Positions 1 to 64,000 of a DNA stretch of 64,000 bases are shown here, piece by piece. Positions within the stretch are counted from its first letter, which is position 1, and each line of letters opens with the position of its first letter. The stretch lies in the NCBI RefSeq assembly GCF_014841125.1, contig NZ_JACYTQ010000002.1:310001-374000 (forward strand), written 5' to 3'. The position numbers were made by a program, and so were the translations under genes. This DNA is from Echinicola arenosa. GTDB lineage: Bacteria > Bacteroidota > Bacteroidia > Cytophagales > Cyclobacteriaceae. The notes under the pieces were generated by a model. The model had not been told where the DNA came from. It did not search any database and saw only the letters and a list, made by a program, of their open reading frames with translations.

Positions 1-974
1 AAGGTAAATACATAAGCCTGGATAGTCGCTACCAACAATTCAATCAAGTTGATAAATACCACCATCACCGTACTCGCCACACCTACTGCGTAGGATTCAA
101 ATACGAAGATCAAACCTATAAAACTTAGGATTACAATATGGCCTGCAGTGATCGCAACAAATAGTCGGACCATCAAGGCAAATGGCTTTGTAAATAAACC
201 GATAATTTCTACGGGAACAATTACGATCAAAAGTGGCAATGGCACTCCAGGAGTAGCCACCACGTGCTTCCAGTATTCTTTATTTCCATTAAGGTTGGTT
301 GCAAAAAAGGTGAATACTGCCAAGGTCATTGTCACGGCAATATTTCCAGTCAAGTTAGCAGCACCTGGAACCAAACCAAGCAAGTTACCTATCCAGATAA
401 AGAAAAATATGGTCAATAAGTACGGTGTAAACTTTTTGTATTTTGGACCAATATTTGGCTTAGCCACCTCATCCCTTACAAAAAGAACAAGCGGCTCAAC
501 AAAAGAGGCAACCCCTTTTGGTGCTCCATTGGGATTGTTTTTGTAGTTCTTAACAGCAGAGAAAATCAAAAAGAAGATCACAACAAGAACTATAATTAGC
601 ATTGCCACGTTCTTAGTGATTGATAAGTCTATGATAAACCTGCTTTCATCTACAGCATGTAGCTTATCGTGCTCATTGATATAATAACCTTCATGCTCAA
701 CCCCAAACTTGTGGGTTTCATGATCTTGAAAATCAGTGGAAGAATAAAATTCCAAACCACGGTCGGATGAATAGATAATCACTGGTAAAGGCAAGGTTAC
801 ATGGGTATGACCCATTGTAGCAAAATGCCATTCATGCGAATCCTTAATGTGGTGCATGATAAAACCTGTCTTATTTTCTCCGCCTTCCTCAGGTGATGAG
901 GCAAAAGTCGCAGTTGAAAGCGCCAGTAAAAACACTGACATCAAGGTGCTTATGCACAGAATCTTACGAAACAT
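1..974 (-). CDS. atpB: ATP synthase F0 subunit a (partial, 3' end outside window)
   Basis: This is the proton-channel subunit a of the F1F0 ATP synthase in the inner membrane. Reading the minus strand from the ATG at 974 gives about 324 residues with no stop before the window edge, so only the last few residues are missing. An N-terminal signal-like segment (MFRKILCISTL...) is followed by a roughly 100-residue His/Asp-rich extension typical of Bacteroidota AtpB and then several membrane helices. The conserved arginine helix is visible as LMVRLFVAITAGH; the usual Asn of RLFxNxxAGH is replaced here. It is the last visible gene of a minus-strand run with two AtpI-like proteins, as expected for the start of an atp operon. 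Identification is firm. Confidence 0.93.
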   Translation of the reverse strand, partial: MFRKILCISTLMSVFLLALSTATFASSPEEGGENKTGFIMHHIKDSHEWHFATMGHTHVTLPLPVIIYSSDRGLEFYSSTDFQDHETHKFGVEHEGYYINEHDKLHAVDESRFIIDLSITKNVAMLIIVLVVIFFLIFSAVKNYKNNPNGAPKGVASFVEPLVLFVRDEVAKPNIGPKYKKFTPYLLTIFFFIWIGNLLGLVPGAANLTGNIAVTMTLAVFTFFATNLNGNKEYWKHVVATPGVPLPLLIVIVPVEIIGLFTKPFALMVRLFVAITAGHIVILSFIGLIFVFESYAVGVASTVMVVFINLIELLVATIQAYVFT

Positions 975-993
975 CAACTAATTTATTATAGAC

Positions 994-1377
994 CTACTTA
1001 GAATGAGGGCGCAAGTTAGTTATTAAGCTGTATATATCAAACAACAAATACAACAAATAGATCACAAAAAAATCAGCAAAAAACAGAATCTTATTATCTA
1101 TTTTGGTAAATAAGCAAATAGCAATAAAAATCAGACTCGCCAAAAACCTTAATATTGTTGCTCCCAAAACAATTGCAACAGAATTTTCTTCTGACTGTTT
1201 TAGCAAAAATTGAATAAGTTTTCCGCTAAGCAGCATTAAGCCAAAGTAAAAAATGATGATTTGCCAGATGCGTCCATGGATTAAAGTGGGCCATGCAAAT
1301 TGCACCAATAGGGTTAGTAGTACAATGGCCAACGTAAGTAAAACAAGGGAAACGGTATGAGACTTCAATAATTTCAT
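994..1377 (-). CDS. Small membrane protein upstream of atpB
   Basis: A 127-residue protein with four predicted membrane helices and a very short C-terminal tail. The ORF can be read back to a TTG at 1401, but the ATG at 1377 (MKLLKSHTVSL) gives a natural start. Its place between the AtpZ-like gene and atpB, 19 bp before atpB, is where many bacteria carry AtpI or a similar helper of F0 ring assembly, so such a role is inferred. I see no motif that proves it. Confidence 0.75.
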   Translation of the reverse strand: MKLLKSHTVSLVLLTLAIVLLTLLVQFAWPTLIHGRIWQIIIFYFGLMLLSGKLIQFLLKQSEENSVAIVLGATILRFLASLIFIAICLFTKIDNKILFFADFFVIYLLYLLFDIYSLITNLRPHSK

Positions 1378-1428
1378 TGCTTGAGAAAATATTTTCCGCA
1401 AAGTTACATTTTATTTCTTCTCAAGGCC

Positions 1429-1665
1429 TTAGTCTTTTTTCATTGACTTGAATAAACTATAAAAGGCTACTACAATGGAAACAAAACAAAAAAGAAGAAG
1501 CCAAACAGGAAATTTCATTTGGCTTCTATCTTGAACAATCCATCCAAGCCAAGTTCCCAAACCTATAATTGCACACATTTGGAAAGCAAGGCCAATATAT
1601 TTTACATACTCAGGATAATTATCCTGTGATGACTTCTTTTCCTTTGGTAAGTTCTGTTTTGTCAT
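1429..1665 (-). CDS. AtpZ/AtpI-family ATP synthase accessory protein
   Basis: A 78-residue protein with a polar Lys-rich start and two membrane helices (about residues 22-45 and 52-70), separated by a short charged loop. The pattern GLAFQMCAIIGLGTWLGWIVQD matches the AtpZ/AtpI family (PF09527 type), which assists F0 assembly and in some species Mg2+ or Ca2+ transport. Its start lies 47 bp inside the 3' end of the bactofilin gene in another frame, which suggests translational coupling. It precedes another small membrane gene and atpB. Confidence 0.8.
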   Translation of the reverse strand: MTKQNLPKEKKSSQDNYPEYVKYIGLAFQMCAIIGLGTWLGWIVQDRSQMKFPVWLLLFCFVSIVVAFYSLFKSMKKD

Positions 1666-2077
1666 CCTTAGACTTAGTGTTGTTTTTCACAGGCAACTCA
1701 ATTTCTTTGCTATCGCTCTCTTCGATCATTTTACAAATCCCGTTGAATACTGCTCCGTTTTCAATCACCAATTTTCTTGTAAAAATATCTCCATCGATAT
1801 CCGCAGTTTTTTTCAGGAACAAAATGTCGGAACACCTGATCTCCCCCTCAACCTTTCCTGCAATTTCAGCCTCCTTGGTATCAATATTACCTACCAAACG
1901 GGCAGAGTCCCCAATGACAATTTTTGTCTTTGAGCTCAAGGTTCCCTCGACAGTTCCTTCAATACGAATATTTCCAAAAGTGATGATATCACCTTTGATT
2001 GTTGTCTCTTTTGCGATTACATTACTGGAGTTTACCATCTCCGCTACTGATTTTTTTTCTTCTCCTTTATTAAACAT
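1619..2077 (-). CDS. Bactofilin family polymer-forming protein
   Basis: A 152-residue bactofilin (DUF583). The core from about residue 25 to 120 shows the repeating beta-helix pattern of short strands with alternating Gly and hydrophobic residues (KGDIITFGNIRIEGTVEG, GKVEGEIRCSD), flanked by charged disordered tails. Bactofilins form cytoskeletal filaments that position peptidoglycan enzymes. The M23 peptidase gene ends 2 bp upstream, the classic bactofilin-LytM pairing, so the two probably act together on cell shape. The 3' end overlaps the AtpZ-like gene by 47 bp. Confidence 0.92.
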   Translation of the reverse strand: MFNKGEEKKSVAEMVNSSNVIAKETTIKGDIITFGNIRIEGTVEGTLSSKTKIVIGDSARLVGNIDTKEAEIAGKVEGEIRCSDILFLKKTADIDGDIFTRKLVIENGAVFNGICKMIEESDSKEIELPVKNNTKSKDDKTELTKGKEVITG

Positions 2078-2079
2078 AA

Positions 2080-2961
2080 CTAATCGAATGTTATAAATTC
2101 TTGAGGGTTTTGTGGGTTCCCCTTATACCACAATTCAAAGTGAAGGTGCTGACCAGTAGTCTGTTCTCCGGTATTGCCTACCACAGAAATAACTTCTCCA
2201 CCACTTACAGGCTCCCCTACTGATTTCAATAATACAGAATTATGCTTATAAATTGAAATCAATTCGTTCGAATGCTGTACCGCTATCACATACCCAGTCT
2301 CCAAAGTCCAACTGGCCAAAACTACCGTCCCATCAGCCACTGACTTGACCGGCTCATTTTCCTCAGCCACCAAATCAACGCCCAAATGATCTTTAGCCAT
2401 ATCAAAACTACCCGTAACAATTCCCTTTAGTGGAGAGAAGAAATAGGTTTCAGTAAAAGAACTGGTAGATATCCGTTCGAAACTTCTTTCATCTGGCGGA
2501 GCAGCCTGAAACTCTTCGATGACACTTTGGGTTGCTTCACCTTTTTTGTATAAATCTTCACTTTTGGGATTTTTAAACGGCTCTTGATTGCCTGTCACAC
2601 TATCCTCTTCTCTTTCTACCGATTCTTCCTCATATTCCCCATCTATTATCTTTTGTATATTTTCCACGTACCTATCCTTGGCCTGAACTTCTACCATCAA
2701 AGAATCTACGGTTTGAGACAAGGCGTATATCTTCTTCATGTTTTCAGACTCCTGATATGAAGGATCAAACCAGCTTGCCAAAAAAGTCTTTGACATGATT
2801 AAAGATATCAGAAAAAAGCAAAGCAAAGTAAAAACCAATATGAGGCCTACCCTGATTTTATTGATACTTAGAGAGGTAATTACTGAAAAATCTTCTTCCC
2901 TCCTAATGACAAAAAGGTACTTGTTTTCAATCCAGCTCTTTATCTTTTGTTTTAGACTCAA
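2080..2961 (-). CDS. M23 (LytM) family metallopeptidase, membrane anchored
   Basis: A 293-residue inner-membrane-anchored protein with a cytoplasmic N-terminus, one membrane helix at about residues 36-58, a coiled-coil and acidic linker, and a C-terminal LytM domain from about residue 180. The zinc-site motifs HLGVD and GQHLHFELW are intact, so it may be an active peptidoglycan endopeptidase. The only plausible start is TTG at 2961 because the next Met lies after the membrane helix. A Bacteroidota -7 box lies 30 bp upstream. Directly followed by bactofilin, its likely scaffold. Confidence 0.9.
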   Translation of the reverse strand: MSLKQKIKSWIENKYLFVIRREEDFSVITSLSINKIRVGLILVFTLLCFFLISLIMSKTFLASWFDPSYQESENMKKIYALSQTVDSLMVEVQAKDRYVENIQKIIDGEYEEESVEREEDSVTGNQEPFKNPKSEDLYKKGEATQSVIEEFQAAPPDERSFERISTSSFTETYFFSPLKGIVTGSFDMAKDHLGVDLVAEENEPVKSVADGTVVLASWTLETGYVIAVQHSNELISIYKHNSVLLKSVGEPVSGGEVISVVGNTGEQTTGQHLHFELWYKGNPQNPQEFITFD

Positions 2962-2991
2962 GTGATTTATTTTTTGCGGTGAATTAAGTTA

Positions 2992-2999
2992 CAAAAATA
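2992..2999 (-). promoter_or_regulatory. Bacteroidota -7 promoter box for the M23-bactofilin-atp genes
   Basis: On the minus strand this reads TATTTTTG, a perfect TAnnTTTG box. It sits about 30 bp before the TTG start of the M23 peptidase, so transcription would begin near 2985. I see no clear -33 TTG at ideal spacing. Confidence 0.5.
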
Positions 3000-3069
3000 T
3001 AATATTAAACATAAGCGTTTAAATTATTGATTCAAAAGCGCTAATTTGGGATTTTGATTAAAACTTTAA

Positions 3070-5715
3070 ATGGTGGACGTGAGAAAGCATTATTATCTTA
3101 TTATACTTCTTTTATTTAGTGTATCGGGCTGCTCTTCACAAAAAGATACGTTTACCAATAGGATGTACCACAATGTAACGGCAAAGTTCAATGCCTATTT
3201 TCTTGCCAAAGAAAAAATCGATGAAGTCGAGGACAATTTCAAACAAGCTTATCAAGAAGATTACACTCAAATACTTCCTGTATTCACTCCAATAGATAGT
3301 TCAACAGTCGACAAAAATGAAGAAAAACTTGCAGAAGCAAGAGAACTCGCAGCAAAGGCCATAGACTGGCACAGGATCAGCAACTGGGTAGATGACAGCT
3401 ATTACTTGATTGGGTTGATCGATTATTATGAAGCAAAAACGGATGATGCCATCAACACATTTAAATATCTTAATGTAAATGGAGAAAACAATGATGTGAG
3501 ACATCAAGCCCTCATCCAACTCCTTCGAATTTTTATTGACCAAAGAAAATTTGATGACGCTTCCTATGTTATAGATTTTCTCTCTAAAGAAGCTGAAATC
3601 AGCAAGGAAAATAAAAAGAACCTTTACAAGACTTTGGCCTACTACTATGAAGTAAGGCAAGAAAAAGACGGTTTGATCGCAGCCTTAGAAAAGGCACTGG
3701 AACTAAGTAAAGATAATTCAGAAAGTTCGAGGCTCTATTTCACCTTGGCCCAATTGTATCAAAGAGAAGGTTTTGACGCCCAAGCGTATTCCTACTATAG
3801 AAGTGCTATGGAAGGCAATCCTCCATACGAACTTACATTTTTCTCCCAACTCTACGCCCAGAAAGTCGCAGAATTGGAAAAAAGCAAAGATTACAGAAAG
3901 GTGCGAGAGTATTATGATGACCTTTACAAAAACCGAAAAAACCAAGACTTAAGGGACGTTGTACTGTATGAAAAAGCACTTTTTGAACTGAAACAAAACG
4001 AAATTGAGGAAGGCATAAGCTTACTCCATAAGGCGGCACAAGAAACTGGGAAAAATGATATCCAGAAAGGCTATATCTATGAAAAACTGGCTGAAATATA
4101 TTTTGACCAAAAAGAGGACTATAGATCTTCCTCCTACTACTTAGACAGCGCACTTCAATACTTCAAACCAGAAGACAAACCTTTTAACACTTTATCAGCC
4201 AAAAAAGATGTACTGGAAATATATACAGTTAATTTCGAAACAATTACTAAAAATGATAGCCTGATCAGAATCAGTCAACTTAGTCGGGAAGAACAGGAAA
4301 AAATTGCAGAGGATTATATTCAAAAAGAGGAAGAAAGGTTACTAGCGGAGGCCAAGAAGAAAACCCCAGAAAAAAACAGCAGTATATTTGACAATTTACT
4401 TGCATTTGGAGGAAATAACACTGGAGCCACCTTCTATTTTGATAATCCAATCGCTATACAACAAGGTGAAATTGAGTTTTTCAGAAATTGGGGAAATAGG
4501 CCGCTTGCTGATAATTGGCGTAGAAATGCCAGCGGCTTCCAATCAGCATCCAACTATACTGATAATATCAACAGTACTAATGATACTTCCACTATAGTTG
4601 AACCTTCTGAAACTATTACGAGCACTCTTCCTGATAAGGCAGGCTTATTAGCGGCAATTCCAAATGATCCTGTCATGATCTCTCAGCTAAATGAAGAGCT
4701 GGAAACTTCTTATTTCGAGTTAGGAAAAGTACTTTTCTTTGAACTGAATAGACCTGATCTGGCCCGAGATTATTTGGTGAAGCTGATTCAGGAATATCCT
4801 GATTCTGAAAAAAAACCAGAAGCGTATTATACATTATATTTGATTGAAAGAGAAACTAATGGAATAACGGAATTCTATGCCAATAAATTAAACAAAGAGT
4901 ATCCCGATTCTCCATTCACAAAATCGGTCAATAATCCTGTAGAAGAGTCTTCAGGGACCATTGCAAACAAAAATGCTGCAGAAAACTATAATCAAGCATA
5001 TCTCTTGTTCAAAGAAGGCAGATATGATGAATCCCGTTCCTTAATAAGAGCTACTTTGGACAACTATCCCCTAACACCTGTTACGGAGAAATTATTGATA
5101 CTCGACATTATGATCACGGGTAAGACAGGTAGTAAAGAAACTTATCAAACCAGGCTGGAGCAATACATTAGTACCACAAAAAATGATGAGCTTGTAAAAA
5201 TGGCAAGAAATATGCTATCAGTTCTGACCGGTGAAGTTAACAAAGCTCCAATCGCTAAAATAGATTCTATAGCTATAAAAGACTCTGTCCAAGTTATCAA
5301 CAAGACAGGGGTTGCCCTTAACGACAGCCTCTCGACAAAACCTGAAAGCATCTATAAGGTTGGCGAGAACCAAACACACATATTTATATTGATTATCAAC
5401 CCTGACCAAGTGTCAAAAGCAAAAAACCTGACTGCTGAAATGGAAAATTTCCATGATGCGAATTATCCAAATTCTAGATTGAGGACTGGCAGTTTATCCT
5501 TTAACAGGGAAAATTCAATCATTTTGGTAAGCCCGTTTTCCAATGCAGAAAAAGCATTGGAATACAGAAAAAGGTTCTTAACAGATTTTAAAGCTGAGGC
5601 ACTACCAGAGGAAACAAAAAAGAGTAGTTTTGTGATTTCAATACAAAACTTCCAACAACTGAACAAAAGGAAAGATATCTCCGAATACGAAGCTTTCTTC
5701 AAAGCCTCCTATTAA
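3070..5715 (+). CDS. porW: Type IX secretion/gliding lipoprotein PorW/SprE (TPR)
   Basis: An 881-residue outer-envelope lipoprotein. The signal peptide ends in the lipobox VSGC (Cys21), followed by SQKDTFTNRMYHNVTAKFNA, the characteristic start of the PorW/SprE family. Residues 90-370 and 540-700 carry TPR-like helical repeats (ALELSKDNSESSRLYF, AYYTLYLIERE), with a low-complexity central part and a conserved C-terminal domain. In known members this protein is needed for type IX secretion and gliding, linking the motor to the outer-membrane translocon. It is 7 bp upstream of the PBP1A gene, so the two are probably co-transcribed. Length fits SprE (about 870). Confidence 0.9.
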   Translation: MVDVRKHYYLIILLLFSVSGCSSQKDTFTNRMYHNVTAKFNAYFLAKEKIDEVEDNFKQAYQEDYTQILPVFTPIDSSTVDKNEEKLAEARELAAKAIDWHRISNWVDDSYYLIGLIDYYEAKTDDAINTFKYLNVNGENNDVRHQALIQLLRIFIDQRKFDDASYVIDFLSKEAEISKENKKNLYKTLAYYYEVRQEKDGLIAALEKALELSKDNSESSRLYFTLAQLYQREGFDAQAYSYYRSAMEGNPPYELTFFSQLYAQKVAELEKSKDYRKVREYYDDLYKNRKNQDLRDVVLYEKALFELKQNEIEEGISLLHKAAQETGKNDIQKGYIYEKLAEIYFDQKEDYRSSSYYLDSALQYFKPEDKPFNTLSAKKDVLEIYTVNFETITKNDSLIRISQLSREEQEKIAEDYIQKEEERLLAEAKKKTPEKNSSIFDNLLAFGGNNTGATFYFDNPIAIQQGEIEFFRNWGNRPLADNWRRNASGFQSASNYTDNINSTNDTSTIVEPSETITSTLPDKAGLLAAIPNDPVMISQLNEELETSYFELGKVLFFELNRPDLARDYLVKLIQEYPDSEKKPEAYYTLYLIERETNGITEFYANKLNKEYPDSPFTKSVNNPVEESSGTIANKNAAENYNQAYLLFKEGRYDESRSLIRATLDNYPLTPVTEKLLILDIMITGKTGSKETYQTRLEQYISTTKNDELVKMARNMLSVLTGEVNKAPIAKIDSIAIKDSVQVINKTGVALNDSLSTKPESIYKVGENQTHIFILIINPDQVSKAKNLTAEMENFHDANYPNSRLRTGSLSFNRENSIILVSPFSNAEKALEYRKRFLTDFKAEALPEETKKSSFVISIQNFQQLNKRKDISEYEAFFKASY

Positions 5716-5722
5716 TAACAAC

Positions 5723-8035
5723 ATGAGTAATAAGAAAAAAACTACAAAAACTGGCTCTTGGGCTGGAAAAATCGTCAAAACACTTTGGATTGTATTTTTT
5801 GCAGGGCTGTTTGGCTTTGCCATTTTCGTCTGGTCTGTAAGTGTAGACTTTCTTGGCCTTTACGGTGATTTACCAGACTTCAAAGCCCTTGAAAACCCTG
5901 AAAGCGAACTTGCCTCAGAACTGTATTCTGCAGATGGCGTTTTATTAGGTAAATATTACAGGGAAAATAGGTCTCCCGTAAAATATGATGAGCTCTCGAA
6001 GAATCTGGTCAATGCACTTATCGCAACCGAAGACATCAGGTTTGAAGATCACTCAGGCATTGACCCAAAAGGCCTCGCAAGGGTGTTTTTCAAGACTATC
6101 CTAATGGGGCAAAGCAGCTCCGGGGGAGGTAGTACTTTGAGTCAGCAGACTGCTAAAAACCTTTTCAAAACCAGAGGAGAAGACTCTCAAGGTACGTTGA
6201 GCAGAATCCCAGGGCTTCGTATGCTCATCATCAAAACAAAAGAATGGATAGTCGCTACACAGCTTGAAAAGGCTTATACCAAAGATGAGATATTGACCAT
6301 GTACCTAAACACATCAGAGTTTGGAAGCAATGCCTATGGTATAAAAACAGCTGCTAAAACTTTTTTTAATAAAGACCCAAAGGATCTTAACGTACAAGAA
6401 TCAGCGGTATTGGTGGGGCTTTTTAAAGCGCCGACTTATTACAGTCCAGTATACAATCCCGACAATGCACTAAGGAGAAGGAATACCGTACTGAATCAGA
6501 TGAACAAGTATGACTACCTGTCAGATGCTGAATATGATTCGCTTTCCTCCTTACCTATTGAATTGGATTATAATGTAGAAAGCCACAACCGTGGATTAGC
6601 TACTTACTTTAGAGAGATTGTCAAGGCTGACTTGAATAAATGGGCCAAAGAAAACCTGAAGGCTGATGGGAAGCCTTATGATCTTTATGGAGACGGATTA
6701 CGCATTTATACAACAATAGATAGTCGTCTTCAAAAATACGCAGAAGAAGCTGTAGAGGAACACATGAAAGAGCTTCAAGCTAAATTTGAGGCAGAGCTAA
6801 ATGGACGTGAGCCATGGATAGATAGTGAAAACAGAGTAATACCGAACTTTTTGGAGACCATGATCAAAAGGACGGAAGCTTACCGAGTTTTGGTAAATAA
6901 ATATGGGGCCAACTCCGACTCAGTGAAGATCAAGCTCAATGAAAAGAAAAAAATGAAAGTTTTCTCTTGGGAAAAGGGAGAAATAGACACATTGATGAGT
7001 TCAATGGATTCATTGAGATATTATAAAACCTTCCTACAAACAGGCTTTGTTTCCATGGATCCCCGCACCGGTCATATCAAAGCTTGGGTTGGTGGCTTGA
7101 ATCACAAATTCTTCAAATATGACCATGTCCGAGAAGGAAAACGTCAACCTGGCTCTACTTTCAAACCATTTGTTTATGCTGCAGCTATTGAAAATGGATA
7201 TGGCCCTTGCTACACAGTAGTCGATCAGCCTGTTGAAATCAATATCCCAGGCCAACCAGCTTGGATTCCTGAAAATGCAGATGGAAAGTTCACTTATGAA
7301 AAAATGACCATCAGACAAGCCATGGCCCAATCCATCAACTCCATCACAGCTTATATGATGAAGCAAATAAGCCCAGAGGTAGTAGTAGAAACGGCCCATC
7401 GGCTTGGAATTACCAGTGATTTGGATCCTGTTCCTGCCTTGGCCCTGGGAACTAGTGATGTCTCCATTCTTGAATTGGTCGGAGCAACCAGTACCTTTGC
7501 CAATAAAGGAGAGCATATCAAACCATTCTATATAGATAGAATAGAAGATAAAAACGGCAATGTATTACATCAGTTCCCTGCTAGAAAACAACCTGCCATG
7601 AGTGAGGAAGATGCTTATTTGATGCTTCATATGTTGAAAGGGGGCTATGAGGAAAGAGGCGGAACCAGTCAAGGTGTGCCGATGAGTCTGAGGGAAGGCA
7701 ATGAACTGGGAGGTAAAACAGGAACTACCCAAAATGCTTCAGATGGATGGTACATTGGTTTGAGTAAAGATTTAGTGAGTGGCGTTTGGGTTGGAGGTGA
7801 TGATCGTGCTATTCACTTTAGAAGTTGGATCAGTGGGCAAGGTGCAAGAACAGCCAGGCCAATTTGGGTGAAATATATGACCAAAGTCTATAATGACCCT
7901 AGCTTAGGGATCACCAAAGGTCCTTTCGAAAAACCTGAGAGACCACTCAGCGTTGAACTTGATTGCGATGAATACGACCTGCAATCAGATGATTTCACGG
8001 ACTTTGATTATGACCATCAAACCAATGATTTCTAA
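5723..8035 (+). CDS. mrcA: Penicillin-binding protein 1A (bifunctional)
   Basis: A 770-residue class A PBP that polymerises and crosslinks peptidoglycan at the inner membrane. A single membrane helix lies at residues 18-40. The GT51 glycosyltransferase domain follows, with Glu103 in ATEDIRFEDH and GGSTLSQQTAKNLF. The transpeptidase domain has the SxxK motif PGSTFKPF (Ser478, Lys481), an SIN motif and KTGT (Lys665). The C-terminus is short and acidic. It lies 7 bp after porW and ends before a strong terminator. All catalytic motifs are intact. Confidence 0.95.
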   Translation: MSNKKKTTKTGSWAGKIVKTLWIVFFAGLFGFAIFVWSVSVDFLGLYGDLPDFKALENPESELASELYSADGVLLGKYYRENRSPVKYDELSKNLVNALIATEDIRFEDHSGIDPKGLARVFFKTILMGQSSSGGGSTLSQQTAKNLFKTRGEDSQGTLSRIPGLRMLIIKTKEWIVATQLEKAYTKDEILTMYLNTSEFGSNAYGIKTAAKTFFNKDPKDLNVQESAVLVGLFKAPTYYSPVYNPDNALRRRNTVLNQMNKYDYLSDAEYDSLSSLPIELDYNVESHNRGLATYFREIVKADLNKWAKENLKADGKPYDLYGDGLRIYTTIDSRLQKYAEEAVEEHMKELQAKFEAELNGREPWIDSENRVIPNFLETMIKRTEAYRVLVNKYGANSDSVKIKLNEKKKMKVFSWEKGEIDTLMSSMDSLRYYKTFLQTGFVSMDPRTGHIKAWVGGLNHKFFKYDHVREGKRQPGSTFKPFVYAAAIENGYGPCYTVVDQPVEINIPGQPAWIPENADGKFTYEKMTIRQAMAQSINSITAYMMKQISPEVVVETAHRLGITSDLDPVPALALGTSDVSILELVGATSTFANKGEHIKPFYIDRIEDKNGNVLHQFPARKQPAMSEEDAYLMLHMLKGGYEERGGTSQGVPMSLREGNELGGKTGTTQNASDGWYIGLSKDLVSGVWVGGDDRAIHFRSWISGQGARTARPIWVKYMTKVYNDPSLGITKGPFEKPERPLSVELDCDEYDLQSDDFTDFDYDHQTNDF

Positions 8036-8058
8036 GTTCGTTCTTCAGATTAGAATAC

Positions 8059-8090
8059 TTAAAACAGCCCGTTGATCGGGCTGTTATTTT
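8059..8090 (+). terminator. Rho-independent terminator after mrcA
   Basis: A 9-bp stem (AACAGCCCG/CGGGCTGTT, 8063-8071 with 8077-8085) with a 5-nt loop, followed by ATTTTATATTT. It ends the porW-mrcA transcript. Confidence 0.85.
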
Positions 8091-8097
8091 ATATTTG
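8090..8097 (+). promoter_or_regulatory. Bacteroidota -7 promoter box for uvrC
   Basis: TATATTTG matches TAnnTTTG and starts within the U-tract of the mrcA terminator, 5 bp before the uvrC ATG. The transcript would be leaderless or nearly so. Confidence 0.5.
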
Positions 8098-8102
8098 TAA
8101 AT

Positions 8103-9896
8103 ATGTTAAGTCCTTCCTATAGCCCAAATGAATACCATAAACTTCCCGATGTACCTGGTGTTTACAAGTACTTCAACGGAGAAGATGATTTAATCTACGT
8201 CGGAAAAGCCAAAAGCCTCAAAAAAAGGGTAGCAAGTTATTTTATGAAGAGTGCTGGACTGAACTTGAAAACCAAAAGAATGGTAAAAGAGATTCGAAGG
8301 ATCGAATTTACCATGGTCAATTCCGAGTTTGATGCTTTATTATTGGAAAATAATCTCATCAAAAAATCCCAGCCCAAATACAACATTCTTCTTAAAGATG
8401 ACAAGACCTATCCATACCTTTTAGTCACTAAAGAGCATTTTCCGCAAATCTACCCCACACGAAAAGTAATTCCCTCAAGAGGAACTTATTACGGTCCCTT
8501 TGCCAGTGTTAAAGCCATGAACAATGTATTGGAGTTGATCAGGAGCTTATTTACAATCCGTACCTGCAAACTTGATTTAAATCCATACAAAATTGCAGAG
8601 CAAAAATACAAGGTTTGCCTGGAATACCACATTGGAAACTGTCTGGGGCCATGCGAAGGGCTACAATCGGAAGACAGTTATCTAAAAGACATTGACCAAG
8701 CCAAAAATATTCTAAAAGGAAACCTCGGTATTCCCAAGGCTTTTTTTAAATCCAGGATGCAAGAGGCAGCAGAAAATCTTGCCTTTGAAGCAGCTCAACG
8801 GTACAAAGACAAGCTGGAATTATTAGAAAAATACCAAGCTAAATCTTTGGTTGCCAACCCGCAAATCACCAGTTTGGATGTTTTCTCCATCGTCACTGAT
8901 GAGAAGTTTGCCTTTGTGAACTACCTTAAAATTAAAAATGGCGCTATCCACATTACCAAAACAGTAGAACTCAAGAAAAAGCTCGATGAAACAGAGCAAG
9001 AGCTTTTGCTTACGGCCATTTTTAGGTTACGTGATCAATTCCAAAGTGACTCTAAGGAAATTATCAGCAATATTGATTTAGAAGAACCCATTGAGGGGCT
9101 TCACTTAGTGGTACCAAAAATTGGAGATAAGAGAAAACTAATCGAATTGTCACTGAAAAATGCCATGTATTACAAGAAGGAAAAAGCTTTGGCCAGTGGA
9201 AAGGTGAAGGAAAAGAAAAACAGAATCCTGCTACAACTTCAAAAAGACCTTTCACTGAAAGAAATTCCTGATCATATAGAGTGCTTTGATAACTCCAATA
9301 TTCAAGGCGCTTATCCTGTAGCCAGTATGGTTTGTTTTCTTGATGGCAAGCCTGCAAAAAAAGAATACCGCCATTTTCATATTAAGACAGTAGAAGGTCC
9401 CAATGACTTTGCCAGCATGACTGAGATTGTAGGAAGGCGCTACAGCCGACTTCTCAAGGAAAACAAAGCATTGCCTAAGTTGATTGTCATTGATGGCGGA
9501 AAAGGACAGCTTTCCGCTGCTGTGGAAGCCATGAAATCCTTAGGAATTTATGGAATGGTTCCAGTAATTGGCATTGCCAAAAAACTAGAGGAGATTTATT
9601 TTCCAGAAGACTCCTACCCGCTTCATATCGATAAAAAATCAGAATCATTAAGGCTCATCCAACGTGTAAGGGACGAAGCCCACAGATTTGCCATCACCTT
9701 TCACAGAGATGTAAGAAGTAAAAATTCTTTTAAAACTGCCTTGGACCAAATCGAAGGAATTGGACCACAAACAACCAACAAGTTATTGCAACATTATAAG
9801 TCAGTTAAAAAAATCAGAGAAGCTTCTGAAGAGGAAATCGCGGAGATCATTGGTAATGACAAAGCAAAAAAAATCATCAATTTTATCAAACAATAA
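8103..9896 (+). CDS. uvrC: UvrABC excinuclease subunit C
   Basis: A 597-residue nuclease that makes both incisions in nucleotide excision repair. The N-terminal GIY-YIG-type domain is visible (PGVYKYF and LIYVGKAKSLKKRV, residues 18-40), followed by the Cys-containing linker, a UVR-type segment near residue 210, the RNase H-like domain (HIECFDNSNIQG, about residue 390; IVIDGGKGQL, about 460) and a helix-hairpin-helix near the C-terminus (IEGIGPQTTNKLL). It appears monocistronic, between a terminator and a convergent gene. Confidence 0.96.
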   Translation: MLSPSYSPNEYHKLPDVPGVYKYFNGEDDLIYVGKAKSLKKRVASYFMKSAGLNLKTKRMVKEIRRIEFTMVNSEFDALLLENNLIKKSQPKYNILLKDDKTYPYLLVTKEHFPQIYPTRKVIPSRGTYYGPFASVKAMNNVLELIRSLFTIRTCKLDLNPYKIAEQKYKVCLEYHIGNCLGPCEGLQSEDSYLKDIDQAKNILKGNLGIPKAFFKSRMQEAAENLAFEAAQRYKDKLELLEKYQAKSLVANPQITSLDVFSIVTDEKFAFVNYLKIKNGAIHITKTVELKKKLDETEQELLLTAIFRLRDQFQSDSKEIISNIDLEEPIEGLHLVVPKIGDKRKLIELSLKNAMYYKKEKALASGKVKEKKNRILLQLQKDLSLKEIPDHIECFDNSNIQGAYPVASMVCFLDGKPAKKEYRHFHIKTVEGPNDFASMTEIVGRRYSRLLKENKALPKLIVIDGGKGQLSAAVEAMKSLGIYGMVPVIGIAKKLEEIYFPEDSYPLHIDKKSESLRLIQRVRDEAHRFAITFHRDVRSKNSFKTALDQIEGIGPQTTNKLLQHYKSVKKIREASEEEIAEIIGNDKAKKIINFIKQ

Positions 9897-9930
9897 AGCC
9901 GAAAGCATGCTCTCGGCTTTATTGTTATTT
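9891..9930. terminator. Bidirectional terminator between uvrC and gldN
   Basis: A perfect 12-bp inverted repeat (9891-9902 with 9913-9924) around a 10-nt loop that contains GCATGC. It begins within the uvrC stop codon region and is followed on the plus strand by TTATTTTT. It can serve both convergent genes. Confidence 0.85.
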
Positions 9931-9946
9931 TTCTTCATCCGAATGA

Positions 9947-10768
9947 CTACCATTCCCAAAGACTATTCTCAAATTCCAGAAGGTCATATTCAAACTTTAA
10001 ACCATCTAAGAAGGCCTGCAATTCTGGAGTGGCATTGTTAGGGTCTACCATGTCCGCAATCAATGCATCATCCGCATTTGAATATTTCCTGACCACTGAC
10101 CTGAACAATCTCAAATCAAATGCTTGGCTATAAGATAAGTCTTTAGAAGTATTACTAAAGTTGATCCACTTCGCTTCTGGATGGTTCTTAAAATACTCAT
10201 AGAAGTCTTTGTACCTGATATAGGCAATTGTCTTCTGACCAGCATTAGAGTTGGTCTGGGAAGGCATCACCAAATGAAGGTATTTGATATCAAACTTTAC
10301 TTGGGAATGATGCTTATCAAACAAGAAATCTTCTTTAAAGTCCAAATAATAGATATTTTTCACAAAGATACTGTCACCATTGGCTGCTATCCAGAAATTG
10401 GTCTGAAAATCAGCAATGGAAAGAGGCTCTTTAAATTCCTCATCTGCAAATACTTCCAATGCATTTTCTTCCACAACTGCTTTGTAAATACTGTTGACAA
10501 TACCGTTTTGCTTGGTATCACCTGTACCATAAAGCGGATGGTTGAATTTTTCCCTTAAGTCAATTCTTCTCCAAACCCCAATTTGATACATTTTATCATC
10601 TTCCCGAATGGGGTGGGCCGAGAACACAGTATCCACTTCAAACTGTCTGTCGCCGCCACTGGTTGGATCGACACTGGTCGCACCAACCTGAGCATTAACC
10701 GTTCCACCCAAAGCGGAAATGATCAACACTAATAATGCTCCAAGGAATTTTACATGTAGTATTTTCAT
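9947..10768 (-). CDS. gldN: Gliding/T9SS protein GldN (PorN)
   Basis: A 273-residue periplasmic protein with a signal peptide ending near residue 26 (GTVNAQ). It shows the family pattern of a conserved DKMYQIGVWRRIDLREKFN segment followed by TGDTKQNGIVNSIYKAV and an aromatic-rich C-terminal half. In known systems GldN/PorN joins GldK/PorK in the periplasmic ring below the outer membrane. It is the last gene of gldKLMN, 52 bp after gldM, and ends at the bidirectional terminator shared with uvrC. Confidence 0.92.
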   Translation of the reverse strand: MKILHVKFLGALLVLIISALGGTVNAQVGATSVDPTSGGDRQFEVDTVFSAHPIREDDKMYQIGVWRRIDLREKFNHPLYGTGDTKQNGIVNSIYKAVVEENALEVFADEEFKEPLSIADFQTNFWIAANGDSIFVKNIYYLDFKEDFLFDKHHSQVKFDIKYLHLVMPSQTNSNAGQKTIAYIRYKDFYEYFKNHPEAKWINFSNTSKDLSYSQAFDLRLFRSVVRKYSNADDALIADMVDPNNATPELQAFLDGLKFEYDLLEFENSLWEW

Positions 10769-10820
10769 AACAATATCTTTTTCTCCTCAAATGAAGGCCT
10801 CTTAATCAAAACGCTCTGAA

Positions 10821-12422
10821 TTACTTTATTGGTATCCTGATGATTTCGTTTTGCGTACTTTTAATTTTGTTACCTCTAAAATTGGTTCTTGTTATCTCAG
10901 TAACCTGAATTACCAAAGCGTCACCACTGCGCGCTGCTGCAAGCAGACTTCTAATGGCCACATTCTCTCCGGATATATTCACCTGATCCCTAGGAACCTC
11001 ATTTCTTAGCAATTTCACAACTCCACCTGTAACTTCAAAATTCGCGTCTTTTGGCATTGTTCTGCCAAAAGTTGGTTCAGGAACAGCTTTTATTAATAGC
11101 TGAGATGGACCTGGAGCAGGATATGGAGTACTTAGATCAATTGCGCCTCGAGCATCGAAGGGTCTGATCGTAGGAGCTGGAACTGGTCTGATGTCGTATG
11201 TCTTGGTACCAATTTTGGCTCCACCACTACTTACTCCAATATTTACTTTACCAGAGTTACCCGGAATAATAGTCACATCACCCGGTTTACTGCCCTTGAT
11301 GGCTTGTCCGTTGCTCACAGCAAACTCAGGTGCATAACTGTTACCTAAAGCAGGCACTTTGATGCTCAATTCATTGGCACATTCCGCATAGAGCTGCTGA
11401 ATGGCCTCTGCGGTTACTTCGATGGTAGGATTGGCCACAAAGTAGTCGTAATCTACTGACAACACTTTATCTTCTCCTCCTACATTTACCATGATTTCCC
11501 CTTTCAAGGTTCTCTTCGCAAGGCCTCTGTCATCATAACTATCAGCAGGCCCTACAGGAAAACTAATTTTTCCAAAGCCATTCTCTACTGGAATCTCTCG
11601 TCCATCTGCCGTCATTTTTGGCTGAACAGAAGAGGATGCAGAAGCGATGAACAAACTACCTTCAAATTTGGTCCCTGCTGCTACAATATTGGAGTTAGCC
11701 GAAACGGTTGCTTCGAAGATATCCGACTTCATATAGAAAGACCCCAATGACTGGGACAATTCAGACAAAGCCTCACTCTCAATATTCAATACCTCATTTT
11801 CATATTGACTGATAATTGCCAATACAGCCCCTAAGGGGGATTTAACAAAGTTTAAATTAACGAAGTCCTTGTATCTAACGTCCGGATCATTCTTGAATAG
11901 GTCAATTTCTTCAGCATCCTTAGCGATTTTCTCGAACTCGAGTGGAACACCTATTTCTTTTAAGATGGCAGATACCTCTTGAGGATAAGCATTTAGCTTC
12001 TCCTGCATTTCATACCCCTTCTTATTATTGTTAAAGATATTACCAGCAATATCCGTGTTTTTCAAGGCACTGTTTTTAAACTGCCCTTCATCATTGATCG
12101 CATTGGATGTGGTGATAAGGTCCTGCTTCAGCCCTTCCAAATAGTTAAAGATTTCGGAGGTCTTTTCCCTGATTTGCTCAGCAGCCTTCACTTTGGGCAC
12201 ATCTTTGGCATTATTGCCTTGCTCATCAACAATTGACCGTATATTGTCTACTGTCTTGACATTTTTTAATCTATAATTCTTGGAAGTTCTTTCCAAGCCA
12301 TCGTTCAGAAGAATAAACTTCTGAAGGATCTGATTACTTACTTGTAGCGCCAGCAGAGCGGTCAGAACGAGATACATCATCCCGATCATCTTCTGCCGTG
12401 GCGTCTCTTTACCACCGGCCAT
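10821..12422 (-). CDS. gldM: Gliding/T9SS motor protein GldM (PorM)
   Basis: A 533-residue inner-membrane protein with a short cytoplasmic start (MAGGKETPRQKMIG), one membrane helix at about residues 13-30, and a long periplasmic part. The periplasmic part begins with helical segments (residues 30-220) and continues into beta-rich domains rich in Pro and Gly. GldM and GldL form the proton-driven motor of type IX secretion and gliding, with GldM spanning the periplasm to reach the GldK/GldN ring. Order K-L-M-N and length (about 515-530) fit the family. Confidence 0.95.
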   Translation of the reverse strand: MAGGKETPRQKMIGMMYLVLTALLALQVSNQILQKFILLNDGLERTSKNYRLKNVKTVDNIRSIVDEQGNNAKDVPKVKAAEQIREKTSEIFNYLEGLKQDLITTSNAINDEGQFKNSALKNTDIAGNIFNNNKKGYEMQEKLNAYPQEVSAILKEIGVPLEFEKIAKDAEEIDLFKNDPDVRYKDFVNLNFVKSPLGAVLAIISQYENEVLNIESEALSELSQSLGSFYMKSDIFEATVSANSNIVAAGTKFEGSLFIASASSSVQPKMTADGREIPVENGFGKISFPVGPADSYDDRGLAKRTLKGEIMVNVGGEDKVLSVDYDYFVANPTIEVTAEAIQQLYAECANELSIKVPALGNSYAPEFAVSNGQAIKGSKPGDVTIIPGNSGKVNIGVSSGGAKIGTKTYDIRPVPAPTIRPFDARGAIDLSTPYPAPGPSQLLIKAVPEPTFGRTMPKDANFEVTGGVVKLLRNEVPRDQVNISGENVAIRSLLAAARSGDALVIQVTEITRTNFRGNKIKSTQNEIIRIPIK

Positions 12423-12459
12423 ATATCCAGTTAAATTTTAGTTCTACAATAAATTTAAA

Positions 12460-13272
12460 TCAACCTTTCATGGCGGTCAACATGCCACCATAAATGTTGT
12501 TCAACGAGCTAACGTTTTTGTTTAATTTAGCCAATTCGGCCTTGAATGTTTCAGTTTCTTTACCGGCTTCATTCAAGCCTTCCATAGCTGCTGTCACGTT
12601 AGAGTAGAACTTATTAAGAACTTTCACATGACTGTTAGCGTCTTGTAATTCCATTTCATACACTGCGTTCAATGCAGAAAGGTTTTGGGTTACAGAAACT
12701 ACCTGATCACGGTATTCCTTTGCTTCTTGGGATGCAGAAGACATTTCTGTCAATGCCGCAGCAGTTTTACTGTAAGATTGGTTAATATCAACTAAAGTTC
12801 GGGATGCTGTTTTTACATTTTCTGCGTATTCGGATGTCGCTACTGCTGCATCTGCCACGGTGCCCATTTTTTCAGTAGACTTGGCCAAATTCTGAAGACC
12901 TCTACCTAGATTTTCAATAAGATCAGAACCTATGTTTCCATCTTCTAGCATTTTGTCCAACTTCTGAGAAACATTATCACTCGCAACCGCTGCAACCGCT
13001 GCCTTACGAGGTTTTGCTGGCGCAGCCTCATCAGCAAGTTCAGGGTAAACTTTGCTCCAATCCACTTCTTTAGCTTTGGGTTCAAAAGCAGATAAGAAGA
13101 AAATCAAGGCTTCGGTGGAAAGCCCTACTCCAATCATTAGGGAAGCAAATGGCCAATCTAGGATTTTGAACATGGCTCCTAGAATAACTACTGCGGCACC
13201 AATCCCATAAATCTTTGGCATAATCGTGCCATAAAACTTATGAGCAAATGAATTTTCGTTGTTTTTTGACAT
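12460..13272 (-). CDS. gldL: Gliding/T9SS motor protein GldL (PorL)
   Basis: A 270-residue inner-membrane protein with two membrane helices at about residues 22-38 and 42-62, then a cytoplasmic domain rich in helices. The second helix carries an acidic residue in LSTEALIFF (Glu54), corresponding to the glutamate thought to carry protons in the GldL/GldM motor. An Ala/Lys-rich linker (residues 75-100) precedes the helical C-terminus. A (TG)8 tract lies upstream, between it and gldK. Confidence 0.95.
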   Translation of the reverse strand: MSKNNENSFAHKFYGTIMPKIYGIGAAVVILGAMFKILDWPFASLMIGVGLSTEALIFFLSAFEPKAKEVDWSKVYPELADEAAPAKPRKAAVAAVASDNVSQKLDKMLEDGNIGSDLIENLGRGLQNLAKSTEKMGTVADAAVATSEYAENVKTASRTLVDINQSYSKTAAALTEMSSASQEAKEYRDQVVSVTQNLSALNAVYEMELQDANSHVKVLNKFYSNVTAAMEGLNEAGKETETFKAELAKLNKNVSSLNNIYGGMLTAMKG

Positions 13273-13297
13273 AGGTAGTAAAAGTATAGTTAATTAA

Positions 13298-13313
13298 TGT
13301 GTGTGTGTGTGTG
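13298..13313 (+). repeat. (TG)8 dinucleotide repeat in the gldK-gldL spacer
   Basis: Eight exact TG units in the 55-bp spacer between the gldK stop and the gldL start. On the transcribed strand it reads (CA)8, 25 bp before the gldL ATG. Confidence 0.95.
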
Positions 13314-13327
13314 ATTTAGTGTAGTGA

Positions 13328-14422
13328 TTAACGTCTTCTTCGTCTTGATGCTCTTACGTCCATGGAACCGGATCTACCGATAAAGGTCATCACCGTTCTA
13401 AAACCGATGTGGGCAGTCTTGACATCTTGGTATTCATAAGTTCGTGTACTGGTTTCAAGATAATGGGCAATATCTTTCCAAGAACCTCCACGAACCACTT
13501 TTCTTGATTCATTTTCATCTTCATACTTCGGGTCCAGATCCCAAGTCAAAGCACTTCCAGCCGGATTGTAGGCATCTTCTACCCATTCAGCAACATTACC
13601 TGACATGTTGTAAATACCGAAGCCATTTGGAGCATAAGTATCAACAGGGGCAGTATAGGCAAAGCCATCATCGATGTAATTACCTCTACCAGGTTTAAAG
13701 TTGGCCATCAAACAACCTCTTCTATTTTTTAGATATGGACCTCCCCAAGGGTACTTTGCAATTTCTTTACCACCTTTGGCAGCATATTCCCACTCAGCCT
13801 CTGAAGGAAGTCTGAATCTTGGCATATCGTATTCCGACTTATCGTTGGCATTCATGTGATAAGTCTTCCACTCACAGAATTTTTTGGCTTGTTCCCAAGA
13901 AATACCAACTACTGGGTAATCATCAAATGCAGGATGTTCAAAATAATACTCCATCAACGGATCTCCATAGTGGTGGGTGAAACTTTGGGACCAAACAGTG
14001 GTATCCGGAAGTAATTCATCGATATTGAATTGAGGAGGATCTTTTAAGGTAGTAGGTGTGGACAGGGCAAGCTCCCCCATTCTTACAGCTTCCAAAAATT
14101 GACGATACTTATTATTGGACACTTCATACTTGTCCATATAAAATTCAGATATCGTAACCTGCTTGTTCAAAGATGACTTACTTACGGCGATATCTTCATC
14201 AGCCTGTCCCATCCAAAAAGTCCCCGCTTTCACCGGAACCATTTCGTGTGGTAGAGTTTGTTGCCAGCCCGATCGGTTTGGCACACCTGTCACCTCACCT
14301 GAGGCGTTGGCCTTTTCACTGGCAGATCCCTTACTACCAAAAAGACCACAGCCTTGTAGAAGCACCGATGCTGCCAGCACCATTACTCCCGTCAAATACC
14401 GTGAGTTCATTTTCTTGTACAT
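13328..14422 (-). CDS. gldK: Gliding/T9SS lipoprotein GldK (PorK)
   Basis: A 364-residue outer-membrane lipoprotein. The lipobox LLQGC follows a short hydrophobic signal, then a Ser/Gly linker and a formylglycine-generating-enzyme-like (SUMF1) domain (VPVKAGTFWMGQAD, YPVVGISWEQAKKFCEWK, RLPSEAEWEYAAKGG, VVRGGSW). In known systems GldK forms the periplasmic ring with GldN; the SUMF1 fold there is structural. I chose the ATG at 14422; a TTG at 14443 and an ATG at 14410 are alternatives. The C-terminal tail RASRRRRR is strikingly basic. Confidence 0.94.
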   Translation of the reverse strand: MYKKMNSRYLTGVMVLAASVLLQGCGLFGSKGSASEKANASGEVTGVPNRSGWQQTLPHEMVPVKAGTFWMGQADEDIAVSKSSLNKQVTISEFYMDKYEVSNNKYRQFLEAVRMGELALSTPTTLKDPPQFNIDELLPDTTVWSQSFTHHYGDPLMEYYFEHPAFDDYPVVGISWEQAKKFCEWKTYHMNANDKSEYDMPRFRLPSEAEWEYAAKGGKEIAKYPWGGPYLKNRRGCLMANFKPGRGNYIDDGFAYTAPVDTYAPNGFGIYNMSGNVAEWVEDAYNPAGSALTWDLDPKYEDENESRKVVRGGSWKDIAHYLETSTRTYEYQDVKTAHIGFRTVMTFIGRSGSMDVRASRRRRR

Positions 14423-14538
14423 ATATGACACTTTAGTTGACAATTCCTGAATTACTTGATTAACGTCGATTTACCAAGATCGAAATTTAACAGAAAATAC
14501 TAAAACAAAGCAAAAATTAGGAAAAATTTAATCCTTCC

Positions 14539-15516
14539 TTAATACCTAAATCGCGGTGTTCTTTGTATGATCTTTTGTACTTTTCTCGTTACTGATGGTA
14601 AATTATACGACAACATAAATTCGTGCGAACTAGGGGCTTTTGCCTCATTCCCACCAACTACCAAATCAAACGCATACCCTAACCTTAGGGACCTATCTCT
14701 TAACAATTGATATCCAAATAATACTGACAAGGACTCTTCCCCTCTATATGCCAATCCGCCACTAATCCTATCATTATGTGTGGCTATAACGCTGACATCA
14801 TATGAAAAATTATTAAAACCTACACTTTTCACCAATATACTTGGGTCAAAAGTCACTTGTGCAAACGTACTTATTCTATATCCAACCTGCAAATAACTAT
14901 GATTGTTTAATTGATTATCAAATGCGCCATTTCCGAAATCAAAGGTAGGCTCATTAATATGACGGGAACTAAGTCCTACATAATACTTTGTAGTTTCATA
15001 CAATAATCCAGCTCCAAAATTAGCACTCATTTGACTCTCATCCCCGCCCATAGGAATACTTGGGTCAGGATTGACTACATCTATCTCATCATATTTTATG
15101 GTGCTTGAAAACACACCTCCAAACACACCTAAGCTAAGCGTCCCTCTCCTTAACTTACGATGATAAGCCAAAGATAGATTGATATCCTGATTAGTAGTTG
15201 GACCAATATCATCATTTGTAAATGACAAACCCCAACCAAAATTCATTGTTGGGATTCTACCACTAGCGGTAAGTAACTGGGTGGTAGGGGCTCCTCCTTG
15301 CCCGGTAGAGGTGCTGTAGCCTAGCCATTGACTCCTGTGTAGTGCTGAAAATCTATATCCACTTTTTTGGCCTGCATAAGCAGGATTATAAAAAAGCCCA
15401 TTATACATGTATTGTGTAAACTGGGCATCTTGCTGCGCCATCACTGACGAACTGGTAATTATTCCAAGGGATATGCTTGAAAAAAGTATAAAACAAAGGT
15501 AAATTCTCTTTTTCAT
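14539..15516 (-). CDS. porP: PorP/SprF family outer-membrane protein
   Basis: A 325-residue outer-membrane beta-barrel with a signal peptide ending at VMAQQ, then DAQFTQYMYNGLFYNPAYAG, the hallmark start of PorP/SprF proteins. Strands alternate through to a C-terminal aromatic residue (PRFRY). The family works in type IX secretion; PorP in Porphyromonas gingivalis lies directly upstream of porKLMN, as here, so this is likely the core copy rather than one of the SprF paralogues that accompany adhesins. It lies 116 bp upstream of gldK. Confidence 0.9.
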   Translation of the reverse strand: MKKRIYLCFILFSSISLGIITSSSVMAQQDAQFTQYMYNGLFYNPAYAGQKSGYRFSALHRSQWLGYSTSTGQGGAPTTQLLTASGRIPTMNFGWGLSFTNDDIGPTTNQDINLSLAYHRKLRRGTLSLGVFGGVFSSTIKYDEIDVVNPDPSIPMGGDESQMSANFGAGLLYETTKYYVGLSSRHINEPTFDFGNGAFDNQLNNHSYLQVGYRISTFAQVTFDPSILVKSVGFNNFSYDVSVIATHNDRISGGLAYRGEESLSVLFGYQLLRDRSLRLGYAFDLVVGGNEAKAPSSHEFMLSYNLPSVTRKVQKIIQRTPRFRY

Positions 15517-15596
15517 GTGTATTAAAAGTATATTATCCTCAATATATCTAGTCTACACAATTATAATCGAATTTACCTTATAAATGTTGAGTTTTT

Positions 15597-16370
15597 TTAG
15601 ACGTTATTTACTTTTTTAATATATAACTCCAGCGCCCCCGTCATACTTGGTGCATTAGGCATTGGTGCTTCTATATCCAAAGTAAGTTCTTGATCCCTTA
15701 CACTTTTTGAAGTCGTTGGTCCAAAAGCGGCTATTCGGGTAAACCCCTGCTCAAAATCCGGAAAATTATGGATCAAAGACTTGATTCCAGATGGGCTATA
15801 AAACGCCAAAATATCATATTTGATATCCTTCAAATCTGACAAATCCGCAGCTACTGTGTGGTAAATTATCGCCTCTGTGAATTCTATGTTATTTTTTGCC
15901 AGGTACTCTGGGATATCATCTTTTCTGATATCAGAACAAGGGAATAGATATTTTTCTCCCTTGTGCTTTTTGAAATAATCAAATAGGTCGGCTGCAGTTC
16001 TCACCCCAACAAAAAGCTTTCTTTTCCTGATCACAATGTATTTTTGCAAATAATGAGCTGTTTGCTCTGAAATGCAGAAATACTTCATATCAGCTGGCAT
16101 CTCGATTTTAAGCTCATGGCAGATACTAAAAAAATGGTCAATGGCATTTCTACTCGTAAAGATGACTGCGGTATGCTTTAAAATATCGATTTTCTGCTTT
16201 CTAAAATCCCTGATAGAAACCGGTTCTACCTGAATGAAAGGTCTAAAATCGATTTTGAGATTGTACTTTTCGGCCAACTGAAAGTACGGAGACTTTGCGT
16301 CTGAAGGTCGAGGTTGAGAAACCAAAATACTCTTCACCGGCCGAAATCTGTCTTTGGTAGATTTTGTCAT
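15597..16370 (-). CDS. hemD: Uroporphyrinogen-III synthase (HemD family)
   Basis: A 257-residue soluble protein with the two-domain HemD pattern: an N-terminal half with ILVSQPRP and KHTAVIFTSRNAIDHFF, and a second half with LAFYSPSGIKSLIHNF and IAAFGPTTSKSV. The family closes linear hydroxymethylbilane to uroporphyrinogen III in haem synthesis; residues are poorly conserved, so function is inferred from pattern and length. It sits 46 bp after the DUF4271 gene and 80 bp before porP, in the same direction, so it may share their transcript. Confidence 0.85.
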   Translation of the reverse strand: MTKSTKDRFRPVKSILVSQPRPSDAKSPYFQLAEKYNLKIDFRPFIQVEPVSIRDFRKQKIDILKHTAVIFTSRNAIDHFFSICHELKIEMPADMKYFCISEQTAHYLQKYIVIRKRKLFVGVRTAADLFDYFKKHKGEKYLFPCSDIRKDDIPEYLAKNNIEFTEAIIYHTVAADLSDLKDIKYDILAFYSPSGIKSLIHNFPDFEQGFTRIAAFGPTTSKSVRDQELTLDIEAPMPNAPSMTGALELYIKKVNNV

Positions 16371-16416
16371 ATTGTCTTTTTTCTACTTTTGTTTTCTCTA
16401 GTTGATTTACCTGAGA

Positions 16417-17523
16417 TCAGCCCATGACTATCTTTACAATCAATAGAAATGGAACCATTTCAGAGGTGCAAAGGTAAGAAAATAAATGGTAACTTTTAAA
16501 AGGCACTTTTTTTAACATTAAGTAAAAAAGTCTAAAAATGCCCAATAAATAAACTAAAAGAAACAATGTCACCGCATAATTCATTATCTGGTCCATAGCG
16601 GTGGTGCCTTGCAAATAAAATCCAAAAATCACTACAAATAAAAACAATAACACAATAAGAAGGCCTCGAACTAAATAAAAGAACTGACTGAAATCCAGTC
16701 GATCAAGTTGATAAATCACCGCAAATAATTTGATCCAAAAATATTTAAGGAATGACAAAACCATGAAAATAGCCGTTCCCGATAGCCAGACCAAGAATAA
16801 ATAATTTAGATTTCCCTCCAAAAATTCTTCTAGCAAAGGCACATCCATAAAATGGATGGCAGACATGATAAACAAGGAAACCAGCATGCTAAACACCAAT
16901 AGATAAAACAAAACATCTGAGGAAAACACTTTTCCTCCACTGCTTGAGTCGGAAAATTCATCAGAAAAAACTGCTACTGGACGAAGTGCTGATTGGAAAA
17001 CCAAGGGATAAGTCACTTTAAATATCGCTACCAAAGCCAATATCACGATCAAAGCCACAATCAAGAAGTCCTTCACTTCATCCTTTATCCTTAAAAGGTT
17101 CCCTTCTGCGTTTTTTCCCTCGGTCACCCCACTGGCTTTCTTAAAAATACCTTTCTTGATTGAAATGGCATCTTCATCAATTCCACTTTTATAGATCAAC
17201 AACTCCACTTTGCCAAGGGAATCACTCTGTATCAACCCTTCAATCGTCTTCATAGAAGTAATGAAGTTGGTATCCGACTTGGTGTAAAACCAAAGTTTAT
17301 CTCCTAAAAAAACAGCAGACTCCTTTGGCACTTGGATATCAAAAGAGGCTTTTGGGAAATCCGTAATGTCAAGTTCCACAGCCGCCATCACTGGAGAAGG
17401 CAGCAAACCGCCTTTGTGTTTTATACTTATTTTTGGATTATAATTCTCCAGTACTTGTCCTTGGACAGTCGCAACAATCAACAAACCAAAACAAAATAAA
17501 AACAGCCTTGCAAATAGCTTCAT
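16417..17523 (-). CDS. DUF4271-type integral membrane protein
   Basis: A 368-residue protein with a signal peptide (MKLFARLFLF... to VQGQ), a periplasmic stretch of about 130 residues and then about seven membrane helices. The segment YPLVFQSALRPVAVFSDEF opens the DUF4271 domain. Function is unknown to me. The ORF can be read to 17565, but the ATG at 17523 gives a clean signal peptide and a 4-bp spacing to the upstream barrel gene instead of an overlap. It is linked to the TamA-like gene and hemD in one direction. Confidence 0.85.
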   Translation of the reverse strand: MKLFARLFLFCFGLLIVATVQGQVLENYNPKISIKHKGGLLPSPVMAAVELDITDFPKASFDIQVPKESAVFLGDKLWFYTKSDTNFITSMKTIEGLIQSDSLGKVELLIYKSGIDEDAISIKKGIFKKASGVTEGKNAEGNLLRIKDEVKDFLIVALIVILALVAIFKVTYPLVFQSALRPVAVFSDEFSDSSSGGKVFSSDVLFYLLVFSMLVSLFIMSAIHFMDVPLLEEFLEGNLNYLFLVWLSGTAIFMVLSFLKYFWIKLFAVIYQLDRLDFSQFFYLVRGLLIVLLFLFVVIFGFYLQGTTAMDQIMNYAVTLFLLVYLLGIFRLFYLMLKKVPFKSYHLFSYLCTSEMVPFLLIVKIVMG

Positions 17524-17527
17524 AAAA

Positions 17528-19252
17528 TTAAAATCTTCCAATATATCCGAAATGGATTTTAGCATAGTTTATTCCCATCTTTTGTTCATTGGATTTTCCC
17601 ATTCCATAGATAAATTGGAAAGTTCCTCCAGATATGTTTAAGCTTAGCCCCCCTCCTAAAGAAAGTGGATGGTTTACCACCCTCACTGATCCAACTGATG
17701 ATTTTTCCAACCTTCCCACATCTACAAAAAGCAGAAAATAAGAGCTCTCTTCAAAATAAAACCTAGGCTCAAAATTAGCATAAACATATCGGTTTGTGAA
17801 AAAGAAATTCTCATTAAAACCCCTTATGCTCTTCAATCCCCCCAGGCGGTACATATCATTTTCAAGAATATTATCACTTGCAAGCTCTCCAGCTCTTAAG
17901 CGTCCCATTATTGTCATTCTGCCACTGAATTGCCAAAACTGTTCCACCGATATTTCCCCAAAAAACTGTAACGACTCCGCATCAATGTCATTGTAAAGCT
18001 CTTCTGGAATCCCGGTATTCTGAAGTACTTTTTTATTTCCAATTCCCCCTTCAGTAACAATCCTCAGCCCGCGTTTAGGCATTAGTACATCATCAAGGCT
18101 TACATACTGGAATGAAAGCCCGTAATTATGATAACGATAGTCTAAAACATCTGGCAAAGTCTCTCCCAATTCAGGTACTGATAACAAGTCTCCAGATTTC
18201 CATCTCGTAAAAAAATCCAAATATACCTTTGGACTCAACGGATACCCAAATCCCAACCGAAAGTCTCTATTGATAAAAGTCGTATCTTCCTTAAGCAAAA
18301 AAAAAGACGCGCTGAGATCAACAACTGACCCCAAAACCATGGGCTCCAAAGCGGATATTTCCAGATTTTGACTGTATTGGGTAAGGCGCTGCCAATGCAA
18401 AGAGTAATTTCTACCCCTCCCACTTACATTCATAAGACCCAAATCAAATTGTCCCGTCACCAATAACTTATTTTCCTCTACTTCATTTGGTAAAAAACCT
18501 ATAATACCATCTATTGAATTCACCTTCCTTTTGGCCAAATATAGGTACACTGTCGCCTCACTGTTTTGAAAACTTATCTTGGGCGGTGCCAACAGTTTGA
18601 GGTAAGGGAGTTTCCGGATCACCTCCACTGCTTCCTCTACTCTTTTCTGAGAAAAAGGCTCTCCTTGAACAATATTCAGTTTTCTTTGAATAAAGCCTAA
18701 CTTGACATTGGCATCTCCTATGACCTGTATACTATCAAATGTGATTCTTGGACCTTGCTCATAGTAAAGACTGGCCTTTAGTTGATTTTCAGATTGACTG
18801 ATGCTATCCAAGCTGATCGATGAAAATGGGTAGCCTTGATTCTCTGCAATTGACAATATCCGGTCAAACATCCTGACCACTTTCTGATGTGAGACGGGCT
18901 TTTGATTAAATGTTTTGGGATCGTATCCTGCTTGGCTGAGTAAATGACCGGGCAGATTTCCCTTTCCCAGTTCCACCCAATGATATTGTTCACCTGTGTT
19001 GATAACCACACTTCTGGAACTATCATTCCAAATTGACCCCATCACATTTGCCATTAGAAAACCTTCTTCTTGCAATGCATGGATTTTCGATTTCACAAAG
19101 CTATGCCCTTCAAGAGAATCCCTAAAAAACTTCTCCCCTTCTTGAAAAGATGAACCCCGAACTTCATATTTCAACAAATAAGTTTTTTGCCCATATGCAT
19201 TGGGGGCAAGAAGAAGATATACCAATAGGGATATAATGAATGTAACTTTCAA
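17528..19252 (-). CDS. BamA/TamA-family outer-membrane protein
   Basis: A 574-residue Omp85-type protein with a signal peptide (ending NAYGQ), POTRA-like domains at about residues 110-240 (FDSIQVIGDANVKLGFIQRKL, GEPFSQKRVEEAVEVIRKLP) and a C-terminal barrel with the RGF motif (LKSIRGFNENFFF) and terminal aromatic residue. It probably inserts or exports a protein or lipid at the outer membrane. It is shorter than the BamA encoded at 44.3 kb, so it is a paralogue. The start is TTG at 19252; no ATG lies in the signal region. Confidence 0.85.
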   Translation of the reverse strand: MKVTFIISLLVYLLLAPNAYGQKTYLLKYEVRGSSFQEGEKFFRDSLEGHSFVKSKIHALQEEGFLMANVMGSIWNDSSRSVVINTGEQYHWVELGKGNLPGHLLSQAGYDPKTFNQKPVSHQKVVRMFDRILSIAENQGYPFSSISLDSISQSENQLKASLYYEQGPRITFDSIQVIGDANVKLGFIQRKLNIVQGEPFSQKRVEEAVEVIRKLPYLKLLAPPKISFQNSEATVYLYLAKRKVNSIDGIIGFLPNEVEENKLLVTGQFDLGLMNVSGRGRNYSLHWQRLTQYSQNLEISALEPMVLGSVVDLSASFFLLKEDTTFINRDFRLGFGYPLSPKVYLDFFTRWKSGDLLSVPELGETLPDVLDYRYHNYGLSFQYVSLDDVLMPKRGLRIVTEGGIGNKKVLQNTGIPEELYNDIDAESLQFFGEISVEQFWQFSGRMTIMGRLRAGELASDNILENDMYRLGGLKSIRGFNENFFFTNRYVYANFEPRFYFEESSYFLLFVDVGRLEKSSVGSVRVVNHPLSLGGGLSLNISGGTFQFIYGMGKSNEQKMGINYAKIHFGYIGRF

Positions 19253-19275
19253 AAATGCTTACCGTTGATTTTGTC

Positions 19276-19283
19276 TATCTTTG
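19276..19283 (+). promoter_or_regulatory. Bacteroidota -7 promoter box for hemW
   Basis: TATCTTTG matches TAnnTTTG, with a predicted start of transcription near 19290. It lies inside the N-terminal extension that a naive ORF from ATG 19255 would include, so it argues for the TTG start at 19303. Confidence 0.55.
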
Positions 19284-19302
19284 TGGGATAAAAGTAATCA
19301 TT

Positions 19303-20427
19303 TTGGCAGGAATTTATATCCATATCCCTTTTTGTAAGCAGGCATGTCACTATTGCGACTTTCATTTCAGCACCAACACCAAGTTAAAGGAAGAAATGGT
19401 GCAAATGATCTGCAAGGAATTGACCCTAAGAAAAGACTATCTGGGCAGTCAAACCCTGATCAAAACCATCTACTTTGGTGGCGGAACCCCTTCATTATTA
19501 AATGAAGCTGAGCTTTCAGCCATCTTACAAACCATCAACATACATTACAAGCTTGACTTGGAAGAGATCACCATTGAAACCAATCCTGATGACCTCAGCC
19601 AGAATAAGCTCCATGAACTTAAGTCATTGGGATTTGATCGATTGAGTATTGGGATACAAAGTTTTAGCAATGAAGTATTGAAGTTCTATAATAGAAGCCA
19701 TAATGCTGAAGAGTCCAAAAAATGTATTCAAAGGGCCCGTAATACAGGTTTTGAGAAAATATCCATTGACCTTATGTATGGATTTCCTCAAGTCGATCAT
19801 GATCTTTGGAAGTCGGATCTCATGGAGGCCATAGCGCTTGACCCAGGGCATATCAGCAGCTATTGCCTCACTGTAGAGCCTGGCACAGCGCTAGGTAACT
19901 GGTCCCAGAAGGGGAAATTTATACCTGCTTCTGAAGATTTTGGAGCGGAACAATTTGAGCTCATGCAGGATTATCTGGAAAAAGCCGGTTATGTTCAATA
20001 TGAAATTTCCAATTTTGGAAAGCCCGGAGCATTTGCTATTCATAACACCAACTATTGGAAAGGCATTCCTTACTTGGGAATTGGTCCAAGTGCACATTCA
20101 TTTGATGGAAAAACCCGACAGCACAATATTTCCAATAATGTCCAATACATCAAAGCCCTCCAAAAAGATCACCTGCTTTCTGAAAGAGACGAGTTAAGTC
20201 AATCGGATATTCTCAATGAATACGTTTTGACTTCCTTGAGGACCATTTGGGGGACTGACCTGCAAAAAGTAAAACGACAATTTGGGATAGACTTGTTGGC
20301 TTCAAAATCCACTGACATCCAGTTCTTCTTAGAAGATGGACTGATACAGATAGAAAAGGAAAATCTCCTATTGACCAAACAAGGAAAACTTTTGGCAGAC
20401 TATATTGCTGGAAAGCTGTTTGTGTAA
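19303..20427 (+). CDS. hemW: Radical SAM protein HemW (coproporphyrinogen III oxidase-like)
   Basis: A 374-residue radical SAM protein. The cluster motif CxxxCxxC is near the N-terminus (FCKQACHYCDFHFS), followed by YFGGGTPSLL and the glutamate motif ETNPDD. HemW proteins bind haem and act as haem chaperones rather than as oxygen-independent coproporphyrinogen oxidases; the short N-terminus without the HemN extension fits HemW. The ORF extends to ATG 19255, but a promoter box at 19276-19283 and the family pattern (M-AGIYIHIPFC) favour the TTG at 19303. Confidence 0.9.
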   Translation: MAGIYIHIPFCKQACHYCDFHFSTNTKLKEEMVQMICKELTLRKDYLGSQTLIKTIYFGGGTPSLLNEAELSAILQTINIHYKLDLEEITIETNPDDLSQNKLHELKSLGFDRLSIGIQSFSNEVLKFYNRSHNAEESKKCIQRARNTGFEKISIDLMYGFPQVDHDLWKSDLMEAIALDPGHISSYCLTVEPGTALGNWSQKGKFIPASEDFGAEQFELMQDYLEKAGYVQYEISNFGKPGAFAIHNTNYWKGIPYLGIGPSAHSFDGKTRQHNISNNVQYIKALQKDHLLSERDELSQSDILNEYVLTSLRTIWGTDLQKVKRQFGIDLLASKSTDIQFFLEDGLIQIEKENLLLTKQGKLLADYIAGKLFV

Positions 20428-20450
20428 AATATACTTACTACCTTTAAGTT

Positions 20451-20765
20451 ATGAAGAAGTACAAGGATTATAATCCACGTAAAAAGGAAATCACTCCACT
20501 AAAGGAAGCCTTTGAAGAGTTGCTCCAAGCCTATAAACTGAAAGACCGCTTTAACGAAAAAAAAATCGTCAGTGCTTGGACAGAAATGATGGGCAATTCC
20601 ATTGCTTCCCGTACTTCCTCTATCTACGCGAAGAATAAACAGCTCTATGTAAAACTTAGCTCTGGCCCCATCAAAAAAGAATTGATGATGAACAAAAGCA
20701 AAGTCCTACAGATCATAGAGGATAAATTCGGCAAAGGCGCCATAGAGGATATTCATTTCTTATAG
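20451..20765 (+). CDS. DUF721 (DciA-like) protein
   Basis: A 104-residue basic protein with the DUF721 pattern: an N-terminal helix, then VSAWTEMMGNSIASRTSSIYAKNKQLYVKLSSG and a C-terminal helix. DciA proteins with this domain help load the replicative helicase DnaB in bacteria lacking DnaC; a similar role is inferred. It follows hemW by 23 bp on the same strand. Confidence 0.85.
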   Translation: MKKYKDYNPRKKEITPLKEAFEELLQAYKLKDRFNEKKIVSAWTEMMGNSIASRTSSIYAKNKQLYVKLSSGPIKKELMMNKSKVLQIIEDKFGKGAIEDIHFL

Positions 20766-20782
20766 ACACCTTCGCCAACTGA

Positions 20783-21505
20783 TCAATCCTGAGCAGCAAA
20801 CACCCTTTTGAGCAATGAACTGCTTCTTTCTAAAGGATTTTCGCGAATCGCTTTCTCTTCTTCAGCAATCAACTTAAACAATCCCTCTATTGCCCTATTG
20901 GTCACATAGGTATTTAAATCAGGATCCAATTTTTTTGAGGTGGTTGGAAAATTATTATAAGTGCTTACCAAATCCCCATAGTATCTTGTTGCTCCAACCT
21001 GATCAAGTGATTCCTGCACATGGGGCTTGAATAAACTTACTAATTGATCAGTTGTTGTTCTTTGCAAGTAACTGGTTGCAGCATCATCTTCACCTTTTAA
21101 GATATCCCAAGCATCCTTGATGGTCAATTGCTTGATCGCATTGATAAAAATGGGCTTCGCTTCTATGGCCGCATTTTCTGCTCCACGATTGATTGTAGTA
21201 ATCACTTTGTCCATTTCAGAACCCAAACCTATCCTTCTCAAAGTTGACTCTACTTTTTGTACCTCATCCGGCAAGCCAATCCTAATCAAGTCATTGGCCA
21301 AAAAACCATCTACTGAGGATGCACTTTCCACTCCAGTCCCCACTCCTTTTACCAACGCTTCTTTCAGTCCATTGCTTACATCGGCTTCTGTCAAGCTAGC
21401 TTCTGTGGCTCCTTGAATAAATTTATTGACTTCCGCTGTGGTGCAGCTCATCATGAAAAATAACACTGCAAGTAGAAAAGAGCCAAATTTGTTTTTCATC
21501 ATCAT
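20783..21505 (-). CDS. DUF4197 lipoprotein
   Basis: A 240-residue protein with a lipoprotein signal peptide (lipobox FMMSC) and a helical domain of the DUF4197 type: ASLTEADVSNGLKEALVKGV and repeated AIKQLTIKDAWDILKG segments, ending in LVSTYNNFP and a helical tail. Function of the family is unknown. Three consecutive Met codons follow a further upstream ATG, so the start is uncertain (21523, 21505 or 21499). It converges with the DUF721 gene and is divergent from the phosphatase gene. Confidence 0.82.
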   Translation of the reverse strand: MMMKNKFGSFLLAVLFFMMSCTTAEVNKFIQGATEASLTEADVSNGLKEALVKGVGTGVESASSVDGFLANDLIRIGLPDEVQKVESTLRRIGLGSEMDKVITTINRGAENAAIEAKPIFINAIKQLTIKDAWDILKGEDDAATSYLQRTTTDQLVSLFKPHVQESLDQVGATRYYGDLVSTYNNFPTTSKKLDPDLNTYVTNRAIEGLFKLIAEEEKAIRENPLERSSSLLKRVFAAQD

Positions 21506-21580
21506 AGTTGGTTTTAATATCATTTTATTTCATTCAGGATATTTGAGCGACATTACGTATAATTGTGTAGCTTTTTATCA

Positions 21581-23641
21581 ATGGTCAAACTTCCCAATAT
21601 AAATATCGGAAAGATTATTCTCCTGGTGTCTATGCTCACCTGGTTGGGTTTGCTTTTTGTTGACCTACTGAGATTATTTGGCAAGGTCAACCAGATGAAC
21701 CTAGGAATAGCTGAAGAAATCACCTATACGCTTGAAATTATCTTCTTCATCTTGGTCTATTTATTTTATTCAAGATCAATAGAACTTAATGAAAACAATA
21801 ACTTCATCCAGCTTATATGGCGGGCTGCTTCCACCGGGATGATGGCATTAGGAACCTCCTTGTTAACGAGAGTATTCTATATCATCCTAGGAAATACCCG
21901 ATTGTCCACAGATCCATTATTGGCAAATTTCTTTTACCATGTTAATTTTGGAATGATCACCATATTCCTGATTTCATGCACGCTGCTATGGAAAAAGCTC
22001 ATTTTGTACCAAAAGAACAAGAACATTGTTCAGCAATGGCAAATATATGAAGTCATGCTTTTGGTCAGTATGTTTTATGTTTATTTTAACAAAAACAGCT
22101 TTGGCTCTACCTTCCTTTTTGGTCTATTATTGCTATTGATTTTGGGCATCATACTTTCAGTTAATTTAAAGTGGATTCCTTACCTTACATTTAAGGATAA
22201 ATGGAAGTCCATCCTTTTCTTTTTTATTATTCTAGTCACAGGGACCTTCTTGTTTTTCCAAGTACTTGGGTACGATAATTCCAGCTATATTATAGTCAGT
22301 CTAACGGACAACCTTTTCCTGTTGGGGCTCTTTGGATTTGTCATCACCTATTCCCTTTTCAGCTTATTGGTCACGCTTTTCAATCTTCCAACTTCTTCGG
22401 TTTTTGAGCAGAAACTAACTGAGGCCATTAACTTTCAAAAGTTAAGCCAATCTATCCAGCCTGGGCAAAATGAAACCCAAGTACTGGATATTTTGATGGA
22501 CAGCTGCATGAGTGCTGCCTATGCCGATGCAGCTTGGCTGGAAATTATGGATGACGACAAAAACTTTCAGACTTTGCACCAGAGGTTTATCACTAATCAA
22601 ACCAGAAAGGAAGTTCGTGAGCTGATCCAGAAATCAAAATCATTCAGTGAATATTTGAACCAATTGAGCCAAACCTCCCAAGACTATGCCAATGGGTTTA
22701 TTGAACATGAACTTTATAAGTCCGCGTTGATTATCCCCATCTGGGTTAATAAAACACTCTTGGGCAATATATTTTTGCTTAAAGAAGTTAAAAATGGCTT
22801 CAATAAGGAAATGCTTAACATCATGGTCACCTTTGTGGGCCAAGCCAGTATTTCCGTGGAAAACCACCGTTTACTGAACCAGGCTATCCGAAACGAAAGG
22901 TACAAGGAAGAGCTCAAAATTGCCCAAAGGGTACAAAGGAGCCTTTTACCTTCAGAACTGCACCATAATAAGGATTTTGATATTGTAGGTTTCTCTGAAG
23001 CTGCAGATGAAGTCGGAGGGGATTACTATGAGACTTTTCAGTTTGACAATCATCGTTTCGCTTTGATTATAGGGGATGTTTCAGGAAAGGGAACTTCTGC
23101 GGCCTTCAATATGTCTCAGATGAAAGGTGTCTTTCACAGCTTGGTACAGCTTGATCTCAGCCCAAAAGAATTCCTCACCAGAGCCAATAACGCTTTGAGC
23201 AGATGCCTGGCTAAAAACCATTTCATTACGACAACTTATTATGTTTTAGATACAGACAAAAAATCAATTTCCTTCAGCCGGGCAGGACATTGTCCTACAC
23301 TTTATTATAGTAAGGAGCTAAATCAATCTTCATTTGTTTCATTGGAAGGAATGGGGCTTGGAATCGTCAGAAACAGAAAATACCCAAACTACCTGCATGA
23401 AAGGACTATACAATATGTTAGCGGAGACATTATGGTCATGTATACAGACGGAATTGTAGAGTCGAAGAACCAAAATGGTGAGGAATTTGGTTATGACAGG
23501 TTAAAAGAAGTTTTGAATCAAAATAAAGAGAATCAGCCAGAAATGATCAAAAACAACATCATTCAATCTGTATATGATTTTGTTGGAAAATCAGCCTTGC
23601 CTGATGATGACTATTCCTTAATGGTCATCAAATTCAATTAA
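21581..23641 (+). CDS. SpoIIE-family serine phosphatase with membrane and GAF domains
   Basis: A 686-residue signalling protein. The N-terminal ~270 residues hold about eight membrane helices, followed by a GAF-like domain (about residues 290-440, AAYADAAWLEIMDDD) and a C-terminal PP2C/SpoIIE phosphatase domain from about 450. The phosphatase motifs are present (ADEVGGDYYETF, IGDVSGKGTSAAFNM, MYTDGIVESKN, DDDYSLMVI). It would dephosphorylate a STAS protein such as the one encoded next. The start is ATG 21581; an upstream TTG is less likely. Confidence 0.9.
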   Translation: MVKLPNINIGKIILLVSMLTWLGLLFVDLLRLFGKVNQMNLGIAEEITYTLEIIFFILVYLFYSRSIELNENNNFIQLIWRAASTGMMALGTSLLTRVFYIILGNTRLSTDPLLANFFYHVNFGMITIFLISCTLLWKKLILYQKNKNIVQQWQIYEVMLLVSMFYVYFNKNSFGSTFLFGLLLLLILGIILSVNLKWIPYLTFKDKWKSILFFFIILVTGTFLFFQVLGYDNSSYIIVSLTDNLFLLGLFGFVITYSLFSLLVTLFNLPTSSVFEQKLTEAINFQKLSQSIQPGQNETQVLDILMDSCMSAAYADAAWLEIMDDDKNFQTLHQRFITNQTRKEVRELIQKSKSFSEYLNQLSQTSQDYANGFIEHELYKSALIIPIWVNKTLLGNIFLLKEVKNGFNKEMLNIMVTFVGQASISVENHRLLNQAIRNERYKEELKIAQRVQRSLLPSELHHNKDFDIVGFSEAADEVGGDYYETFQFDNHRFALIIGDVSGKGTSAAFNMSQMKGVFHSLVQLDLSPKEFLTRANNALSRCLAKNHFITTTYYVLDTDKKSISFSRAGHCPTLYYSKELNQSSFVSLEGMGLGIVRNRKYPNYLHERTIQYVSGDIMVMYTDGIVESKNQNGEEFGYDRLKEVLNQNKENQPEMIKNNIIQSVYDFVGKSALPDDDYSLMVIKFN

Positions 23642-23675
23642 GGAACATTAGCTGAACCTAAGCGTATAATCACAT

Positions 23676-24020
23676 ATGTTATCAATAGACAAACAAAAAG
23701 ACATAGAGCACGTTACACTGATTTTGGATGGGCAGGTGGATGCCAGCAACTCTGTGGAGCTGGATGATGAGATCAAAGAAGTCTTATCTCTTAACTATAA
23801 AACCATCTTGGTGGATGGAAGTGGCCTGGATTACATTTCTTCTGCCGGCCTAGGTGTATTTATGTCTTATTTGGAAGATTTCGAAGAGAAGGATATTCAA
23901 TTTTTAATCTTTGGTCTTTCGGATAAAGTGGCCAATGTGTTCCATATCCTTGGCCTAGACCAGTTGATCACCCTTAAAGCAAATAAAGAAGACGCGCTAA
24001 AGACCATAAATGAAGCATGA
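23676..24020 (+). CDS. STAS-domain anti-sigma factor antagonist
   Basis: A 114-residue single STAS domain. The phosphoacceptor region is VDGSGLDYISSAGLGVFMS, with the expected Ser in ISSAG. Such proteins bind an RsbW-like kinase when unphosphorylated. It lies between the SpoIIE-type phosphatase and an RsbW-like gene, which it overlaps by 11 bp, so the three form a partner-switching module. Confidence 0.92.
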   Translation: MLSIDKQKDIEHVTLILDGQVDASNSVELDDEIKEVLSLNYKTILVDGSGLDYISSAGLGVFMSYLEDFEEKDIQFLIFGLSDKVANVFHILGLDQLITLKANKEDALKTINEA

Positions 24021-24426
24021 GCTGACCTTATATTGCGAAAAAAACAAGCTTGCGGAACTGAGGAATTTCCTTGACGCGGAGCTTTCTTCAGCCAAATTCT
24101 CAGAGGTTTTGAAAAACGAACTGATTTTGGCAGTGGAAGAGGTATGTGCCAATCGAATGATCCATTCGCATAGCTGCAACCCTTCCAATCACCTCAACAT
24201 TAAGGTAAAGCAATTTGACCAAAGTATTATTTTTGAAATCATAGATACAGGGGAGCCTTTCAATATGCTTGACTACGTCGAACCCGACCTCAAAGAAGTT
24301 ATTCGAAGTAAATCTAAAGGAAAGCTTGGAATCAGGCTCGTCAAACGAATCATGGACACGATTGAAATAGAAAGTACCCCCGCCAAACACATATGCCGAT
24401 TGATCAAACAATTGAATTCCAAATAA
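24010..24426 (+). CDS. RsbW-like ATP-binding serine kinase (HATPase_c)
   Basis: A 138-residue GHKL ATPase domain protein of the RsbW/SpoIIAB type. The N-box is EEVCANRMIHSH, the G1 box is DTGEPFN, and GKLGIRLVKRIMD corresponds to the G2 region. It would phosphorylate the STAS protein encoded just upstream and release a partner. The gene overlaps the STAS gene by 11 bp, indicating coupled translation. No sigma factor gene is adjacent, so the output of the switch is unknown. Confidence 0.9.
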   Translation: MKHELTLYCEKNKLAELRNFLDAELSSAKFSEVLKNELILAVEEVCANRMIHSHSCNPSNHLNIKVKQFDQSIIFEIIDTGEPFNMLDYVEPDLKEVIRSKSKGKLGIRLVKRIMDTIEIESTPAKHICRLIKQLNSK

Positions 24427-24517
24427 TTGTTAATTCTTTCCATATATCGGTATTGAAACCACACTTTCTTCATTAAAATTTGTAACATTGCATATTGTTT
24501 TTGGCATGCAAAATAAG

Positions 24518-26536
24518 ATGAAAACTACATATCTGGGCTTTTTGGCCATGGGGATGATACTGGCTTGCTCACCTAAGACTCAGGTCAATCAAAGTACTTC
24601 TCCAAGTGATGAACCGCAGTATCTCCTTACCGTAGGCAACGAAAATGTTCCTGCAGAGGAATTTTTGCATATGCTGTCCAAAAACAGGGACTTTAACCAA
24701 ACTGGAGAAAAGCTAAGCCCCGAAGAATTTGAGGAAAACCTAGCGCTTTTCATTGACTACAAGCTAAAAGTCAAAGAAGCTGAAGCTTTGGGCATGCATG
24801 AGTCAGAAGACTTTGTTAGGGAGTTTGGCACCTTCAAGGAGGATTTGAAGAAGCCCTATCTACTTGAAAACTCCCTTCAAGAAGGGGAACTGAGAAAAGC
24901 CTATTCCAGAATGCAGGAAGTCGTTCACGCACAACACATCTTGCTAAGGTTCCCTCCCAATGCCAGTAAAGAGGATTCCATTGCTGTCTTGCGAATGGCC
25001 ATCAACTTAAAAGAAAAAGCTGAAGGCGGGGAAAACTTTGGTGAACTCGCCTTGGAATATTCCCAAGACCCTTCTGTCTCTACAAATCAGGGAGATTTAG
25101 GTTATTTTACTTCCTTGCAAATGGTTTACGCCTTTGAAGATGCCGTGTACCAGCTTCAAGAAGGACAGGTCTCTGATCCAGTACTGACCAGCTTTGGTTA
25201 CCATATTATCAAGCTGATTGATCGAAAGCCAAACCCCGGTCAAGTTCGAGTATCTCATATTCTTGTCAGGACTGATCCAGCCGACCCTGTTTCAGAGGAC
25301 AGGGCAAGACGTAAAATCACAGATATTTATACAGAGCTACAAAAAGACGATGTAAGCTGGGATGAAGTCTGCAAAGCCTATTCAGAAGACAATGCCACCA
25401 AAAACTCAAGCGGAAACCTTCCTTGGTTTGGCGTAGGAGCTTTTATCAAAGAATTTGAAAATGCCGCGTTTTCTTTACGTGAAGAAGGTGAGATCAGCGC
25501 TCCGGTAAAATCGCCTTATGGCTATCATATCATTCGATTGGAGGAGAAGAAACCCATTGCTTCTTATGAGGAAATGGAAGAAAGCCTTAAGTCCAAAATC
25601 TTAAGGGACAGCAGATCTGATCTGATTCAATCCCAAGTTATAGCTATTCAAAAGTCGAAATACAATTTTAAAGAAAACACCGCTATCATCAATGCCTCCA
25701 TTAGTTCCATGAAACAAAGTAGCGGAGGAATCAGTAACGCACATCAAATTTTAGCAGATAAAAACCTGATGGACAGTACGCTTTTCACTATCAATGAAAA
25801 GCCAAAAAAAGTATCTGATCTGGTAAGCTTTATTGAGGCAGATGAAGTAGTTATCAAACCTTCCCAAAGAAACCAATTCAAAGCTTGGCTTGATAAGTTT
25901 ATTGAAACTTCTTTGGCAGAAACCGAAGAGATGGATCTCTTGGCCAACAATGAAGACTATAGGCTATTGATCAAGGAATACCGCGATGGAATTTTGCTGT
26001 TCAATTTGATGAATGAAATGGTGTGGCAAAAGGCTTTAAAGGACTCTGCAGGTCTTCAAGAGTACTTCACAGAACATCAAGACCAATACCAATGGAAAGA
26101 CAGGGTACAGGCTTTGATCATAAAAATCAACAAGACTTCTGTCAAATCGCCTGTTCAAGAATTCTTAACGGATAAACCTTACAATTCCCAGTTGAAAAGC
26201 GAACTCACGAATTACTTGGAAAAGGACCACTCTCCGCTTGAATTCAGCATTGATCAAGGAACTTATGAGTACGCTGACCATCCTGTATTGAAGAAAGCGG
26301 CTTTACAGAAGAAATTACAGCAGGTTACAGTAGACAATAAGACTTATATTGTCCTCTTGGGCGAGCAGTTCCCTGCTGGGCCAAAAGCATTAAACGAGAC
26401 CAAAGGCAAGGTAATTCAGGATTATCAAGAATCTTTGGACCAAAACTTAATCAGTTTATTAAAAGAAAACTATATCATCCAGATAAATGAGGATGAGAAA
26501 AATAGAATTGCCGATATCGTCGTTACACAAAACTAA
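24518..26536 (+). CDS. Periplasmic lipoprotein peptidyl-prolyl isomerase with two parvulin domains
   Basis: A 672-residue lipoprotein; the lipobox MILAC follows a short signal. Two parvulin (PpiC) domains are seen, about residues 130-235 (HAQHILLRFPP, QGDLGYFTSLQM, FGYHIIKL) and 245-345 (VSHILVRTDP, FGVGAFIKEFENAAF, YGYHIIRLEEKKP), followed by a helical C-terminal half. It probably folds outer-membrane or secreted proteins in the periplasm. The ATG at 24518 is chosen over TTG 24488. It starts a run of three foldase-type genes that end with surA. Confidence 0.9.
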   Translation: MKTTYLGFLAMGMILACSPKTQVNQSTSPSDEPQYLLTVGNENVPAEEFLHMLSKNRDFNQTGEKLSPEEFEENLALFIDYKLKVKEAEALGMHESEDFVREFGTFKEDLKKPYLLENSLQEGELRKAYSRMQEVVHAQHILLRFPPNASKEDSIAVLRMAINLKEKAEGGENFGELALEYSQDPSVSTNQGDLGYFTSLQMVYAFEDAVYQLQEGQVSDPVLTSFGYHIIKLIDRKPNPGQVRVSHILVRTDPADPVSEDRARRKITDIYTELQKDDVSWDEVCKAYSEDNATKNSSGNLPWFGVGAFIKEFENAAFSLREEGEISAPVKSPYGYHIIRLEEKKPIASYEEMEESLKSKILRDSRSDLIQSQVIAIQKSKYNFKENTAIINASISSMKQSSGGISNAHQILADKNLMDSTLFTINEKPKKVSDLVSFIEADEVVIKPSQRNQFKAWLDKFIETSLAETEEMDLLANNEDYRLLIKEYRDGILLFNLMNEMVWQKALKDSAGLQEYFTEHQDQYQWKDRVQALIIKINKTSVKSPVQEFLTDKPYNSQLKSELTNYLEKDHSPLEFSIDQGTYEYADHPVLKKAALQKKLQQVTVDNKTYIVLLGEQFPAGPKALNETKGKVIQDYQESLDQNLISLLKENYIIQINEDEKNRIADIVVTQN

Positions 26537-27401
26537 GCGTATCCTGATAGGGGTACTTTGCTTTTCTCTAACAGGTTGTCATTATTTCAAAATGAAAACG
26601 GAAGAAGAGGACAGCAAGGATAATCCTATTGTAGCCTCCGTGGACAATAACTATCTGCGAAAAGCAGATATGGAGTTCCTTACCAAGGAAACTACCAATC
26701 CGGAAGACAGTGCCAATTTGGCCAAGAGATACTTACAGTCCTGGATCAAGAAACAAGTAATGATCAGGGAAGCGGGCAAGAACATTACATTAAGCCAAGC
26801 TGAGCTGGACAAAAAATTATTGGATTATAAGTATGCATTGATCGTCTACGAATATGAAAAAGAATACATAGAAAAGCACCTTAACCGGGAAATATCAGAA
26901 GACGAGATCAATCAGTACTATAAGGACAACAAAGACAACTTCATTTTGAAGGAAATCATTGTTCGGGCCAATTACATCAAAATGGACAAAAGTCTTTCCC
27001 AGAATGCACAAGCCGAAAGGTTAATGAAGCGCCAAGGGGAAACTTCCAGCCAGGACTTGAGGGATTTGGCCATTAAATCCGCTTCCAACTATTTCTTGGA
27101 AGATTCCACTTGGGTAAATTTTGATGAAATCATTATCAATACGCCCTTGGCAGAGAACAATAACAAAGTTCAATTATTGACCCGTGGGAATAACCTGATC
27201 AAGGTAGAGGATGACGCGTTTAATTATTATTTCAAAATCTTAGAATATAAGCTTCAGGACCAAATTCCTCCTGTGGATTTTGTCAAAGATGAAATTTCTA
27301 AGATTATTATCAATAAAAGAAAAGTAACCCTTGCAGAAACACTACAAAACAATGTTTATCAAAGAGCACAGGAAAATAATGAGTTTAAAATATATGAGTA
27401 A
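26487..27401 (+). CDS. SurA-like periplasmic lipoprotein without a visible isomerase domain
   Basis: A 304-residue lipoprotein; the lipobox SLTGC lies about 31 residues from the start. The remainder is charged and helical (KETTNPEDSANLAKRYLQSW, KKLLDYKYALIVYEYEKE, ISEDEINQYYKDNKDNF), resembling the N-terminal chaperone part of SurA-like proteins. I find no parvulin motif, so it may be a chaperone rather than an isomerase. It overlaps the 3' end of the upstream parvulin gene by 50 bp and the SurA start by 8 bp, so translation is probably coupled. Confidence 0.8.
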   Translation: MRMRKIELPISSLHKTKRILIGVLCFSLTGCHYFKMKTEEEDSKDNPIVASVDNNYLRKADMEFLTKETTNPEDSANLAKRYLQSWIKKQVMIREAGKNITLSQAELDKKLLDYKYALIVYEYEKEYIEKHLNREISEDEINQYYKDNKDNFILKEIIVRANYIKMDKSLSQNAQAERLMKRQGETSSQDLRDLAIKSASNYFLEDSTWVNFDEIIINTPLAENNNKVQLLTRGNNLIKVEDDAFNYYFKILEYKLQDQIPPVDFVKDEISKIIINKRKVTLAETLQNNVYQRAQENNEFKIYE

Positions 27402-28794
27402 TATTACCAAAATAGTGGCAATTGGCTTGTTGTGCTTGGTATCCATGGGTCTCCGGGCACAGGACACAGACAGTACAAGTACACCAGCACCCAAACCTTC
27501 TGGGCAAGTCTTGGATAAAATCGTAGCCAAAGTTGACAATTACATCATTCTCGAATCCGACGTACAGAAAGCTTATCTTGAAGCCATTTCCCAATCCCAG
27601 CAAGGCTTTGAAGCACCATCCAGGTGTGATGTCTTCGAATCGCTATTGATCAATAAACTGATGGTGGCAAAAGCTGAAATCGACTCCGTAATCGTAACAG
27701 ACGCTGAAGTGATCCTGGAAACCAACCAAAGGTTCAACATGGTACTGCAGCAAATGGGCGGAGATGAAGAAGCTTTGGTGCAAGCTTATGGAAAAACGGC
27801 CGAACAGCTAAAATCCGAAATCCACGACCTGATCAAAGAGCAGAAGATCATCGGTAAGATGCGTGCCAATATCACCCAAAATATGGCCGTATCTCCTGCT
27901 GAAGTCCGAAAATTCTATAATCAAATCCCTAGGGATTCCCTCCCGTTCTTTTCCCAGGAGGTTTCTGTAGGCCAAATTGTAAAAAAACCAGAGGCCAGTA
28001 GAAAAGAAAAAGATCGAGTGATCCAACAGCTGAATGACATCAAACAGCAAATCTTGGATGGTGAGACTGACTTTGCCACTATGGCCAGAAAATACTCAGA
28101 AGACCCCGGATCCAAAGCCCAAGGAGGTGATCTTGGCTTCTTTAGAAAAGGCGAATTAGCTCCCGAGTATGAATCTATGGCATTAAGCCTAAGACAAGGT
28201 GAAATAGGCGAACCAGTTGAGTCTCAATTTGGGGTTCACCTTATCCAGCTTTTGGAAATCAAAGGGGAATCATTCAATACCCGACATATCTTGATCAAAC
28301 CTCGTCCAACTGAGGAGGACGTTAACCTTGCTTATAAAGAATTGGATAGCTTGAGAAACCTAATTGCTTTGGACAGTATTAGCTTTGCAAAAGCTGCCAA
28401 GGACTTTTCCGATGACAGAGGTACTTCTGATAACGGAGGCTTTTTCTCCGATCCTACCACTGGAGCCAACCGACTTAACTTGAGAACCTTGGAAGACCCT
28501 ATCCTTTTCTTCACCTTGGATACCATGAACGTAGGCACTTTAAGTCAACCCATCAGGTATGAGCAGCAAAACCCAAGATCGGGAGAAGCTGAAAAAGCCG
28601 TTAGGTTACTCTTTTATAAGGATAAATATCCTGCTCATAGGGCCAATCTAGAGGATGATTATGAGAAACTCAAAGCTGCCGCCAAAAAGCAAAAAGAATC
28701 TAAAGCTTTAGAAGACTGGTTCAAAATCGCCAAAGAGGAAGTATTTATAGACATTGATCCAGACTATGACCGATGTAATGCACTCAAGGAGTGA
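27394..28794 (+). CDS. surA: Periplasmic chaperone/peptidyl-prolyl isomerase SurA
   Basis: A 466-residue periplasmic protein with a signal peptide ending near LRAQD, a SurA N-terminal domain (VLDKIVAKVDNYIILESDV, about residues 37-55) and two parvulin domains (GQIVKKPEAS... to FGVHLIQLLEIKG, about 190-290; RHILIKPRP... onwards). SurA escorts outer-membrane proteins to BamA. The start is taken at ATG 27394, which overlaps the upstream stop; ATG 27379 is possible. A perfect terminator follows. Confidence 0.92.
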   Translation: MSNITKIVAIGLLCLVSMGLRAQDTDSTSTPAPKPSGQVLDKIVAKVDNYIILESDVQKAYLEAISQSQQGFEAPSRCDVFESLLINKLMVAKAEIDSVIVTDAEVILETNQRFNMVLQQMGGDEEALVQAYGKTAEQLKSEIHDLIKEQKIIGKMRANITQNMAVSPAEVRKFYNQIPRDSLPFFSQEVSVGQIVKKPEASRKEKDRVIQQLNDIKQQILDGETDFATMARKYSEDPGSKAQGGDLGFFRKGELAPEYESMALSLRQGEIGEPVESQFGVHLIQLLEIKGESFNTRHILIKPRPTEEDVNLAYKELDSLRNLIALDSISFAKAAKDFSDDRGTSDNGGFFSDPTTGANRLNLRTLEDPILFFTLDTMNVGTLSQPIRYEQQNPRSGEAEKAVRLLFYKDKYPAHRANLEDDYEKLKAAAKKQKESKALEDWFKIAKEEVFIDIDPDYDRCNALKE

Positions 28795-28810
28795 AAAAGT
28801 TAAAAGCAAC

Positions 28811-28848
28811 AAAAAAGGGAGCCAATCATTTAATTGGCTCCCTTTTTT
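28811..28848. terminator. Bidirectional terminator between surA and pheS
   Basis: A 16-bp perfect inverted repeat (28811-28826 with 28833-28848) with a 6-nt loop. A-runs and T-runs on both sides let it serve the convergent surA and pheS genes. Confidence 0.95.
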
Positions 28849-28862
28849 GTTGGATATAACTC

Positions 28863-29891
28863 CTATAAAAACGGTTTAAACTGTTTCAGGAATCGAATGT
28901 CATTCTCTGTAAACAACCTCAAATCTTTGATCTGGTATTTCAGCATTGCGATTCTCTCGATCCCCATGCCAAAAGCAAAACCAGTATATTTCTCAGAATC
29001 AATACCACAGTTTTCCAAAACATTGGGATCGACCATTCCTGAACCACCAATCTCTACCCAGCCTGTTCCTTTACATACATTACATCCTTCTCCACCACAA
29101 AGCAAACAGGTGATGTCTATTTCAGCACTAGGTTCTGTAAATGGAAAATAGGACGGACGGAACCTCACTTTGGTTCCCTTCCCAAACATCTCTTTGGCAA
29201 AATGATATAACGTTTGCTTCAAATCTGCAAAACCTACATTCTCATCTACATAAAGTCCCTCCACTTGATGGAAGATACAATGTGCCCTTGCGGATATGGC
29301 TTCATTTCTAAAAACCCTACCTGGAGACAAGGTTCTGATGGGAGGCTTTTGGTTTTCCATTACCCTTACCTGAACAGAAGAAGTATGTGTTCGTAAGGCA
29401 ATATCCGGGTTCTTTTCTATAAAGAAAGTATCCTGCATTTCCCTAGCTGGGTGATTCGGAGGAAAATTCAGGGCAGTAAAATTATGCCAGTCATCCTCGA
29501 TCTCAGGCCCCTCTGAAAGGTTAAAGCCAATTCTTTCAAATATCTCGATAATGCGCTGCTTGGTTGATGTCAATGGATGAATTCCCCCTACAGGCACATT
29601 GGTGGCTGGCAATGTCAGGTCAATATCCGCAGATTTGGATTGGCTATTCCCAGCATTCACCTTATCGATCAATTCCTGAAACTTTGCTTCTGCCGCCTGC
29701 TTGACGCTATTTACCATCTGACCATAAGCTTTCTTTTGGTCATTGGGGATGTCACGCATGGCTGCAAATAGCTCTCCTACCACACTTTTTTTGCTAATAT
29801 ATCGCATTCTATAAGCTTCAAGCTCATCCGAATTACCGGCGTCAGCTTGTGCTATTTCTGCTTTTAATGCTTCGATTTTATCCTGATGCAT
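28863..29891 (-). CDS. pheS: Phenylalanyl-tRNA synthetase alpha subunit
   Basis: A 342-residue class II aminoacyl-tRNA synthetase subunit that attaches Phe to tRNA-Phe together with PheT. An N-terminal coiled-coil is followed by motif 2 (TLSPGRVFRNEAISARAHCIFHQVEGL), ITCLLCGGEGCNVCKGTGWVEIGGSGMVDPNV and motif 3 (GFAFGMGIERIAMLKY). pheT is not in the window next to it. A Bacteroidota -7 box lies 25 bp upstream. Confidence 0.97.
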   Translation of the reverse strand: MHQDKIEALKAEIAQADAGNSDELEAYRMRYISKKSVVGELFAAMRDIPNDQKKAYGQMVNSVKQAAEAKFQELIDKVNAGNSQSKSADIDLTLPATNVPVGGIHPLTSTKQRIIEIFERIGFNLSEGPEIEDDWHNFTALNFPPNHPAREMQDTFFIEKNPDIALRTHTSSVQVRVMENQKPPIRTLSPGRVFRNEAISARAHCIFHQVEGLYVDENVGFADLKQTLYHFAKEMFGKGTKVRFRPSYFPFTEPSAEIDITCLLCGGEGCNVCKGTGWVEIGGSGMVDPNVLENCGIDSEKYTGFAFGMGIERIAMLKYQIKDLRLFTENDIRFLKQFKPFL

Positions 29892-29915
29892 AGAGATATT
29901 TCTGTTTTAGAAACG

Positions 29916-29923
29916 CAAATCTA
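29916..29923 (-). promoter_or_regulatory. Bacteroidota -7 promoter box for pheS
   Basis: Reads TAGATTTG on the minus strand, a perfect TAnnTTTG, 25 bp before the pheS ATG. No clear -33 element is seen at the usual spacing. Confidence 0.45.
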
Positions 29924-29990
29924 AAAGATTATCATTTAATGACCACATAATAACGTGATTGGTTTCATTTTTTTGGTGTGCACGAAAGGG

Positions 29991-32900
29991 CTATTCTTGC
30001 TTCTTGTCTTTTTTCTTAGGCCCAGCCTCTCCTAATCCCAAGGAACCTTTGAAACCAGAAAGGGAAGTTTTCCACCAATAATTGAAAATAAACTTTCTTG
30101 TATCCCTTTCGAAATAAATGTTTGACTCTACAAATCGATTGAACAGCTTTCTAGGATTGTTACCTCTCACCGCAAAAGCATTCAAAACAAAATTCAGCAT
30201 GGCCTTTCTGCCCCTTGCTTTTTCCAAAGTCCTGTCATTGAGAAGCTGCACTTTCAAGCCATTATAATAAAACTGCATTTTGCCAGTGGCCACATTCTCA
30301 TCTGCATGAATTGACCAAGTAGACGGCCTGGCCATTCCTTCCCGAATCCTTAGAAAAGCGTTTCTTTCTAAAATGGTATTGATACTTCTCAGATCAAACT
30401 CACCCACCCTCACTTCCAAATCCATTGGGTAAGGTTCCTCATAATAGAGTACCGCATTGAGGTCAATTGGAGCACTATTATTAATCAAAGCAGATGCTTT
30501 CAAATTACTCTCTTCTATTCCAAATGAATCTCCTTCCTTTTTACTTAGGTGCAAAGGGGCTATAAAAGCCTGTAATGAATCAAACTGGATCCTGCCAGGC
30601 ACCATTCCTTTTTCAGGAAATTCTTCATAAACCACCTTACCATTTTCCACTTTCAGGCAATCCAACTCCATTTTTATACCTGAGGATTTCATCAGCTTTT
30701 GGGGCATGGGTCGGTAGATATCCTCATTAAACGGAACCCTTTTATCCCTGAATACATGTATATCTGGAGACTTTACCAGCATTTGATTTGCCAAAATCTC
30801 CCTGCCATCCATCAATTCTTCAATATCAATTCCGTCAAAAACAATTTCGGGCAACTTCACCTTGACCACATCGGTCTGTGAGCCTACTTTTCTGACATAT
30901 TCATACTGTCCATACCTTGGCATTAAGGTTACATCCTTTAGCACCATCTTATCATTGGACAACATCACCAATCCTACCTTCAAAGTATTCAAACTATCTG
31001 GCAGCTTGATCTCATAGTTAGGTAACTCCACGAGAAAGTCTTTGTTGAGGAAGATATGTTTATCAAATCCCGATGCTTGGGACAAATCAAAACTCAAATC
31101 GCTTAATGCAACAGTCAAACCTACATAACTCTGCTGACGACCTGTCGAATCCTCCTTTTCTTTGATCCTGAGCTTACCTCCCTCCAATTTAAAATCATCA
31201 ATCTTAAGGCTTTTTACCACATCTTGAACAACCTGTTTATCATTCTTATTTGTGGCTGTCTCTACTCCTTTTTTGTCCAAGTACAAACTGATATCAGGTT
31301 GGTTCAATATCAATTGTTGAATATCAAAATCCCCTGTTTCTTGAAAACTCGTGAGGGATGTAGTTCTAAGGGTTACGTTTGGTATAAAAGCTTCAATAAT
31401 AGGCTTTCCTGGTTTACCTTTCAAAGTAAGAGGGGTCACCCTTAGGTTATCAAACTGAATTTCTTCGCTCTTGGTATCTAGTTCTACTTTATTAAAACTG
31501 AGGGTATGGACACTATCGTTCAAGGCCAGGTTAAAGTCATCTATTTCAATGGACATGTTATTAAAAAAGCCAACAATGTCCCCTTGACTCAGTTTTGCCG
31601 AATCCAAAAGAAAACCTAAAAAAGATAAGTTTACACCCGTGCTGATCAGGGATCTTTCTTCTCCTTCATTACTGTGAATGGCATTAAATGTCGCATTGGA
31701 GGCCTCTACAGTATCTATGCTGATGACATCAAGTGTCTTGGGTAAATTCCTGCTTCTTCTAGCCGGACGCCTTCTTCCCAAGCTATCACTTTCAGTCCCC
31801 CTGTCAATATAAAGGTTAACCTCAGCATCTGCCAGCCTAACCTTAGACATAGACAAAGTGTTTTCAAAAAGGAAACGCTCCATATCCACACCCTTGAAGC
31901 TCAAGGTGGGAATATCAGCTCCTATGGCCACCTTTACACCCAAATCTCTTCTAGGTCTTAGCTGTACATTAGAAGTAATCAACTCATCGCTGGAAGAATT
32001 ATAGCTGATTCGGTCCGCCCTCATGGTGTACTTGCCATTGGCCAAGTTAAATACATAGTTGTTCAAACTAATATCCAGTTCCTCCGCAAAAAAAGTTTCC
32101 GCCTCTCTGGGAGGGACATTCTTATCAATCAAAAACTTCTTTACCCTAATGGAAACGTCATTCTCAGCAAAGGTCTGGATCCTGTCACGAACAAAATTAT
32201 CATACCCGATCGAACCTTCTATCACATTCACCGAATCAATTCTTACATAGGAAAAATAACTCGTCGCTAAATTATATAGGTCATTGATCTCTACTTTGTC
32301 CTGACTCTCCGGCCTGGCCATGTATCGAGTCAACTTGATGTCGGGTGATGGGATTTCCACCTGGCCCACTTCCAGAATACCATCAAAATAAGCTTTGGGT
32401 ATATCTACTCCTCTGATATAAAACTCAGGTACATGCACTTCCATGACAGTACGTTTACCCAATTTCTGTAAGTTTTCTGCAATCTTATCAGGCTGCAAAG
32501 GTTCAAAACTAAACCCTTCTATTTTCAGGAATTTCTCCTTTGTATCCACAAAAATCTTATCTGCTCTAAAGAGGTGCAGGTCATCAGTTAGCTTCATCGC
32601 ATAACCATCCAATTCCAACTGTAGTGCCTCGGCTAAAAACACTCTTGAACTTGAATCTTGCTCTATGGTTTCATCAACAGCAAAGTTTTCCAAGACCAGA
32701 CTGGCCTTTCTGAACGAAACACTGTCCTTATTGATCTTGAGTCTATTATTCAGCACCATATCCCCATCAATCAGCGCCAGCCTTTCAATATAGATAGCCT
32801 TAAGATAATCCTTTGTTAGTTCTTTTATGGTCTGCCCCTCCATTCCCACATCGGACTTCTTTCGAATATTCTCAAATTGGACCGATGGGTTTCTGAGTAC

Positions 32901-34319
32901 CACCTCTTTGATATCCAAAATACTTTCGCTGTACACTTTCTTTAGGTTTGCTCTCTCCAAGCTAAATTCAGGAATGGCCACTCTAAAAAGTGTAATGTCC
33001 TCCTCTACTTCTCGAAAGGGCTCTACTTTTGCCCCCACAACCATCACGCTATCATTATAAGAAGACACATAAACTTTATCCCCAGTGATCCAGTGGACAT
33101 CATCGGCCAAAACTACCTTCACGGTAGATAGACTGAGCTCAGCATTTTCAGCATAAAAAAACTGCCCTTTCTTTTTCTCCTCATCTGGGCCAATATAGAC
33201 CTGATCCATCTCAAAATCAATCTGCCCTGCTTCAATCCTGTTCTTATATTCGTCCTCTATCCCACGTTGCAAAAATCTTCCCTCTTTAATTTCAAGGCTG
33301 TCTATGCTGATAGATGCCAAAATATCTTCTATCAAAGGATACAAATCATAACCATCAATCGTTTTTTCACCAGCTTGGGAAGAAAGCTCAGAATAGACCA
33401 AAAACTCAGGCCGTTCTAACTTCAAACCACCTACTTCAACATCTGATGTATAAAAAACCTGGTTGATATCCGCCTCGGTCAGCTCCAAGTCTTGCAGTTT
33501 CATGCTATAATAGATGTCCTGTTTTTTGCTTAAGTCAGGTGTTAAGGTCACCTGCTTTGTCCTCAAATGATTGTCCAAAGAGGACACTTCTATCTCAACT
33601 GCCTTGAGAGTATGGACACTATCAGAAAGTAACAATTCAAAATTGTCCAAGCTAAAATCAAAACCCAGTGCATTAAACGGGGTCGGTTTTGACCTTGGGT
33701 TCAGTAAAAGTACTTCCTTGAGATGAAAATTAGTTTCTTCCGCCTTAATGGATTTTTGGCTCACAAAATTCTCTATCAGCAAGTCCGCCTGATCAATAAA
33801 CAGATCCTGAATAATTATTTCGGTCAAATTGACTTTGGCCAAAGACTTTTTTATATCTTCTTGGAATTGATCAAATCTTGAGCTTTGAATGCTGTCAAGA
33901 TCAGAAAACTCCTGCTTGGTCTGCATGGAAGGCTTCACAAACCTGATACTGCCTATAGTCAAAACCTCTTTGCTGAAGCTATAGCCAATGCCTTTAACCC
34001 CAATTTCAGGAACCTGTACATTATAGATTGCCTTTTGACCTACTGAATCCTCATAAGCCTTAGTGGGCTCCAAGGTAAACCCTTTGAAATAAAAGCCTCT
34101 TTGAAAAATGGAAAGGTTAAATCTATCAAAATTAACCTCATACTTCCCTTTGGAAGCTTCATCCACTTTGTTTTGGACGTAGCTTCTTAACAATAAATCC
34201 GAACCGAAATAGAGTCCAACTTGAAGAAAAACCAAAGAGAACAATGTTATGGCAAAAAATCGGATCAGTCTCCTCTGGGATTTTCTAAGCTTCTTTTTAT
34301 TTGTATCCTTTTTTGCCAT
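29991..34319 (-). CDS. Very large AsmA-like envelope protein with about seven internal repeats
   Basis: A 1442-residue protein with a basic N-terminus and one membrane helix (about residues 20-45), then an extended periplasmic part. The start (residues 46-90) resembles AsmA/TamB-type proteins. Seven copies of a module of about 175 residues are visible. Each begins near a VPEIxxKG-like element (residues 105, 277, 449, 630, 803, 979, 1155) and contains a D-x-x-H-like strand and an RxPxxxxx element. Such proteins may form bridges that move lipid between membranes; this is inference. Start ATG 34319 is chosen; an in-frame ATG lies 6 bp upstream. Confidence 0.8.
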   Translation of the reverse strand: MAKKDTNKKKLRKSQRRLIRFFAITLFSLVFLQVGLYFGSDLLLRSYVQNKVDEASKGKYEVNFDRFNLSIFQRGFYFKGFTLEPTKAYEDSVGQKAIYNVQVPEIGVKGIGYSFSKEVLTIGSIRFVKPSMQTKQEFSDLDSIQSSRFDQFQEDIKKSLAKVNLTEIIIQDLFIDQADLLIENFVSQKSIKAEETNFHLKEVLLLNPRSKPTPFNALGFDFSLDNFELLLSDSVHTLKAVEIEVSSLDNHLRTKQVTLTPDLSKKQDIYYSMKLQDLELTEADINQVFYTSDVEVGGLKLERPEFLVYSELSSQAGEKTIDGYDLYPLIEDILASISIDSLEIKEGRFLQRGIEDEYKNRIEAGQIDFEMDQVYIGPDEEKKKGQFFYAENAELSLSTVKVVLADDVHWITGDKVYVSSYNDSVMVVGAKVEPFREVEEDITLFRVAIPEFSLERANLKKVYSESILDIKEVVLRNPSVQFENIRKKSDVGMEGQTIKELTKDYLKAIYIERLALIDGDMVLNNRLKINKDSVSFRKASLVLENFAVDETIEQDSSSRVFLAEALQLELDGYAMKLTDDLHLFRADKIFVDTKEKFLKIEGFSFEPLQPDKIAENLQKLGKRTVMEVHVPEFYIRGVDIPKAYFDGILEVGQVEIPSPDIKLTRYMARPESQDKVEINDLYNLATSYFSYVRIDSVNVIEGSIGYDNFVRDRIQTFAENDVSIRVKKFLIDKNVPPREAETFFAEELDISLNNYVFNLANGKYTMRADRISYNSSSDELITSNVQLRPRRDLGVKVAIGADIPTLSFKGVDMERFLFENTLSMSKVRLADAEVNLYIDRGTESDSLGRRRPARRSRNLPKTLDVISIDTVEASNATFNAIHSNEGEERSLISTGVNLSFLGFLLDSAKLSQGDIVGFFNNMSIEIDDFNLALNDSVHTLSFNKVELDTKSEEIQFDNLRVTPLTLKGKPGKPIIEAFIPNVTLRTTSLTSFQETGDFDIQQLILNQPDISLYLDKKGVETATNKNDKQVVQDVVKSLKIDDFKLEGGKLRIKEKEDSTGRQQSYVGLTVALSDLSFDLSQASGFDKHIFLNKDFLVELPNYEIKLPDSLNTLKVGLVMLSNDKMVLKDVTLMPRYGQYEYVRKVGSQTDVVKVKLPEIVFDGIDIEELMDGREILANQMLVKSPDIHVFRDKRVPFNEDIYRPMPQKLMKSSGIKMELDCLKVENGKVVYEEFPEKGMVPGRIQFDSLQAFIAPLHLSKKEGDSFGIEESNLKASALINNSAPIDLNAVLYYEEPYPMDLEVRVGEFDLRSINTILERNAFLRIREGMARPSTWSIHADENVATGKMQFYYNGLKVQLLNDRTLEKARGRKAMLNFVLNAFAVRGNNPRKLFNRFVESNIYFERDTRKFIFNYWWKTSLSGFKGSLGLGEAGPKKKDKKQE

Positions 34320-34570
34320 AAACAATCATATAGTAAGCAAAATAAAATTAATTAAGTTTAAAAAGAAGAGGGGAAGATAAATTTAAGCTCGTATCCGATC
34401 TTGGTCATTAGCTGTCATGGGGAATGAGGATCATGTTCCTATCAAATGACAAATTAAATCACTGAAGTCCAGAAATCAGGAACTCTCACTATGGACTCTT
34501 CTTTAAAACCCACAATCAAGTTTCAAAAGCCGTACCACTTTAATGGAGCCCTTCAATTACTTAAGGATAT

Positions 34571-34638
34571 AAAAAGCAAAAAGAGAACGTTTTTATGCTC
34601 AATGGTTTCCCATCCTCCTATGCCATAAAAACATCCTC
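34571..34638 (-). terminator. Terminator-like hairpin downstream of tRNA-like element 1
   Basis: On the minus strand a 9-bp stem (CATAAAAAC at 34624-34632 pairing with GTTTTTATG at 34589-34597), extended by one pair beyond a bulge and by a GAG/CTC pairing, is followed by TTTTTGCTTTTT. The loop is about 24 nt. It would end the element 1 transcript at about 34575. Confidence 0.5.
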
Positions 34639-34659
34639 TTTTATTTAATGTAGTGAAAA

Positions 34660-34785
34660 GCTGTAGGAGAAGGACTCGAACCTCCACGGAGAAGTTAGGC
34701 AACACAAGAGCTCTATGTGTGCTTTATCCCAGAATCTCCACCCCCGAGACAGGAGGGCTTGTCTGCCAATTTCAACATCCTACAG
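34660..34785 (-). ncRNA. tRNA-like RNA element 1, long variable region
   Basis: On the minus strand: an 8-bp acceptor stem (CTGTAGGA/TCCTACAG), a 3-bp D-stem with the loop AAATTGGCAGA that is typical of tRNA-Leu, a 5-bp anticodon stem (CCCTC/GGGGG, one U-G pair) with loop CTGTCTC, a 55-nt variable region, and a T-arm GGAGG/CCTTC with loop TTCGAGT. The anticodon position would be GTC, but position 37 is T rather than a purine. The variable region folds into an outer GGAGA/TCTCC stem and an inner ACACA/TGTGT stem. Discriminator is C and no CCA is encoded. It is about 40 nt longer than a normal tRNA-Leu. It may be a degenerate or specialised tRNA, or a non-coding RNA that borrows the tRNA fold. 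Confidence 0.75.
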
Positions 34786-34816
34786 TATGTTCAGCCCTTT
34801 TAGCTTTATAGTGCTC

Positions 34817-34824
34817 CAAAGGTA
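34817..34824 (-). promoter_or_regulatory. Bacteroidota -7 promoter box for tRNA-like element 1
   Basis: Reads TACCTTTG on the minus strand, a perfect TAnnTTTG. Transcription would start near 34810, about 25 nt before the 5' end of the element. The -33 element is not clear. Confidence 0.55.
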
Positions 34825-35617
34825 ATAAAGCCATTCAAATTTTGAAATATAAATAAGATTTATTGAAAATTTTTACACATTTGACAATTATAAGCACCTT
34901 AATATTATGAAAAAATAATAGAACAATAAAATCAGATGCAAATTTTACGAAATCATCAACAAACAACGTTTCAACGGAGGCAAATGTATTTTATCAAAAT
35001 TTTTAATAACCAAAATAATCAAAATCCAAATATTAAATCTTTAACATATAGTTTTCAATCACCAATTAAAATAATCGATCATAAAGCACAACTATTTTTT
35101 TAAAAGTCATTTTTACAATTATTGAAAGCTATAAAGTAAACAACAAAAACGCTTTTCAAAACCGGAAAGAAAAAAGGATCAATCAATATTCCTGGGATTT
35201 CAAGCATAAATTTTAGACAGTCTTCAACCTTCCATCTGCGTCACCTGACCTTCAGGCAACAGGCCTTTCCACGGATGCGAAAATCCTCTACAGTGGAACT
35301 TCATAAAACCCTTTTGCCTCTAGATTATGTAAATATTTATTCTTTACATCTAGGCCGATGTAATAGTCCATCTTGCTTTTGAGCGATGGAGCTAGTCTCA
35401 AAATACTCCAGTATACCCTCCGACAAAAGACAATCCTAAAAACCCTTGTCCACTCTCTTTCTTTTTACCTCAAAAATAATGGTTGGTCAAATATCCCCCA
35501 ACTTTTTCACTTGCTCCGGTTTGATGGCAGTGATGCCTTGATGGAATTCAGGTGTTCCTGCCCATTTCTGCTTACATAACCCTTGCACTAGCTAGACCTA
35601 TATTTGGGAGAAAACAG

Positions 35618-35702
35618 AATAATCTTCGGATCACTCAGGGATCTCTTTCGGATCTCCTTCGGATCACCCTCGGAAACTACCGAGTGAAATCCGAAGATAA
35701 TT
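35618..35702. repeat. 11-bp tandem repeat within an imperfect inverted repeat
   Basis: Five units of 11 bp run from 35627 to 35681 with consensus CGGATCxCxxT; later units diverge. The flanks are inverted: AATCTTCGG (35621-35629) pairs with CCGAAGATA (35691-35699), and TCACTC (35631-35636) pairs with GAGTGA (35682-35687). No ORF runs through it. Confidence 0.85.
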
Positions 35703-35948
35703 TGGGTGAGAAGCCTGTTTGATCCCAAGGAAAGTAGGCGAAGTACCCGATCTATCCGAGGGTTATTGCTAAGATGTTGAAGGGTAGTTGTAGGTCAGCC
35801 TTATTAAAACCGTGGCTTTCCCGTCCTTCGGGAAGACAAAAAAGGATGCCAAGTGAAGTTTAAAAGGTAACCATGGAGTATTGGTAAATATTGTCCCCCT
35901 AACTTTACGGTTTGATCCAAAAAAGTAGTTATTACTCAGGTATAGGCA

Positions 35949-35982
35949 TAAAAAAAGCTATGAAATATAATCTCATAGCTTT
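35949..35982 (-). terminator. Rho-independent terminator downstream of tRNA-like element 2
   Basis: On the minus strand a perfect 10-bp stem (35973-35982 with 35954-35963), a 9-nt loop and then a run of seven T, three of them in the stem. It lies 31 bp after the end of element 2. Confidence 0.85.
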
Positions 35983-36012
35983 AGTCAATTAACAATAAAC
36001 CCAAAATAACCT

Positions 36013-36083
36013 GTTGTAAGAAAAGGATTCGAACCTTTTTAGACTTTCGTCCCCATTCGTGAGTGGCACCACCCACCTTACAA
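36013..36083 (-). ncRNA. tRNA-like RNA element 2, lacking an anticodon arm
   Basis: On the minus strand: an acceptor stem TTGTAAGG/TCTTACAA (7 bp plus one G-U), a 6-bp stem with a 4-nt loop (TGGGTG, GTGC, CACTCA), a 4-bp stem (one G-U) closed by a GAAA tetraloop (GGAC/GTCT), and a perfect T-arm (AAAGG, TTCGAAT, CCTTT). No anticodon loop can be drawn. Acceptor plus T-stem total 13 bp and a 6/4 D-arm occurs, both features of bacterial tRNA-Sec, but the rest is missing. The last 23 nt match element 1 at 19 positions. Length 71 nt; discriminator C, no CCA encoded. Confidence 0.75.
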
Positions 36084-36123
36084 TTTATTGAGAATCAATC
36101 TTTTTTGATCTCCGATAACATTA

Positions 36124-36152
36124 CAAAGATACGGCAAGAATCTTAATCACAA
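36124..36152 (-). promoter_or_regulatory. Bacteroidota promoter (-33 and -7) for tRNA-like element 2
   Basis: On the minus strand TATCTTTG (36131-36124) is a perfect -7 box, with TTG at 36152-36150, 18 bp upstream, as a good -33 element. Transcription would start near 36117, about 34 nt before element 2. It is the best-formed promoter in the window. Confidence 0.7.
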
Positions 36153-36368
36153 AAATTTTTAAAAAGTTTTAACACATTTTTACATTTTTTTTAATTAACC
36201 CTATTGCTTATTGTAAATCAATACCTTACAACAAATAAAAAAGAACCTATTTTTGAAAACTCCATAATGAAATACCAGTTTCCTTTTAGCTCATCATCAA
36301 TAAATACACTTATAAGATAACGTATAGTTAAATATAAAGTTCGTTTTTTACAGTTATTTCAATTTTCT

Positions 36369-37412
36369 TTAATAATCATCAAGATTTACATAATTATGCC
36401 ATTTCTCTAAAACACCCATCATATCTTCTGGCAGATCAGAATCAAACTGCATAAACTCTTTGGTAAACGGATGAACAAAGCCTAATGATTTGGCATGCAA
36501 AGCCTGTCGCGGCAATAGCTTGAAACAATTCTGAATAAAGGTTTTGTATTTAGAAAACTGGGTTCCTTTTCTGATTTTATCCCCCCCATACATCTCATCA
36601 TTAAATAAAGGATGCCCCAAATACTTCATATGTGCACGTATCTGATGCGTACGACCTGTCTCCAAATTACATTGTAATAAGGAAACATAGCGCAAGCGCT
36701 CAAGCACTTTCCAATGGGTAATTGCATGCTTTCCCTGATCTCCATCCGGAAAAGTATCCATTACTTTCCTATTTTTAGCACTTCTCCCTACGTGGGCATT
36801 AATGGTACCTTCGTCTTCGGTAGGTTCTCCCCAGACCAAAGCGATATAGGTCCGCTCAATACTATGATCAAAAAACTGTCTTGCCAAATCTGTCATGGCC
36901 GCTTCTGATTTAGCTATCACCAACAACCCACTTGTATCCTTGTCAATTCGATGTACCAAGCCAGGTCTTCCAGTGTTTCCTGGCAATTCCGGTAATTGAT
37001 TAAAATGATAAACCAAGCCATTGACCAAAGTACCTGTCCAGTTCCCATAAGCGGGATGCACTACCATACCCGCAGGCTTATTGACCACCAACAAATGATC
37101 ATCTTCATAAAGTATGTCTAAATCTATCTTTTCTGCAAGCACCTCTGTTTCTGTACTTGGCGCTTCTAACATTACAGTGATCACATCGCCCGGCTTGATT
37201 TTATAGTTGGCCTTTGAAAAACCATCATTCACCCTTACATCTCCGTTTTCAATGGCTTGTTGAACCTTATTCCTAGTGGCATTGGCTACTTTATCTGTCA
37301 AAAATTTATCCAACCTCAAAGCACTCTGCCCCTTATCTACTTCAATCCTCAAGTGCTCATTAAGCCCCTCTCCTTCTTGGTCAAAAATTTCGTCGTCTAA
37401 TTCTTCAGTCAT
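36369..37412 (-). CDS. rluD: RluD-type 23S rRNA pseudouridine synthase
   Basis: A 347-residue RluA-family enzyme that isomerises uridines in large-subunit rRNA. An acidic N-terminus precedes an S4 domain (SALRLDKFLTDKVANATR, about residues 30-48; GDVRVNDG) and the catalytic domain, with Asp in HRIDKDTSGLLVIAK and NKPAGMVVHP. The ORF can be read to 37496, but the ATG at 37412 (MTEELDDE) is preferred because a -7 box lies just upstream at 37417-37424. It may act on positions equivalent to 1911, 1915 and 1917; this is inference. Confidence 0.92.
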   Translation of the reverse strand: MTEELDDEIFDQEGEGLNEHLRIEVDKGQSALRLDKFLTDKVANATRNKVQQAIENGDVRVNDGFSKANYKIKPGDVITVMLEAPSTETEVLAEKIDLDILYEDDHLLVVNKPAGMVVHPAYGNWTGTLVNGLVYHFNQLPELPGNTGRPGLVHRIDKDTSGLLVIAKSEAAMTDLARQFFDHSIERTYIALVWGEPTEDEGTINAHVGRSAKNRKVMDTFPDGDQGKHAITHWKVLERLRYVSLLQCNLETGRTHQIRAHMKYLGHPLFNDEMYGGDKIRKGTQFSKYKTFIQNCFKLLPRQALHAKSLGFVHPFTKEFMQFDSDLPEDMMGVLEKWHNYVNLDDY

Positions 37413-37416
37413 TCTG

Positions 37417-37424
37417 CAAAAATA
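37417..37424 (-). promoter_or_regulatory. Bacteroidota -7 promoter box for rluD
   Basis: Reads TATTTTTG on the minus strand and lies 4 bp before the ATG at 37412, implying an almost leaderless transcript and supporting that start. Confidence 0.5.
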
Positions 37425-37456
37425 CAGGTCTATTGTGAAAGTTTTGATAATTTTGG

Positions 37457-38395
37457 ATGAAATCAACTTTATCACCTTTGCTGGAAACGAATCCATACCC
37501 TACTCAAAAGATCTTATTTCCTGAACTTCAAAAGTTCAAGCTCCAATTTTATATCAAAAGGCTGGATTTGGTTCATCCAAAAGTCAGTGGGAACAAGTTT
37601 TTTAAACTAAAATACAATCTAGCAGAAGCCAAAGAGCAAGGTAAAGACACTTTACTTACTTTTGGGGGAGCTTATTCCAATCATATCCAAGCTACTGCAG
37701 CTGCAGCCCAATTAGAAGGCTTTAAGAGCATAGGCATTATCCGTGGAGAACCATCCATTTCTCCAAGTCCAACCATCCAATACGCCCTAGAAAGTGGAAT
37801 GGACATCCAATATATGGACCGCACTACCTATCGAAATAAAAACAGTAAAGAAGTTAGCCAAAGTTTAATGGATAGGTTCGGTAGCTTTTATATGATTCCT
37901 GAAGGAGGCACCAACTCCCTGGCTATAAAGGGCACGGCAGAAATCATTGGACCCGAAGACCTGAGCATGGACTATATTTGCAGCTGTATTGGCACGGGAG
38001 GAACCTTAGCCGGGCTTATCAAATCCTCCATGTCGCACCAAAAAACAATAGGAATTTCATCTCTAAAAGGAGATTTCGTTCATGATGAAATTAAATCCAT
38101 TTTACAGCAGCACAAAATTAAACATTCCAATAATTACGAAATTTTCACCAATTACCACTTTGGTGGATACGCCAAACACAAACCAGAATTGATCCAATTC
38201 ATTATGGATTTCAAAAAATCCTTTGGCATTCCACTTGACCCGATATATACGGGAAAATTACTTTATGCTGTTTTTGACCTGGTCAAAATGGGCTATTTCA
38301 AACCAAATTCCAATATTTTAGTCATTCATTCTGGCGGTCTGCAGGGCATAAGAGGCTTTAATGAGCATTTTGGAACATCCTTGGCAAACCATTAA
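37457..38395 (+). CDS. D-cysteine desulfhydrase / ACC deaminase family PLP enzyme
   Basis: A 312-residue fold-type II PLP enzyme. The Lys motif is HPKVSGNKFFKLKYNL (about residues 40-55), followed by LLTFGGAYSNHIQATAAAA, IPEGGTNSLAIKGTAEI and IGTGGTLAGL. Members desulfurate D-cysteine or deaminate 1-aminocyclopropane-1-carboxylate; which substrate applies is not clear from sequence. It is divergent from rluD and converges on the next minus-strand gene, overlapping its stop by 4 bp. A TAATTTTG box lies directly before the ATG, so a slightly later start is possible. Confidence 0.87.
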   Translation: MKSTLSPLLETNPYPTQKILFPELQKFKLQFYIKRLDLVHPKVSGNKFFKLKYNLAEAKEQGKDTLLTFGGAYSNHIQATAAAAQLEGFKSIGIIRGEPSISPSPTIQYALESGMDIQYMDRTTYRNKNSKEVSQSLMDRFGSFYMIPEGGTNSLAIKGTAEIIGPEDLSMDYICSCIGTGGTLAGLIKSSMSHQKTIGISSLKGDFVHDEIKSILQQHKIKHSNNYEIFTNYHFGGYAKHKPELIQFIMDFKKSFGIPLDPIYTGKLLYAVFDLVKMGYFKPNSNILVIHSGGLQGIRGFNEHFGTSLANH

Positions 38396-38910
38396 TCCTT
38401 ACTGAGCATGCTGAGTATTTTTTTGCCTCGGCTCCTAATTCCAGCACTGGCATATGGCAACATGTCCTCAATTATCAATTTCAGTTCTGGCCTTATTTCC
38501 GGATAACGTTCCGACAAATTATAAACCACTTGCATTGCAAAAACCCTAATAGCTATGGGCTGTGCCTTATCTTCTAAAAAGGTAAAAGCTGCATTTAACA
38601 CTTCCCCTTCATAAACTTCTGGTACATCCTGATCTTGAAGCATCCGCAAAATATTCCTTTTCACCGCATCATGGACATTTGCCTTTTTTAGCATTATGAC
38701 AATATCCTTATAATAGGGCAAAAGTAAGTCAGGAAACTTTTCTGCTGCTATCCCTAAAGGCCAAGAAGCCCGTTGCGTAACTTTATAAGTTCCATTTCTA
38801 AAAAGATTAAACAGCTCATCAAAACGGTCAGGATCACCACCAATGTAATTGACTATTTTGGTTGTATTGTCTTTTGACTGTCCACTTTCCAGAATCTCCA
38901 GTATATCCAT
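38392..38910 (-). CDS. HEAT-repeat-like hypothetical protein
   Basis: A 172-residue, wholly helical protein with repeats of the form ASWPLGIAAEKFPDLLLPYYKDI and AFAMQVVYNLSERYPEI-like pairs, suggesting HEAT-like repeats used for protein contacts. I do not recognise a specific function. It has no signal peptide or membrane helix. It is 8 bp downstream of the DUF2179 gene on the same strand, so they are probably co-transcribed. Its 3' end overlaps the convergent PLP enzyme gene by 4 bp. Confidence 0.75.
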   Translation of the reverse strand: MDILEILESGQSKDNTTKIVNYIGGDPDRFDELFNLFRNGTYKVTQRASWPLGIAAEKFPDLLLPYYKDIVIMLKKANVHDAVKRNILRMLQDQDVPEVYEGEVLNAAFTFLEDKAQPIAIRVFAMQVVYNLSERYPEIRPELKLIIEDMLPYASAGIRSRGKKILSMLSKD

Positions 38911-38918
38911 TTAGACAA

Positions 38919-39521
38919 TTATTTTCTGACTCTGTTAAAAACCTTGGCTGTAAACCTGGGGCGATCTTCCATTACGTTAAAGTCGTCTTCGCTAATGCGC
39001 TTCACACTTTCGATGGTATAAAAAGCCTTATCATTAACTTCCTTTACCTTAGCAATATATTCCTTCAGCACATCTCGCTTCATCACCGTAAAGAGTAAAT
39101 TCACCTTACCATACCGTCCTTCCGCACCCACATTGGTAAAGCGAAAATCTCTTTCTTTCATAAAATCGATTAACTCCGGCATGGGGTCCTTTGTAATTAC
39201 CCTTACCAGCACCCTTCCCAAGGCGAGTTTTTCTTCAATCACCATTCCAATATAGGTTCCTGCCCCAAATCCACCTGCATAGGCGAGATAAGACATGGGG
39301 TTGTCAATATTCTGAAAAATCTGTCCGATGGCCAATAACCATATCAAGGCCTCAAAAAAACCCAAAATGGGCGCAACATTTTTCTTGCCATTGAGAACAA
39401 ACATGATCCTCAAAGTATTGATACTGACATCACAAACTCTGGCAAAGAAAATCAGCAATGGCATCACTACATAGCTAAAAATTTCATTATCTATCCCGAT
39501 AGAACTAAAGAACTCTTCCAT
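38919..39521 (-). CDS. DUF2179/UPF0316 membrane protein
   Basis: A 200-residue inner-membrane protein with three helices in the first 110 residues (VVMPLLIFFARVCDVSINTLRIMFV is the first) and a C-terminal soluble DUF2179 domain (LVRVITKDPMPELIDFMKERDFRFTNVGAEG-type). The N-terminal half resembles the UPF0316 family. DUF2179 domains are thought to sense ligands, but the function here is unknown. Co-directional with the HEAT-like gene and MFS gene. Confidence 0.85.
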   Translation of the reverse strand: MEEFFSSIGIDNEIFSYVVMPLLIFFARVCDVSINTLRIMFVLNGKKNVAPILGFFEALIWLLAIGQIFQNIDNPMSYLAYAGGFGAGTYIGMVIEEKLALGRVLVRVITKDPMPELIDFMKERDFRFTNVGAEGRYGKVNLLFTVMKRDVLKEYIAKVKEVNDKAFYTIESVKRISEDDFNVMEDRPRFTAKVFNRVRK

Positions 39522-39548
39522 GATTTATTTAATAAGACTTGGTAATTG

Positions 39549-40727
39549 CTAAACTTTAACATTTTTCCCCACCTTTGTGCCCAAAAGCCCAAAAACTACA
39601 GCACATAGCAGCATGAGTAAAATCAAAATATTCCAATTTTGAAAGATATCAAAAAGCGCCCCCACTATTAATGGCCCTAAAGCCGCCAAGTAGTACCCAG
39701 CTGATTGTGCCATCCCTGACAACCTGGCTGTGGTAGCACCCTCAGTGCGTAATCCTATCAAAGTGTAGACCAAACTAATACTGGCCCCCAAACAAAAACC
39801 AACTAATGTAAGTCCAATGAAAATCAACCATTCACTTTGGCTAAAAAGTGTCAAAAAACCTAAAAAGTAAACGGTGCCAATCCCAAATGAAGTCCTGACT
39901 TGTTCATCAAACTTCACAGCTACTAAAGGTGCTATAAATGACCCGATCAAGCCCACTATCTGCATCAAACTCATCAACAAACCTGCTTGCCCGGCAGAGA
40001 AACCCTTGGTAATCAATAAATCAGGAAGCCATGCAATTAGCGTAAAAAACATCATGGATTGAATTCCCATAAAGATACTTACTTGCCAAGCAAGTTTTGA
40101 TTTCCAGACATTTTTACCGCCTGTAAGCCCTTCATCTGGCCCTTTTACTTTATTTTTTCTCACTTGAGGAATCCAAACGACTATAGCAAACACAATCAGA
40201 CCAACCCAAAAAAGCAGAGATCCCCTCCAACCCAAGTTATAATCTACGGCCAAGGGTACGCTCACCCCTGTACCTACCGCTGCAAAAAGGGACATCCCAG
40301 TAGTATAGATGCTGGTCATGATGCCTATTTTATGCGGAAGCTTGACTTTGATCAAAGGGATCAACAATACATTGCATATCACGATACCGACACCTGTCAA
40401 TCCCGTCCCCAAAAATAAAAGTACAGAACCAGCCTGTACCCTGACAAAGACGCCTATTCCAATCAATACCAGCCCTAACAGGATGGCCCTGACATTTCCT
40501 AACCGGGCTCCAATAGCAGATGAAAACAAGGAAAAAGTAGCAAAAGTCAACAAGGGCAATGTGGTCAAAAAACCCGCCCAAGCATTGGACAAATCCAAAT
40601 CTTCCCTAATCATCGGAATAAGTGGCCCAACAGAAGTAATTGAAGGCCTTAGACAAAAGGAGACTAAAATGATCCCCAAAATGAGCAAACCATTTGCCCC
40701 TCCTTTCTTTTGCTGCAATCCATCCAT
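39549..40727 (-). CDS. MFS transporter (CynX/NimT type)
   Basis: A 392-residue permease with 12 membrane helices. The first helix region SFCLRPSITSVGPLIPMIREDL is typical of the CynX/NimT cyanate-transporter-like branch of the major facilitator superfamily. The substrate is not predictable; cyanate or other small organic anions are candidates. It lies 27 bp upstream of the DUF2179 gene on the same strand. Confidence 0.85.
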   Translation of the reverse strand: MDGLQQKKGGANGLLILGIILVSFCLRPSITSVGPLIPMIREDLDLSNAWAGFLTTLPLLTFATFSLFSSAIGARLGNVRAILLGLVLIGIGVFVRVQAGSVLLFLGTGLTGVGIVICNVLLIPLIKVKLPHKIGIMTSIYTTGMSLFAAVGTGVSVPLAVDYNLGWRGSLLFWVGLIVFAIVVWIPQVRKNKVKGPDEGLTGGKNVWKSKLAWQVSIFMGIQSMMFFTLIAWLPDLLITKGFSAGQAGLLMSLMQIVGLIGSFIAPLVAVKFDEQVRTSFGIGTVYFLGFLTLFSQSEWLIFIGLTLVGFCLGASISLVYTLIGLRTEGATTARLSGMAQSAGYYLAALGPLIVGALFDIFQNWNILILLMLLCAVVFGLLGTKVGKNVKV

Positions 40728-40817
40728 CAGCTTTATTTTATTGCAAATTGACAGGAATCAAGTTACAAATTTCAATAACAGGTATTCACAAAGAAAACGC
40801 TTATTTTCCCGGAAAAA

Positions 40818-41849
40818 TCAACTATTCTCTAAGACCAACTGTTTTACACAATCAACCCAGGTATCATTGGAATTGAGACAGGGTACTAAGTCCCACTGCT
40901 CTCCTCCAGCTTCTTCAAACACTTCTTTGTATTCCTCCCCTACTTCGACAGTAGTTTCCAAACAATCCGCTACAAATGCTGGAGAAAAAGCCAACACCTT
41001 CTTTGCTCCGTTTTTCACCAGGTCCTTGATGCTATCCTCTGTATAAGGCTGGACCCAAGGGTCTTTTCCCAACCTTGACTGGAAGGAAGTATGTACCTTA
41101 TCTGCTGGCAGTCCCATTTTATCAGCTAATAGTCTCGTGGTATAGAAACATTGCGCCCTGTAACAGTATTGATTAGAAGAGGTTTGGGTTGCACAGCATT
41201 TCGCATTTAACTGACAGTAACCATTGCACGATGCCTTTTGGATCTGTCGTTCTGGCAAACCATGATAGGAGAACAGATAAGCATCATACTCCTGGTCACC
41301 TTTGGCCCCATCAGCTATTTCCTTCCACGCTTCCAAAAATAAAGGGTGATCCATAAATCTTGCTATATAGCTGATAGAAGGAATCACTTGCCAACTACTG
41401 ACAACCTCCATCACCTTATCAATCACCGAACCATTCGTCGCTGACGCGTACTGCGGAAATAAAGGCAAAACAATGATTTTCTTCACTTTTGCCTCTTGCA
41501 TAGCTTTAAGTCCATTTTCTATACTTGGAGTTTGATAGCGCATCGCCATCTCTACATGGTATTGCTTGGAGTCCAGCTGCTGGACTAATTTATCCTTGAG
41601 ATCCTCCGTGTGAAAAAGCAATGGAGAACCACGGTCGGTCCACAATTTACGGTATTCGGCAGCAGATTTGGGCGCTCTAAAAGGAGCAATGATACAGTTT
41701 ACCAACAACCATCTTGACAGAAAAGGAATATCTATGACCCTTCCATCCATTAAAAATTCCCGTAAATATTTTCTTACATGGGGTACAGCTGTGCTGTCTG
41801 GGGTTCCTAAATTGACCAGCAACACACCGGTTTTCGCCACTTCTTTCAT
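40818..41849 (-). CDS. hemH: Ferrochelatase
   Basis: A 343-residue enzyme that inserts Fe2+ into protoporphyrin IX in the last step of haem synthesis. The start VLLVNLGTPDSTAVPHVRKYL and the active-site motif FSYHGLPERQ (His) are present. A Cys-rich stretch follows (CNGYC, KCCATQ, YCYRAQC: six Cys in about 27 residues), as in related Bacteroidota proteins; whether it binds a metal is not shown. It is probably transcribed from a -7 box 28 bp upstream. Confidence 0.95.
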   Translation of the reverse strand: MKEVAKTGVLLVNLGTPDSTAVPHVRKYLREFLMDGRVIDIPFLSRWLLVNCIIAPFRAPKSAAEYRKLWTDRGSPLLFHTEDLKDKLVQQLDSKQYHVEMAMRYQTPSIENGLKAMQEAKVKKIIVLPLFPQYASATNGSVIDKVMEVVSSWQVIPSISYIARFMDHPLFLEAWKEIADGAKGDQEYDAYLFSYHGLPERQIQKASCNGYCQLNAKCCATQTSSNQYCYRAQCFYTTRLLADKMGLPADKVHTSFQSRLGKDPWVQPYTEDSIKDLVKNGAKKVLAFSPAFVADCLETTVEVGEEYKEVFEEAGGEQWDLVPCLNSNDTWVDCVKQLVLENS

Positions 41850-41876
41850 AAACTGTGTTTCTTTTTAAAAGGAAAC

Positions 41877-41884
41877 CAAAAGTA
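41877..41884 (-). promoter_or_regulatory. Bacteroidota -7 promoter box for hemH
   Basis: Reads TACTTTTG on the minus strand; a TTG lies 21 bp upstream at 41908-41906. Transcription would start near 41870, about 20 nt before the hemH ATG. Confidence 0.55.
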
Positions 41885-41956
41885 CAACCTATTGTTACAA
41901 ATTGCCAATGGATATTTTCGAGTAGCCATTGACCAAATCTATTAAAAGTTAAAAAC

Positions 41957-41983
41957 GAAAAAAAGCGGACCATTGGACCGCTT
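41957..41983 (-). terminator. Rho-independent terminator after the DUF4168 gene
   Basis: On the minus strand a 6-bp stem (AAGCGG/CCGCTT) with an inner CC/GG pairing and an A-A mismatch, then a run of seven T. It follows the DUF4168 gene by 30 bp. Confidence 0.8.
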
Positions 41984-42012
41984 CTATTAGGAAACATTAT
42001 TATCTCAAATAA

Positions 42013-42489
42013 CTATTCTTTTTTCATTTTCTTGTCCATCAGGGTGTCTATCTTGGCCTTCACCTCCTGATCTTGGTTATAGGCCATCGACATTTGTTGA
42101 AATTTCTGGACTGTAAAATCATTTTCCAAGATCAATCCCTGAACTTCCGTTTGCACTTCTTGTTGCATTTTCATTACCTTTTGTCCGGCCTTGTTAAATT
42201 TAGCGATCTCTTCTGGGTCCTCAGAAGCTTCCTTGATATCTCCACTTTGTTGAGCCCTGGCTAACTCTTGAAAACGAGCTACTTCAAGCCCTTCTTCCTC
42301 TATGACCTTCATCATTTCGCCTTGTACTTTTTGTTGTACAGGAATTATTTCTGTGTTGATATCAACAAACTTTTCGTAATCCTCATCGGTGAAAGTCAGA
42401 TCTCCTTGAGCTTGCTGTGCAGTTACCTGCATCACTGATCCCAGCAATAATAATAAACTTAATACACCTAATACTTTTAGCTTTTTCAT
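42013..42489 (-). CDS. DUF4168-type exported protein
   Basis: A 158-residue exported protein. The signal peptide ends near VTAQQ. The rest is charged and helical, with DEDYEKFVDINTEIIPVQQK and EVARFQELARAQQ matching the DUF4168 pattern, and a highly basic end (DKKMKKE). It is likely periplasmic; function is unknown. The ORF extends to a TTG at 42507, but the ATG at 42489 (MKKLKVLG) gives a proper signal. It is monocistronic by spacing. The 294 bp upstream, before thioredoxin, holds nothing I recognise. Confidence 0.8.
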   Translation of the reverse strand: MKKLKVLGVLSLLLLLGSVMQVTAQQAQGDLTFTDEDYEKFVDINTEIIPVQQKVQGEMMKVIEEEGLEVARFQELARAQQSGDIKEASEDPEEIAKFNKAGQKVMKMQQEVQTEVQGLILENDFTVQKFQQMSMAYNQDQEVKAKIDTLMDKKMKKE

Positions 42490-42783
42490 AAGTTGGTTGG
42501 TTTTCAAATTTTAGATTTTTAAAGTAAAAAAAATCTTTCTTTTACCCTAATTAACGACAAAAGGATACCATTATTACAATTAAAAAATAAATTAGTTGAA
42601 AAAATAAAATGTATATCCGCAATTGCACCAGTAAAGGTTAAAAGCGAGTCGAAATGTTCGTTTTGATTAAAATATCAACTGCTTCGGTCTTCAGGCTTCA
42701 AACTTCTGACCACTTTAAGCAAAGGATTTAAGGTTACTGGCATCATTGCGGATAATCAGAAAAAATAAAATCAGTTTTAAGAA

Positions 42784-43089
42784 TCACAAATACCCCTTAA
42801 GATTACTTACCAACTCCCGCTTGGTCATCAAACCTCCCTTCCGCCAAAGGATCTTTCCCTTCTTGAACAAAATAAAGTGAGGGATGGACCGAACAGCAAA
42901 ATTCAATGCCGCTTGTTGGTTTTTGTCAATATTGACTTTTAGGACTTTTACCTTACCTGCAAACTCATTGGCCACTTCCTGTACTATGGGAGACATGGTT
43001 TGACAAGGGCCGCACCAATCCGCGTAAAAGTCTACCAGTACTGCTTCCTCAGACTTGGCAATGATGTCATGAAATTTCTTTTTAGCCAT
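42784..43089 (-). CDS. trx: Thioredoxin
   Basis: A 101-residue thioredoxin with the active site WCGPC (residues 25-29) and the cis-Pro loop RSIPHF, where many thioredoxins have IPT. Length and fold pattern are those of classic cytoplasmic thioredoxin, without a signal peptide. It stands alone, downstream of the skp/ompH terminator. Confidence 0.92.
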   Translation of the reverse strand: MAKKKFHDIIAKSEEAVLVDFYADWCGPCQTMSPIVQEVANEFAGKVKVLKVNIDKNQQAALNFAVRSIPHFILFKKGKILWRKGGLMTKRELVSNLKGYL

Positions 43090-43142
43090 AGTTCACTTTT
43101 GGTTGGTCAAGGAGATTAAACATCAAAAAGTTCCTAAACGAG

Positions 43143-43168
43143 GAAAGCCCGGTAATTACCGGGCTTTC
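43143..43168 (-). terminator. Terminator after the second skp/ompH gene
   Basis: A 26-nt perfect palindrome (43143-43168) with stem GAAAGCCCGGTAA. The T-run on the minus side is weak (TTTC). It closes the uppS-bamA-skp transcript before thioredoxin. Confidence 0.7.
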
Positions 43169-43190
43169 ATTGATGTCTTACTATTTCTAT

Positions 43191-43748
43191 TTATTGAGGA
43201 AGATTGGCATCTTCTGGCATCTGCTCAGGAAGTTCAATTCCCAATTTTGCCGCTACCAATTCCGTAAACTTATCAGCTTCTTTAGTATAAAGCAATACAG
43301 GAGCCTGACCTGCAGTCTCAGAGAAGATATGCGTATAGTTATGCTCTGCCGCAACGGTATTGATGGCATTGAACACTTTAGTCTGTACTGGCTCTAACAA
43401 TTCACTTAGTTTTCTTTGGTAAGAAACCTGAGCATCTTGTTCATATTTTGCCGCTTCATCTCGCATTTTCATCAATTCCTGCTCCTTAGCAGCTCTAGCT
43501 TCATCCGTCATAGTGGCAGCCGCTTGTTGATATGCTTGTGCTTCTCTTTGAAAATTTTGAGATTTTGTATCAACATTTGTTCTTAACTGTGTACCGTAAT
43601 CTTTCATATCAGCATCGATCTGCTCCATCTCCGGCATCAAACTCATCAACACTTCCACGTTGGTATAGCCAATTTTCACGTCTTGCGCTTGTGCTACCAA
43701 GCAAAAGCCAAACATTGCAATGGCTGAAAGGATAATTCTTACTTTCAT
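43191..43748 (-). CDS. Skp/OmpH family periplasmic chaperone (copy 2)
   Basis: A 185-residue protein with a signal peptide (ending VAQAQD), then the OmpH start DVKIGYTNVEVLMSLMPEM, a long coiled-coil (Gln/Ala/Lys/Glu-rich, residues 45-130) and a C-terminal conserved block with NYTHIFSE. Skp-like trimers hold unfolded outer-membrane proteins for BamA. It follows copy 1 by 18 bp in the bamA operon. Confidence 0.92.
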   Translation of the reverse strand: MKVRIILSAIAMFGFCLVAQAQDVKIGYTNVEVLMSLMPEMEQIDADMKDYGTQLRTNVDTKSQNFQREAQAYQQAAATMTDEARAAKEQELMKMRDEAAKYEQDAQVSYQRKLSELLEPVQTKVFNAINTVAAEHNYTHIFSETAGQAPVLLYTKEADKFTELVAAKLGIELPEQMPEDANLPQ

Positions 43749-43766
43749 AATTTTAGTTTAATTAAG

Positions 43767-44288
43767 TTATTTGTTTTCTTCTATTCCTAGTTCTTCTATC
43801 ACAAAATCCGAATAATCATGTACCGGATCAGTATATATCATTGACAAATCGGCAGCTTTATCAAACATAATGGCAATACCATTTCTCTTGGCCACCTTAT
43901 CTATTGCATCAAATATTTCTGATTGCAAGGGTTTCATCAGCTCATCCTGCTTCTGAAAATACTGCCCATTTATTCCAAAAACCCTTGTGTTAAAGGCTGT
44001 GGCGGCAGCTTCCTTTTCGCGAATGGATTTCATACGCTCATCGTACATTTCCTCGGTCAGCAGTACTTCCTCCGCTTTGAGTTCATTGTACATTTCCTGG
44101 ATCTCTTTCTCCAAATTCTGTGCCTCTTTTTTCCAAGCATCTCCCAGGCTTTTCATCTCCTGCTGTTTCACCTTATAATCAGGATGCTTGTTTAGTATGT
44201 ATTCAGAATCCACAAACCCAATCTTCTGCGCCATTGTAGCAGCGCTGAGCAGTGATAAAAATAATACTAAACCAAGACACTTTTTCAT
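43767..44288 (-). CDS. Skp/OmpH family periplasmic chaperone (copy 1)
   Basis: A 173-residue Skp-like protein with signal peptide (ending TMAQK), KIGFVDSEYILNKHPDYK at the start of the mature part, a coiled-coil tentacle and the C-terminal block NGIAIMFDKAADL. It starts 3 bp after bamA and precedes a paralogue, so both probably serve BamA substrates. Confidence 0.93.
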   Translation of the reverse strand: MKKCLGLVLFLSLLSAATMAQKIGFVDSEYILNKHPDYKVKQQEMKSLGDAWKKEAQNLEKEIQEMYNELKAEEVLLTEEMYDERMKSIREKEAAATAFNTRVFGINGQYFQKQDELMKPLQSEIFDAIDKVAKRNGIAIMFDKAADLSMIYTDPVHDYSDFVIEELGIEENK

Positions 44289-44291
44289 ACT

Positions 44292-46997
44292 TTATCTGAA
44301 TTGTTGACCAATGGTAAAGTGGAACATGCCACCACTTGGCTGGATTTCCCCTGGAGCAGGATCAAACCCGTATCCCCAATCTATCCCCAAAAGTCCAAAG
44401 GCTGGCATAAAGATCCTGGCACCAAAACCAGCTGACTTTTTCAAATCGTAAGGATTAAATTCCGAGTAACTTCCCCAGTTATTACCTGCCTCAGCAAAAC
44501 CTAATAGGAAGATGGTCGCAGATGGGTTTGGAGAAACCAAGAACCTCAGTTCCATTACATGCTTATTATAAACGATACCACCATATGGATCAGCTCCTTC
44601 TTGTCCCCTTGTCCTTCTACCTGGCGTGATCACCTGGTTCTCATAACCTCTCAAGCCGATGATATCCTGACCCAAGGAGAAGTTGTTAAAGGTCATACCA
44701 TCACCTCCCATCACGAATCTTTCAAGAGGGATGATGCCAATCTTGTTTCCATAGGACCCCAAGAAGCCCATGTGTGTTCTTGCACTGATCACGAATTTAC
44801 TTGATCCAAAGATCGGCGTATAGAATTTGGCATCGAACATCCACTTGTGGTATTCTAACCATTTGTATTTTTCCTCATCAGGAGACTCAGCAGTAATGTT
44901 CTTATTAAAGGCGGAGTATGGCGGTGTGAAGTTCGCACTTAAGGAAATATTTGACCCTGCTCTTGGATAAATAGGACTATCCACATTGGATCTACTTACC
45001 GTGAAATTATAAGTCAAACTGTTTGATCTACCCGTAGCATAACTCAAACCAAAACTTCTACCATATTCATCAAACTCATAAATCTGGAACTGCAGGGAAT
45101 TACTTACACTAAAGTAATCATCCGGCCAGGTTACCCTTTTAGCCAAGCCCACCGTTACACCTGTAATTTTAAAGAAACCTAATTCCTCCCCAAAGTTAGA
45201 TTGGTTGTAGATGTCAATCTGTCGTTGAACAGAGTGATTAAAGCTTACACTTAAAGCATTGGGCTTCTTCCCTCCAAACCAAGGCTCCGTAAATGAGAAA
45301 CTATAGTTTTGGAAACTCTTACCATTGGCCTGTACCCTTAAGCTCAGTTTCTGTCCATCACCCACCGGAAGCGGTCTCCACTTGGAGAAGTCTCCGATAT
45401 TTTTTACTGAGAAGTTATTGAAAACCAAACCAACAGTACCTACGAAACCGTAGAAACCACCCCAACCACCGGACAGTTCAATCTGGTCATTAGGTCTTTC
45501 TTCTAACTGGAAGACAATATCCACTGTCGCGTCTTCAAAGTTTGGTCTTAGGTCTGGATTAATGGTCTCCGGATCGAAGTAACCAATCTGTGAAAGCTCC
45601 CTGATTGTTCTTACCAATAGGGCTCTGTTGAATTTCTGTCCTGGTAAAATCCTGATTTCACGCATGACCACGTGATCAGAAGTACGCTCATTTCCTTCAA
45701 TGGAAACACTGTTTACTGTTACTTGAGGCCCTTCAAAGATCCTCATCTCAATATCAATAGAATCTTGCTTTACATTGACCTCTACTGGCTCAATGGTAAA
45801 GAACAAGTAACCATCATCTTGGTACAAGGAGCTGATATCATCCCCCCTAGTAGGGTCATAATTTAAACGTTTATCCAAAAGCTCCTTATTATAGACATCT
45901 CCTTTTTCAATGCCCAACTTCTGAAGAAGCACTTTGTTATCGTGGATATAATTCCCAGTAAATGAGATATTCCTGTAATAATACTGCTTACCTTCTTCGA
46001 TATCCAGGTCAATATTTACTGTTCTTTCATCAAAGTTATAAACAGAGTCCCGTGTGATCGCCGCGTCTCTATAACCTTTATTCTGATAGAAGCTGATTAC
46101 ATTGTCCTTATCGTTTCTATACTCTTTCTTATTGAATTTGGAAGAGCTAAAGAAGTTCAGCTTAAAGTTCTTGTTGATGTAGGTTTTTAATTCCTCATCA
46201 GAAACCACTTTTCTATTGGTGACACTGTTGGCTACATTTTCTGGGCTTGCATTGGCCACCCTTGAGAAGACATTCCTGAAGATCCGCACACGAGCATGCT
46301 CATTGGTCTTCTTCATCTTCTTTTTGATCTTGCCATCGGTAATGTTCTCGTTTCCTTCAATGGCAATTTCATTGATTTTGATCTTGGACTTCTTGTCCAC
46401 ATCAAAACGCAATTTCACACTGTTGGGGAATGAAGTATCTCTTTCCTGAATGATTTTCACTTCCGTATTGAGGTAACCTTTCTCCACGAAGTATTCCCTG
46501 ATGTTTCTTTTGGAAGTATTCAATACATCGTCTCGAACCACACGCCCTCTGATCTGTATTTTATCACGAAGCTCACTTTCTTGGGTTTGGGAAACCCCAC
46601 TAAACTCCACTATGCTAAAGCGTGGCCTTTCGGTCAGGTCAAGCAACAGGTAAATTTCATCACCTTCTATCTTGGTGACCATGATTTTCACATCACCGAT
46701 AATTCCTTGTCCCCAAAGCTTCTTCAAGGCATTGGAAATCGCTTCACCTGGCACGCTGATCTCATCTCCTACTTTCAAACCGGAAAGTGAAATAATAGCC
46801 GTTTCATCTAGCGTGGATAAACCTACCGCTTTGATTTCCGCAATCTTGTAGGTTTGCGGCTGTGCATAGTTAAGATCTAAAATATCCACTGGTTTTTGCA
46901 CTGCATAACGACTCTGTCCCAGTCTAATCTGGGCCTGTGAAATGCCTGCAAAAAGGAGTAAGCATATTAAGAGTAAGCTTCTTCTCATTAATCTCAT
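44292..46997 (-). CDS. bamA: Outer-membrane protein assembly factor BamA
   Basis: A 901-residue Omp85 protein that inserts beta-barrels in the outer membrane. A signal peptide (MRRSLLLICLLLFAG) precedes five POTRA domains (about residues 50-470) and a 16-strand barrel with the conserved RGY motif (IIGLRGYENQVITPG). The C-terminus ends in an aromatic-containing strand (HFTIGQQFR). The start overlaps the uppS stop by 4 bp (ATGA). Genes uppS-bamA-skp-skp form one operon. Confidence 0.96.
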   Translation of the reverse strand: MRLMRRSLLLICLLLFAGISQAQIRLGQSRYAVQKPVDILDLNYAQPQTYKIAEIKAVGLSTLDETAIISLSGLKVGDEISVPGEAISNALKKLWGQGIIGDVKIMVTKIEGDEIYLLLDLTERPRFSIVEFSGVSQTQESELRDKIQIRGRVVRDDVLNTSKRNIREYFVEKGYLNTEVKIIQERDTSFPNSVKLRFDVDKKSKIKINEIAIEGNENITDGKIKKKMKKTNEHARVRIFRNVFSRVANASPENVANSVTNRKVVSDEELKTYINKNFKLNFFSSSKFNKKEYRNDKDNVISFYQNKGYRDAAITRDSVYNFDERTVNIDLDIEEGKQYYYRNISFTGNYIHDNKVLLQKLGIEKGDVYNKELLDKRLNYDPTRGDDISSLYQDDGYLFFTIEPVEVNVKQDSIDIEMRIFEGPQVTVNSVSIEGNERTSDHVVMREIRILPGQKFNRALLVRTIRELSQIGYFDPETINPDLRPNFEDATVDIVFQLEERPNDQIELSGGWGGFYGFVGTVGLVFNNFSVKNIGDFSKWRPLPVGDGQKLSLRVQANGKSFQNYSFSFTEPWFGGKKPNALSVSFNHSVQRQIDIYNQSNFGEELGFFKITGVTVGLAKRVTWPDDYFSVSNSLQFQIYEFDEYGRSFGLSYATGRSNSLTYNFTVSRSNVDSPIYPRAGSNISLSANFTPPYSAFNKNITAESPDEEKYKWLEYHKWMFDAKFYTPIFGSSKFVISARTHMGFLGSYGNKIGIIPLERFVMGGDGMTFNNFSLGQDIIGLRGYENQVITPGRRTRGQEGADPYGGIVYNKHVMELRFLVSPNPSATIFLLGFAEAGNNWGSYSEFNPYDLKKSAGFGARIFMPAFGLLGIDWGYGFDPAPGEIQPSGGMFHFTIGQQFR

Positions 46998-47731
46998 GAT
47001 TTTATCTGTGCCCCTGTCTTGCCAAAGCGTCTTTCCCTATTTTGGTAGTCCGCCACTGCTTCAAACAGGTGCTCTTTTCTAAAGTCCGGCCACAACACTT
47101 CTGTAAAATACAGCTCTGTGTAAGCCAATTGCCAAAGCAGAAAATTACTGATCCGCAACTCGCCACTGGTCCTGATCAACAATTCCGGATCAGGATAGTC
47201 CTTGGTCAGCAAGTGTGCAGCAATCAGGTTTTCTGTGATTGCTTCTACATCAAGCTCTTTGTCAGCTACTTTTTTGGCAATGTCCTTAATCGAATTGGTA
47301 ATTTCCCATCTCCCACTATAACTCAGTGCCAAGATCAGGGTCAAACCTGTATTTCCAGCGGTCACTTCCATGGCCTCTCTCAATTTGGCTTGTCCTCTTT
47401 TGGGCAAGGTGTTGATATCTCCAATCAATGTCAACCTAACATTATCTTCCATCAGGTTGGGCACTTGATCGGTCAATGTCTTCACCAAAAGCTCCATAAT
47501 GGCATTCACCTCAAACTTGGGTCTTGACCAGTTTTCTGTGGAAAAGGTATAAAGTGTCAAATACTTTACACCAAGGTCGTTTGCGCCAGTGATCGTTTCC
47601 CGAACAGCGGTAATGGCATTTCTGTGACCAAAGACACGCTTGGCTCCTTTGCCTTGCGCCCATCGGCCATTGCCATCCATGATTACCGCAATGTGATTAG
47701 GAATTCTTTCCTTGTCTAACTCTTCCTTCAT
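46994..47731 (-). CDS. uppS: Undecaprenyl diphosphate synthase
   Basis: A 245-residue cis-prenyltransferase that makes the C55 lipid carrier for peptidoglycan and other glycans. The active-site motif HIAVIMDGNGRWAQG and the conserved YTELYFTEVLWPDF are present. It overlaps bamA by 4 bp (coupled translation), linking the lipid carrier with outer-membrane assembly. Confidence 0.96.
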   Translation of the reverse strand: MKEELDKERIPNHIAVIMDGNGRWAQGKGAKRVFGHRNAITAVRETITGANDLGVKYLTLYTFSTENWSRPKFEVNAIMELLVKTLTDQVPNLMEDNVRLTLIGDINTLPKRGQAKLREAMEVTAGNTGLTLILALSYSGRWEITNSIKDIAKKVADKELDVEAITENLIAAHLLTKDYPDPELLIRTSGELRISNFLLWQLAYTELYFTEVLWPDFRKEHLFEAVADYQNRERRFGKTGAQIKS

Positions 47732-47813
47732 TCCAGTCTTTGTCCGAACTTAATTTTTTGGAGGTACAAAAATGCTATTTCTTTTTTAATATTCTATCCC
47801 GAAGCCCAATTAA

Positions 47814-48593
47814 TTAATAATTAAAGCATTCTATCTGATGGAAGGAGTAGCTAAGCGTAACACCTAAAAAATAATACCAGTCCTTATCAGATTTGTTACC
47901 ATAATTGAGGCCATAAACAGGAGTTGTATCATCAGGATTGTTGGGGTCCGGAACATAATTAGGATCAGGGAATCGAGGAATATAATTTTCATTATACTCT
48001 ATCTTATCCAAGAAATCCGAGACAGTAGGTCTAAATCCAAACTCCAAAGCTAAAAACAGCCTTTCTTTCAGTCTGTATTTAATCCCCAAACCAAAGGGGA
48101 TAACCGGAGTGGAAAGTGAATAATCACTGTCTGTCGGATCACCCTGAAAAGACTGTCCATCTGCAAAGAACATTGAATAACCAAATCCAAGGAAACCGTA
48201 TGGAGAATACCTTACAGAGGAATGTGGAGCCAAGTAATCCAGAAAATGATATTCCATCACAACATGGCCTTCTACCAAAAGCCCTTTGAAATAGGCATTT
48301 CTGGCCGCAGCCATCGCATCCAATGGACGGATACTATCCGCTGCGTTAAGCCCTGCGAGGGAAATTCCATACCGGAGACTCCAAACATTGTCAAAATTTC
48401 GTCTGCCAAAAAACGTACCTTGAAGGCCTAGTTGTTTGGGATCTAACCTGCGGATGATATCACCCGAATAAGTCGCCACCCCTAGCCCCAAGCCATATTC
48501 ATTTTGCTGTGCCTTTGCTTTGTTTGAAATGCCAAGCATTGACACTCCCAAAACGATGAACATACACAAAATTTGAAAATTGACTTTTTTCAA
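47814..48593 (-). CDS. DUF6089-type outer-membrane beta-barrel protein
   Basis: A 259-residue exported protein with signal peptide (ending AKAQQ) and alternating strands typical of an eight-stranded barrel (YGLGLGVATYSGDI, GLQGTFFGRRNFDNVWSLRYG). This family lies between nadK and uppS in many Bacteroidota; the function is unknown. The start is TTG 48593; ATG 48563 would cut off the basic part of the signal peptide. Confidence 0.82.
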   Translation of the reverse strand: MKKVNFQILCMFIVLGVSMLGISNKAKAQQNEYGLGLGVATYSGDIIRRLDPKQLGLQGTFFGRRNFDNVWSLRYGISLAGLNAADSIRPLDAMAAARNAYFKGLLVEGHVVMEYHFLDYLAPHSSVRYSPYGFLGFGYSMFFADGQSFQGDPTDSDYSLSTPVIPFGLGIKYRLKERLFLALEFGFRPTVSDFLDKIEYNENYIPRFPDPNYVPDPNNPDDTTPVYGLNYGNKSDKDWYYFLGVTLSYSFHQIECFNY

Positions 48594-48667
48594 GACGCTG
48601 CAATTTATAAAGTACTAAACGAATAAAAAACCCTCTCCAGTATTCTCAGGGTTAATTTATGTTAAAA

Positions 48668-49543
48668 CTAATTTCTCAAATCAAAGCCCCAATTGAGCTT
48701 TTTCCGCAAAGTATCAAAGAAACTATAATCATGAAACTTAACCAATTTCGCAACAAACTTTTCCTTTTTGACCCTTAGCTTGACCGATGCATCCACCGCT
48801 GTGGATCGGGAATCCAATGATATCAAAAACTTCTTGCTTCTCCCTTCAATGGTAAAAGTAATTTCACTTTCATCAGAAACGATCATGGGTCGCACATTCA
48901 AATTATGAGGGCTTACCGGCGTGATCACAAAGTTTTTGGCCAGGGGAGAAATCAATGGCCCTCCACAACTCAATGAATAACCTGTAGAGCCAGTAGGAGT
49001 AGAAACGATCAGACCATCTGCCCAATAGCTGTTCAAATACTCCCCATCAATATACGTGTGTACGGTGATCATTGAAGAAGTATCCCGCTTGTGGATGGTA
49101 AATTCATTCAAGCCGTAAGGCACGCCATTGAATAAAGGTTGGTCAGCTTTTAAGTTCAATAATATTCTATCCTGAATGGTGAATGCTCCATCAAAAAGCA
49201 CCTCCACCGCTTTGCCTACATCCTCTTTGGCGATGGTTGCCAAAAAACCCATTCTTCCGGTATTAATTCCTAAAATCGGAACCTCATACTCTCCTACCAT
49301 GGAGACAGTATCCAATAAAGTCCCATCTCCTCCCACGGAAATGACAAAGTCCATGTGCTGCAATTCTTCTCGGCTGCCTAATACAGTGAATCCGGCAGCC
49401 TTGGCTCCGGATTTCTTTAGGTTCTTTAAAAAAGCTTCCGTTAAGTATATTTTAGCGTTGTGCTGATGCAATGCATCTATCAACTGCTCAATGTATGGCA
49501 CAAATTCCTTTTGGAAATTTATACCATGTATGGTAATGTTCAT
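48668..49543 (-). CDS. nadK: NAD kinase
   Basis: A 291-residue enzyme that phosphorylates NAD to NADP. The motifs SVGGDGTLLDTVSM, NTGRMGFLA, NEFTIHKRDT and STPTGSTGYSLSCGGPL are all present. It lies 17 bp after the CBS-ACT gene in a minus-strand series. Confidence 0.97.
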   Translation of the reverse strand: MNITIHGINFQKEFVPYIEQLIDALHQHNAKIYLTEAFLKNLKKSGAKAAGFTVLGSREELQHMDFVISVGGDGTLLDTVSMVGEYEVPILGINTGRMGFLATIAKEDVGKAVEVLFDGAFTIQDRILLNLKADQPLFNGVPYGLNEFTIHKRDTSSMITVHTYIDGEYLNSYWADGLIVSTPTGSTGYSLSCGGPLISPLAKNFVITPVSPHNLNVRPMIVSDESEITFTIEGRSKKFLISLDSRSTAVDASVKLRVKKEKFVAKLVKFHDYSFFDTLRKKLNWGFDLRN

Positions 49544-49560
49544 CGAGTTTGATTCATTGT

Positions 49561-50226
49561 TTAAATATTCAAAAATCGCAATAGATTGTCCAGCCTGTCC
49601 TGCTCCCCACTTACTCCCATTTCTTCCTGATAGTGATCAATAACCTTATATCCAAAACGTTCCAAGGTAGCTTTTACATGTCTCAACTCTGTCTTATCAA
49701 TTTTCAAAACCACTTTGATTTTGCTCTCATCCAATGGGTCACTGGTCAAAAAGCTACTTAAAATCTTCGCATTTTCTGACTCGATCACCCGAGCAATTTC
49801 AAAAAGGCTATAATCGGTCATAAACATGGAAAGCACCAAAACCCCACCTTGGGCTTGAATGGAAAGGCTATCCGCAAAAGCGGCAATAGCATCTTCCAAA
49901 GTCACCACTCCATGGTAAATATTGTCACTGTCCACCACGGCCACCATATTGGTTTGGTATTCTGATGCTACCCTTAACACATCATAGATATGTTTCTCTT
50001 TGAGCACAAAACAGCCTTCGGCTTCCAATGGAACTTCAGAGATCAAAATATCTTCCCTATTGATATTATAAATCATCTCATCTGTCACGAGTCCCCGGAA
50101 AATGCCTTCATCTACTACTGGCAATACATCGGTACGAATTTCCTCCATCCATGACAAAGCCATTTTGACCTTATCACTGTATTTCAAAGGAGGAATCATG
50201 TTATTGATAAATTCGTACGCCTGCAT
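49561..50226 (-). CDS. CBS-pair plus ACT-like domain protein
   Basis: A 221-residue cytoplasmic protein. Two CBS-like segments occupy residues 1-130 (PVVDEGIFRGLVTDE and VVDSDNIYHGVVTLEDAIAAF), and the C-terminal part (GGVLVLSMFMTDYSLFEIARVIES) looks like an ACT domain. Such proteins sense adenine nucleotides or amino acids. It is directly upstream of nadK, so nucleotide sensing is a reasonable guess only. Confidence 0.82.
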   Translation of the reverse strand: MQAYEFINNMIPPLKYSDKVKMALSWMEEIRTDVLPVVDEGIFRGLVTDEMIYNINREDILISEVPLEAEGCFVLKEKHIYDVLRVASEYQTNMVAVVDSDNIYHGVVTLEDAIAAFADSLSIQAQGGVLVLSMFMTDYSLFEIARVIESENAKILSSFLTSDPLDESKIKVVLKIDKTELRHVKATLERFGYKVIDHYQEEMGVSGEQDRLDNLLRFLNI

Positions 50227-50339
50227 ATTTTAAAGATATTAAATTGTCATCATTTATTAAAACGAATTGTGCCGCAAACAAGTTTGCTTGGCGATAAATA
50301 GAACTAAAATCCTAAGGAATTATTACAATAAACGGCAGT

Positions 50340-50927
50340 TTATCTTTGGGATTCGTAAGGTCTTCCACAATAAAGCTGTGCCCAATTTTTAATGATCTCT
50401 AGTCCAAATTCTGTAAGATGGGCCTCAGGATGAAATTGAATTCCAAAAATAGGGAGCGTCCGATGTGCCATGGCCATCAGTTCACCAGCTTCTGTCTCTA
50501 ATACAGGCATCAATGATTCCGGTAAATCCCTTAGTTCTAGAGAATGGTAACGTGTTACATTAAAAACAGGTGGAAGTCCTGATAATATTGGATGCTCTCC
50601 CACTTTTTTCACCTTAAAAACCTTACCATGAACAGGCCGCTTTCCTTTTACCAGTTTGGCTCCAAAAAACTGACCAATACACTGATGTCCTAGACATACA
50701 CCCATTACGGGCAATCTATTATGATAATAGGCAAATATTTCCTTCAGGTTTCCGGCTTTTTCAGGCGTTTCTGGCCCGGGAGACAGAACGACACCTTCAT
50801 AATTTTCTTCTTTGAGCAGTGCCAAAGGGGTGTCATTCCTTACAATCCTCAGCTGAAAACCAGCCTGCCTAAAGTAATCCGCCAGTATGTGGGAGAAAGA
50901 ATCAAAATTATCAATCAGTAGCAGCAT
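50340..50927 (-). CDS. Class I glutamine amidotransferase (PabA/TrpG type)
   Basis: A 195-residue amidotransferase with NFDSFSHILADYF at the start, the nucleophile in GVCLGHQCIGQFF and the catalytic His-Glu in FGIQFHPEAHLTEFG. It would supply ammonia to an aminodeoxychorismate or anthranilate synthase, but no partner gene lies nearby. It overlaps cvpA by 17 bp. Confidence 0.9.
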   Translation of the reverse strand: MLLLIDNFDSFSHILADYFRQAGFQLRIVRNDTPLALLKEENYEGVVLSPGPETPEKAGNLKEIFAYYHNRLPVMGVCLGHQCIGQFFGAKLVKGKRPVHGKVFKVKKVGEHPILSGLPPVFNVTRYHSLELRDLPESLMPVLETEAGELMAMAHRTLPIFGIQFHPEAHLTEFGLEIIKNWAQLYCGRPYESQR

Positions 50928-51456
50928 CTTGACTTTCTATTACCAGCTCATTGATCCTCTCTACGGCATCCTGAATGGCAGGCGTAATCACCCCCACCCC
51001 ATCGATCACCATGGGAGCGAATGGTTCCAGGACATCATATAATGTGGACTCCTCCAACTTCTTTTTAGGGATTTCAATTCCAAAAGACTGTGCAGCCCAA
51101 ATCAATAAGCTTAGCATAAATGCCCATTTCAAAATCCCCAAAACCGCCCCAGCGAAGTTGTCAAAAGTACCCAAAATGGTCAGATCAAGGGTCTTTTTCA
51201 CCAAATAGGCCAGAATCCGAAGTGTGATGGTGACAATTAGAAAAATGATCAGGAAAGAAACAAAGGGTAACATAAAAGACAGGCTTTCTACCCTTTCTGC
51301 CAAAATCTCTGCACCCCAGTGCATAAACTTAAAGGCAAATACAATCCCTATAATAAAGGCCACGATAGATAATATTCCAATAAAAAGGCCTTGTTTATAG
51401 CCGCTATAAGCACCTATAGCCAGTAAAATCAGTATGACAATATCTATCGCGCCCAA
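50911..51456 (-). CDS. CvpA family membrane protein
   Basis: A 181-residue inner-membrane protein with four helices and the family pattern DIVILILLAIGAYSGYKQGLF at the start and a polar C-terminal tail. CvpA relates to colicin V production and envelope homeostasis. It starts at TTG 51456, as no ATG is near, 6 bp after yqeY, and overlaps the amidotransferase gene. Confidence 0.88.
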   Translation of the reverse strand: MGAIDIVILILLAIGAYSGYKQGLFIGILSIVAFIIGIVFAFKFMHWGAEILAERVESLSFMLPFVSFLIIFLIVTITLRILAYLVKKTLDLTILGTFDNFAGAVLGILKWAFMLSLLIWAAQSFGIEIPKKKLEESTLYDVLEPFAPMVIDGVGVITPAIQDAVERINELVIESQDAATD

Positions 51457-51462
51457 AAAACT

Positions 51463-51909
51463 TTAAATCAATAGTCCTTTAACTTTTTGAGAAATCATCT
51501 TGCCATCAGCTTTTCCTGCCAACTTCTTGGTGGCTGCCCCCATCACTTTTCCCATGTCCTTTGGACCTTCAGCTCCTACTTCAGCAATGATGCTTTTTAG
51601 TTCTGCTTCCAATTCTTCCTCACTCAACTGCTTAGGCAAAAACTCATTGATGATTTCCAATTCAGACAATTCAGTCGTGGCAAGATCTTCACGATTTTGC
51701 TGCTGGTAAATCTCTACAGAATCTTTTCTTTGTTTGGCCGCTTTGGTCAACAGTTTTAACTCATCTTCCTCCGTCAAGCCTTTCTCTCCACCCTTGGTCT
51801 CCTCCAACATAATCAGTGACTTGATTGACCGCAAAGCTCTCAGTCTATCCTTATCTTTGGCCAACATGGCCTTCTTGATTTCGCTTTCTATACTTTGCTT
51901 TAAACTCAT
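51463..51909 (-). CDS. yqeY: GatB/YqeY family protein
   Basis: A 148-residue helical protein of the YqeY family, related to the tail domain of GatB. Helices with LRALRSIKSLIMLEETKGG and NEFLPKQLSEEELE are typical. A role in tRNA-dependent amidation is likely but not proven. The ORF extends upstream to 52035; the ATG at 51909 (MSLKQSIESEIKK) is preferred because the extension crosses the divergent promoters with pdxJ. Confidence 0.92.
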   Translation of the reverse strand: MSLKQSIESEIKKAMLAKDKDRLRALRSIKSLIMLEETKGGEKGLTEEDELKLLTKAAKQRKDSVEIYQQQNREDLATTELSELEIINEFLPKQLSEEELEAELKSIIAEVGAEGPKDMGKVMGAATKKLAGKADGKMISQKVKGLLI

Positions 51910-51937
51910 TATCTTTATGTTTATGTTATTTAAGGTG

Positions 51938-51945
51938 TAATTTTG
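51938..51945 (+). promoter_or_regulatory. Bacteroidota -7 box for pdxJ
   Basis: TAATTTTG matches TAnnTTTG, with a predicted start near 51952, about 22 nt before the pdxJ ATG. It faces a mirrored box for yqeY at 51948-51955. Confidence 0.5.
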
Positions 51946-51947
51946 AA

Positions 51948-51955
51948 CAAAATTA
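51948..51955 (-). promoter_or_regulatory. Bacteroidota -7 box for yqeY
   Basis: Reads TAATTTTG on the minus strand, with a predicted start near 51941, about 32 nt before the yqeY ATG. Separated from the opposing pdxJ box by 2 bp. Confidence 0.5.
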
Positions 51956-51973
51956 AGAGTATAATTGATTAAA

Positions 51974-52693
51974 ATGACCAAACTCAGCGTAAATATTAAC
52001 AAGATAGCCACCTTAAGAAACGCAAGGGGCGGCAATAATCCTGATGTAGTTCAAGTGGCTTTGGACGCAGAAAGATTCGGTTCACAGGGCATAACGGTAC
52101 ATCCAAGACCAGATGAAAGGCATATCACTTATGATGATGTCATGAAACTCAAGGACACTGTCACCACCGAATTTAATATCGAAGGTTATCCGGACAAAAG
52201 ATTTATGGAAATAATCAGGTTGGCTAAACCAGCCCAAGCAACACTTGTCCCGGACCCCCCACATGTACTTACCTCCAACACAGGCTGGGACACCATCGCC
52301 CACCAAGAGGAACTAAAGGACATCATAGCTGAATTACATGAATATGGCACACGTACTTCTATCTTTATTAATCCTGAGCTAAAATATTTTGAACCGGCCA
52401 AACTGACAGGAACAGATAGGGTGGAACTTTATACCGAACCCTATGCATCCCAGTTTCATGCTGACAGGCACCAGGCCGTAAAACCATATATCGAAGTAGC
52501 ACAACTCGCTAAGGAGTTAGGTTTGGGATTAAATGCCGGCCATGATTTGGATTTGGACAATCTGAAATTTCTAAAGGAAAGTATTCCATTTTTGGATGAA
52601 GTATCCATTGGTCATGCTTTGATCTGCGATGCCTTATATTATGGTTTGGAGAATACCATTCAGATGTATAGAAGACAGTTAGAAGCCGAGTAG
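51974..52693 (+). CDS. pdxJ: Pyridoxine 5'-phosphate synthase
   Basis: A 239-residue TIM-barrel enzyme that condenses 1-deoxy-xylulose phosphate with 3-amino-2-oxopropyl phosphate to pyridoxine phosphate. Conserved segments are [32 protein letters not shown] and [13 protein letters not shown]. The ATG at 51974 is chosen over a TTG at 51965. Length fits the family. Confidence 0.97.
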
Positions 52694-52738
52694 CTTGCTG
52701 CTGCTTTACTTTACCATTACACTTTTGAATTTTGACTT

Positions 52739-53500
52739 ATGAAATTGAATTTTAAAAAAGTAGGACAAGGCCAGCCCCTGATCATTCTTCATGGCCTTTT
52801 TGGTTCTGCTGATAACTGGCTAAGTATTGCCAAAGAACTGGAAAACGATTACACCATGTATTTGGTGGATCAAAGAAATCATGGTGACTCCCCTAAGAGT
52901 GATGACTGGGACTATAAGGCTATGGTGGACGATCTGGCAACTTTTATGAGCTCACAAGGGCTAGAAGCAGCACATATCATGGGACACAGCATGGGAGGGA
53001 AAACAGCCATGAACTTTGCGCTTAAATACCCGAATAAAGTCAAAAAACTGATCATTGCTGATATTGCGCCAAGGTACTATCCTCCCCATCATCAAAGCAT
53101 ATTAGCAGGGCTCAATGCTATTGATATGGATACATTAAAGTCTAGAAAAGAGGCCGATGACATCCTTGCTGAACATATTGATGAGATAGGTGTGAGACAA
53201 TTTTTGATGAAAAGCTTGGGTAGGGATGAAAACAGAAAATTCGTTTGGAAAGTAAACCTTCCTGTCATCACCGAAAAAATCGACAATGTAGGCGAAGCCC
53301 TGCATGGGGCAAATTCTTTCAATGGGCCTACCTTATTTATGCGTGGAGCTAACTCTGACTATATCCAAGAAAATGACAAAGAAGACCTCGAAAAGTACTT
53401 TCCTGAATACAAGTTGGTCACTATCAAAAATGCTGGTCATTGGCTGCATGCTGAGCAACCTTCAGCAGTTGTAGGCACCATCAAGGCTTTTTTAGGCTAA
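52739..53500 (+). CDS. Alpha/beta hydrolase (YbfF-type esterase)
   Basis: A 253-residue hydrolase. HGLFGSADNWLSIAKEL forms the oxyanion region, GHSMGGKTAMNFA the nucleophile elbow (Ser), and GHWLHAEQP holds the catalytic His. This matches the YbfF family of esterases/thioesterases. It follows pdxJ by 45 bp on the same strand. Confidence 0.92.
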   Translation: MKLNFKKVGQGQPLIILHGLFGSADNWLSIAKELENDYTMYLVDQRNHGDSPKSDDWDYKAMVDDLATFMSSQGLEAAHIMGHSMGGKTAMNFALKYPNKVKKLIIADIAPRYYPPHHQSILAGLNAIDMDTLKSRKEADDILAEHIDEIGVRQFLMKSLGRDENRKFVWKVNLPVITEKIDNVGEALHGANSFNGPTLFMRGANSDYIQENDKEDLEKYFPEYKLVTIKNAGHWLHAEQPSAVVGTIKAFLG

Positions 53501-53528
53501 ATGACTTCGTCAATATCATTTATAAATC

Positions 53529-54242
53529 ATGTCCAAAGGAAAACTTTATCTTATCCCCAATATCCTGGCAGAAGGAACTGCCCAAGAGATCATCAGTCCC
53601 CAGGTAAAGGAGGTCATTAAAAACACCCAATTTTATCTGGCAGAGGACCTTCGTACAGCAAGAAGATATATTTCAAGCCTCAGGCTGGGTCTGACCATCG
53701 AGGAATTACAATTTGAAATATTGGACAAAAAAACCAAACCAGCCCAAATGCCTCAACTGATGAAGCCTCTTTTTGAGGGAAAAGACATGGGCGTAATTTC
53801 TGAAGCAGGTTGCCCTGGAATCGCAGACCCAGGAGCCGTAGCTGTTGCCTTTGCCCATTCCAAGGGCATTCAGGTCGTCCCCCTTGCTGGCCCCTCTTCG
53901 ATGTTTATGGCATTGATGGCTTCCGGTTTTAATGGCCAATCCTTTGCTTTCCACGGCTACCTTCCCATCAATAAAAAGGAAAGAATAGATGCGATAAAAA
54001 GCTTGGAAAGTGAATCGGGAAGGTTTCGAAGAACACAAATCTTTATGGAAACGCCTTTTAGGAACAATCACCTATTTGACGACCTTAAGCAGCATCTCCA
54101 CCCAAACACCAAACTGTGCATCGCCAAAAACATCAGTGGAGAAGATGAGCTGATAGTCACCAAAACCATAGCTGATTGGAAAAAAACCAAAATTGACCTT
54201 CACAAAGTCCCTACTGTCTTTGTCTTGGATACCAATTTCTAA
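53529..54242 (+). CDS. RsmI-like SAM-dependent methyltransferase
   Basis: A 237-residue tetrapyrrole-methylase-fold protein, as in RsmI, which methylates C1402 of 16S rRNA. The segment GVISEAGCPGIADPGAVAVAFAH carries the SAM-binding loop and GPSSMFMALMASGFNG follows. It is shorter than E. coli RsmI (286) and lacks its C-terminal tail; a Bacteroidota homologue often occurs in this form. Substrate remains inferred. Confidence 0.85.
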   Translation: MSKGKLYLIPNILAEGTAQEIISPQVKEVIKNTQFYLAEDLRTARRYISSLRLGLTIEELQFEILDKKTKPAQMPQLMKPLFEGKDMGVISEAGCPGIADPGAVAVAFAHSKGIQVVPLAGPSSMFMALMASGFNGQSFAFHGYLPINKKERIDAIKSLESESGRFRRTQIFMETPFRNNHLFDDLKQHLHPNTKLCIAKNISGEDELIVTKTIADWKKTKIDLHKVPTVFVLDTNF

Positions 54243-54393
54243 TCGCAAAAAATCAAATAGACAGGTTTAAAATGCTTCTGGCGTCAGATCGCTTATACTC
54301 TGTATTTTATCGATGAGCAAAGTTTTTTATTTCCTGCATATACTGTAATTTTACACGCTATTTGAACAAGTACAATATTTAAATTCAGCATAT

Positions 54394-55647
54394 ATGCCAT
54401 ATTTATTCACTTCTGAGTCTGTTTCAGAAGGACATCCTGATAAAATATCTGATCAGATTTCTGATGCGCTTATCGATAACTTTTTAGCTTTTGACCCTAA
54501 ATCCAAGGTAGCATGTGAAACATTGGTCACTACTGGTCAAGTCGTTCTTGCTGGTGAAGTCAATTCTGAAACCTATCTTGATGTACAGAAAATTGCCAGG
54601 GATGTTATCAATAGAATCGGCTATACCAAAGGGGAGTACATGTTTGACGGCAACTCATGTGGTGTACTTTCTGCGATCCATGAGCAGTCTCCTGACATCA
54701 ACCAAGGGGTGGACAGAACCAGTCCAGAAGAGCAAGGTGCTGGCGATCAAGGAATGATGTTTGGTTATGCTACCAATGAAACCCAGAATTATATGCCTTT
54801 AGCATTGGATCTTTCCCATCGCTTGCTGAAGGAACTTTCTAACCTAAGAAGGGAAAACAAAGAAATCACCTACCTAAGACCTGATGCCAAGGCACAGGTG
54901 ACCATCGAATACAGTGATGATAATGTTCCTCAAAAAATCAAGACCATCGTTATTTCCACCCAACATGATGATTTTGCTGAAGAACCTGTGATGCTGGCCA
55001 AAATCAAAGAGGACTTGGTGAAGATCCTTATTCCAAGAGTTAAATCTCAATTGATTCCAGAAATTCAAGCATTGTTTAACGATGATATCACCTACCACAT
55101 CAATCCTACCGGAAAGTTTGTGATCGGTGGTCCTCACGGAGATGCGGGACTTACTGGAAGAAAAATTATTGTGGATACCTACGGTGGAAAAGGTGCTCAC
55201 GGAGGAGGAGCTTTCTCTGGAAAAGACCCTTCTAAAGTAGACCGTTCTGCAGCTTATGCTACGCGTCACATTGCTAAAAACATGGTGGCTGCTGGTATTG
55301 CGGATGAAGTCTTGGTGCAAGTATCTTACGCGATTGGTGTGGCAGAGCCTATGGGCATTTATATCAATACCTATGGCACTTCTAAAGTGGATTTAAAGGA
55401 TGGAGAAATTGCAGAAAAAATATATCAGATCTTTGACATGAGACCTTATGCCATCGAGCAGCGTCTAAAACTCAGAAATCCAATCTATGAAGAAACTGCT
55501 GCCTATGGTCACATGGGACGTAAAAACGAAGTCGTAACCAAAACATTCGTTTCTCCTGATGGCACGTCGATCACTTTGGATGTGGAGCTCTTCACCTGGG
55601 AAAAGCTGGATTATGTAGATACGATCAAAAAAGAATTCAAACTATAA
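54394..55647 (+). CDS. metK: S-adenosylmethionine synthetase
   Basis: A 417-residue enzyme that makes SAM from methionine and ATP. The motifs [29 protein letters not shown] and [21 protein letters not shown] are present, as is [19 protein letters not shown]. The 151-bp leader before it contains no riboswitch structure I can recognise. A terminator follows its stop. Confidence 0.98.
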
Positions 55648-55650
55648 AAT

Positions 55651-55678
55651 AAAAAAAGCGGTCTAAGCCGCTTTTTTT
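55651..55678. terminator. Bidirectional terminator between metK and ddl
   Basis: An 11-bp stem (AAAAAAAGCGG/CCGCTTTTTTT, 55651-55661 with 55668-55678) with a 6-nt loop, A/T tracts both sides. It overlaps the ddl stop codon. Confidence 0.9.
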
Positions 55679-56666
55679 ATTTCCACATTTCTTCGATAAT
55701 CTCCGTATAAAACTCCTGAACGGATTTTCCGATTGCCCTAACCTGCTGAGAGATCAAGCTGGTTTCCGTTTGGCCTGGAACTGTGTTGATTTCTATAAAA
55801 AAGATTTTACTCGTTTCATGCTCTAAGAAGTAATCCATCCTCACTGCTCCTTTGCAGTTCAATTTTAAATAAACTTTTTCAGCCACCTTCTTTACCCGCG
55901 CCACTTCTTCTTCAGTCATTCTTCCAGGTGTGATTTCCTCTGTCACTCCAGCTGTATACTTTGCCTCAAAATCAAAAAACTCCTTAGAGCTTACAATTTC
56001 AGTGGCAGGCAAGACGGTCACCTCACCATCTACCATATACATGCCTATAGAAAACTCCCTACCAGAAACAAATTCCTCCACCAACACCTGAGTATCCTCA
56101 GCAAAAGCCTTATCCAAAGCCTCCTGAACCTCTTCTTTGGTTTTCACCTTACTCATCCCAATGCTACTTCCACCACTATTGGGTTTCACAAAATAAGGCA
56201 ATTGCAGCTCATCAATTACCCTTTGTGTATTGCTAGAGGTATTTTTAAAAAGCTGAAGGGACTTGGCCACATTCAAATCATCGATATCATGAATGATGGC
56301 TTTGGTGTATCCTTTGTTCATGGTAATGGAAGAGGTGATCGCATCACAGGTAGTGTAGGGCAAACCTATCATATCAAAATACCCGGCCAATTTGCCATCT
56401 TCACCCGGAGAACCGTGAAGGATATTGAAGATCCCATCAAAAGTAATTTTCTCACCGTTTGGAGAAATTGAAAAATCATTCAAATCAACAGGATAATGAT
56501 TTGCTTCACCATCAAGATAATACCAATTACCTTTTTCTATGATGATTTTGTAAATATCATAGCGCCCCAAATCAATGTTTTTCTCCACCACGGCGGCACT
56601 CTTGAGGGAAACTACCGCTTCACCCGTAAAACCTCCAGTAACTAATGCAATTTTCTTCTTGATCAT
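55677..56666 (-). CDS. ddl: D-alanine--D-alanine ligase
   Basis: A 329-residue ATP-grasp enzyme that joins two D-Ala for peptidoglycan. An N-terminal domain (IALVTGGFTGEAVVSLKSA, in place of the usual GGxSxEhxVS) is followed by the ATP-grasp segments FVKPNSGGSSIGMSKV and VRMDYFLEHETSKIFFIEINTVPGQT. The N-terminal glycine loop differs from E. coli Ddl, as in many Bacteroidota. Its 3' end lies within the terminator shared with metK. Confidence 0.93.
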   Translation of the reverse strand: MIKKKIALVTGGFTGEAVVSLKSAAVVEKNIDLGRYDIYKIIIEKGNWYYLDGEANHYPVDLNDFSISPNGEKITFDGIFNILHGSPGEDGKLAGYFDMIGLPYTTCDAITSSITMNKGYTKAIIHDIDDLNVAKSLQLFKNTSSNTQRVIDELQLPYFVKPNSGGSSIGMSKVKTKEEVQEALDKAFAEDTQVLVEEFVSGREFSIGMYMVDGEVTVLPATEIVSSKEFFDFEAKYTAGVTEEITPGRMTEEEVARVKKVAEKVYLKLNCKGAVRMDYFLEHETSKIFFIEINTVPGQTETSLISQQVRAIGKSVQEFYTEIIEEMWK

Positions 56667-56806
56667 ATCTATAAAGGTAAAAGTTAGCTATGAAAAAAAG
56701 TACAGATACAGCCTACTGCCCAAATATTTTTTTTATGTACTATGCCCAAAACTCACTGTTATTCACCATTTATCTTTACTTGACTATCTCTTCCTCTCAA
56801 TTTTTT

Positions 56807-56814
56807 TATATTTG
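56807..56814 (+). promoter_or_regulatory. Bacteroidota -7 promoter box for the dipeptidyl peptidase gene
   Basis: TATATTTG matches TAnnTTTG, with a predicted start near 56820 and a leader of about 27 nt. The nearest TTG upstream is at 24 bp, longer than ideal. Confidence 0.5.
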
Positions 56815-56846
56815 GCGTTCAGAATTAAATCCACAATATAATTTAT

Positions 56847-59024
56847 ATGAACCAAATACGAATCCTGGCCTTACTGGCAATTGTGATCTGCGTATGCTTT
56901 CAGGCTATCGCGCAGCAAAAAAAAGTCTCCCTTGAAGCCATCTTTAAAGAAGGAGTCTTCTCCCAAAAATCCGTTAGAGGAATTAACTGGATGAAAGATG
57001 GACAATATTACAGTTCCTTTAAAAGAGAAAATGGTGCCTCACAGGTGGTAAAAATGAATGTATCCACTGGAGAAGAAGAAGCTATTCTAATAGACGGCAA
57101 TAAACTTGGCATTAACTTTTCCAGCTATTCTTTCAATAATGATGAGACCAAAGCATTGGTGGCTACTGAAGTGGAAAGCATATACAGAAGGTCATCCAAA
57201 GGAATCTTCTATGTAGTTGACTTGGCCACTGGCGTGTCTCAAAAACTGATGGATGGAGAAAAAATCTCCTATGCTACCCTTTCTCCAGACAACACCAAAG
57301 TCGCTTTTGTGAAGGACAATAACCTTTACTATATCACTTTGGAAAACAATGAAGTTCACCAAATCACAACCGATGGCAAGTGGAACCACATCATCAACGG
57401 TGCAGCTGATTGGGTATATGAAGAAGAATTCTCCATGGCCCAAGCTTTCAAATGGTCTCCTGATGGACAAAAAATAGCATTTATCAGATTCGATGAAACC
57501 GATGTTCCTGAGTACAACATGCAAGTATGGGGGCCACTTTACCCTCAAGATTACAAATTCAAATACCCAAAAGCAGGAGAGAAAAATGCGGAAGTGAGTA
57601 TCCATGTATTTGACCTGGGCAGCGAGGAGACTACTTTGGTAGATGCTGGAAAAGAAAAAGACATCTATCTTCCCCGTATCTACTGGACGGGTGACAGCGA
57701 GACCTTGGCCTTCATCAGGCTCAATAGGCTCCAAAACCAGCTGGATCTCTTCCATGCCAACACCAGCACAGGGGAAAGCAAAACGGTACTGACAGAATCT
57801 TCGGAAACCTATGTGGACCTCAACTATAACGACAACCTACTCTATTTGGCAGACAACAAGGGTTTTATCAGAACCTCTGAGCAGGATGGTTTCAAGCACA
57901 TCTACCATCATGATATGAATGGTAAATTGATTGCTCAAATAACCAAGGGTGATTGGGAAGTCACAGAAGTAGTAGGAGTAGATGAAAAGGGTAAAAAGAT
58001 CTATTACATTTCTACTGAAAAATCTCCATTGGAAAGAAATCTTTATACAGTGAAGCTTAATGGAAAGAGCAAGACTGAATTGACACCTGCATTGGGAACT
58101 CACAGCATTAACATGAGCCCAGATTTCAAATATTATATTGATTACTACTCAACTGCCAACAACCCCTTGACAGTTACTTTGAATACGTCTAAAGGTGAAA
58201 CTATCAAAGTACTGGAAGACAACCATGACCTAACGGAGAGATTGGAAACATACGCTTTAAGTGACAAAGAATTCTTTGATTTCGAAACTGTAGATGGTAC
58301 CACCCTCAATGGCTACATGATCAAACCTGCTGATTTTACCGAAAGCAAACAATATCCAGTATTGATGTATGTTTATGGTGGACCTGGCTCAGAAAACGTA
58401 AAAAACTCATGGGGAGGAACCAGGGATTTTTGGCACCATCACTTGGCCTCTGAAGGCTATATCGTTGTTTGTGTTGACAATAGAGGAACAGGAGGAAGAG
58501 GTCGGGACTTCAAACATTCGACCTACGCCAACTTAGGTGATTTAGAAACACAAGACCAAATCGCTGGTGCCAAATATTTGGGATCACTTCCTTATGTAGA
58601 TGCCACAAGAATCGGTATATGGGGCTGGTCTTATGGTGGTTATATGTCATCCCTTTCTTTGATGTTAGGAAATGATGTTTTCAAGACCGCCATTGCCGTA
58701 GCACCAGTAACTACTTGGAGGTACTATGATACCATTTATACAGAAAGGTATTTGCAGACTCCGCAGTTAAATGCGGCCGGTTATGACGATTTCAGCCCAA
58801 TTACTCATGTGGACAAATTAAAAGGTAACTTCCTGTTGATCCATGGCACAGGCGATGACAATGTCCACTTCCAAAACTCTGTGGATTTGGTCAATGCCTT
58901 GGTTGCTGCGGACAAACAGTTTGAGACCTTCTACTATCCAAACAGAAACCACGGTATATACGGTGGCAATACCACATGGCACCTCTACAATATGATGACT
59001 GATTTCATCAAGAGGAAATTATAG
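56847..59024 (+). CDS. Dipeptidyl peptidase IV (S9B family)
   Basis: A 725-residue exported serine peptidase that removes X-Pro dipeptides. The signal peptide ends near AIAQQ, a beta-propeller covers residues 30-480 (EEEFSMAQAFKWSPDGQKIAF carries the Glu motif binding the substrate N-terminus) and the catalytic domain has GWSYGGYMS (Ser), GTGDDNVHFQNS (Asp) and NHGIYGG (His). Periplasmic peptide use is likely. The gene has its own promoter box and terminator. Confidence 0.95.
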   Translation: MNQIRILALLAIVICVCFQAIAQQKKVSLEAIFKEGVFSQKSVRGINWMKDGQYYSSFKRENGASQVVKMNVSTGEEEAILIDGNKLGINFSSYSFNNDETKALVATEVESIYRRSSKGIFYVVDLATGVSQKLMDGEKISYATLSPDNTKVAFVKDNNLYYITLENNEVHQITTDGKWNHIINGAADWVYEEEFSMAQAFKWSPDGQKIAFIRFDETDVPEYNMQVWGPLYPQDYKFKYPKAGEKNAEVSIHVFDLGSEETTLVDAGKEKDIYLPRIYWTGDSETLAFIRLNRLQNQLDLFHANTSTGESKTVLTESSETYVDLNYNDNLLYLADNKGFIRTSEQDGFKHIYHHDMNGKLIAQITKGDWEVTEVVGVDEKGKKIYYISTEKSPLERNLYTVKLNGKSKTELTPALGTHSINMSPDFKYYIDYYSTANNPLTVTLNTSKGETIKVLEDNHDLTERLETYALSDKEFFDFETVDGTTLNGYMIKPADFTESKQYPVLMYVYGGPGSENVKNSWGGTRDFWHHHLASEGYIVVCVDNRGTGGRGRDFKHSTYANLGDLETQDQIAGAKYLGSLPYVDATRIGIWGWSYGGYMSSLSLMLGNDVFKTAIAVAPVTTWRYYDTIYTERYLQTPQLNAAGYDDFSPITHVDKLKGNFLLIHGTGDDNVHFQNSVDLVNALVAADKQFETFYYPNRNHGIYGGNTTWHLYNMMTDFIKRKL

Positions 59025-59046
59025 GATTTCTTCAAACTAATAAATC

Positions 59047-59085
59047 AAAGGCATTGGAAGGCACGCTCTCCCAATGCCTTTTCTT
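59047..59085 (+). terminator. Rho-independent terminator after the dipeptidyl peptidase gene
   Basis: An 11-bp stem (59047-59057 with 59071-59081) with a 13-nt loop and a tail of TTCTTTTT. Confidence 0.85.
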
Positions 59086-59158
59086 TTTGCCTTGGTGAGG
59101 AAATTGATTATTAAGCCAAAAGAAATTATATTGTTCAGTACTCAACCCAAAATAATCG

Positions 59159-59533
59159 ATGAAAGAAAAACTGAACACTTCTCTGCATTCACTTAGTCTA
59201 GTTGCTGTAATCGGGCTTACAGCTTGGCATGTTTTTACCGGTGAGTTATCCACCAACTCTTTAATGACCTACCTGATCATTATTCTGATCATCATTGAAG
59301 TGGCCAGCTTGTTCTTGATCGGTAAGACCTATCCAGAAAGCCACACTTCCTTTAAAATTGGAATGATCGCTACACTTATGATCCTTCTTGGAATCAAGAG
59401 GATGATGCCCGGGTTCTTTGTTCCACTGACTGTGGCTACCTTTGCCATTAACTTCCTATATAATTTTTACACCAACAACAAACGAAGAAAAGGACAGTTT
59501 AAAAGGAGGAAACAAAAAAAGGTGAAATTCTAG
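59159..59533 (+). CDS. Small membrane protein of unknown function
   Basis: A 124-residue protein with four membrane helices (about residues 10-28, 36-56, 64-82 and 85-106) and a strongly basic tail (RRKGQFKRRKQKKVKF). I do not recognise a family. The helix layout recalls cytochrome oxidase subunit IV-like proteins, but without specific motifs that is only a resemblance. It lies between a terminator and another small gene. Confidence 0.7.
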   Translation: MKEKLNTSLHSLSLVAVIGLTAWHVFTGELSTNSLMTYLIIILIIIEVASLFLIGKTYPESHTSFKIGMIATLMILLGIKRMMPGFFVPLTVATFAINFLYNFYTNNKRRKGQFKRRKQKKVKF

Positions 59534-59589
59534 GGCAGTTAGAACCAGTCGGCACGTTATTTGAACTTGAGTTGGCCAAAATTACTCCT

Positions 59590-60054
59590 ATGAAAAAACT
59601 ATTGTTTATCGCTCTTTTAATGTTTCCATTGATTTCTTTTGCCCAGGAAAAGTTGGAAAAATTGGTCAAGGAACGTCAAAGCCTCCATCAAAGATGGAAA
59701 GCTGCCGAGTCTCAAAAATCTGGAATATTTGGTAATCGCACCAAAAAAGACATGATCGAAACCAATGACTGGATGGAACGCATTATCCTCAAAGACAATC
59801 AGATCATGGATGAGTTGGAAATGCTGAAAAACATTGAAACTACTGAAATCAAATACGAAAAGGACGATTATAAATTCATTGCCCAAAAGCAAGAACAGGA
59901 TATTGGCAAACTTAAGCGGGCTTTACTCGAAAAAGATGAGGAGATCAAGGCCATAAAAAATAGCAAAAGGACTTACGAATGGACCACATTGATTTTCTTT
60001 ATCTGCACTGGGGTATTGGGCTATTTGTTCTATAAACTAAAATCCAAAAGTTGA
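59590..60054 (+). CDS. Exported coiled-coil protein with C-terminal membrane helix
   Basis: A 154-residue protein: signal peptide (MKKLLFIALLMFPLISFAQ), a charged coiled-coil (about residues 20-120) and one C-terminal membrane helix (TLIFFICTGVLGYLFYKL) with a short basic end. It is probably anchored in the inner membrane with the coiled-coil outside. No family recognised. The ATG at 59590 is preferred over TTG 59572, which would put residues before the signal. Confidence 0.72.
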   Translation: MKKLLFIALLMFPLISFAQEKLEKLVKERQSLHQRWKAAESQKSGIFGNRTKKDMIETNDWMERIILKDNQIMDELEMLKNIETTEIKYEKDDYKFIAQKQEQDIGKLKRALLEKDEEIKAIKNSKRTYEWTTLIFFICTGVLGYLFYKLKSKS

Positions 60055-60173
60055 ATAACCTCCCATAATTACTTCAAATCCAATGCTGCAGAGCTCCATT
60101 AATCTTTTTGGTACTGTATTTTGCATCATGAAACTAAACCATTTTTTCCTTCCAGATTTTAAATAGATTTCCC

Positions 60174-60181
60174 TATTTTTG
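60174..60181 (+). promoter_or_regulatory. Bacteroidota -7 promoter box for glyS
   Basis: TATTTTTG lies 5 bp before the glyS ATG, implying a leaderless or nearly leaderless mRNA. No good -33 element is visible. Confidence 0.5.
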
Positions 60182-60186
60182 CGGCT

Positions 60187-61653
60187 ATGGCAAAGACAGA
60201 ACAAGCAACTGAAAACGCACAACTGAAAGATATCATTTCCCATGCGAAAGAATATGGTTTTGTATATCCTTCTTCAGAAATATATGACGGACTCCAAGCG
60301 GTATATGATTACGGCGCCTATGGAGTGGAGTTAAAAAATAATCTCAAAAGACTTTGGTGGGAGTCCATGACCAGGCTGAACGATAACATTGTTGGAATCG
60401 ATGCAGCTATTTTCATGCACCCAACCACTTGGAAGGCTTCTGGTCACGTGGACAGCTTTAATGATCCAATGATTGACAACAAGGACAGCAAGAAGCGCTA
60501 TCGTGCAGATGTTCTGATTGAGGAAAAGGCTGCTGGATTAGAAAAAGAAGGCAAAGAAGAAGAGGCCAAATCCCTCCTTGCTGCCATGGGTAAATTGTTG
60601 GAAGCAGAAGACTTGGCAGGTGTAAAAGACCTTATCGTCAACGAAAACATTACTTGTCCAATCAGCGGCACTGCCAACTGGACAGATGTTAGACAATTCA
60701 ACCTGATGTTTTCTACTCAAGTAGGTTCAGTAGCAGAAGATGCTTCTACCATTTACCTGAGACCAGAAACGGCACAAGGAATCTTTGTGAATTTCCTTAA
60801 CGTGCAAAAAACTGCCCGTATGAAGGTACCTTTTGGAATTGCCCAAATCGGTAAAGCATTCAGAAATGAAATCGTAGCCCGTCAGTTCATTTTCCGTATG
60901 CGGGAATTTGAGCAGATGGAGATGCAATATTTTGTAAGACCTGGTTCTGAATTGGATTGGTACAAAAGCTGGGCTGAAACCCGCGTGAAATGGCACAAAG
61001 CTTTGGGCATTCCTGAGGATAAGTTAAGAACCCATGACCATGATAAATTGGCTCACTATGCCAATGCTGCCATGGATATTGAATATGATTTCCCATTTGG
61101 CTTCAAAGAAGTGGAAGGAATTCACTCGAGAACTGATTTTGACCTGAAGAGCCATCAGGAATTTTCTAAAAAGAAGCAACAATACTTCGATCCGGAAATC
61201 AACCAAAATTACATTCCTTACGTGATCGAAACATCCATTGGAGCCGACAGGTTATTCTTGATGACCCTTTGCAATGCCTATACTGAAGAAGAGGTAGAAG
61301 GCAAATCAAGAACATATTTGAAGTTTCATCCAGCGATTGCCCCAGTTAAGGCTGCTATCCTTCCTCTGACCAAAAAGGATGGGCTTCCTGAAAAAGGAAA
61401 AGAGATCTTCAACAAGTTGAAGTTTGATTTCAATATCATCTATGAAGAAGCAGCTTCTATTGGTAAGCGGTATACCCGGCAGGATTTGATCGGAACGCCT
61501 TACTGTATCGCAGTGGATCACCAAACCATAGAAGATAATACGGTAACCATCCGTCATAGGGATACTACTGAACAAGAGAGGGTGCACATCGACGAACTTT
61601 ATGGCAAACTTGCCGAAGCAACAAGCTTTAAAAATATTTTCGAACAGATCTAA
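60187..61653 (+). CDS. glyS: Glycyl-tRNA synthetase (alpha2 type)
   Basis: A 488-residue class II synthetase of the homodimeric type. Motif 2 (KAFRNEIVARQFIFRMREFEQME), the RPETAQGIFVNF segment and motif 3 near IETSIGADRLFLMTL are seen, followed by the anticodon-binding domain (APVKAAILPLTKKDG). It charges tRNA-Gly. A terminator lies after its stop. Confidence 0.97.
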   Translation: MAKTEQATENAQLKDIISHAKEYGFVYPSSEIYDGLQAVYDYGAYGVELKNNLKRLWWESMTRLNDNIVGIDAAIFMHPTTWKASGHVDSFNDPMIDNKDSKKRYRADVLIEEKAAGLEKEGKEEEAKSLLAAMGKLLEAEDLAGVKDLIVNENITCPISGTANWTDVRQFNLMFSTQVGSVAEDASTIYLRPETAQGIFVNFLNVQKTARMKVPFGIAQIGKAFRNEIVARQFIFRMREFEQMEMQYFVRPGSELDWYKSWAETRVKWHKALGIPEDKLRTHDHDKLAHYANAAMDIEYDFPFGFKEVEGIHSRTDFDLKSHQEFSKKKQQYFDPEINQNYIPYVIETSIGADRLFLMTLCNAYTEEEVEGKSRTYLKFHPAIAPVKAAILPLTKKDGLPEKGKEIFNKLKFDFNIIYEEAASIGKRYTRQDLIGTPYCIAVDHQTIEDNTVTIRHRDTTEQERVHIDELYGKLAEATSFKNIFEQI

Positions 61654-61672
61654 ATTGATTTGATCTGAAATC

Positions 61673-61708
61673 AAAAAGTCTCTGAAAATAAATCTCAGAG
61701 ACTTTTTT
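61673..61708. terminator. Bidirectional terminator between glyS and the transglycosylase gene
   Basis: A 13-bp stem (61673-61685 with 61695-61707) with a 9-nt loop, A/T tracts both sides. It serves the convergent genes. Confidence 0.9.
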
Positions 61709-63107
61709 ATGGTTCTACCAGAACCCTATATGACTCATAAATACTCAATACATCCTGGACATATGCAACCGCCAAATAGCCCTTGGCATAACCACTTCTA
61801 ACTACTGGGTCTCTATAGTATTTAGGCTGTGATTTCCTCTCCAGGTAATAGGCCACATTTTTCCATCTTTGTGTGTCTTTCCCAAATTTCAAGGCGAGCC
61901 TCCAAGCATCATTCACATGACCATGTCCTACATTATAAGATGCCAAGATAAACTTGATACGTTCATTGGTTTCAGGCACACGTTCCAACCAGAATTTATC
62001 CAAGTATTTCAAATAGCGAACCCCTCCCATTAAACTTTCCAGCGGGTCATTCGGATTACTTACCCCAAAGCGCTCCAAGGTTACTGGCATCAACTGTAAA
62101 AGTCCTTTGGCCCCGGCATAACTGGTAGCCACTGTATCAAATCTAGATTCTTTATAAACCAAAGAGGCCAAAAGACGCCAGTCCCAACCTAGCACTTCAG
62201 CGCCTTGTTTGATGAGGTCATCATATACTGAAATCCGGTCTCCAGAGATGGAAGAAAAGGGACTTTTATTTCTGTAATAGTTATTTTTCTTGTTCAAAAA
62301 ATATTTCCCATAGAGGATGGCAAAGTAGGTAGAGCTTTTGCCTTTTTCCATCCAGTCGTTTACTGCTGCCAACAGGTTTGGGGCATTGGTTCTTACTGCC
62401 CAAGCTACCGGGCGAGGTTCATTGACCTTAAGCCCCACATCAATTCCTCGATAATAAGTTGAGTTCACCAAGGCCACTCCTTCGTCCACCAAGGTGTATT
62501 CAATTTCTTCCCGGACTACTTCCTCCACTAATTCATCAGAATTTTTGTCTTCTTCGATGATATCAATATTAATTTGCAAGCTATCCTCCAAATATTCCAG
62601 TTGACTCCTGTATATGGTTGATTGCCTGACGTGGATTGTTTTGCCATCCAACCCTTCAACTTTTTTTATGGTGGGCTTTTCTCGATTTTGGACCAATACA
62701 GATGAAAGAGAAGTAAGTGGATCAGTAAAAGCTCCGTACTTCTTTCTTTCATCATTAATAACCAAATTAATGGCTATAATATCGGCTCCACCGGTATTGA
62801 GCAAGTAATAGGCTCTTTGAACATCTTGATTGACAATCAATCTTAACTGAACATCCAGTCTTTTCGCCAGATTTCTCAACAACTCATATTCATAGCCCAT
62901 CCTGCGACCCCTGTAGATATAATAACTAGTTGATGAATTGTCCACCACCGCTCGAATAAAGCCTCTCTTTTTTATTCCCTCCAAATCTAATTGGACAGGA
63001 TTTTCCCAATAGGGAACTTCTCTCTTTTTCTTTTTTTGGGCTTCACCACATGAAACTGCAAAAACACTAACACATAAGATGGTAAAAATTAACAGGTTAT
63101 GCTTCAT
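61707..63107 (-). CDS. MltF-like lytic transglycosylase lipoprotein
   Basis: A 466-residue protein with lipobox FAVSC near residue 20. It carries an amino-acid-binding-like domain (residues 40-290, GFIRAVVDNSSTSYYIYRGRRMGYEYELL) and a C-terminal SLT domain (LASLVYKESRFDTVATSYAGAKGLLQLMP, catalytic Glu). The MltF layout suggests cleavage of peptidoglycan glycan strands at the outer membrane. The ORF extends to 63158, but ATG 63107 gives a standard lipoprotein signal; ATG 63125 is possible. Confidence 0.92.
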   Translation of the reverse strand: MKHNLLIFTILCVSVFAVSCGEAQKKKKREVPYWENPVQLDLEGIKKRGFIRAVVDNSSTSYYIYRGRRMGYEYELLRNLAKRLDVQLRLIVNQDVQRAYYLLNTGGADIIAINLVINDERKKYGAFTDPLTSLSSVLVQNREKPTIKKVEGLDGKTIHVRQSTIYRSQLEYLEDSLQINIDIIEEDKNSDELVEEVVREEIEYTLVDEGVALVNSTYYRGIDVGLKVNEPRPVAWAVRTNAPNLLAAVNDWMEKGKSSTYFAILYGKYFLNKKNNYYRNKSPFSSISGDRISVYDDLIKQGAEVLGWDWRLLASLVYKESRFDTVATSYAGAKGLLQLMPVTLERFGVSNPNDPLESLMGGVRYLKYLDKFWLERVPETNERIKFILASYNVGHGHVNDAWRLALKFGKDTQRWKNVAYYLERKSQPKYYRDPVVRSGYAKGYLAVAYVQDVLSIYESYRVLVEP

Positions 63108-63253
63108 GGGCAAGATATAACGCATTTTTTGCGCAATGGTCCTGACCAATAATAGCATAATTATACCAATTCTACAAAATAACGAAAGTAAGCAGCAGGG
63201 GTCTAACGAAAATCTTAAACCAATTAATTTAATCCGTAAGCCAACAACAAAGC

Positions 63254-64000
63254 TTACATTGATTTGTTTTTTACAATCGCTTCAAAAAGACTAAGAATTT
63301 CCTCTTTCTTTCGCTGGCTAATCGGTAAAATTTTACCATTTTCCATTAAAACACTACCTCCATCATTTCGATAATACTTTCTCATATAATTGGGGTTAAT
63401 GAGATAGGATTGGTGGATTCTTATAAAAAAATATTTACTCAATGTTTTCTCCACTTCCTTTAGCGTTTTGCTAAACAGTAGGTTACTTCCATCATCCAGG
63501 TAAAGTAATGAATAGTTGTTTTGACTTTGGGCATAAATAATTTCATCTACTTTAATAAACTCCAAACCTTCGCTAACTGGCACCGCAATCTTGGACTTGA
63601 TGATGTTATTCTTTTTAAGCTGACCGATAAACTCAGTCATTTTATGATCCAATTGGTCTTTTTCATGCTGCTTTACATCTTCAAACTTATCCAGAACTCC
63701 TTGAAGTTCTGCTTTGTTAATAGGCTTAAGCAAATAATGAAAGGCCTTATATTGAAACGCTTTGACAGCATATTGACTGTAAGCCGTTGTAAATACCACC
63801 TCAAAATTAATATTCCCCATTACATCCAACAGCTCAAAGCCATTCAACCTTGGCATTTCCACATCTAGAAATAAAAGGTCTATCTCCATTTTCTTAAGCC
63901 AATCCATCGCCTCTTCCACATTGGTCGACGAAAAAGCGACTACTATTTCAGGGGCTAAATCAGCCAGTTCATGTTCCAAACTCTCTATACAATGTAACTC
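63254..64000 (-). CDS. LytTR-family response regulator (5' end outside window)
   Basis: The visible 249 residues cover almost the whole protein; only about 8 residues at the start lie beyond the window. A receiver domain has the phosphoacceptor Asp in LLFLDVEMPRLNG and the conserved Lys in LLKPINKAE. A LytTR DNA-binding domain occupies about residues 140-245 (EFIKVDEIIYAQSQNNYSLLYLDDG, LIRIHQSYLINPNYMRKYYR-like). Such regulators usually pair with a LytS-like histidine kinase, probably encoded just outside the window. Reading from TTG 63979 would miss the receiver's start. Confidence 0.92.
   Translation of the reverse strand, partial: ELHCIESLEHELADLAPEIVVAFSSTNVEEAMDWLKKMEIDLLFLDVEMPRLNGFELLDVMGNINFEVVFTTAYSQYAVKAFQYKAFHYLLKPINKAELQGVLDKFEDVKQHEKDQLDHKMTEFIGQLKKNNIIKSKIAVPVSEGLEFIKVDEIIYAQSQNNYSLLYLDDGSNLLFSKTLKEVEKTLSKYFFIRIHQSYLINPNYMRKYYRNDGGSVLMENGKILPISQRKKEEILSLFEAIVKNKSM

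Follow-up and report, generated by a model that had tools for sequence, protein, structure and literature searches.

The window, a 64,000-nt stretch of the Echinicola arenosa genome, carries a tRNA-like RNA gene on the minus strand at 34660-34784, flanked by genes at 29991-34325 and 36369-37496 whose sequences look AsmA-like and pseudouridine-synthase-like, respectively. The 125-nt RNA body extends from T1 (34784) through G73 (34661) to C74 (34660), as delineated by reading of the sequence and by a match to the covariance model R1 (140.1 bits, G000:C12:344660-344784). A first-pass annotation, made from the letters alone, had placed the feature at 34660-34785 with no strand given; the feature is present, its body reaches to 34784 and its strand is minus. 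The same annotation described a perfect 8-bp acceptor. The stem, UGUAGGA/UCCUACA, has 7 bp (U1:A72 to pair 7) and is followed by discriminator G73, and the supposed eighth pair is C-1 opposite G73. Since base -1 varies across 266 distinct relatives (C in 158, T in 77, A in 31), this extra pair is not constant.

The remaining parts of the cloverleaf agree with the initial description. The D-arm has a 3-bp stem and a D-loop of the tRNA-Leu type (AAATTGGCAGA). The anticodon stem has 5 bp and closes an odd loop, CTGTCTC (34746-34752, minus strand; C32-U33-G34-U35-C36-U37-C38), which in RNA is CUGUCUC, or GUC with U37; its assignment is based on sequence and conservation. The variable region (34686-34740, minus strand) is 55 nt long and structured as claimed, with a 4-bp outer stem, an internal loop GGATAAA / CTAAC and an inner hairpin whose length varies among relatives. 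The T-arm (34669-34685, minus strand), GGAGG-TTCGAGT-CCTTC, has 5 bp and the expected TTCGA loop; like the variable region, it was placed by sequence and alignment. The gene encodes C74 but not CCA, and the 30 listed tRNA sequences of the same genome also end in C or CCA.

Signals on both sides of the RNA had likewise been seen at first pass, and both were found on the minus strand. Upstream lies a promoter-like box, TACCTTTG (34817-34824), which we assign to the -7 type by the Bacteroidota consensus. Downstream, a long terminator-like hairpin and then T-rich sequence occupy 34570-34642, with 19-nt arms at 34579-34597 and 34624-34642; the same hairpin is present in locus L013. A terminator scan of the window in which loops of 3-8 were allowed did not include this hairpin among its matches. 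Predicted sigma-70 promoters (8 found vs. 5.4 expected) were set aside, being of the wrong type for the phylum.

A second, shortened element lies ∼1.2 kb from the full RNA. This mini tRNA-like RNA (36013-36082, minus strand), recognized from its sequence and by comparison with relatives, has an acceptor UGUAAGG and a T-arm AAAGG-TTCGAAT-CCTTT, and has no D- or anticodon arm. A -7 box, TATCTTTG, is located upstream (36124-36131, minus strand). The mini RNA directly precedes a tail beginning GGTTATTTTGGGTTTATTG, followed by a terminator; conservation and the terminator scan place the 3′ tail GGTTATTTTGGGTTTATTGTTAATTGAC and terminator at 35952-36012 (minus strand; stem 35954-35982). The same tail is found 3′ of the three other full copies in this genome, though not of the full copy in the window.

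Standard tools do not recognize the RNA. ARAGORN reported neither the window RNA nor those of its relatives, Rfam at gathering scores returned no match to the window RNA, and neither program gave a tmRNA match within the window. At a relaxed threshold Rfam produced five weak matches, which were rejected as the identity of the RNA, as all were to eukaryotic families and far under gathering scores. Comparison of folding energy with shuffled sequences was uninformative (z = -0.84; 44 of 200 shuffles fold equally well). The window RNA stands above chance because it is conserved in congeners and covaries in distant relatives. Literature searches covering CC-licensed PMC papers brought up no title or abstract that describes such an RNA, and the available text of a review of non-canonical tRNAs (PMC7609411) contains none of the strings "bacteroid", "cytophag" and "flavobacter". 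The RNA family is previously unnamed.

Conservation in sister species, the absence of which had been named at the outset as grounds for doubting the feature, was found in congeners, family and order, and the covariance search of Cytophagales relatives suggested at the same time, performed with R1, matched the RNA widely. The window genome has four full-length copies, and all 11 Echinicola genomes contain the RNA in several copies each; one congener (G001) has eleven full-length copies compared with four or five in others. In 10 of 10 congeners a copy of the window type was found, at 97.6-100% identity, together with a nearby AsmA-like gene; the alignable parts of that gene (83 to 623 nt) are 64.8-93.1% identical. 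Within the family Cyclobacteriaceae the RNA was detected in 123 of 148 genomes and 75 of 84 genera. R1 matched 282 of 291 genomes of the order at 1e-3, an upper bound because order-level matches near E 1e-8 to 1e-14 may be ordinary tRNAs. At 1e-15 it matched 60 of 345 genomes of the class, 12 of them from the window's own order, and so detects the RNA in further orders. Accepted copies scored 75-146 bits, compared with 43 bits for the highest-scoring ordinary tRNA encountered.

A scan of named genomes with a degenerate pattern yielded at least 119 stretches. All 80 that were used, taken from among the matches listed, hold a full RNA with a best copy of at least 98 bits, and they come from Cyclobacterium, Algoriphagus, Spirosoma, Dyadobacter, Pedobacter, Chitinophaga, Saprospiraceae and other Bacteroidota; the remaining titles were two Ignavibacteria MAGs and one MAG named just "bacterium". 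Two or more copies were present in 56 of 205 loci, with overlapping loci counted separately. Promoter, RNA and tail are common to the dispersed Echinicola copies, and a mobile element was considered as the source of these copies; it was set aside because no carrier gene was found, the genes beside these copies clustering with few other loci.

To describe the structure of the family, paired positions were counted in 24 diverse sequences across 31 cloverleaf pairs (723 cells). Of these cells 97.0% were paired, and 15 of the 31 pairs showed changes on both sides. None of 500 shuffles reached any of the pairing measures, all of which also exceeded slid controls. In the variable arm, all seven counted pairs had both-side changes and 87.1% of cells were paired; its 4-bp outer stem covaries in relatives, the internal loop GGATAAA / CTAAC is largely conserved, and the inner hairpin differs in both length and sequence. 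The 266 distinct RNA sequences across all gathered loci are 108-193 nt long, which would correspond to a variable region of about 38-123 nt if the rest of the RNA is constant. In members from Cyclobacteriaceae the structured arm is conserved and carries a GAGCTC loop. The feature is thus a conserved tRNA-shaped RNA family with a covarying cloverleaf, and not a product of decay.

Individual bases were compared in 160 distinct sequences, derived from 168 matches aligned to R1 by merging near-identical rows and dropping shorter matches. The acceptor and 3′ end are nearly invariant (U1:A72 in 159, G2:C71 in 160, U3:A70 in 156, G73 in 159 and C74 in 159 sequences), as are bases of the anticodon loop (G34 in 150, U35 in 159, C36 in 159 and C38 in 157), with G34 replaced in 9. 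Decoding tRNAs have U33 and a purine at position 37. Here, only 128 of the 160 sequences have U33, and 153 have a pyrimidine at position 37. Decoding bases drift, whereas particular loop bases stay fixed. In the set of 24, 12 sequences have A and 11 have T as the paired base at position 10, and some sequences elsewhere have G; pair 11-24 is U-A in 23 of the set and pair 30-40 is C-G in all 24. The RNA has the cloverleaf of a decoding tRNA, with D-loop GG and T-loop TTC, and is missed by ARAGORN and Rfam. The first-pass annotation had offered two readings, a non-decoding RNA or a decayed tRNA; the covarying stems, the drift at positions 33 and 37 and the near-invariance of the other loop and acceptor bases support the former, and the latter fails for an RNA that is conserved, multicopy and at times tandem.

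The fixed bases resemble those that specify aspartate. In the available sections of PMC9976931, five strong determinants of tRNA-Asp are given (G73, G34, U35, C36 and C38), G10 is also listed, and G1-C72 and G2-C71 are conserved. All five are characteristic of the RNA (159, 150, 159, 159 and 157 of 160 sequences, respectively), as is G2:C71, and the loop follows the form CUGUC-N-C. The RNA departs from bacterial tRNA-Asp in having U1:A72 (159 of 160) in place of G1:C72, mostly T or A at position 10 in place of G, a long structured variable arm, a pyrimidine at position 37 and an inconstant U33. Its first pair is instead that of tRNA-Asn, where, according to the accessible part of a study of Bdellovibrio (PMC4206432), U1-A72 is read by bacterial GatCAB. 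With that substrate the RNA shares U1:A72, G73 and the co-presence of GatB; it differs in carrying Asp-type anticodon bases rather than GUU and in being, very probably, non-decoding. In the window genome tRNA-Asp has G1:C72 with GUC and tRNA-Asn has U1:A72 with GUU, so the RNA joins labels that are otherwise kept apart. Because the two sets of labels are merged, the RNA is predicted to be charged by AspRS and amidated by GatCAB, and the hybrid makes this prediction a sharp one.

Lengthened acceptor domains, with stacks such as 8/4 and 9/3, mark tRNA-Sec and allo-tRNA. The RNA resembles these and other non-canonical tRNAs in its long arm and, as in tRNA-Sec, in G73, but its consensus stack is a standard 7+5 bp, with C-1 in only 158 of 266 sequences, compared with the 13-bp acceptor domain of tRNA-Sec given in the available text of PMC7609411; very probably, it also differs in not decoding. 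From tRNA-Leu, a type II tRNA with the same AAATTGGCAGA type of D-loop and a long variable arm, the RNA is distinguished by G73 in 159 of 160 sequences where A73 would be expected, by the lack of a Leu anticodon and by an arm that is longer and contains a conserved internal loop; G73 is described as an antideterminant for LeuRS in the portion of PMC9976931 that was available.

Neighboring genes were clustered for 82 loci (707 ORFs). One neighbor was widely shared, an Lrp/AsnC-family protein at 42 of 82 loci, and the next clusters covered 12 loci or fewer. In every case its gene lies upstream in divergent orientation, with 92-253 bp separating it from the nearest RNA copy; no such gene is present at the other 40 loci, to which all 24 Echinicola loci belong. 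Among the 80 listed named loci, some from species shared with the first set, 44 had the gene in divergent orientation, 28 lacked it and 8 ran into a contig edge, giving 44 of 72 testable loci, and both Ignavibacteria MAGs carry it. A non-divergent arrangement was found in none of the 82 loci and none of the 72 testable named loci. For each of four neighbor proteins the best family model was AsnC (NCBIfam PRK11179), at 169-180 bits, which does not reach the model's cut-off of 227 bits, and for the one protein searched the closest solved structure was 2cg4, E. coli AsnC. In E. coli, asnC is divergent from asnA, an AsnC-family gene facing its target. The arrangement described here is similar, except that the divergent unit, the one that would be controlled, is an RNA gene and not an asparagine synthetase gene. 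When all RNA loci were filtered for a divergent gene 60-320 bp away (88 loci, 87 distinct intergenic regions), the motif TAnnTTTG was present in 67 of the 87 distinct regions vs. 12 expected in shuffles. By eye, these regions also have AT-rich blocks in common, which might include an AsnC operator.

The window genome has an asnC orthologue elsewhere (C18:159390-159839), adjoining a gene that by eye resembles sufB. This locus (L194:1950-2260) has kept a promoter-like box, a tail-like stretch (TATATTTGGGTTTATATT) and a terminator-like hairpin, and no RNA body was found in it, suggesting that the RNA was lost at the ancestral asnC site and dispersed copies were kept. An AsnC-type gene was detected at E≤1e-30 in 5 of 22 genomes lacking a strong RNA match, with no RNA beside it in those 5. 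Twelve Cyclobacteriaceae loci (L089, L090, L093, L094, L096-L098, L100, L101 and L103-L105) each carry members of two further clusters, presumably SufB/SufD and SufC, on the far side of the AsnC-type gene. We are close to certain that the family is a conserved tRNA-like RNA, very probably non-decoding, that in many lineages is genetically tied to an AsnC-type gene.

Why bacteria that own both GlnRS and AsnRS retain GatCAB is a question raised in the available text of PMC4206432. Co-occurrence was scored in 62 genomes, comprising 43 with the RNA, hand-picked for quality from the family, order and class matches, and 19 without it, from 20 listed among 285 class genomes with no match at E≤1e-15; G166, of the same order, was left out of the latter, and a diverged RNA could escape that threshold. 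GatB was encoded by 43 of 43 RNA-positive and 13 of 19 RNA-negative genomes (Fisher p = 4e-4, kinship ignored). A joined query for GlnRS and AsnRS at E≤1e-60 identified AsnRS in 40 and both enzymes in 26 of the 43 RNA-positive genomes. With both synthetases present, GatCAB should be dispensable for translation, and yet gatB was found in all 26 such RNA-positive genomes, vs. 1 of 6 RNA-negative ones (Fisher p = 3e-5, kinship ignored); because the genomes are related, both p-values overstate the association. The one RNA-negative genome with GlnRS, AsnRS and gatB is G428, whose GatB match is low (363 bits) and lies inside a 1120-aa open frame (G428:C19:17848-19227). In genus g195, G600 has both the RNA and gatB and G431 has neither. 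The spare-GatCAB argument does not extend to the window genome, which has AsnRS and AsnB-like genes but no GlnRS match at E≤1e-60, so that its GatCAB may serve tRNA-Gln.

Asparagine synthetases show that the RNA is not generally the sole route to asparagine, since AsnB-like genes over the cut-off occur in 38 of 43 RNA-positive genomes, the window's included (19 of 19 RNA-negative), and AsnA in 4 of 43 (0 of 19). The AsnB model TIGR01536 also captures paralogues from polysaccharide loci. Absence of AsnB was tried as a correlate of the RNA and was not significant (5 of 43 vs. 0 of 19, p = 0.31). Five genomes lack both AsnA and AsnB (G066, G418, G707, G164 and G182); all are RNA-positive and have GatB, GlnRS and AsnRS.

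The reading that we favor, tentatively and at somewhat less than even odds, is that AspRS charges the RNA, GatCAB amidates it and the AsnC-type protein controls it, so that the RNA would serve to make asparagine in a tRNA-dependent way or to sense it. Following tRNA-style end processing, ordinary AspRS would aspartylate the RNA by way of its Asp-type anticodon loop (G34 U35 C36, C38) and G73. GatCAB would then turn the RNA-bound Asp into Asn, a step proposed because the RNA shares its first pair, U1:A72, with tRNA-Asn, whereas tRNA-Asp has G1:C72. Asparagine would be made or reported off the ribosome; delivery to ribosomes is not expected because U33 is not constant, purine 37 is missing and the variable arm is long and structured. 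The AsnC-type protein, perhaps sensing Asn, would set transcription of the RNA, and the RNA carrier would couple AspRS to GatCAB without mischarging of tRNA-Asn. The enzymatic core of this scheme, in which AspRS and GatCAB act on the RNA to make or sense asparagine, is a comparably tentative proposition. We are more hesitant about the fuller statement that the RNA may be a dedicated cofactor of amino-acid synthesis, with Asn made on an AspRS/GatCAB hybrid under an AsnC-type sensor and the genetic code unendangered. Charging by AspRS would be opposed by the missing G1:C72, the mostly missing G10 and the fact that G34 is not universal, and the long variable arm could clash with this class II enzyme. 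The extra bases of its type II D-loop may disfavor GatCAB.

Several features could instead serve regulation. If the charged RNA, carrying Asp or Asn, acted as a regulator with no amino acid made through it, its charged or uncharged form might titrate AspRS or GatCAB, or influence targets such as the AsnC-type protein, and so report the Asp/Asn state. The divergent AsnC-type gene, the presence of more than one copy in 56 of 205 loci, the conserved structured arm with its GAGCTC loop in Cyclobacteriaceae and the mini RNAs that retain only acceptor and T-arm are all consistent with a sensor or decoy; such a role alone leaves unexplained why GatB occurs in every tested RNA-positive genome, and we regard it as rather unlikely. 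Charged non-decoding tRNAs serve elsewhere as donors, as with cell-wall tRNA-Gly and peptide ligases, and that precedent would allow Asp- or Asn-RNA to supply a tRNA-dependent ligase for the modification of a peptide, a lipid or part of the wall. No ligase is among the shared neighbors, however (AsnC-type 42 of 82 loci, next clusters at most 12), making this improbable.

A different synthetase is also conceivable, as G73 and a long variable arm are determinants for serine too. With G2-C71 and a purine-pyrimidine pair at 4-69, they fit the bacterial Ser set in the available part of PMC9976931, where G73 also counters LeuRS. The RNA lacks C72, C11-G24 and G30-C40 of the same set (A72 in 159 of 160; 11-24 U-A in 23 of 24; 30-40 C-G in 24 of 24), and because Ser identity is independent of the anticodon in that source, charging by SerRS would leave the invariant U35, C36 and C38 unexplained; we consider it distinctly improbable. 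As for the idea that the RNA is a type II tRNA, whether ordinary or decayed, or a chance fold, the Leu-type D-loop, the misses by ARAGORN and Rfam and the unremarkable folding energy might be cited in its favor, but this was tested and is not supported by the conservation and covariation, and the 80 listed loci all score at least 98 bits against 43 bits or less for ordinary tRNAs met, so that it is barely credible.

Whatever its function, the catalogue of RNAs gains a family that is spread through a large bacterial phylum and was missed by ARAGORN and Rfam. If the proposed AspRS/GatCAB mechanism is true, it would supply a reason for the retention of GatCAB beside GlnRS and AsnRS, and an example of a tRNA freed from decoding that has a metabolic role under an amino-acid-responsive type of regulator.

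Shortened RNAs like the mini RNA of the window occur at other Cyclobacteriaceae loci (22 tail occurrences). Across the gathered loci the tail was found 98 times. A strict pattern placed 75 of these occurrences behind a full-length RNA; of the other 23, one (L060) is in fact full-length. Several minis lie on the same strand as a full copy and about 0.24-0.48 kb from it (L061, L063, L064, L069, L080 and L274). In 14 short minis, U1:A72, G2:C71 and U3:A70 are invariant and base 73 varies (A, T or G); double changes were seen in 4 of 14 predicted pairs, two of which also have 4 broken cells. Speculatively, minis may bind an acceptor-side partner without being Asp substrates. In some tandem copies the 5′ side of the D-arm/anticodon region is replaced by a palindrome, TCCCGATAGCTATCGGGA (L071:1809; L074:1811 and 1991, minus strand; L011 at about 4014-4100), and at L011, in the window genome, the shortened TCCCGATAGCTATCGGGA variant precedes a full copy.
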